A stretch of 26,136 nucleotides of DNA from a virus. The notes beneath the pieces are model-generated. The model saw nothing but the letters and a program-made list of their open reading frames with translations. It was not told the DNA's origin and ran no database searches. Within the stretch, counting starts at the first letter, position 1, and the number at the start of each line of letters is the position of its first letter. Where the stretch lies: the IMG/VR virus record IMGVR_UViG_3300025896_000172, positions 1 to 26,136 of that record; one strand, given 5' to 3'. Both the position numbers and the translations under genes were made by a program. Shown piece by piece: positions 1-26,136 of the stretch.

Positions 1-52
1 TGGTAATTCGGACCCCGTTTTCTGTGTACACAGCGGTGCTGGACGTTACTGA

Positions 53-2374
53 ATGGCTGAGAATTACGACGACGTGCTCGCCCAGTTGCGCGACGCTGGC
101 CTTCTGGTCGACAGCCTGCAGGTTGGCACCACACGCATGGTCCGCTGCAAAGTGGAGAGTGGCGGCCGAGAGAAGCGCGGCTGGTACATGCTGCACGAAC
201 TTCAGACCTCGAGCGGTGAACTGCTCATCGTCGGCAGCTACGGCGTGTGGCATGGCAACGACAACAGCGCATCGAAGATCGAGCTGCGGAAGCGCGACAA
301 GGAATTCTCCCAGGAGCAACGCGCCGCGCTGAAGGCGCGCATCGCCGAAGATCGCAAGAAGGCTGACGCGGCCCGCGCCCGCGAAGCCGAAACAGCGGCC
401 CGCCGCGCCGCCACCATGTGGGCCCGCCTGGACAACGACGGCGACTCCGAATACCTGCGCCACAAGAAGGTCGGGGCGCACGGCTTGCGCTTCACGCCTA
501 CCGGATCCGCGGTGTTGCCGCTGCTCGACACGGCCGGCAAGCTGCACGGCCTGCAGTTCCTGCGCACCGCCGCCCAGGCGAAACTGGCCAAGCGGCACGC
601 CAAGGAATTCTGGCCCTACGGTGTTGCGAAGAAGGGCCACTTCCACCTGATCGGTACACCCGACTGGGTCGTGCTGGTAGCGGAAGGTTACGCCACCGGC
701 GCCTCGTTGCATGAAGCCACGGGCTATCCGGTCGCGATCGCCTTCGATGCCGGCAACCTGGGCCCAGTGGCCGCCGCATTGCGCAAGCGCTACAAGCGAG
801 TGCAGATCATGATCTGCGCCGACGACGACAGCTTCACCGACGGCAACCCAGGCGTCACCGCCGCCAGCGCCGCTGCGCTGGCCGTGTCCGGTGCCTGGGC
901 AGCGCCGCGGTTCGCCGATGAAGAAGCGCGCCAAGCGAAAAACGCCATCCAGGGTCACAAGCTCACCGACTACAACGACCTGCACGCGCTGGAAGGCCTG
1001 CACGTCGTCCGCACCCAGATCGAAGCCCGCCTCTCGGAATTGCAGTGGAACCGGCCGTCTCAGAAAATCGCGGTCAACACCACCAGCGGGGGCGAGGGGA
1101 ACGCGGCAATCCGCCCATTCGAATCCTACGATGAGCTGCTGAAGCGGTTCGCGCTGGTGTACGGGCAGGGCGGCACGGTCTTCGATCGGCAGGAGCACTG
1201 CCTGGTCACGCTGTCCGACATGCGCGACGCCTGCGTGCGCAAGGACGTCCACCGCTTCTGGATGGAGCATCCGAACCGCGACATCGTGCGAGTGACGGAA
1301 GTCGGCTTCGATCCTGGCGGCGATGACCCGCAAGTGACCTGCAACCTGTGGGCAGGCTGGCCAACGCAGCCGAAAGCCGGCAAGTGCGACAAGCTGCTGG
1401 ACCTGCTGTGGCATATGTGCAGCGGCGAGTCGAATGCCAAGCAGCTATACGAATGGGTGCTGCGCTGGATCGCGTATCCCATCCAGCATCCCGGCGCCAA
1501 GATGAAGACCACGCTGGTGCTGCATGGTCCACAGGGCACCGGCAAAAACATGTTCTTCGAAGCGCTGATGAGTATCTATGGCCAGTACGGCCGGATCATC
1601 GACCAGTCCGCCATCGAGGACCGCTTCAACGACTGGGCCAGCCGCAAGCTGTTCCTGATCGCAGACGAGGTGATCGCGCGATCCGACCTCTACCACGTCA
1701 AGAACAAGCTCAAGGCCTTCATCACCGGCGACCGGATCCGCATCAACCCCAAGAACATGGCGGCGTATGAGGAACATAACCACGTCAATGTGGTGTTCCT
1801 GTCGAACGAAGCGATGCCCGTGGTGCTCGAGGAAGACGACCGCCGCCATGCGGTGATCTGGACGCCCGAGAAACTGGGCGTCGAATTCTACCGGGAAGTG
1901 ATGGCGGAGATCCGGGCCGGTGGCGTAGCAGCGCTGCACGACTTCCTGTTGCACGTGGAGATGGGTGACTTCAACAACGGCACGTTGCCGCCTCAGACCG
2001 CGGCGAAGGATGAATTGATCGGACTGGCGCTGGACAGCCCGCTTCGTTTCATCGACCAGCTGGAGTCTGGATTCATCGACGGTTTGTTGCCGCGGCCCGC
2101 GCCTGCCAGGGAATGGTACGAAGCTTACAAACTCTGGTGCCATCGCGACGGTGTGAGGGCGGCGCCTCAGCCCAAGTTCCTCAACGCGATCGAACGCAAG
2201 CGTGGTGTCAAGTCGCTGTACAAGCGCTACCTGATCAATCAAACCACGCTGGGGCCGCACGCGATCTTGATGCTGGGCAGGACAGATCCAGGCGAAACGA
2301 ACGAACGGATCTTCCTGGGCGATGAAACCGTCATCTTCCGCGCTGCGCTGAATGACTACCGGGGGAAGGCATGA
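53..2374 (+). CDS. Phage replication protein: TOPRIM primase-like plus SF3/DUF5906-type helicase
   Basis: This 773-aa protein probably primes and unwinds DNA at the phage replication fork. Residues 1-90 form an N-terminal region of unknown fold, followed by a charged Arg/Ala-rich helical stretch (about 90-120). A TOPRIM-like domain follows: VAEGYATG at 209-216 carries the conserved Glu, and ADDD at 256-259 supplies the acidic pair. The C-terminal half is a helicase/ATPase with Walker A GPQGTGKN at 492-499 and Walker B LFLIADE ending in D538-E539. This order matches phage primase-helicases of the DUF5906/P4-alpha type. The start is fixed by an in-frame TGA directly before the ATG. The stop overlaps the next frame by ATGA. 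I see no zinc-finger motif of the DnaG kind, so whether it makes primers itself is inferred. The helicase half is secure. Confidence 0.9.
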   Translation: MAENYDDVLAQLRDAGLLVDSLQVGTTRMVRCKVESGGREKRGWYMLHELQTSSGELLIVGSYGVWHGNDNSASKIELRKRDKEFSQEQRAALKARIAEDRKKADAARAREAETAARRAATMWARLDNDGDSEYLRHKKVGAHGLRFTPTGSAVLPLLDTAGKLHGLQFLRTAAQAKLAKRHAKEFWPYGVAKKGHFHLIGTPDWVVLVAEGYATGASLHEATGYPVAIAFDAGNLGPVAAALRKRYKRVQIMICADDDSFTDGNPGVTAASAAALAVSGAWAAPRFADEEARQAKNAIQGHKLTDYNDLHALEGLHVVRTQIEARLSELQWNRPSQKIAVNTTSGGEGNAAIRPFESYDELLKRFALVYGQGGTVFDRQEHCLVTLSDMRDACVRKDVHRFWMEHPNRDIVRVTEVGFDPGGDDPQVTCNLWAGWPTQPKAGKCDKLLDLLWHMCSGESNAKQLYEWVLRWIAYPIQHPGAKMKTTLVLHGPQGTGKNMFFEALMSIYGQYGRIIDQSAIEDRFNDWASRKLFLIADEVIARSDLYHVKNKLKAFITGDRIRINPKNMAAYEEHNHVNVVFLSNEAMPVVLEEDDRRHAVIWTPEKLGVEFYREVMAEIRAGGVAALHDFLLHVEMGDFNNGTLPPQTAAKDELIGLALDSPLRFIDQLESGFIDGLLPRPAPAREWYEAYKLWCHRDGVRAAPQPKFLNAIERKRGVKSLYKRYLINQTTLGPHAILMLGRTDPGETNERIFLGDETVIFRAALNDYRGKA

Positions 2375-2712
2375 CCGCCGCTGTCGGCCATGTTGTCTAT
2401 TGGCGGGGAAGTGTCGCCTATCGTGTCGGCCTTGAAACCCACGCCATAGCTGGGTTGTCGGCTATGTCGGCCTATCCACCTACGTACGTGCGCGAGAGAG
2501 AATTTCTATCGGCGCACAAATGCGCCTCGCATGCGTATAGGGCATGGCCGACATTGACGACATGGACGACACGCCGCGCTGCGCGGGCTTCTTGCCTGTC
2601 GGCTATGGCCTTGCGATTGCTCGACATGGCCGACAGTCGCGCACGCGCACGCGCAAATCCCCTTTTTGCTTCGTTCCGAAGGAAGGGAAAGGGAGGGAAG
2701 GCCGATGGTTGA
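2371..2712 (+). CDS. Doubtful 113-aa ORF running across the repeat cluster
   Basis: An open frame begins with an ATGA overlap on the replication gene, after a purine-rich GGGGGAAGG, and overlaps the small terminase start by 8 nt. These junctions are what a real, coupled gene would show. Against it, the protein has no recognisable domain, is rich in Arg, Ala and Ser, and much of its N-terminal half (VGHV, RVGL and LSAMSAYP-like pieces) is simply the translation of the TGTCGGC repeats. Codon use also lacks the strong third-position G/C bias of neighbouring genes. I lean towards a non-coding control or replication region that happens to stay open, possibly translated only to bring ribosomes to terS. 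Confidence 0.3.
   Translation: MTAAVGHVVYWRGSVAYRVGLETHAIAGLSAMSAYPPTYVREREFLSAHKCASHAYRAWPTLTTWTTRRAARASCLSAMALRLLDMADSRARARANPLFASFRRKGKGGKADG
2382..2635 (+). repeat. Cluster of TGTCGGC(C/T)ATG repeats (iteron- or cosB-like)
   Basis: The heptamer TGTCGGC occurs at 2382, 2424, 2456, 2465 and 2597 on the + strand and, as its complement GCCGACA, at 2547 and 2629. A one-mismatch copy (TGTCGCC) lies at 2412. Most copies extend as TGTCGGC(C/T)ATG or TGTCGGCCTAT. The copies at 2456 and 2465 are tandem. Also inside are a small perfect dyad, GGCGCA-CAAA-TGCGCC (2511-2526), and an alternating purine/pyrimidine run near 2636-2655. The region sits between the replication gene and terS. Multiple short repeats in this position suggest protein-binding sites: iterons of an origin, or terminase-binding sites of the lambda cosB kind. 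Confidence 0.7.
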
Positions 2713-3310
2713 GGCCGCTCGCGTCGTCACCGGCAAGCAGCTGGCGCTGTTGCTGAACTGCAAACCCTCCTACATCACCGAACTCAAGCGGCTGGGGCGC
2801 CTGGTGCTATCCGAGGACGGCAAGGGATACCTGGCGGCCGAATCGGTCGCCCTGTACGAATCCACCCGCGACCCCAGCCGTGCCGGCGTCAGCGCCCGCC
2901 ACGCCGCCAACCGCGCCCGCACCGCGGCGGCGGCCAACACCCCGGCAGACTCAGGGCGGGAATCGCCGGACGTTGGCGAGCCGTTCGATGAGCCGCTGGT
3001 CACCGGCGACGCCAAGCGCCGCGCCAAGGCGCTTGCCGACCGCGCGGAGTGGGATGCGAAGGTCGCCGAGCGTGATTACCTGGTCAGCATCGGCAAGTTG
3101 CTGGATGCCGGTGAGGTGGACCGCGCCCTGGCCGCAGCCGGCACCACGCTACGTACCGCCCTGGAGCGCATGGTCGACGTGATGGCGCCGCAGGTGGCCG
3201 CCCAGGCGGATGAGGTCAAGTGCCGGTCCTTGCTGTGGGATGAGGTGGCGCATGCCCTTGAAGAGATATCCCGGGCGTTCCGGGATACGGCAAAGGCGGA
3301 CGCCACATGA
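2705..3310 (+). CDS. terS: Terminase small subunit, Nu1-like
   Basis: This 201-aa protein is the DNA-recognition subunit of the packaging motor. It should bind the phage packaging site and recruit the large subunit. Residues 8-45 look like the winged-helix N-terminus of lambda gpNu1-type proteins: a TGKQLALLLNC helix, a PSYITELKRLG recognition helix, and a wing ending in YLAAESV. An Arg/Ala-rich linker (about 55-95) is followed by a helical C-terminal part that probably mediates oligomerisation and contact with the large subunit. The start at 2705 is chosen because GGGAGGGAAGG lies just upstream and the HTH then begins close to the N-terminus. An in-frame ATG at 2666 would add 13 unlikely residues. 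The stop overlaps the next ORF by ATGA. Identification rests on fold pattern plus the GpA-family partner downstream. Confidence 0.82.
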   Translation: MVEAARVVTGKQLALLLNCKPSYITELKRLGRLVLSEDGKGYLAAESVALYESTRDPSRAGVSARHAANRARTAAAANTPADSGRESPDVGEPFDEPLVTGDAKRRAKALADRAEWDAKVAERDYLVSIGKLLDAGEVDRALAAAGTTLRTALERMVDVMAPQVAAQADEVKCRSLLWDEVAHALEEISRAFRDTAKADAT

Positions 3311-3519
3311 CGTTTCGCAATCTTCTCACCGCGTTCTGTCGCAGGGCATTTAGCGGCCGTGCTTTTCGCACAGGAGGCTTCACCAGCGCAGCCGCCAGCC
3401 CGATCAGGGAAGTCGAACGTTGCCTCGGATGTCAGTCATGCATCGTCGCCCTCAACTGCGGCGCTGAGCTATGCGTGTGTGGTGTGTGCGGCTGCTACTG
3501 GAGCCGTAGCAAGCCATGA
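3307..3519 (+). CDS. Small cysteine-rich protein between the terminase subunits, function unknown
   Basis: I do not recognise this 70-aa protein. It is held in place by ATGA overlaps at both ends, with terS upstream and terL downstream, and AAAGGCGG precedes its start. The C-terminal half contains eight cysteines in 25 residues (39, 42, 45, 51, 56, 58, 61, 63), with CxxC, CxC and CxxCxC spacings that could hold one or two zinc ions. The N-terminal 35 residues are basic. A small zinc-binding, DNA-contacting accessory protein of packaging is one possibility. It could also be a chance open frame, since this stretch also stays open in a second + frame (3359-3607). Codon use is somewhat less GC-biased than in the terminase genes. 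Confidence 0.45.
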   Translation: MTFRNLLTAFCRRAFSGRAFRTGGFTSAAASPIREVERCLGCQSCIVALNCGAELCVCGVCGCYWSRSKP

Positions 3520-5456
3520 TCCCCGCCGCCGCCCCACGCATCGCCACCGTCCTCGCCCGCGCCCTGCAGCCGCGCAAGCCGTTGTCGGTGTCGCAGTGGG
3601 CGGATGAGAACCGCTTCCTCTCCAGCAAGGGCAGCGCAGTGCCAGGGCGCTGGGTCACCGACCGCAACCCGCCGCTGCGCGAGCCCATGGACTGCATGTC
3701 GGCGCGCAACCCCGTGCGCGACGCCGTGTGCAAGTTCCCCATCCAGTTCGGCAAGACCGAGATCGCCAGCAACATGGTCGGCTACACCATGGACTACGAC
3801 CCGGGTCCGATCATGGTCTGCCTGCCCGGCGAAGTGTCGATGAACAAATGGGTGGCGCAGAAGCTCAACCCGATGCTCGACGAATCGCCCGCGGTGCAAC
3901 GCGCCCTGACCAGCGTGGCCAGCCGCGACAGCGCCAACCAGCGCACGTTCAAGGATTTCGCTGGCGGCCAGCTGTACCTGGAACACGCCGGCAGCCCGAA
4001 GCGGCTCAAGTCGACCACGGTCAAGAAACTGATCGTCGACGAGATCGACGAATTCCCGGAAGTCCTCAGCACCGGCGACGATCCGGTGAAGATGCTGGAA
4101 GGGCGCACGTCGGCATTCCCCAGCAGCTACAAACGCCTGTACATCAGCACCCCGGGTATCGCGGGCATCAGTCGCATCGACAAGATGTGGGAGCGTTCGG
4201 ACAAGCGCCGCTTCCACGTGCCGTGCCCGGACTGCGGCCACATGCAGCCGCTGGAGTGGAGCGGCCTGCACTGGTCGCCCGATGCCAAGCACGCCTGGTA
4301 CGCCTGCAGCGAGTGCGGCGTCTGCATCGAGGAACACAACAAGACCGCGATGATCGCCGCCGGCCGCTGGGTTGCGGAAAATCCTGACGCCGCCATCCGC
4401 GGCTACACCATCAACTGCCTCTACTACCAGTTCGGCCTGGGCCCGCGCTGGGTCGACCTGGTGCGCGAATGGCTGGAAGCGCAGAACGATCCGGCCAGCC
4501 TCAAGACCTTCATCAACGACCGCCTCGCCGAGACCTGGGAAGACCCGGCCATGCGGGCGGTCAAGCACAACATCGTCGCCGACCGCGCCGAGCCCTACCG
4601 CCTGCGCACCGCGGTGCGCGAGGTGCTGGCCATCACCGCTGGCGTCGATACCCAGGACAACCGCCTGGCCGTGCACATCGTCGGCTGGGGCCGGGGTATG
4701 GCGGCGTGGACGCTCGACTACGTGGAGCTGCCCGGCGACCCGGCAGACGACGGCGTGTGGGTGCAGCTGACCGACCTGCTCAACCGGCCAATCGAGCGCG
4801 TCGACGGCGGCGCCATGCGGATCCTGTCCGCCGCCATCGATGCGGGCGGCCACCGCACCGAAGCGGTGAAGCATTACGTGCGCCAGCGCATGATCACCCG
4901 GCCCATGGCCATCTTCGGCGCGGTGCCCAACAACGCGCCGCTGCTGTCGAAGGGCAAGCTGGCCGATGTCAACTGGCGCGGCCGCACCGACAAGCGCGGC
5001 ATCACCATCTACCACGTCGGCACGGTGGCGGCGAAGCACTACCTCTACAGCCGCCTGTCCAGCGATGCAGACAAGCAGGCCGAAGCGCGCCTGGTGCATT
5101 TCAGCGAAGACCTCACCGCCGATGCGGGGTTCTTCCCCGGCCTGGTGTCGGAGATCTACAACCCGGTCAAGAACCGCTTCGAAAAGCGCGTCACCCGCAA
5201 CGAGCCACTGGATACCTGGGTGTACGCCTACGCCGCCACCCACCATCCGGAACTGCGCATGCACCGCTACACCAAGGCGGACTGGGATGCGCTGGAAGCG
5301 CGGGTGGCGCAGGCGGAAGCCGTGGTCGTGGATTCCCGTGAAACATCGGCCTCTAAATCAACCGTCATCGGAACGAAGGATTCCCGTGAAACGCCGCCTG
5401 CCGCGGCGCCAGTTGCCTCGACTGCCCAGCGCTCTGGCTTTCGGAGAAACTGGTGA
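3516..5456 (+). CDS. terL: Terminase large subunit, GpA family
   Basis: This 646-aa ATPase/nuclease docks at the portal, pumps DNA into the prohead and cuts the concatemer. The N-terminal ATPase has a degenerate Walker A, QFGKTE at 77-82, and a clear Walker B, LIVDEIDEF, with D175-E176. Two CxxC pairs (C237/C240 and C264/C267) form the zinc ribbon seen in GpA-type terminases. The nuclease half begins at GVDTQDNRL, where D378 is the first metal-binding Asp. The length matches lambda gpA (641 aa). The last 50 residues are low in complexity, contain DSRET twice, and are encoded by a duplicated 14-bp DNA element. The gene starts in an ATGA overlap and ends in a GTGA overlap with the Mor-like regulator. 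Confidence 0.95.
   Translation: MIPAAAPRIATVLARALQPRKPLSVSQWADENRFLSSKGSAVPGRWVTDRNPPLREPMDCMSARNPVRDAVCKFPIQFGKTEIASNMVGYTMDYDPGPIMVCLPGEVSMNKWVAQKLNPMLDESPAVQRALTSVASRDSANQRTFKDFAGGQLYLEHAGSPKRLKSTTVKKLIVDEIDEFPEVLSTGDDPVKMLEGRTSAFPSSYKRLYISTPGIAGISRIDKMWERSDKRRFHVPCPDCGHMQPLEWSGLHWSPDAKHAWYACSECGVCIEEHNKTAMIAAGRWVAENPDAAIRGYTINCLYYQFGLGPRWVDLVREWLEAQNDPASLKTFINDRLAETWEDPAMRAVKHNIVADRAEPYRLRTAVREVLAITAGVDTQDNRLAVHIVGWGRGMAAWTLDYVELPGDPADDGVWVQLTDLLNRPIERVDGGAMRILSAAIDAGGHRTEAVKHYVRQRMITRPMAIFGAVPNNAPLLSKGKLADVNWRGRTDKRGITIYHVGTVAAKHYLYSRLSSDADKQAEARLVHFSEDLTADAGFFPGLVSEIYNPVKNRFEKRVTRNEPLDTWVYAYAATHHPELRMHRYTKADWDALEARVAQAEAVVVDSRETSASKSTVIGTKDSRETPPAAAPVASTAQRSGFRRNW
5331..5392 (+). repeat. 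14-bp direct repeat (GATTCCCGTGAAAC) at the 3' end of terL
   Basis: GATTCCCGTGAAAC occurs at 5331-5344 and again at 5379-5392, 48 bp apart, in the same reading frame, so both copies encode DSRET. The spacer is noticeably A/T-rich for this genome. The pair lies 60-120 bp ahead of the Mor-like regulator gene. It may be a small coding duplication in a flexible tail or a binding site for a regulator. Confidence 0.6.
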
Positions 5457-5746
5457 GCCGTCACACCACGAAGCGCAAGGTCCTGGTCGAGCAGCTGGTC
5501 GACGAATTGTCCATCGGGGCCGCCCTGCGGTTGAAGCGCGATGCCGATGAAATACACGACGTGGTGCGTGCGGTGGTGGAGTACCTGCGCGAGGAATACC
5601 CGGCACAGGAGCTCTACATTCCATCGTCTGTGCAATGGCCGGTCGATCAATTGCGCGCGGAACTGGCGTCGGGCAGGTCCGTACGGGCGATCTGCAAACA
5701 GTATCGAATACATAGGACCACGCTGTACCGCGTCATCGGTGAATAG
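5453..5746 (+). CDS. Mor-family transcriptional regulator
   Basis: This 97-aa protein resembles the Mor/C activators of phage Mu. It has a helical dimerisation region at about 8-50, a short strand segment YIPS at 55-58, and a C-terminal helix-turn-helix at 74-95 (GRSVRAICKQYRIHRTTLYRVI). Family members bind DNA as dimers and activate middle or late promoters by contacting RNA polymerase. The GTG start overlaps the terL stop as GTGA, which suggests translational coupling. Its placement inside the packaging/head operon, rather than among early genes, is unusual. A perfect 12-bp inverted repeat lies at its stop codon and is a natural candidate for autoregulation. The Mor assignment is from pattern and length, not alignment. 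Confidence 0.72.
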   Translation: MSRHTTKRKVLVEQLVDELSIGAALRLKRDADEIHDVVRAVVEYLREEYPAQELYIPSSVQWPVDQLRAELASGRSVRAICKQYRIHRTTLYRVIGE

Positions 5747-5778
5747 GGGTGCGTCACTTTCCCCTAAAAGTGACGCAC
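5744..5778 (+). promoter_or_regulatory. Competing hairpins at the stop codon of the Mor-like gene
   Basis: GTGCGTCACTTT (5749-5760) pairs perfectly with AAAGTGACGCAC (5767-5778) around a 6-nt loop, CCCCTA. That loop is also exactly complementary to TAGGGG (5744-5749), which includes the TAG stop codon of the upstream gene. The two pairings share position 5749 and leave no linker between their segments, so they look mutually exclusive rather than a pseudoknot. No T-run follows, so this is not a classical terminator. It may be an attenuator sensitive to the terminating ribosome, a processing or stability element, or an operator in DNA form. The rest of the 5747-5832 gap holds no ORF. Confidence 0.65.
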
Positions 5779-5832
5779 TGACTTCTCCACGATGTGCTCC
5801 ATGCGCATCGCCCCCCACTCCCGGACGCCCTG

Positions 5833-6039
5833 ATGGCCTACACCCAGGCCGATCTTGACGCGCTCGACCGCGCCATCGCCAGCAGCACGCTGGAGGTGCA
5901 GTACGCCGACCGCCGCGTGAAATACCGGTCGATGGACGAACTGCTGCAGGCGCGCCAACACGTCGCCCAGCAGCTCTCCCTGAGCAACGGCCGGCGCGGC
6001 CATAGTCGTTTCGTTTTCGCCACAGGGCGGGGCGACTGA
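5833..6039 (+). CDS. Head-tail joining protein, gpW-like
   Basis: This 68-aa protein matches the size and character of lambda gpW, which plugs the DNA-filled head below the portal and makes the site where FII and the tail attach. The sequence begins MAYTQADLDALDRAIA and contains YRSMDELLQARQ, the typical helix-hairpin-helix pattern of the family. I chose the ATG at 5833 because it gives the family's usual length. The in-frame GTG at 5794 would add 13 Pro/His-rich residues. No strong Shine-Dalgarno sequence precedes it. It shares one base with the portal start (TGATG), placing it directly before the portal as in lambda. Confidence 0.82.
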   Translation: MAYTQADLDALDRAIASSTLEVQYADRRVKYRSMDELLQARQHVAQQLSLSNGRRGHSRFVFATGRGD

Positions 6040-7553
6040 TGGCCGCGCCGGTAACGATCCTGGATCGTGTCATTGGCTGGTGGTCGCCGGATGCCGGCCT
6101 GCGTCGCCGGCGTTCGAGGGCCATGCTGGCCCGCGCCTATGAAGGCGCCGCCCGTACCGATGGCTGGCGTCCACGCCGCGCCGGGGCCAGCGCCAACACG
6201 GACCACGCCGCCGATGCGCGTGAGCTCCGCATCCGCGCTCGCGCCCTGGTCCAGAACGTTCCCTATATCTCGCGCGGCCTGCAGGTGCTGGTCAGCGCCA
6301 CCATTGGCACTGGCATCGAGCCGCGCTTCGATGGCGCTGATGCCGACAAGCTCAACCCGCTGTGGGCGCAGTGGAGCGCGGTCGCGGATGCGGATGCGAT
6401 TTTCGATCTCTACGGCCTGCAGGCCGCCGCCTATCGGGCAATGGTCCAGGACGGTGAAGTCCTGATCCGTCGCCGCACGCGCCGGCCTACGGATGGCCTG
6501 CCAGTGCCGTTGCAGCTGCAGTTGCTTGAAATCGACTGGCTGGACGGAAGCAAGAACAGCACGGCCAAGGTCGGCAACACCATCATCAACGGCATCGAAT
6601 ACGACGCGCTGGGGAAGCCCGCGGGGTATTGGCTGTACGAACAGCACCCGGGCGAGACCCGCGGCTGGTTCGGCCGTGCCGGCGCCAGCAAGCGTGTGGA
6701 TGCCTCGGACATCATCCATCTGTTCGCTCCGACCCGACCGGGCCAAGGTCGCGGTATCAGTCGGATGGCCTCGATCATCGCCCGCACGCGGGACCTGATG
6801 TTGTACGAGGACGCGGAACTCCAGCGCAAGAACCTGGAGACTCGCCTCGGCATCGTGGTGTCGGGTGATGCGGAAGCGCTGAGCACCGGAATCACTGCCT
6901 ACGGCTCTGCGGTATCGCCGAGCGATCCAAACAGCGATCGCAAGTATGGCGACCTCGGCGTGTTACCGAGCGGCGGCATCACCGAAGTGATGCCCGGCCT
7001 GAACATGACGACGGTTGAGCCAAAGCCCGCCGGCGGTTATGTCGAGTACTGCAAATTCAACCTGCACCTGATCGCCGCCGGCTTCGGGGTTCCCTACGAG
7101 TCGTTGACCGGCGACATGGTGGAAGTGAACTTCTCCAGTGCGCGAATCCGCCAGATCGAGTTCCGTCGAGATACCGAGCAGGAACAATGGTTGGTGGTCA
7201 TTCCGCGCATGTGTGAGCGCATCTGCGGATGGTTCATCGATGCCGCCACCCTGGTCGGCAAAGCCAGCACCAACGGCAAGCGTTCCATCGATCACAGCAC
7301 CCCGCGATGGGATTACGTGAATCCGACGCAGGACGTTGCCGCCGAAGTTCAGGCCATCGGTTCCGGACTGCTCAGTCCCTCCGAAGCGCTTCGCCGCCGT
7401 GGCTACAAGCCCGAGCAGGTCTTCGCGGAGATGGGCAAGGACTACCAAGCCATGCAATCCAGCGGAGCTCTCGACCTGATGCGCCTGCTCATGACCAAAG
7501 GCGCAGGCAATGCGCCTCAACCCGATGACGGCACCGCGCCGAAGAAGGACTGA
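6039..7553 (+). CDS. Portal protein, lambda (gpB) family
   Basis: This 504-aa protein should form the dodecameric ring at the capsid vertex through which DNA enters and leaves. Sequence features fit lambda-type portals: an N-terminal segment with RRRSRAMLARAYEGA, then ARALVQNVPYISRGLQVLVSATIGTGIEPR, a core region with YRAMVQDGEVLIRRR, and the stem/crown region around NPTQDVAAEVQAIGSGLLSPSEALRRRGY near the C-terminus. Length is close to lambda gpB (533 aa). It follows gpW with a 1-nt overlap and precedes the protease/capsid gene by 3 nt. Confidence 0.93.
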   Translation: MAAPVTILDRVIGWWSPDAGLRRRRSRAMLARAYEGAARTDGWRPRRAGASANTDHAADARELRIRARALVQNVPYISRGLQVLVSATIGTGIEPRFDGADADKLNPLWAQWSAVADADAIFDLYGLQAAAYRAMVQDGEVLIRRRTRRPTDGLPVPLQLQLLEIDWLDGSKNSTAKVGNTIINGIEYDALGKPAGYWLYEQHPGETRGWFGRAGASKRVDASDIIHLFAPTRPGQGRGISRMASIIARTRDLMLYEDAELQRKNLETRLGIVVSGDAEALSTGITAYGSAVSPSDPNSDRKYGDLGVLPSGGITEVMPGLNMTTVEPKPAGGYVEYCKFNLHLIAAGFGVPYESLTGDMVEVNFSSARIRQIEFRRDTEQEQWLVVIPRMCERICGWFIDAATLVGKASTNGKRSIDHSTPRWDYVNPTQDVAAEVQAIGSGLLSPSEALRRRGYKPEQVFAEMGKDYQAMQSSGALDLMRLLMTKGAGNAPQPDDGTAPKKD

Positions 7554-7556
7554 CCC

Positions 7557-9551
7557 ATGCCGCAACCCAATACCCAGCCCAGCAATGTCACGCGCCTGAT
7601 GCCTTCGCAACTGATGGAAGCGCGTCTGTTACCCGAGACCTACAACGCCGAGACCCGCACCATCGAGGTGACCTGGGGGAAAGGCGTCCGCGTCCGCCGT
7701 TTCGATTGGTGGGAAGGACGCTACTACGATGAAGAACTCTCGATGGAGGCCGGCGCGGTCGATATGTCGCGCCTGGAATCCGGCAACGCTGCTGTCTTGG
7801 CGGATCATGGGACCTGGTCGATCCGCAATCAGATCGGCGTGGTTGATGGCGCGACGATTGTGAGCGGCGAAGGCCACGCCACGCTTCGCCTGAGCGAGCG
7901 CGAAGATATTTCCGGCATCGTCCAGGACATTCTCGCCAAGATCATCCGCAACATCAGCGTCGGTTACACCGTCCAGCGCTATCAGATCGATGAAGCCCCT
8001 GGCGAAGTCCCGGTCTATCGCGCCGTGGAATGGCGTCCGCACGAGATCAGCTTCGTCACCGTGCCCGCCGACGCATCGGCCACCACCCGTAGTTCACCCG
8101 AATCCGCGCCGGGCGCTTCGCCCTGCGTGTTCACCCGCGCCACCTCGGCGCAACCCACCCCGGAGCCCGTCATGCCCCAATCCGCTACTGCAGCTGCTGC
8201 TGCCACCCGTGCCGCCGCCGAGGCGGATCCCGTGAACCTGACGCCGGCCGCTGCTACGGCACCGACCGCCGCCGAAATCTCCGCGCAGGAAACGCAGCGT
8301 TCGGCAGACATCGTCGACCTCTGCGCACGCCACGGCCATGCCGACCGTGCCGCCGACTACCTGCGAGCCGGCCACAGTGTCGACAAGGTGCGCCAGTTGA
8401 TCCTGGACGAACAGGTCAACCGCGACACCGCTGCGGGTGGCCACGTCAACCGCGTGCAGGCCGGAGCGGATGAAGCGGACAAGTTCCGCGGCGCCGCTTC
8501 CGACGGACTGCTCGCCCGCGCCCTGATCATCAATCCGACCACCAAGAGCCGCTACGCGGTGGACGGCGCCAACCCGACTCGCGGCATGGCCCTGCGCGAA
8601 CTGGCGCGCATGTGCCTCACCCGCATCGGCGTGCGCACCGAAGGCATGTCCGCGCTGGAGATGGTGGGGCGCGCCTTCACCCAGAGCGGCAGCGATTTCC
8701 CGATCCTGCTCGAAAACGCCATGCACAAATCGCTGCAGGCGGGGTACGCGATCGCCGCCGATACCTGGCAGCGCTGGTGCGCCAAGGGCACGGTCAGCGA
8801 CTTCCGGGCGCATCCTCGCTATCGCGTGGGTAGCCTGGGCAACCTCGATTCGTTGAACGAGCTGGGCGAGTTCAAGAACAAGGCGATCCCCGACGGCGAG
8901 AAGGCCAGCATCACTGCCGGCACCAAGGGCAACATCATCAACCTGTCTCGCCAGGCGATCATCAACGATGACCTCGGGGCCTTCATCGGCCTCGCTTCCA
9001 TGCAGGGTCGGGCCGCGGCACGTACCGTCGAGTCCGACGCCTACGCGCTGCTGGCCAGCAACCCGACCATGGGCGACAGCGTGGCGCTGTTCGATAATGC
9101 GCACAACAACCTGGCCGGCGCCAGCGCACCGACCGTGACCACCGTCGATGAGGCCCGCGTCAAGTTGGCCGGCCAGAAGGACATCAGCGGCAACGATTTC
9201 CTGGACCTGCGTCCGGCTGTGTTCCTCAGCGGCCTGGTCTATGGCAGCACCGCCCGCGTGATCAACACCGCCCAGTACGACCCGGATACCGCCAACAAGC
9301 TGCAGAAGCCGAATATCTGCGCCGGCCTCTTCCGCGACGTGGTGGATACGCCGCGCATCACCGACACCAAGTGGTACCTGTTCGCGGATCCGAACGAGGC
9401 GCCGGTGATCGAGGTCGCCTTCCTGGAGGGCGAAGACCAGCCCTTCCTGGACCAGCAGGACGGCTTCACCGTCGACGGTTCGCGCTGGAAGGTCCGCATG
9501 GACTACGGCGTCGGTGCCATCGACTTCCGCGGCGCGGTCCGCAACGGCTGA
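7557..9551 (+). CDS. Prohead protease/major capsid protein fusion
   Basis: This 664-aa polypeptide joins two functions usually on separate genes. Residues 20-175 look like an HK97-type (S78) prohead protease: VLADHG gives the candidate catalytic His84, ISVGYT gives Ser134, and PHEISFV carries Glu163. An Ala/Pro/Thr-rich linker (about 175-245) and a helical scaffold-like segment (about 245-310) follow. The rest is the HK97-fold major capsid protein, ending in the typical EDQPFLDQQDGFTVDGSRWKVRMDYGVGAIDFRGAV. By analogy the protease cleaves the linker and scaffold during maturation. An in-frame ATG with its own Shine-Dalgarno sequence lies in the linker at 8172. Lambda itself uses an unrelated ClpP-like protease (gpC). 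Confidence 0.92.
   Translation: MPQPNTQPSNVTRLMPSQLMEARLLPETYNAETRTIEVTWGKGVRVRRFDWWEGRYYDEELSMEAGAVDMSRLESGNAAVLADHGTWSIRNQIGVVDGATIVSGEGHATLRLSEREDISGIVQDILAKIIRNISVGYTVQRYQIDEAPGEVPVYRAVEWRPHEISFVTVPADASATTRSSPESAPGASPCVFTRATSAQPTPEPVMPQSATAAAAATRAAAEADPVNLTPAAATAPTAAEISAQETQRSADIVDLCARHGHADRAADYLRAGHSVDKVRQLILDEQVNRDTAAGGHVNRVQAGADEADKFRGAASDGLLARALIINPTTKSRYAVDGANPTRGMALRELARMCLTRIGVRTEGMSALEMVGRAFTQSGSDFPILLENAMHKSLQAGYAIAADTWQRWCAKGTVSDFRAHPRYRVGSLGNLDSLNELGEFKNKAIPDGEKASITAGTKGNIINLSRQAIINDDLGAFIGLASMQGRAAARTVESDAYALLASNPTMGDSVALFDNAHNNLAGASAPTVTTVDEARVKLAGQKDISGNDFLDLRPAVFLSGLVYGSTARVINTAQYDPDTANKLQKPNICAGLFRDVVDTPRITDTKWYLFADPNEAPVIEVAFLEGEDQPFLDQQDGFTVDGSRWKVRMDYGVGAIDFRGAVRNG
8162..8174 (+). 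promoter_or_regulatory. Possible internal ribosome binding site and in-frame start in the protease/capsid gene
   Basis: GGAG at 8162-8165 stands 6 nt before an in-frame ATG (8172, residue 206) in the linker between protease and capsid domains. Use of this start would give a 459-aa product containing only the scaffold-like segment and capsid domain. Nested in-frame starts are known in phage head genes, such as lambda C/Nu3. Whether ribosomes use this one cannot be told from sequence. Confidence 0.4.
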
Positions 9552-9559
9552 TTCCTCCC

Positions 9560-9585
9560 GCAGCCCGTAGGCGACTACGGGCTGC
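9560..9585 (+). other. 11-bp hairpin with GCGA tetraloop after the capsid gene
   Basis: GCAGCCCGTAG (9560-9570) and CTACGGGCTGC (9575-9585) form a perfect stem closed by GCGA, a GNRA-type tetraloop. It starts 9 nt after the capsid stop codon and ends 14 nt before the Shine-Dalgarno AAGGAG (9600-9605) of the next gene. No U-run follows, so it is more likely an mRNA-stability or processing element than a terminator. Confidence 0.65.
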
Positions 9586-9613
9586 AACCCCATAGGCTCA
9601 AGGAGCACGCGTC

Positions 9614-10000
9614 ATGGCAAAAAATTTCGAATCGGATGGCTCCGTCATCCAGTGGACCAACGGCACCGGCGCGACGGTTGCGTCGGGTCAGGTGGTCAAG
9701 GTCGGCGGCGGCACCCTCGGGGTCGCCTTGGTCACGCTGGCCAATGGCGCGACCGGCAGTGTCGCCGTCGAGGGCGTATTCAACAACGTGCCGAAAGTCT
9801 CGGCAGCGGTCTTCGCCCAGGGGGAGAAGCTGTTGTTCGATGTCAGCGCCGGCAGCGGCGTGGGGGCGTTCGACGACAGCGCGGCGACTGGCGCCAGCGG
9901 TGACGTGATGGGTGGTGCGGTGGCCTGGGCCGCGGGCGCCAACCTCGAGACCGTCTGCACGATCAAGTTGACCCCGGGCAACTCGACCGTCACCGCCTAA
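9614..10000 (+). CDS. DUF2190 family capsid decoration protein
   Basis: This 128-aa protein is rich in Gly, Ala, Val and Thr and reads as a compact beta-structured domain. It opens with MAKNFESDGSVIQWTNGTG and contains ASGQVVKVGGGTLGVAL and GSVAVEGVF, typical of the DUF2190 family. These proteins are cement or decoration proteins that trimerise on the mature capsid, playing the role of lambda gpD. AAGGAG (9600-9605) is the best Shine-Dalgarno in this part of the window, consistent with a protein needed in hundreds of copies. It lies directly after the capsid gene and between two strong hairpins. Confidence 0.85.
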   Translation: MAKNFESDGSVIQWTNGTGATVASGQVVKVGGGTLGVALVTLANGATGSVAVEGVFNNVPKVSAAVFAQGEKLLFDVSAGSGVGAFDDSAATGASGDVMGGAVAWAAGANLETVCTIKLTPGNSTVTA

Positions 10001-10008
10001 GCCTAGGC

Positions 10009-10049
10009 CACCACCGCACGCATACGCCCGGGTGGCGCGTGCGGTGGTG
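10009..10049 (+). terminator. 13-bp perfect hairpin between head and lysis genes (possible weak terminator)
   Basis: CACCACCGCACGC (10009-10021) is perfectly complementary to GCGTGCGGTGGTG (10037-10049), with a 15-nt loop. The following bases, AGTCCTTTC, contain only a short T-run, so intrinsic termination would be weak at best. It fills most of the 83-bp gap between the decoration protein and the endolysin and may dampen readthrough into the lysis genes or protect the abundant capsid message. Confidence 0.5.
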
Positions 10050-10083
10050 AGTCCTTTCACCTTGCCTGGAATCTGACGCGCTC

Positions 10084-10644
10084 ATGAGCCGCACCTTCAC
10101 CACTGCTGGATTGACCCGGGCCGCGTCGCGGCTTGGCGTCGACGTGGCGACGGTGCGGGCCGTGGCCGCGGTGGAAGCGGCGGGCGATGGGTTCCTGCCG
10201 GACGGACGCCCGAAGATCCTGTTCGAACGGCACAAGTTTTCCAGCCTGACCAACGGCCGCTTCGATGCCACGCATCCCACGTTGTCCGCCAGCAAGCCTG
10301 GTGGTTACAGCGGCGGCGCGGCGGAATACCTGCGGCTCTACCAGGCGGTGCAGCTGGACGGCATCGCCGCGGTGCAGGCGGCGTCGTGGGGCGCCTTCCA
10401 GATCATGGGATTCAACTGGAAGGCTTGCGGCGAAAAGTCGGTGATGGGTTTCGTGTTGGCCATGCACCACGGTCCCGATGCACAGCTCGCGCTGTTCTGC
10501 GAGTTCGTCATCGGCCAGGGGCTGGACAAGGCATTGCGTGCGAAGGACTGGGCCGCGTTCGCGCGCGGCTACAACGGCAGCAACTACGCCATCAATAAAT
10601 ACGACACGAAGCTGGCGGCGGCCTATGCCGCTGCACGGTCTTGA
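10084..10644 (+). CDS. Endolysin, N-acetylmuramidase family
   Basis: This 186-aa enzyme should cut the glycan strands of peptidoglycan at the end of infection. It matches the N-acetylmuramidase family (PF11860). VAAVEAAGDGFLPDGRPKILFERHKF, split across about 27-52, includes the candidate catalytic Glu31 and the hallmark ILFERH. Later conserved pieces are QAASWGAFQIMGFNW (about 98-112) and FARGYNGSNYAINKYDTKLAAAY near the end. There is no signal peptide or membrane anchor, so it should need a holin to reach the wall. It opens a lysis cassette of overlapping or closely spaced small membrane-protein genes. Confidence 0.92.
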   Translation: MSRTFTTAGLTRAASRLGVDVATVRAVAAVEAAGDGFLPDGRPKILFERHKFSSLTNGRFDATHPTLSASKPGGYSGGAAEYLRLYQAVQLDGIAAVQAASWGAFQIMGFNWKACGEKSVMGFVLAMHHGPDAQLALFCEFVIGQGLDKALRAKDWAAFARGYNGSNYAINKYDTKLAAAYAAARS

Positions 10645-10675
10645 GGTCGATGCAACGCCAACAGGGGGCGGAGCC

Positions 10676-10894
10676 GTGACGGAGCAATTGAATCGCGATC
10701 TGGGTCGTTTGGAAGGAAAGGTTGAAAAGCTCGATGACGACGTTGACGACATCAAGCGAATGGTGGCTTCGATGCATCAGACGATCACCGAGGCAAAGGG
10801 CGGGTGGAAGACGCTGATCGTCATCGGGACGGTGTCGTCGGCCATCACCACGGCAGTAATCAAGTTCCTGTCCATGTTCAAAACCGGCGGCTGA
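10676..10894 (+). CDS. Small XhlA-like membrane protein, possible holin or holin accessory
   Basis: This 72-aa protein has a charged N-terminal helix (about 4-35, probably coiled coil: LNRDLGRLEGKVEKLDDDVDDI) and a single C-terminal membrane segment at about 45-67, followed by a short Lys-containing tail. That layout is like XhlA/haemolysin-type lysis proteins found beside endolysins. The start is taken as GTG at 10676, with AGGGGG 7 nt upstream. An in-frame ATG at 10625 inside the endolysin gene would add 17 residues and cannot be excluded. Its place between the endolysin and a multi-span membrane protein supports a role in lysis. Confidence 0.65.
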   Translation: MTEQLNRDLGRLEGKVEKLDDDVDDIKRMVASMHQTITEAKGGWKTLIVIGTVSSAITTAVIKFLSMFKTGG

Positions 10895-10923
10895 ATCTCC
10901 CCGGGCCAACTAAGGAAACCGCA

Positions 10924-11280
10924 ATGCACATTCTCTTCACCCTGATCCTGGTCGCACTGATCGCCCTGGCGTGGATCTTCTACGACAAGTTCACCCGACA
11001 CGGCGCGGTGCCGCTGGCAGCCGCCTGGCGCAGCTACACCATGTGGCTGAGCGCCGCCGGCATCGCGCTCGGCGGTTATATCGTGGACCTGCTGCGCTAT
11101 TTCGCCGATGCCTGGGAGCCTTTGCGGTCGCAGTTCGGCGATTTGCTGGGCGCCGATTCGGCGGGCATGGCCCTGCAGACGCTCAGTGCCATCTTCCTGC
11201 TGTTCCGCATCAAGGGCCAAGGCCTGCCAGGCTTCAGCCTGCCGAAGATCCCCGACGACTCGGACCAGGCCGGCGCCTGA
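10924..11280 (+). CDS. Putative holin, multi-span membrane protein
   Basis: This 118-aa protein has hydrophobic segments at about 2-20 (ILFTLILVALIALAWIF) and 40-58 (LSAAGIALGGYIVDLL), and a weaker one at about 80-96 (MALQTLSAIFLLFRI), with a polar, Pro-containing C-terminus. Size, membrane content and location two genes after the endolysin make it the best holin candidate. AAGGA precedes the start by 6 nt. It shows no family-specific motif that I can name, so the holin call is by context. Its stop shares one base with the next start (TGATG). Confidence 0.65.
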   Translation: MHILFTLILVALIALAWIFYDKFTRHGAVPLAAAWRSYTMWLSAAGIALGGYIVDLLRYFADAWEPLRSQFGDLLGADSAGMALQTLSAIFLLFRIKGQGLPGFSLPKIPDDSDQAGA

Positions 11281-11378
11281 TGTTCGTCCTGGGCCTCGCC
11301 ATCGGCACTGCGCTGGGCGCGATCCTCGTGATCGGCCTGGCCGCGCTGTGCATGGACCACGGCGGGCCGCGCGGGTGA
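11280..11378 (+). CDS. 32-aa single-span membrane protein in the lysis cassette
   Basis: A 33-codon frame starts at an ATG sharing one base with the holin-candidate stop (TGATG) and ends in a GTGA overlap with the i-spanin gene. The product is almost all one glycine/alanine-rich membrane helix (about 3-24, FVLGLAIGTALGAILVIGLAAL) with a short CMDHGGPRG tail. It resembles the very small DUF3789-type phage membrane proteins. Coupling at both ends favours a real gene. Its role in lysis (antiholin, pinholin-like or spacer) is unknown. Confidence 0.6.
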   Translation: MFVLGLAIGTALGAILVIGLAALCMDHGGPRG

Positions 11379-11950
11379 GCGCCGTCATCGCCTTGTTGGG
11401 CGGCGCCCGCGCCACGGTGTTCGCGGCGCTGTTGCTGCTGTGCACGCCGCTGGCGTTCCTGGGCGGCTGCAGCAAGGGCGCGGCGAAGTGGGAAGGCAAA
11501 TACGACGCCGAAGTCGCCGCCCACGTCGCCACCCGGAAGGAACATGCCGCCGTGCTGGCCGACCTGGCCGCAAAGACCAAGGCCGTCGCCGATGCGGTAG
11601 CCGCGGCCAACGCCCTGTACAAGACCGACCGCGCCGCGAATGACGCGACGCATGCAGAGGAACTCGCCCGTGCGCAATCGACTCGTTCTGCTACTGTCCG
11701 CGCTCTGCGTGCTGGCACTGTGCAGCTGCAAGACCACTGGACCGGTTATCAACCCTTCGGCGCCCCAGGTGCAGCTTTCGCCGCTGCCGGCGGACAGGAT
11801 GGCTACGCCGACCTTCGGTTCCAGGGCGCGGCAGAGGATGTTGAAGCCGGAGACGAAGCTGACGCCTGGATCGGCTGGCTCCAGCGAGAACTGATCGCGA
11901 CGCGCAGCGCCGTGTTCCGTGCGGGCTGCGCGGTGGAGGCTCAACCGTGA
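11375..11950 (+). CDS. i-spanin (Rz-like) with an unusual lipobox-like motif
   Basis: This 191-aa protein should span the periplasm with its partner and fuse inner and outer membranes during lysis. It has an N-terminal hydrophobic segment (about 13-31), then a long Ala/Lys/Glu-rich helix with coiled-coil character (about 36-105). It is longer than lambda Rz (153 aa). The Rz1-like gene lies entirely inside it in the +1 frame, a diagnostic arrangement for spanins. The hydrophobic segment ends L29-G30-G31-C32, which reads as a lipoprotein box and is unexpected for an i-spanin. The start is GTG in a GTGA overlap, and the stop overlaps the next gene the same way. Confidence 0.75.
   Translation: MSAVIALLGGARATVFAALLLLCTPLAFLGGCSKGAAKWEGKYDAEVAAHVATRKEHAAVLADLAAKTKAVADAVAAANALYKTDRAANDATHAEELARAQSTRSATVRALRAGTVQLQDHWTGYQPFGAPGAAFAAAGGQDGYADLRFQGAAEDVEAGDEADAWIGWLQRELIATRSAVFRAGCAVEAQP
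11670..11894 (+). CDS. o-spanin (Rz1-like) lipoprotein nested in the Rz-like gene
   Basis: A frame wholly inside the i-spanin gene encodes a small protein with Arg residues, a hydrophobic run (LVLLLSALCVLAL) and Cys residues at the end of that run (LCSC), then a Pro/Ser/Thr-containing mature part. This is the Rz1 pattern: an outer-membrane lipoprotein that binds the i-spanin. The most likely start is GTG at 11670, with AGAGGA 8 nt upstream, giving 74 aa. ATGs at 11652 and 11640 would lengthen the N-terminus. Cys20 of the GTG form (LCS-C) is the likelier lipidation site, with Cys18 the alternative. Confidence 0.72.
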   Translation: MRNRLVLLLSALCVLALCSCKTTGPVINPSAPQVQLSPLPADRMATPTFGSRARQRMLKPETKLTPGSAGSSEN

Positions 11951-12726
11951 GCCTGCTCAAGATCGAAGTCGACGCCGACAAGGTGCTGGATCACCGGTTC
12001 ACGGAGATCGAGCGGCACAACCTGCCGTTCGCCACCATGCAGGCGGTCAACGCCACCGCGTTCGCCATCCGCCAGACCTGGGCGGAAGCGGCGCCGCGCG
12101 TGTTCGATCGTCCTGTTCCGCTCACCACCAAGGCGGCGCAGTACACCAAGGCGACCAAGCAGAAGTTGTTCGCCGTGGTGAAGCTGCGCGACGAAGCCAC
12201 CAACGGCACGCCGCCGGCGAAGTACCTGCTGCCCGAGGTCGAGGGCGGCACGCGCCGCAAGACCGGCCTGGAAGTGTTGCTGCAGGCGAAAGGCGCGATG
12301 CCGGCCGGCATGTTCGCCGTGCCCGGCAAGGGCGCGCAGCTGGACGCCTACGGAAATATCAGGAAGGGCCAGATCAGCGCGGTGCTGTCGCAACTGGGTG
12401 CCCGACAGGATCCGCTGCAGAACGAAACCGACACCAGCCGTGATCGCCGGCGCCGGCGTGCGGCGAAGAAGGGCATCCGCGGCGGCGAGTTCTTCGCGCA
12501 GAAGACCAAGCGCGGCCGGATGCTGCCCGGCATCTACCAGCGGTTCCAGACCGGCTTCGGTAGCGCGGTACGCTCGCTGATGATCTTCGTGCGCGGCGCG
12601 CAGTACAAGCCGCGCTACGACATCTTCCGCCTGGCCCAGCGCTCCTGGGACAAGCTGATGCCATTCCATTTCCAGCGCGAGCTGGACAAGGCCGTGCAGA
12701 CCTCCAAGTTCAGGGGGAAGGCATGA
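11947..12726 (+). CDS. Putative tail completion / minor tail protein (lambda Z position)
   Basis: This 259-aa basic protein has no motif I can assign with certainty. Its N-terminal part (HNLPFATMQAVNATAFAIRQ, about 24-43) resembles proteins of the tail-completion class, and it lies just before FII-like and U-like proteins, close to where lambda places gpZ. A strongly basic stretch, RDRRRRRAAKKG, sits at about 165-176. The GTG start overlaps the spanin stop. The gene ends GGGGGAAGGC-ATGA, an overlap carrying the ribosome binding site of the next gene. Function by position only. Confidence 0.55.
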   Translation: MSLLKIEVDADKVLDHRFTEIERHNLPFATMQAVNATAFAIRQTWAEAAPRVFDRPVPLTTKAAQYTKATKQKLFAVVKLRDEATNGTPPAKYLLPEVEGGTRRKTGLEVLLQAKGAMPAGMFAVPGKGAQLDAYGNIRKGQISAVLSQLGARQDPLQNETDTSRDRRRRRAAKKGIRGGEFFAQKTKRGRMLPGIYQRFQTGFGSAVRSLMIFVRGAQYKPRYDIFRLAQRSWDKLMPFHFQRELDKAVQTSKFRGKA

Positions 12727-13046
12727 ACCAGGCCGCCTTCCTGCGCGATTTCGACGCGGCTGCCGTCGGCGCCTTCCTGGGCGCCGGCATGGCCGATGAC
12801 GCGGTCTACACCGCGCCGGGCGGTGGCCCGGGCGTGGCGTGCCGGGTGCTGGTCGACCGCGATGTCGAGGACTTCGGCGACGACGCGGCGCCGGTGTCGC
12901 TGCGGCGCACGCGCATCACCTTCCAGCGGGCGGAAGTGGAGCCGGTCGCGATGGCCCAGGTGGTCATCGGCGCCGAAACCTTCACCCTGGCCAAGCGCGT
13001 CCGCTTCGACGAAAGCCTCAGCGTGTGGTGGGTGCAGCATGGCTAG
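12723..13046 (+). CDS. Head-tail attachment protein, FII-like
   Basis: This 107-aa protein fits the size and fold pattern of lambda gpFII-type attachment proteins: a short N-terminal helix (AAFLRDFDAAAVGAFLG), then beta-rich sequence containing CRVLVDRDVEDFGDD and a C-terminal GAETFTLAKRVRFDESLSVWWV. Family members bind below gpW and give the tail its docking surface. It begins in an ATGA overlap with a purine-rich GGGGGAAGG just ahead, and ends with an 8-nt overlap into the next gene. The pairing with a gpW-like gene upstream supports the call. Confidence 0.65.
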   Translation: MNQAAFLRDFDAAAVGAFLGAGMADDAVYTAPGGGPGVACRVLVDRDVEDFGDDAAPVSLRRTRITFQRAEVEPVAMAQVVIGAETFTLAKRVRFDESLSVWWVQHG

Positions 13047-13476
13047 CCCGCGCTCCACCTACCTGGCCGCCATCGCAACCTGCCTTGCGCGCATCAAGGT
13101 GGTCGACGGTTTCAACACGGACGCAGGCCTGTTCGTCACCCTGGAGCCGCAGCCGAAGGTCGACACCGATGGCGCGTTCGTCGCCGTCGTGTGGGCGCGG
13201 CAGGAGCGTGCTTCGTCGGGCATGGAGCGCGTCAAGCGCCTGACCACGGTGTCGATCATCGCCAAGGTGCACGCCGATGGCGACGAGGCGCAGGCGCAGC
13301 TGGACGCCATCGTTTCCGACCTGGAGCGTGCGCTCGACATGAAATACGCCGACTTCCCCGTCGGCTACGAGTTCCCGAAATACCAATCCGCCGAACCTCT
13401 CAATCCGCCCGCCGGCGCCGGGTGGATCGGTGTCGTCATCACCGCCGCCGGTCACATCCCGATCCGTAACCCGTAA
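13039..13476 (+). CDS. Tail terminator, gpU-like
   Basis: This 145-aa protein occupies the position of lambda gpU, directly before the major tail protein, and has a similar length (gpU 131 aa). It starts with a helix (STYLAAIATCLARI), then alternates strands and helices, with QLDAIVSDLERAL at about 92-104 as in tail terminators. Such proteins cap the tail tube when it reaches the tape-measure length and mate with the head connector. The ATG lies 8 nt inside the previous gene. The assignment rests on size, predicted fold and order. Confidence 0.6.
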   Translation: MASPRSTYLAAIATCLARIKVVDGFNTDAGLFVTLEPQPKVDTDGAFVAVVWARQERASSGMERVKRLTTVSIIAKVHADGDEAQAQLDAIVSDLERALDMKYADFPVGYEFPKYQSAEPLNPPAGAGWIGVVITAAGHIPIRNP

Positions 13477-13490
13477 CCAGGAGAATCATC

Positions 13491-14246
13491 ATGATCCCCA
13501 CCCAAGACTACAGCGCGCTCCTGAGCGGTGCCCTGCTGATCCGCGAGTTCCAGAGTCCCGCGCCGTTCCTGCCGGTCGGCAACATCAGTGCGCTCACCCT
13601 TTCCCCGCAGGAAAACGTGATCTCGCTGCAGGACTACACCCAGCCCGGTGGCAACAAGCGCAACGAGGTGCGTCGCCTGTCCGGCGTCGATTTCAGCTTC
13701 ACCTTCACCGACTTCAGTGCGGAAAACTACGCCCGCGGCCTGCGTGCGGACATCGACACCATCGCCGGTGGCGCCGCGACGGCAGAGAGTGTCGTGGCCT
13801 ACAAGGGTGGCTATACGCCGCTGGCCAAGATTGCCACGGCCATCACCAGCGTGGAACCGGTGGGCGGCGGTACGCCGTACACCGCGGTGACCGACTACGA
13901 GCTGCGCGACGGTCAGTTGTACATCCCGACGGGTTCCACCATCCCGGCGCCGGTCGCGGGTGCGGCCAACTGCGACATCGACTACAGCTACGCGGCGCAG
14001 AAGAAGGTGCAGGCGCTGGTCAACGCCAACATGCAGTACGAGGCGATGTTCGTCGGCCTGAACGAGGCGCGCAGCGGCAAGGCAGTGCGCGTGGTCCTGC
14101 ACAAGGTGAGCGGCAGCGTGCTGCAGGATATGGCGCTGATCGGCGACGAGTTCCTCACCGGCCAGGTCAACGGCTCGCTGTTGTCGGACGGCACCAAGAC
14201 CGGCGAGGGCGTCAGCCAGTACTTCACCGTGGAGGTCGTCGACTGA
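13491..14246 (+). CDS. Major tail tube protein
   Basis: This 251-aa protein should stack as hexameric rings to form the non-contractile tail tube (gpV role). It is beta-rich, with long stretches of alternating residues, such as VRRLSGVDFSFTFTDFSAENYARGL (65-90), and LYIPTGSTIPAPVAGAANCDIDYSY in the middle. The later part, EAMFVGLNEARSGKAVRVVLHKVSGS and LQDMALIGDEF, is typical of tail tube proteins. AGGAG 8 nt before the ATG is one of the strongest ribosome binding sites here, fitting a highly expressed structural protein. The next two genes are the G and GT chaperones, which confirms the position. Confidence 0.85.
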   Translation: MIPTQDYSALLSGALLIREFQSPAPFLPVGNISALTLSPQENVISLQDYTQPGGNKRNEVRRLSGVDFSFTFTDFSAENYARGLRADIDTIAGGAATAESVVAYKGGYTPLAKIATAITSVEPVGGGTPYTAVTDYELRDGQLYIPTGSTIPAPVAGAANCDIDYSYAAQKKVQALVNANMQYEAMFVGLNEARSGKAVRVVLHKVSGSVLQDMALIGDEFLTGQVNGSLLSDGTKTGEGVSQYFTVEVVD

Positions 14247-14692
14247 TGTCGGACGATCTGGAAGTTCTGGATCCCCAACCGACGGTTGTGATGTTCCGGG
14301 GTGAGCGGCTGGAGATCCGGCCGCTCACCATCGGCAAGCTGCCCGCGTTCTCGCGCCTGGTGAGGCCCGTTGTGGTCGACTTCTTCAGCGGGCTGCACCC
14401 GGAGTGGTTGACCAGCGACGACGCGATGCTCGCCGATGTAATGGAGCTGCACGGCGAGGCGATCGTCGCTGCACTGGCGATCGCGGCCGACAAGCCAGCG
14501 GCATTCATCGCCGAGCATTCCGATGCGAGCGAGCTGCTTGCCTTGGCGCGAACCGTGGTGGAACAAAACACACCTTTTTTTACCAGGGTGATCCGGGCAG
14601 TACGGGCCGCCCAGGATCACGCGCAAAGCCTCCCGCGCAATGGGATTGGTTCGATGCAATCCAGCGACTTGTCGGAGCCGGCTATTCATTGA
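14246..14692 (+). CDS. Tail assembly chaperone G
   Basis: This 148-aa protein is the unshifted product of the tail chaperone pair. It lies between tube protein and tape measure, where lambda has G and T. It opens with a beta-rich segment (VVMFRGERLEIRPLTIGKLPAFSRLVRPV) followed by helices (AIVAALAIAADKPAAFIAEHS, LLALARTVVEQNTPFF). G proteins coat the tape measure and keep it unfolded until the tube polymerises. Its reading frame crosses a run of seven T's where some ribosomes should slip to the -1 frame. The start shares one base with the tube stop (TGATG). Confidence 0.85.
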   Translation: MSDDLEVLDPQPTVVMFRGERLEIRPLTIGKLPAFSRLVRPVVVDFFSGLHPEWLTSDDAMLADVMELHGEAIVAALAIAADKPAAFIAEHSDASELLALARTVVEQNTPFFTRVIRAVRAAQDHAQSLPRNGIGSMQSSDLSEPAIH

Positions 14693-14850
14693 CCGAAGTC
14701 AAGAACATGACCCTTGCTCAGCTGCGGGCATTCACTGCTGCCTCGCAGCGTGCACATAAGCAACGCATGGCCGAAGAGCTGATCAATGCCCGCGCGGCGC
14801 AGTACGACAAGAACTCCTTCTCCAAATACCTCAAGAGCCTGATCGACTGA
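14246..14850 (+). CDS. Tail assembly chaperone GT, -1 frameshift product
   Basis: A -1 shift at the T-run 14575-14581 joins the first 112 residues of G to an 89-residue extension ending at 14850, giving a 201-aa GT protein. The extension contains AQWDWFDAIQRLVGAGYSLTEVKNMTLAQLRAF and ends KNSFSKYLKSLID. It is helical with highly biased codons and no convincing start of its own, which is what a T domain should look like. In lambda the T part recruits the tube protein gpV while the G part holds the tape measure. It ends one base before the tape-measure start codon. Confidence 0.82.
14575..14620 (+). promoter_or_regulatory. Programmed -1 frameshift signal: T_TTT_TTT plus downstream stem-loop
   Basis: In the G frame the heptamer reads T-TTT-TTT (14575-14581). 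Both tRNAs can re-pair with TTT after a -1 slip, and the -1 frame then continues TAC-CAG-GGT. Six nucleotides later a stem-loop starts: GTGATCC-GGGC (14588-14598) pairs with GCCC-A-GGATCAC (14609-14620) around a 10-nt loop, with one bulged A. Slippery site, 5-8 nt spacer and stable stem are the three parts expected of such a signal. Confidence 0.85.
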
Positions 14851-14851
14851 C

Positions 14852-17599
14852 ATGGCACAGCCCGCAGCCAATCTCCGCGTCCGTATCTCGGCGGATCTAA
14901 ACGACATTAAATCCGGCTTGGGTTTGCTGCGTGGAGAGTTGGCGAAGGTCAAGGCAGAGGCGGCGAAGTCGGCGCCAGATTCCAGCGCCTGGTCCACTGG
15001 CATCGGCAAGATCCGCACGCAGCTGGGAAACCTGTTGGGTGCGTATGTCGGTGTACAGACGCTGACAGCGGGCGTGCACGGCTTGGCCGATGCTCTGGAG
15101 CGTGCAGACCGGATCGGTGAACTTGCGCTGCAGAGCGGAATGTCCACGGAGTCCCTCTCGCGCCTGGCGTATGCAGCGCAATTCTCCGGCGTGACCATCG
15201 AGTCGTTGAACGGCGCCGTCGTCAAGCTCAGCAAGGGCATGGTCGCCAGCGAGAAGGTGATCAACGGCGTCGGAGTGTCCACGCGCGATGCCGCGGGAAA
15301 CTTCCGGTCGACCGAGGAGGTCATCCTCGACCTTGCCGATGTCTTCGCAAGCCTTCCGGACAGCCCAGAGCGTGCCGCGCTGGCCGTCAAGTTGTTTGGC
15401 AGGTCGGGGGCTGAACTGATCCCGCTGCTGGTCGAAGGCAAACAGAAGCTGCAGGAATATGGCGACCAGGCCGCCGCCACCGGCAATGTCATCAGTGGTG
15501 AGGCTGCTGCTTCAGCAGGTGAGTTCAACGACAATCTGGATCGCCTGAAGGGCGCGCTTGCCGGTGTTGCCAACGAGACCATCCGCAATGTGGTGCCGGC
15601 AGTTTCCGGCTATGCAGAGGAAGCAGCCAAGGCCGGCCAGACCAGCAACTTCGCAGCGCAGGGTGGGCAGTTCCTGGCGCGCGTACTGAAGGTGGTTGCC
15701 GCCGGCGCCATCATCGTCAAGAACGTGGTCGAGGGGCTGGTCAATGTCCTCGCTTTCTGCAACACGGCGGTCACCACCATTGCCGGCACCATCGTCGGGA
15801 CGTTCGCCCGCTCGCTTGGCGTGGTCGCCCGCGCAGGCAAGGGGCTGCTGTCCGGCGAAAACCCGTTCCTCGTGTTTGCGAAGTTCACCAAGGACGCCGG
15901 CGCAACCGTCAAGGCGAACCTTGAAGGCTTGATCTCCGGCAAGAACAGTATCGCCAACGGCTTCAAAGCCATGACGTCCGGCGTATCGGAGGCCGCCAGC
16001 GACATCGCCAACGTGGGCAAGCTGTTCGACGACGCGGCAGCCAATGCGACGTCGGCAACGAAAGGAATCGATTCTGCTGCGCAGCAAGCAACCCCCGCGT
16101 CGCAGGCGTTGCTCGAAACCATCCGGAAATTGCTGGGTGAGGGTTCGGGTGGGGACAAGGGCAAGAAGTCAGGCACCAGCGCGAAGATCGAGCATATTGC
16201 CGCCAGCACTGCCTTGCTGCAGGACAGCGTCAAGCGCGCACAGGAGCAGCTTGACCAGCAGCTGGAAGACCAGCAGATCAGCATCGCCGACTACTACGCC
16301 AAGCGCGTGGAGCTGCAACAACGCTTGATCGACCTGCAAATCGAGCAGGCACAGTCCGAGCTCGAAGTCACCAAGGGCCTAGACCAGCGTCGGCGCCTGG
16401 AAGAGCAGATCATCATCCTGCAGCGTGATCGTGGCGAAGTCGCGGTCAATGCCGCACGCGAGCAGAAGAAGGCCGAGGAAGAGCTCAACAAGACCAAGCT
16501 CGAGGGGTTCCGCACCCAGCAGTCCCAGATCAGCGGGACACTCTCGGCAACCGAGGGCTCGATCTCGGCGCAGATGGATGCCGGCACGCTGGGCGCCATC
16601 GAGGGCGAGCGCCGACTCAAAGAGATACGGCAGCAATCGTTGGATCAATTGCTCGCCTTGCGGGCCCGCCAGTTCGCATGGCTGGCGGGCATGACGAAGG
16701 CCGACCCGCAGTATGCCGCTGCCCAGCAAGGCCTGCTGGAGCTCGACACCAGCATCGCGAACATCCAGGCATCGATGAGTCAGTTCAGCCAGGGCATCGC
16801 CGATGCCGGCCTGGGCGCACTGAACACGTTCTGGAACAACCTGCTCGACCGGACACAGTCGACGCTTGACACGGTCAAGCAACTCTTCAGCGATTTCGCA
16901 ACCAATGTGTTCGGGACGGTCGCCCAGGACTTCAGCAAGAACATCGTGGATACGATCCGCGGCTGGGTATCCAGCTTCGGCAGCGACCTCGCGGGGTCTA
17001 CCGCCAATGCTGCTACTGAGACCACGGCGGCTACGGCGGCAGCTGCTGCCACGACTGCTGCTGCGGCGACGGCTGGCGCGACTACCACCGCATCGGCGGT
17101 CGCTGCGGCCGCCACCACGACAGCGGGGGCAACGACGGCGGCCAGCATCCTGACGGCGGCGGGTGCTGCCGTGGGTGCTGCGTTGATAAGCTCGGCGACC
17201 ACTGCCGCGGCGATCATGCGCGCCGCAAGTGCGTTGAGCAGTTTCGGTGCTGCCCACGGGGGCGGAACGGCCGGTTCGCTGACCATGACCCGGCACAACA
17301 TCAATCCGTTGGTGTTCGGGAACGCCCCGCGCTATCACGGCGGCGGCATCGCTGGCCTTCGCCCAGGTGAGCTCCCGATCATCGTGGAAGAAGGCGAGCG
17401 CATCCGCACAAAGGAGCAGGAAGCTGCGCTTCAGGAGCAGCTCAAGCGCGGCGGCAACGCCAGCCAAGGCATCGTCACCACCCCCATCGTCGCCATCGGT
17501 GACGACGCCATCGCCGATGCGCTGGCCAGCGCTGCCGGTGAGCGGGCCGTGGTCACCATTGTCCGCCGCAACTGGGGCGGACTGAGCCGGGGCACCTGA
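14852..17599 (+). CDS. Tail tape measure protein
   Basis: This 915-aa protein sets tail length and is later ejected with the DNA. The N-terminal part contains the family signature KLFGRSGAELIPLLVEGKQ (about 182-200). A hydrophobic region follows at about 275-330 (VLKVVAAGAIIVKNVV, TTIAGTIVGTF). A coiled-coil segment rich in Gln and Glu spans about 450-560. A remarkable Ala/Thr-only tract lies at about 719-788, and the C-terminus contains GGGIAGLRPGELPIIVEEGERI, common at the end of siphovirus tape measures. At roughly 1.5 angstrom per residue the tail would be about 135-140 nm (inference). The stop shares one base with the next start (TGATG). Confidence 0.93.
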   Translation: MAQPAANLRVRISADLNDIKSGLGLLRGELAKVKAEAAKSAPDSSAWSTGIGKIRTQLGNLLGAYVGVQTLTAGVHGLADALERADRIGELALQSGMSTESLSRLAYAAQFSGVTIESLNGAVVKLSKGMVASEKVINGVGVSTRDAAGNFRSTEEVILDLADVFASLPDSPERAALAVKLFGRSGAELIPLLVEGKQKLQEYGDQAAATGNVISGEAAASAGEFNDNLDRLKGALAGVANETIRNVVPAVSGYAEEAAKAGQTSNFAAQGGQFLARVLKVVAAGAIIVKNVVEGLVNVLAFCNTAVTTIAGTIVGTFARSLGVVARAGKGLLSGENPFLVFAKFTKDAGATVKANLEGLISGKNSIANGFKAMTSGVSEAASDIANVGKLFDDAAANATSATKGIDSAAQQATPASQALLETIRKLLGEGSGGDKGKKSGTSAKIEHIAASTALLQDSVKRAQEQLDQQLEDQQISIADYYAKRVELQQRLIDLQIEQAQSELEVTKGLDQRRRLEEQIIILQRDRGEVAVNAAREQKKAEEELNKTKLEGFRTQQSQISGTLSATEGSISAQMDAGTLGAIEGERRLKEIRQQSLDQLLALRARQFAWLAGMTKADPQYAAAQQGLLELDTSIANIQASMSQFSQGIADAGLGALNTFWNNLLDRTQSTLDTVKQLFSDFATNVFGTVAQDFSKNIVDTIRGWVSSFGSDLAGSTANAATETTAATAAAAATTAAAATAGATTTASAVAAAATTTAGATTAASILTAAGAAVGAALISSATTAAAIMRAASALSSFGAAHGGGTAGSLTMTRHNINPLVFGNAPRYHGGGIAGLRPGELPIIVEEGERIRTKEQEAALQEQLKRGGNASQGIVTTPIVAIGDDAIADALASAAGERAVVTIVRRNWGGLSRGT

Positions 17600-18774
17600 T
17601 GGGCGTCCCGGTTCCCTGGACCTTCGCCGCCGCCGGCACCGTCTCCGCACAACTGGCCTGGCTCACCGACGTCCTGCCCGCCGTCACCGGCCCCGAGCAG
17701 ACCCGTCGCCTGCGCCTGGCCCCGCGCGTCACCATCGCCTTCGACGGCCTGGAATCCGCCCGCAACCGCCGCTGGATGGAAACCCTGCTCAACGCCAACG
17801 GGGCAGGGCGCTGGGAAGTGCCCCTGGTCATGGACACAGCCCAGCTCGCCGCACCGCTTGCCGCCGCCAGCAGCAGCGTTCCCTTCGACACCAGTGACCG
17901 CCGCTTCACCGCCGGCGGCAAGGCCCTGCTGATCGCCGAGGATCCGCGTCGCTTCGAAGTCGTCGAGATCGACACCGTCGAAGCCGACCACCTCGCCCTG
18001 GTCGGCGCCACCACCTTCGCCTGGGCCACCGGCACCCGCGTCGTGCCGTTGCGCACCAGCCACCTGGACGGCATGCCCACGCTGTCGCGCTTCACCGGCG
18101 ACGATTCGCCGTACCAGGTTTCCTTCCTCCTGGACGAATTGCTGGAAGTGGAACCCGACCCCGGCGCCGCCAGCTACCGCAGCGCGCCGGTGCTGGAGTG
18201 GACGCCGGTGTGGACCAGCGACCCGGAAACCACGCCCGAGCGCCAGCTGCTCACCGTCGACGAAGACACCGGCCCCATCGTCACCACCGACCTGGTCGGC
18301 ATCCCGCTGGGCCGCACGGGCATGTCCTTCGCCCTGGTCGGCCGTCCGGCCATCGCCGCGTTCCTGGGCCTGCTGTATGCCCTGTGCGGCCGCTGGGCGC
18401 CGATCTGGGTCCCCAGCTGGGCGCAGGACCTGCGCGTGGTCGCCACCGTGGCCAACGGCGCCACCACCGTCGACGTGGAGCACAGCGGCCTGTCCGCGCG
18501 GCCGCTGGCCATCAACCGCCGCGACATCCGCCTCCAGCTGGCGGACGGCACCGTGCTGTATCGGCGCATCACCGCGGCCGTGGAGCAAAGCGCCGACGTC
18601 GAACGCCTGACCCTGGACAGCGCCATCGCCACCGGCTTCGCCGCCAGCGCGGTGGCGGTCGTGTCCTTCATGGCCCTGTGCCGGCAGGACACCGACGTCA
18701 ACAAGCTGATCTGGTGGAACTACGACACCGTGCAATGCGATCTGTCGTTCCGGGCGGTGAAGCATGGCCTTTGA
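17599..18774 (+). CDS. Distal tail / tail hub protein, first tip gene
   Basis: This 391-aa protein directly follows the tape measure, the place of the distal tail or hub proteins. I do not see a named signature, but the sequence is beta-rich with Trp-containing segments such as VLEWTPVWTSDPE and RWAPIWVPSWAQDLRVVATV, and VVEIDTVEADHLALVG as in domains of tail hub proteins. It has no signal peptide or membrane helix. Codons are extremely GC-biased, unlike the fibre genes downstream. Overlaps of 1 nt upstream and 11 nt downstream tie it to its neighbours. Its partner downstream has a DUF2163/BR0599 organisation, as in other long-tailed phages and gene transfer agents. Confidence 0.65.
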   Translation: MGVPVPWTFAAAGTVSAQLAWLTDVLPAVTGPEQTRRLRLAPRVTIAFDGLESARNRRWMETLLNANGAGRWEVPLVMDTAQLAAPLAAASSSVPFDTSDRRFTAGGKALLIAEDPRRFEVVEIDTVEADHLALVGATTFAWATGTRVVPLRTSHLDGMPTLSRFTGDDSPYQVSFLLDELLEVEPDPGAASYRSAPVLEWTPVWTSDPETTPERQLLTVDEDTGPIVTTDLVGIPLGRTGMSFALVGRPAIAAFLGLLYALCGRWAPIWVPSWAQDLRVVATVANGATTVDVEHSGLSARPLAINRRDIRLQLADGTVLYRRITAAVEQSADVERLTLDSAIATGFAASAVAVVSFMALCRQDTDVNKLIWWNYDTVQCDLSFRAVKHGL

Positions 18775-19867
18775 CGATTTCGAACAGGGCCAGTGGACCG
18801 GCAAGCCGATCCACCTTTTCATTTTCACCCTGCAGGCCAAGGTCTGGCGCTTCGCCACCTGCGATCGCGACTACGTGGTTGGCGCCAACACCTATCTGGC
18901 CGCGCCGATCAGCCGCAGCGCGATCGAGCAGACGGCCGAGTCGGCGAAGGATGAGCTGACCATCCGCATGCCGTACCTGCGCGACCCGAATGCGGAGGAA
19001 TTCCCGCCCACGCAGGACCTGGGCGATGTGTGGTTCCCCTTCGTGCCCAGCGACAAGGTCCATGTCACCTGCCTGGCCACGCACTTCGGCGACACCGATC
19101 CGCCGCATGTGGAGTGGATGGGCGAAGTGGTGCAGCCCAAGTTCACCGATGTGGAACTGACGCTGGTCTGCGAGCCCAGCAGCGGCACCGACAAGATCCG
19201 CAACCTGGGGGCGAAGTGGCAGCGGGCTTGCTGGAAGACGGTGTATTCCACGGGGATTCGTGGCTGCAACCTCTTGCCCAACGGCATCCCGATCACGGTT
19301 CCGGCCGGCTTGACTGCGGTCAGCGGCAATAACCTGACGGCAGCGGAGTTCACCACGCAGGCGCGCAGTTTCGTGGGCGGCAAGGTGCGTTGGTACACCG
19401 AGGAAGTAGTCCCCGGGGAAGGACTGGTGCCGCACGTGGCCACCATCACCGCCCACGCCGGCACCACCCTTACCGTGGACGATGCCGATGGGCTGGCGGT
19501 GGGTGATGTCGTCACCGCCTATACCTTGCCCTTCGCCCTCACCGCCACGCTGTACGCCGTCAACGGCCTGACCGCCACCGCCGCCGCCTTTGGCGCCGCG
19601 CCGCTGTCGCTGGCCGGCGGCACCGCGACCTGGCTGCGTGAGGATGGGCTCATCGAGCGCCGCTCCATCATGCGCCACACCGGCAACGACATCGTGCTGC
19701 TCTACGGCGCCGCCGATCTGGCCGCTGGCCTGGCCGTCACCGTGTTGCCCGGCTGCCCGCGCACCTGGGCCGCGTGCGAGGCGCGCGGCAACACGATCAA
19801 CAACGGCGGCGCGTTCTTCAAGCCGATCAAGAACCCGACGGACGGAGTGAGCATGTCATGGGGCTGA
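18764..19867 (+). CDS. Tail tip protein, DUF2163 / BR0599 type
   Basis: This 367-aa protein resembles the DUF2163/phage BR0599 family, which forms part of the tail tip next to the central J-like protein. The N-terminal half (about 15-165) has the DUF2163 pattern, including WMGEVVQPKFTDVELTLVCEP and CWKTVYSTGIRGCNL. The C-terminus has the BR0599 hallmark GCPRTWAACEARGN followed by NNGGAFF at about 331-353. Two related-looking beta modules lie in between (about 203-250 and 282-330), each with GG-x(3)-W, an I-x2-H-x-G turn and a closing hydrophobic strand, which suggests internal duplication. Overlaps on both sides indicate coupled translation. Confidence 0.75.
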   Translation: MAFDDFEQGQWTGKPIHLFIFTLQAKVWRFATCDRDYVVGANTYLAAPISRSAIEQTAESAKDELTIRMPYLRDPNAEEFPPTQDLGDVWFPFVPSDKVHVTCLATHFGDTDPPHVEWMGEVVQPKFTDVELTLVCEPSSGTDKIRNLGAKWQRACWKTVYSTGIRGCNLLPNGIPITVPAGLTAVSGNNLTAAEFTTQARSFVGGKVRWYTEEVVPGEGLVPHVATITAHAGTTLTVDDADGLAVGDVVTAYTLPFALTATLYAVNGLTATAAAFGAAPLSLAGGTATWLREDGLIERRSIMRHTGNDIVLLYGAADLAAGLAVTVLPGCPRTWAACEARGNTINNGGAFFKPIKNPTDGVSMSWG

Positions 19868-20286
19868 TCGACACGCTGCGCCACTGGTACGACGACAAGC
19901 GCTGGCGCTTCCGCTACTGGTGGCTGGATACGCGCAGCGGTGAGCGGGCGCATTGGGTGTGTGTGTGCATGGCCGCCCTGGTCTTCATCGTGTTGTTGAT
20001 CCGCATGGTGCTGGTGGCGCTGGATCCGCCGCCGGTGGCGCAGATGAAGGCGATCTGGCCGATCTGGGTGATCCAGCTGATCATCATGGTCGTGGCCGCG
20101 GTGATTTCCTACGCCATGCGCCCGAAGCCCGAGGCGCCCAAGCCGCAGAAGGGCGAGGCACCCACCACCGAGGACGGACAGAGCGCCAAGCACTATTTCG
20201 GCACGTGCTGGGTGGAAGACGAATTCATTCTGGCGTGGAAGCAAATGGGCACGATCCCGATCAAGTCGAAGGGTGGCAAGAAGTGA
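19858..20286 (+). CDS. Two-span membrane protein in the tail-tip region
   Basis: This 142-aa protein has an aromatic, basic N-terminus (WYDDKRWRFRYWWLD), membrane helices at about 36-55 (CMAALVFIVLLIRMVLVAL) and 68-88 (WVIQLIIMVVAAVISYAM), a Pro/Lys-rich linker (PKPEAPKPQKGEAP), and a conserved-looking tail (WVEDEFILAWKQMGTIPIKSKGGKK). The tail reads like a short beta segment found near J-like proteins. Membrane helices in a tail-tip gene could be a tip component that enters the host membrane, or an assembly or exclusion factor. The ATG at 19858 lies 10 nt inside the previous gene, and the stop overlaps the next as GTGA. Function is not established from sequence. Confidence 0.65.
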   Translation: MGLIDTLRHWYDDKRWRFRYWWLDTRSGERAHWVCVCMAALVFIVLLIRMVLVALDPPPVAQMKAIWPIWVIQLIIMVVAAVISYAMRPKPEAPKPQKGEAPTTEDGQSAKHYFGTCWVEDEFILAWKQMGTIPIKSKGGKK

Positions 20287-20510
20287 TTGTCACCTCACGC
20301 CATCTATTCACCATTCCCGGCTACAGCACCCGCAACGGTTTCTGCCGCGGCAAGTCGCGGGAGTGGTTCAAGCGGCACGGTCTGGACTGGCGCTCCTTTG
20401 TGCGCCACGGCATCCCTGCCGAGGTGCTTGAAGCCACCGGCGATGGCCTGGCGATGGCGGTTGTGAAGTGGGCGCGCGAGTGCGAAGCGCAGGAGGCGGC
20501 GCGTGGGTAA
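20283..20510 (+). CDS. Small conserved-looking phage protein before the J-like gene, function unknown
   Basis: This 75-aa soluble protein starts with GTG in a GTGA overlap and ends 8 nt inside the J-like gene. It begins MIVTSRHLFTIPGYSTRNGFCRGKSREWF and continues with KRHGLDWRSFVRHGIPAEVLEATGDGLAMAVV, a small alpha-helical layout with many basic and aromatic residues. I recall similar short proteins just upstream of tip proteins in other Proteobacteria phages but know no function. It lies where lambda encodes K and I, yet shows no NlpC/P60 or other peptidase motif. Confidence 0.65.
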   Translation: MIVTSRHLFTIPGYSTRNGFCRGKSREWFKRHGLDWRSFVRHGIPAEVLEATGDGLAMAVVKWARECEAQEAARG

Positions 20511-23500
20511 GGGAAGCAAGCCCACCGTCGGCTACTGGTACCTGCCTGCGTTCCATGTGGGCCTGGGCATCGGCCCGATCGATGCCTATCTGGAAGCCCG
20601 CGGCGGCGACAAGACGGCGTGGGCCGGGCGGCTGACGGCCAGCGGCACGATCCACATCAACGCACCCAACCTGTGGGGCGGCGAGAAGGACCAGGGCGGC
20701 ATCGTCGGCGACATGGACGTGATGTTCGGCGAGGCCGGCCAGATGCCGAACCCGTACCTGATCAGCACCTTCGGCGACCAGCAGCCCGCGTGGCGCGGCC
20801 TGGCCACACTGGTGTTCAAGGGCGGCAAGTACGGCGCGATGAGCCCGTACCCGCAGCCGATGAGCCACAAGATCGAGAAGATCGTGGAGGGCTGGGATGG
20901 GGATGGCTGCTGGTATCCGGAGAAGGCGAGGATCGCGTTCGGTGCGGATACGGGTGCATTGACCGATGTCGTTGCCGTGGGTGCCACCGCGCGGCCATCT
21001 GCCGGAGGTGCGGATTGGAGCCGTTCTACATCCCCCGTGGGTTTCATCGCCGGGTATGCCATCGGCGCTGGCGACCGCTTTATCGCATGGGACCTCAGCG
21101 CGGCGGGTTACACAGATGACGCTTTGGTGTGGCACGGTTCAGCTGGCTTCCTCGGTGGAAGCGGCGGTGCCCGCATGGGCGTCTACTTTGGCGGTTCTAT
21201 CCTGATCGCGGGCGGTCTCTCCGGCTATTTCGTGTCGACAGATAAGGCGGTCAGTTTCAGCGTTCGCGCCTATCCTGACTTCCCCAGGCTGACTCTTGTC
21301 GCGGGGTCGGCATCGCTGATGGTGGCGATGGGGCCCTATGACGCCACACTCTTCAGCGCCACGTCCGTCGAGGGGCCGTGGTCAGTTGGCGCGATGCACG
21401 GCTTGACCGGTAGCCATGCGGCTTTCGATCCGAAAATGAATCAGTTCGTGTTCGTGGGTAGCGATATCGCCACGTCAGTTCCGCGTGCAATCGCCACGGA
21501 ATCCGGTGCGCTGATCACGGATCTGGTGCTGCCCGCCTTCGCCACCGCATCGACCTGCATTTGCGCCATGTTCTCGCCCGCCGCCAGCGGTCACGGCGTT
21601 ATCGGTACCAATAGCGGTGAGATCGCGTACAGGCACAGTGATGGGACATGGCTACTGTCCGCCGACGTGCTTGGCGAGCCTGGCATTGGCGTGCAGTGGG
21701 TCGGGAATCGCTTCATCATGTGGGGCGCGACTCTGGCCAAGGAAAGCGCGACGGGTCAGTCGTGGACCAGCATTGACTTACAGAACACCGGCGTGAAAGC
21801 GATCGCGACGGGTGCCACCATCGACACCCGCAACTACGCCCTTGCCGGCATCAACCCCGCCCACGCCCTCTATTACGCCCGCACCCACAGCGAGATCGGC
21901 CGTGAGCCCATCGCCAACATCAACGACACCAGCTCCCGCGCTTCCGCCGACAAGCTCTACGCCGAAGCCTTCGGCATCTGCACCGAATACGACCCCTCCG
22001 CCGAGAGTCTGGTCGAGTACGAGCAGCGCATCTGCAACCTGATCGGCGGCAGCATCAACCGCAGCCTGGTCGACGGCCAGTACTACCTGGACCTGGCGCG
22101 CGGCGACTATGTGCTGGAGGATCTGCCGATCCTCACCGACGACGACATCCTGAGCTTCGCCGAGCAGCCGTCGATCCTGGACAACGCGATCAACAGCGTC
22201 AGCGTGAAGTATTTCGATCCGGTGCGCAAAGAGACCATCGTCACTCCCCCGGTGCAGGCGCTGGCGCTGATCGATGCCTTCGGCACCATCCATCAGGTCA
22301 AGGACTACCCGGAAATCCCGACTGCCGCACTGGCGGCGCGCATCGCCGAGCGGGATCTGCGCACCAGCGTCACCCCGACCCGCGCTTTCGACCTTGTTAC
22401 AAAGCGTAAGCCCTACGATTGGCGGCCAAACACCTATTTCCGCCTGCAGGTGCCCAAGCGCGGTATTGCGGACATGGTGTGCCTCCTGGGGTCGAAGGAA
22501 ACTGGCACGCTGAAGTCTGGGGCGATCAAGATCACGGCCGTGCAGGACATCTACAGTTTGCCGGACACCTCCTACATCGAGGTGGAGCACGGTGTGGATA
22601 CCCGGCCGCCGCAGACGCCGGTTGCCATCGTGCTTCAAAGAGTTTTCGAAGCGCCGTATATCGAAGTTGTGGCGAATTTGTCCCGCGCTGATTTGGCCGC
22701 GCTGCCTGGGGAAACGGGCTACCTGCTGGCGGTTGCCGCAGATCCGGCTCAGAGCCGCGACTACACGATGCGGGTCGCACCTGATGGCGGCGACTACATT
22801 GAGGCCAACAACGGCGACTGGTGCCCCAACGCCACCACGGTGGGAGGCATCGGCCTGGAGCCGGGTCCAGTGGTGGTGGCGTTGGCCAGCAGCGACCGAC
22901 TGGATCAGGTGGTAGTAGGTAAGCCGGTACTCATCGATGACGAGATCTTCCGGGTCGATGCCATCGATATCGTTGCGCCTTCGGTCACCCTGGGCCGCGG
23001 TTGCGCCGATACGGTGCCGGCAATCCATGCGGCGGGCAGTCGCTTGTGGTTCTTCGCTGATCACGCCGCGATCGACACCACCGAATACACCGACGGCGAG
23101 ACTATCAACGTCAAGTTGCTGACCAACACCGGAAGCCAGCAGTTGGCCGAAGACCTGGCCACGGCCATGCCGCTCACCTTCGACCAGCGACAATTCCGCC
23201 CGTATCCACCCGGGTTGGTGCGGATCAATGGCGAAGCGGCTCCGCCGTATTTGTTCGGCGAGATCACTGCGACTTGGGCGCATCGCGATCGCGAGCTGCA
23301 GGCCGACCAACTGGTCGATCACGAGATGGCCAGCATCGGCCCGGAAGCGGGCCAGACCACGACCCTCCGCTGGTACCTGGACAATGTGTTGGTGCAAACC
23401 CACAGCGCACTCAGCGGCACCAGCCAGGCCTACACACCCTCCGCCGATGGCCAATTGCGCATCGAAATCGAATCCGTGCGCGACAGCTTGGCCAGCGCGC

Positions 23501-23610
23501 AGAAACACGTCCGCACGTTGACCTACACCACCACCGAAAGCACGCCGCTTGAAACGCTGGCGGGTGACTTGATCACCACGCTGGCGGGCGACCCGATCTT
23601 CATGAGGTAA
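20503..23610 (+). CDS. J-like central tail tip / host specificity protein with a large inserted domain
   Basis: This 1035-aa protein is the central tip component that contacts the host receptor. The N-terminal region (1-142), with GPIDAYLEARGGDKTAWAG and CWYPEKA (136-142), and the region from 451 on, with NPAHALYYART and then DKLYAEAFGICTEYDP, are the hallmarks of phage tip proteins of this class. In relatives I know, these two blocks are separated by only a short stretch. Here about 300 residues intervene, with Asp-box-like pieces near 245, 285, 377 and 413 that suggest a beta-propeller. The middle (500-700) is the usual hub region, and the C-terminus (about 920-1035) is a beta domain ending in a duplicated TLAGDLITTLAGDP. 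The start overlaps the previous gene by 8 nt. Confidence 0.88.
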   Translation: MGKGSKPTVGYWYLPAFHVGLGIGPIDAYLEARGGDKTAWAGRLTASGTIHINAPNLWGGEKDQGGIVGDMDVMFGEAGQMPNPYLISTFGDQQPAWRGLATLVFKGGKYGAMSPYPQPMSHKIEKIVEGWDGDGCWYPEKARIAFGADTGALTDVVAVGATARPSAGGADWSRSTSPVGFIAGYAIGAGDRFIAWDLSAAGYTDDALVWHGSAGFLGGSGGARMGVYFGGSILIAGGLSGYFVSTDKAVSFSVRAYPDFPRLTLVAGSASLMVAMGPYDATLFSATSVEGPWSVGAMHGLTGSHAAFDPKMNQFVFVGSDIATSVPRAIATESGALITDLVLPAFATASTCICAMFSPAASGHGVIGTNSGEIAYRHSDGTWLLSADVLGEPGIGVQWVGNRFIMWGATLAKESATGQSWTSIDLQNTGVKAIATGATIDTRNYALAGINPAHALYYARTHSEIGREPIANINDTSSRASADKLYAEAFGICTEYDPSAESLVEYEQRICNLIGGSINRSLVDGQYYLDLARGDYVLEDLPILTDDDILSFAEQPSILDNAINSVSVKYFDPVRKETIVTPPVQALALIDAFGTIHQVKDYPEIPTAALAARIAERDLRTSVTPTRAFDLVTKRKPYDWRPNTYFRLQVPKRGIADMVCLLGSKETGTLKSGAIKITAVQDIYSLPDTSYIEVEHGVDTRPPQTPVAIVLQRVFEAPYIEVVANLSRADLAALPGETGYLLAVAADPAQSRDYTMRVAPDGGDYIEANNGDWCPNATTVGGIGLEPGPVVVALASSDRLDQVVVGKPVLIDDEIFRVDAIDIVAPSVTLGRGCADTVPAIHAAGSRLWFFADHAAIDTTEYTDGETINVKLLTNTGSQQLAEDLATAMPLTFDQRQFRPYPPGLVRINGEAAPPYLFGEITATWAHRDRELQADQLVDHEMASIGPEAGQTTTLRWYLDNVLVQTHSALSGTSQAYTPSADGQLRIEIESVRDSLASAQKHVRTLTYTTTESTPLETLAGDLITTLAGDPIFMR

Positions 23611-23616
23611 CTGACC

Positions 23617-24432
23617 ATGCCCAACATTTCAGAAATGGCAAACCCCGTCGCCTTGACCGGCCTGGAGCTCGTTCCCGGCCTGCAAGGCGACGACGATGTG
23701 GGTGTGCCGCTGCTGGCCTTGGGCGATGCCCTGCCGCGCGGCGCCGTCTTGCTGTTGCGCAAGCCCTTCCTGGCCGACACCGCCAGCACCACTGCGGGCG
23801 ATCCCGGCGCGGGCAATGTGCGCTGGAATCACGCCACGCAGGCCAGCGCGACGGAGATCTACATCGATGACGCCGATGCTGCTGCGGGCGATGTGTCCGG
23901 GGTGTGGGCTACTTTGCAGGTTGGCGGCTTCCTGTATCTGCAGGGCGTGGTTGGCGCAGCGCGGGCGAAGTATCAGAAGTGGGAGGTCTCAGCGAAGGTC
24001 GATGAAGCCGGTTACGGAAAGTTGACCGTGACGCTGGTTTCCAGCGCGGGCAGTTTCGCCGACGATGAGGCGGTGGAGCTGACGTTGCAGCAGCCTGATC
24101 CCTCTGAATCGGCGGCCGTTAAGATCACCGCCTCGATCGCCGGCGGTACGATCACGCCGGATGGTGATACTGACTTGGTGCGCCCATCATCTACGTTGTC
24201 TTCAGCACTGACTATTGCGAACCCAGCAACGACCATCATTGACGGTTGGGGCATGGTGATAGAAATTAAAGACGACGGCACGGCGCGGGCTCTGACTTGG
24301 GGCAGCAAGTACGCCAATCGTATCGGAGCACTTCCAGCGAATACCGTGGCCGGAAAACAGCACGTAATCGGAGTCTCCTACAACGCCGCCAATGACAAGA
24401 TGTATTGCGATTTCGCACTGGTGCAAGCATGA
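23617..24432 (+). CDS. Tail fibre-like structural protein
   Basis: This 271-aa protein begins MPNISEMANPVALTGLELVPGLQG, an opening commonly seen in short tail fibre or tip-attached proteins, where this part binds the virion. The middle (about 60-160) is a beta-rich domain containing TEIYIDDADAAAGDVSGVWATL and KWEVSAKVDEAGYGKLTVTLVS. The last 100 residues (from ITPDGDTDLVRPSSTL) look like a separate distal domain with a closing DKMYCDFALVQA strand. Its DNA from about 24180 on is richer in A/T and uses codons unlike the upstream genes, pointing to an exchanged receptor-binding end. AGG lies upstream, and the stop overlaps the next gene as ATGA. Confidence 0.65.
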   Translation: MPNISEMANPVALTGLELVPGLQGDDDVGVPLLALGDALPRGAVLLLRKPFLADTASTTAGDPGAGNVRWNHATQASATEIYIDDADAAAGDVSGVWATLQVGGFLYLQGVVGAARAKYQKWEVSAKVDEAGYGKLTVTLVSSAGSFADDEAVELTLQQPDPSESAAVKITASIAGGTITPDGDTDLVRPSSTLSSALTIANPATTIIDGWGMVIEIKDDGTARALTWGSKYANRIGALPANTVAGKQHVIGVSYNAANDKMYCDFALVQA

Positions 24433-25136
24433 GGCCATACGATTTGATGACGCGGGTGGCAAGTGCTGCGAGTGGCGGCGGTGGCGGCGATCCTCACTTC
24501 GCAAACGTGATCACGCTATTCCATTTCAACGGCACTAACGGCAGCACTTCATTCCCTGACCAAAAAGGAAATGCTGTCACCGTCGAGGGCGGCGCAGCTA
24601 TTACGACCGCCTCTGGATTTGATGGCTCCGAAGTATCGTTCGACGATACTGCCGGTGGAATCTACTCAGCGCTTGGCACTGGCGGGCTTCTTGGCGATAT
24701 CTGGACGATAGAGTGTTTCGTCACACCTGCCGCCTTGGCCTCGACTCGTTATTTTTTGAATCTTCAGGCTACTGACAATGGCAACTACATATATATCCTG
24801 ATTAATGCCAACGGCTCTATTTCTGGGAATCACCGAGGCGGTTCAATTCCTGCTTCCGCTGCTGGAGCGTTTGCGGTGAACACTCGGACACATTTAGCCG
24901 TCTGCGCCGATGGGGCAAAAGTTCGGATTTTCGCTGGAGGCGTTTTGGCAAGTAGTCGCGATCTAAGTGGGAGTGATCCCGCCGGTAGCGTCACACTCCG
25001 GCCTGCGCGTATTTTCAATCTCAACTTCGGCGGAAGTCGCTTTAAGGGAAAGATGGACGAGCTGAGGATCACCAAAGGCGTGGCGCGCTATACATCAACC
25101 TTCACTCCGCCGACAGCTGCGTTCCCGAATTCGTAA
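24429..25136 (+). CDS. LamG-like (concanavalin/jelly-roll) tail protein
   Basis: This 235-aa protein has the layout of a LamG/laminin-G-like jelly roll: a short N-terminal linker with a GGGGG run, then VITLFHFNGTNGSTSFPDQKGNAV, WTIECFVTP in the core strands, THLAVCADGAKVRIFAGGV, and the closing FKGKMDELRITKGVARYTSTF-x-PP-x-AAFP typical of such domains. Family members bind sugars or proteins at the cell surface, so a receptor-binding tip role is likely. The start at 24429 is set by an ATGA overlap with the fibre gene. The DNA is clearly less G+C-rich than the rest of the window, with many T- and A-ending codons, suggesting recent acquisition. Confidence 0.8.
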   Translation: MRPYDLMTRVASAASGGGGGDPHFANVITLFHFNGTNGSTSFPDQKGNAVTVEGGAAITTASGFDGSEVSFDDTAGGIYSALGTGGLLGDIWTIECFVTPAALASTRYFLNLQATDNGNYIYILINANGSISGNHRGGSIPASAAGAFAVNTRTHLAVCADGAKVRIFAGGVLASSRDLSGSDPAGSVTLRPARIFNLNFGGSRFKGKMDELRITKGVARYTSTFTPPTAAFPNS

Positions 25137-25255
25137 AACTTTACCTCTCCGCTCCCTAAGACAGGGCGACGGACCAGCGCCGGCAAGTGCTGACCCGCCA
25201 CCGCAACACACGCGATCCGCCGCGTGGCTTTGGCCGAATCAACTGGAGACCTTGC
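25137..25255 (+). other. Intergenic stretch after the tail genes
   Basis: This 119-bp stretch follows the last tail gene. I see no convincing hairpin-plus-T-run terminator and no clear promoter. Only a short GTAAA/TTTAC inverted repeat lies at its start. Composition returns to high G+C about 30 bp in, marking the end of the low-G+C tail block. Confidence 0.4.
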
Positions 25256-25498
25256 ATGTCCACCACCCGCATCCGCTTCGAGGTCCTGCCTGCAGACGAC
25301 GGCCGCTGGGAGATCACCCGCGAAAGCATCGTCGTCGACTGGTGCGACAAGAAAGACGACGCCATCGCCCAAGCCGTCACCCGCTGCCACATCGCCAAGT
25401 CCGCCGGCCAGCGCTGCCAACTCCTGATCAAAGGCAGGGACGGCAAGATCCAGGACGAACGTACCTACGGCGACGACCCGCGGGAAATCCCGGGCTGA
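25256..25498 (+). CDS. DUF2188 domain protein
   Basis: This 80-aa protein matches the DUF2188 pattern: a first strand followed by DDGRWEITRES, a helix DDAIAQAVTRCHIAKSAG, and LLIKGRDGKIQDERTYGDDP at the end. The family is small, widespread in bacteria and phages, and of unknown function. The ATG at 25256 puts the domain at the N-terminus. GGAG at about 25242-25245 serves as a plausible Shine-Dalgarno sequence. It stands apart from the overlapping tail genes and returns to high-G+C codon use, consistent with an accessory gene after the late operon. Confidence 0.75.
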   Translation: MSTTRIRFEVLPADDGRWEITRESIVVDWCDKKDDAIAQAVTRCHIAKSAGQRCQLLIKGRDGKIQDERTYGDDPREIPG

Positions 25499-25552
25499 CG
25501 TAAAGACGAAGCGACCGCCGGCGTGCGCCAACACGTCGACGGCCGCCAGTAC

Positions 25553-25602
25553 CACGTGATTGCGCACGTGTCCCAGCCAAGGCTCCGTCACCCTCGCGAG
25601 GG
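25553..25602 (+). promoter_or_regulatory. Inverted repeats ahead of the methylase gene
   Basis: CACGTG occurs at 25553-25558 and 25565-25570 around ATTGCG, so the 18-bp unit can form a dyad, and a perfect 12-bp palindrome, CCCTCGCGAGGG, follows at 25591-25602. They lie 28-77 bp before the methylase start. They could be operator sites or simply GC-rich chance palindromes. No clear -10/-35 pair is visible beside them. Confidence 0.3.
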
Positions 25603-25629
25603 CGGGGCGAGCATACCAAAGGACACGCA

Positions 25630-26136
25630 ATGCCAAACCCCATCATTCCCTGGCCCGGCGGCAAGCGCCGGCTGCTGAAACACCTGTATCCGCATTTCCC
25701 ATCCCATGAGTGCTACGTCGAGGCCTTCGCGGGCGGCGCTGCCGCGCTGCTGCTCAGGCCGACACCGGCGAAGGTGGAAGTGCTCAACGACATCAACGGC
25801 GAGCTGGTGCGCCTGTATCGCTGCGTCCGCCACCACCTGGATGAGTTCGTGCGCATGTTCCGCTGGAGCCTGGTGTCGCGCGAGATGTTCGAATGGGCGC
25901 AGATGGAGCGGCCCGAGACCCTGACCGACATCCAGCGCGCCGCCCGGTTCTACTACCTGCAGAAGCTGGCCTTCGGCGGCAAGGTCCACGGGCAGAACTT
26001 CGGCACCGTGGCCACCGGCAACGGCCCGAAATTCAACCTGCTGCGCATCGAGGAAGAGCTGAGCATGGTCCACCTGCGCCTGGCCAATGTGATCATCGAG
26101 CACCTGCCGTGGCACGAATGCATCCAGCGCTACGAC
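25630..26136 (+). CDS. DNA adenine methylase (D12/Dam class), cut by the window end
   Basis: The first 169 residues are present, and the frame is still open at the last base. They show PWPGGKRRLL (7-16), the S-adenosylmethionine-binding EAFAGGAAALL (31-41), and EVLNDINGELVRLYR (50-64), the N-terminal motifs of class D12 N6-adenine methyltransferases. FYYLQKLAFGGKVHG around 117-131 is also typical. The catalytic DPPY motif would follow soon after the cut, so activity cannot be judged. AAAGGA stands 7 nt before the ATG. No restriction endonuclease gene is visible nearby, so it looks like an orphan phage methylase that could protect phage DNA from host enzymes or alter gene expression. Target sequence unknown. 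Confidence 0.88.
   Translation, partial: MPNPIIPWPGGKRRLLKHLYPHFPSHECYVEAFAGGAAALLLRPTPAKVEVLNDINGELVRLYRCVRHHLDEFVRMFRWSLVSREMFEWAQMERPETLTDIQRAARFYYLQKLAFGGKVHGQNFGTVATGNGPKFNLLRIEEELSMVHLRLANVIIEHLPWHECIQRYD

Follow-up and report, generated by a model that had tools for sequence, protein, structure and literature searches.

A predicted beta-propeller cassette in a laterally exchanged slot of a JBD30/B3/Chi-type siphophage tail hub

What are the roughly 300 residues that separate two conserved blocks in the tail hub of an uncultured siphophage, how were they acquired, and what might they do at the tail tip? The question is raised by a virus record of 26,136 bases with siphophage-type genes (the window, that is, the whole stretch of DNA analysed), in which an earlier note, working from the sequence alone, had described a beta-propeller-like insertion between the blocks CWYPEKA and NPAHALYYART of a J-like protein. 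The genome setting, the hub gene and the borders of its insert are as follows.

7557-9551: capsid gene (Phage_capsid_4)
14852-17599: tape measure gene
17599-20510: tail assembly genes
20503..23610, + strand: tail hub (J-like) protein, 1035 aa, GTG start; phrog_1101 tail protein, E = 1.6e-215
20908..20928, + strand: upstream border block CWYPEKA, residues 136-142; shared by relatives whether or not they have an insert; DNA similarity ends here
20926..21849, + strand: inserted cassette, residues 142-449, predicted seven-bladed beta-propeller (AF2 model, PDB fold matches, 2cn2 profile match)
21853..21885, + strand: downstream border block NPAHALYYART, residues 451-461; shared by relatives whether or not they have an insert; DNA similarity restarts here

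The hub belongs to the JBD30/B3/Chi-type family (phrog_1101), with homology found on both sides of the insert. In particular, phmmer matches the JBD30 hub (8rk3, E = 4.7e-126) and the Chi hub (8vjh, E = 3.7e-103), and the JBD30 homology falls in two blocks of the window hub, residues 5-144 and 447-1006. The genes upstream match phrogs 1082, 778 and 1196, in agreement with the B3 gene order, and the downstream open reading frame (23617-24432), where this hub type would have its receptor-binding or fibre gene, is weakly assigned to phrog_3030; 754 phage records match the hub, none of which covers 80% of the query. In JBD30 the hub forms a trimer at the tail tip and gp54, the receptor-binding protein, is a separate protein that docks on domain VII; the hub family has the fold and domain organisation of T5 pb3 (PMC11445458). 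The earlier note's premise that J proteins bind receptors with their C-terminus does not apply here: the window hub is of the JBD30/B3 type, stopping after a fibronectin-like region with no long C-terminal fibre or C-terminal receptor-binding region, and the JBD30 receptor-binding protein is a separate gene product. Two other genes of the window have features of their own. The long open reading frame at 19953-20510 is matched by the tail assembly chaperone family phrog_1196 over its C-terminal half only (residues 94-185), and its true start is probably internal; the capsid gene encodes a single 664-residue protein in which a prohead-protease-like domain (weak Peptidase_S78 match) is followed by the major capsid domain (strong Phage_capsid_4 match).

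Between the two blocks, which are adjacent in phage B3 and in the JBD30 and Chi hubs, the window hub has 308 extra residues, so that the described insertion of about 300 residues is borne out. JBD30 gp53 and the Chi minor tail protein are homologous to the window hub over nearly all of the remaining protein and have a short loop where it has the cassette; at this site the loop is 6-19 residues long in most cultured relatives, including 6-12 residues in B3 and phiSHP3, and the slot corresponds to the loop at residues 142-149 of JBD30 gp53. The codons of the insert are indeed less GC-biased than its flanks, with a third-position GC of 0.72, compared with 0.915 upstream, 0.814 downstream and 0.834 in the rest of the gene (Fisher P = 6e-5). 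Taken alone, this difference is weak evidence of acquisition; the real evidence comes from comparison with relatives. Direct searches returned little: the window insert has no Pfam or PHROGs match, its BLAST search against phages and plasmids gave nothing at E = 1, BLAST searches with the insert homologues L006, L133 and L157 found nothing among phages, and a profile search of 369 bacterial genomes gave only weak matches, the best of which sits in a frame with four stops.

Insert homologues were identified in IMG/VR by a hub profile with L006 at its head, and all of them (L006, L130, L131/L132, L133 and L157) occupy the same place in their hubs. Their identity to the window insert is 36% for L133 and 28-29% for L130, L131/L132 and L006; L157 is the more canonical insert homologue. 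The AF2 model (m76d127496907), calculated from six sequences for window residues 136-462, the insert alone without the assembled hub, has a pLDDT of 66.9 and a pTM of 0.71; two sequences alone gave a pLDDT of 28. Confidence is near 80 across the core (residues ~184-426) and below 50 at both ends (residues 136-183 and 427-462), including the first blade. The predicted insert is all-beta, with 24 elements and about 22 strands. Foldseek against the PDB placed propellers in the top rows, with E-values down to 3.6e-8, the best rows being six-bladed kelch designs, and VIA gave Z-scores of 17-18 for RACK1, streptogramin lyases, GH74 xyloglucanases and other propellers, mostly seven-bladed. Further, the viral-library fold matches are phage BNR and DUF6242 proteins, and the best PDB match of the six-member insert profile is the GH74 xyloglucanase 2cn2 (E = 9e-4). 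The structure prediction and the structural search therefore agree with the propeller-like reading of the earlier note, and the insert is predicted to form a beta-propeller with a circular array of four-stranded blades.

The repeats point the same way. Asp-boxes follow the pattern S/T-x-D-x-G-x-T/S-W/F and sit in the turn that precedes the last strand of a blade; in known propellers they lie between the third and fourth strands. Across the five insert homologues, 24 matches to the pattern were found, compared with 3.1 expected by shuffling (maximum of 11 in 2000 shuffles), and they align at seven positions that are 38-45 residues apart. The aromatic or equivalent residues of the seven boxes in the window protein are 172, 210, 252, 293, 338, 383 and 421.

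20998..21018, + strand: Asp-box position 1, SAGGADW (166-172); aligned with SPDGKNW in L157; Trp172 invariant in 6 homologues
21112..21132, + strand: Asp-box position 2, TDDALVW (204-210); aligned with STDGVAW in L006 and STDGRNW in L157; Trp210 invariant
21235..21258, + strand: Asp-box position 3, STDKAVSF (245-252); aligned with SYDKGGSF in L133; Asp247 invariant
21364..21381, + strand: Asp-box position 4, SVEGPW (288-293); Trp293 invariant in 6 homologues
21496..21516, + strand: Asp-box position 5, TESGALI (332-338), degenerate; aligned with TTDGVEF in L132 and TVDGTSF in L157
21634..21651, + strand: Asp-box position 6, HSDGTW (378-383); Trp383 in 5 of 6 homologues
21745..21765, + strand: Asp-box position 7, SATGQSW (415-421); aligned with SLDFGATW in L133, a full Asp-box; Trp421 invariant

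The Asp-box-like pieces of the earlier note are therefore real, and so is their spacing of about 40 residues, but the window's copies are degenerate (the window insert by itself has no match to the final Asp-box patterns), and the four pieces listed there, near residues 245, 285, 377 and 413, fall short of the seven aligned positions. Within the well-modelled part, the AF2 model puts each Asp-box between two strands, in the turn that leads into the last strand of its blade. The off-diagonal self-similarity of the insert profile (best repeat pair) is higher than in any of 200 column shuffles, and 42.5 residues is the best period; a periodicity test on the same profile was not significant (P = 0.135), internal repeats are significant in the profile comparison and not in the single insert sequence, and the Asp-box homologues have no BNR match in Pfam. 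Overall, these alignments place the insert with the Asp-box (BNR) repeat family. It resembles the known members (GH74 xyloglucanases, YCF48, phage BNR/DUF6242 proteins) in fold, repeat length and Asp-box positions, and it differs from them in the low sequence identity of its fold matches (6-18%), its degenerate Asp-boxes and the lack of a recognised catalytic site. The number of blades is less firmly set: seven Asp-box positions stand against the six-bladed top Foldseek rows and, because the model ends have a pLDDT below 50, the case for a seventh blade depends on the Asp-box alignment together with the seven-bladed fold matches.

The family includes sialidases and GH74 endo-xyloglucanases, and a GH74 enzyme, 2cn2, is both the top profile match and among the best fold matches; the propeller could accordingly cleave glycans, as a sialidase-like or GH74-like enzyme, and so remove surface polysaccharide at the tail tip. 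We consider this improbable. None of the homologues has the RIP motif ([FYV]RI[PA]) or a conserved arginine triad; Asp247, in an Asp-box, is the sole charged insert residue present in all six homologues, and a few others are found in five of the six. GH74 enzymes pair two propellers and have their active site in the cleft where these meet, whereas a single propeller is present here, and the other recognised cassettes of the slot are typical binding modules. The sialidase-like or cleaving activity raised in the earlier note is not supported, as the homologues have no conserved catalytic Arg/Glu/Tyr set. Identity as a sialidase (GH33 and relatives), which calls for an RIP motif and an arginine triad with a Tyr/Glu nucleophile pair, was rejected.

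How the cassette came to this position is seen by comparing related hubs, which were extracted from 252 loci in IMG/VR, prophages and phage records; the loci were collected by conserved patterns including the borders, and the counts describe this hub family rather than all phages. The slot has a short loop of 5-25 residues at 129 of the 252 loci and 100-432 residues at the other 123, with none between; near-duplicates inflate these raw counts, and the non-redundant set has 135 hubs, 50 of them without an insert. The earlier note overlooked the slot itself: close relatives carry wholly different domains there. The long inserts form 17 sequence groups, an approximate number that depends on the threshold of the BLAST single linkage. 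Propellers occupy the slot at seven loci. Other inserts are von Willebrand A domains with a complete MIDAS metal site (D-x-S-x-S, T, D pattern); CBM67-like (galactose-binding-like) domains have a profile whose best match is the rhamnosidase 3w5m (E = 1e-4), over a stretch that we take to be its CBM67 sugar-binding domain, with weaker matches to GH2 sugar-binding domains; the slot of L018 has a laminin-G-type lectin; and several groups have no recognised fold.

Several individual loci deserve mention. The hub of Aeromonas phage BUCT551 (L005, 1954-3246) has a 432-residue insert whose fold was not recognised, and that of the cultured Ruegeria phage DSS3-P1 (L267) has about 220 extra residues here, with a border less clear than in close relatives. 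In Rhodobacteraceae prophage hubs (L105-L124, for example L108 5751-6344), the von Willebrand A cassettes match the opening part of the tail assembly family phrog_15205, and the later part of that family matches the window protein at 18764-19867; because the family matches both, this type of von Willebrand A domain may also be joined to a neighbouring tail gene. Downstream in the window, the open reading frame at 24405-25136 contains a laminin-G-type (ConA-like) lectin domain (Pfam E = 2.6e-12) and has a GC3 of 0.54, clearly below its neighbours. The L018 slot has the same lectin type, so that lectin modules occur as genes of their own as well as inside hubs.

The cassette is laterally exchanged at one fixed slot with sharp borders, and the acquisition suggested by the earlier note is upheld by hub pairs with matching cores and unrelated inserts. 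For example, the hub cores of L012 and L014 are 91% identical and their inserts are unrelated, with blastn similarity ending no more than about 6 nt from the slot; across five pairs with differing inserts, blastn similarity of 77-89% on both flanks stops within a few bases of the slot. The nearest hub to that of the window (L015) has a core 71% identical and a von Willebrand A domain in place of the propeller. On a quick FastTree tree of the 135 hub cores, at least 54 changes of insert type are needed, against 7 in presence or absence, which suggests that a slot once opened mostly stays open while its content is replaced repeatedly. The conserved borders suggest homologous recombination through them; the blocks CWYPEKA and NPAHALYYART would probably serve as homology arms for in-frame cassette swaps.

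The same comparison bears on what the cassette does. The main rival to host-surface binding is that it works inside the virion, as a baseplate brace or a docking scaffold for side fibres, and that its diversity matches different fibre proteins. The JBD30 hub does provide attachment sites for fibres and receptor-binding proteins (PMC11445458), and propellers, including the kelch and RACK1 matches, are often protein-binding platforms. However, 129 of the 252 related hubs work without a domain in the slot, lectin-like and CBM-like folds are found among the cassettes, and the content changes far more often than the presence, as expected of a host-facing part; we judge a scaffold role unlikely, if less so than an enzyme. 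That the insert is a passive decoration without a specific ligand would fit the degenerate Asp-boxes of the window, but its 308-codon frame is intact, invariant fold residues are common to five homologues, and the same slot has repeatedly received known binding folds, which makes this the least credible of the alternatives, with very little probability.

Because most of the other recognised cassettes are binding folds and the content is replaced quickly, accessory host-surface binding is the best explanation and the most likely role of the cassette by analogy with them. The whole reading, that a seven-bladed Asp-box propeller in a recombination-exchanged hub slot of a JBD30/B3/Chi-like siphophage acts as an accessory host-surface adhesin, we hold to be probable, at about two chances in three. 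A slot that takes domains of up to about 430 residues would face the exterior of the hub and, the hub being a trimer, three propellers per virion would be expected around the tail tip. There they would bind a host surface glycan or protein, as an accessory to the main receptor-binding protein; that the ligand is a glycan is only guessed, from the CBM67-like and lectin-like cassettes of the same slot.

Known tail-tip decorations provide the closest comparison. In the evolved Dit and Tal proteins of Gram-positive siphophages, carbohydrate-binding modules are found in Dit loops or, less often, in the gp27-like N-terminal domain of Tal, and evolved Dits have been shown to bind the host (PMC7291167). 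Here, too, a foreign module sits in a loop of a tail-tip structural protein, with a binding role that we infer; unlike those systems, the carrier is the JBD30/Chi-type hub of Gram-negative phages, the modules share a single slot, bounded by CWYPEKA and NPAH, and their diversity is far greater, with propellers and von Willebrand A domains among them. By this analogy, the hub slot would be the Gram-negative siphophage counterpart of the evolved Dit/Tal decorations. The megatron protein of roseophage R4C and RcGTA has a carbohydrate-binding domain set into a mannanase-like peripheral domain (PMC10276861); it, too, is a tail-tip protein of the hub family with an additional carbohydrate-binding-like domain on the outside, but its folds are mannanase-like and CBM11-like, and their position may differ from that of the slot. 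The literature searched, with few subscription papers in it, contained no report of this slot, nor of von Willebrand A domains in phage hubs.

The host range of Gram-negative siphophages is usually sought in their fibres and receptor-binding proteins. A broader proposal, to which we assign even chances, is that this hub loop is a general receptor-module socket of these phages, in which recombination through fixed conserved borders swaps propellers, integrin-like von Willebrand A domains, CBM67-like domains and lectin-like domains in frame, altering adhesion while the receptor-binding protein and fibres stay untouched. If so, the slot may help to decide which bacteria a phage grips. The slot can be found from sequence by its two short border blocks, and its inserts amount to a natural collection of adhesion-type domains that one phage site already accepts. 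Its content has changed at least 54 times across the 135 hubs of the tree while the surrounding hub stayed conserved, which would make it a second site at which specificity may evolve.
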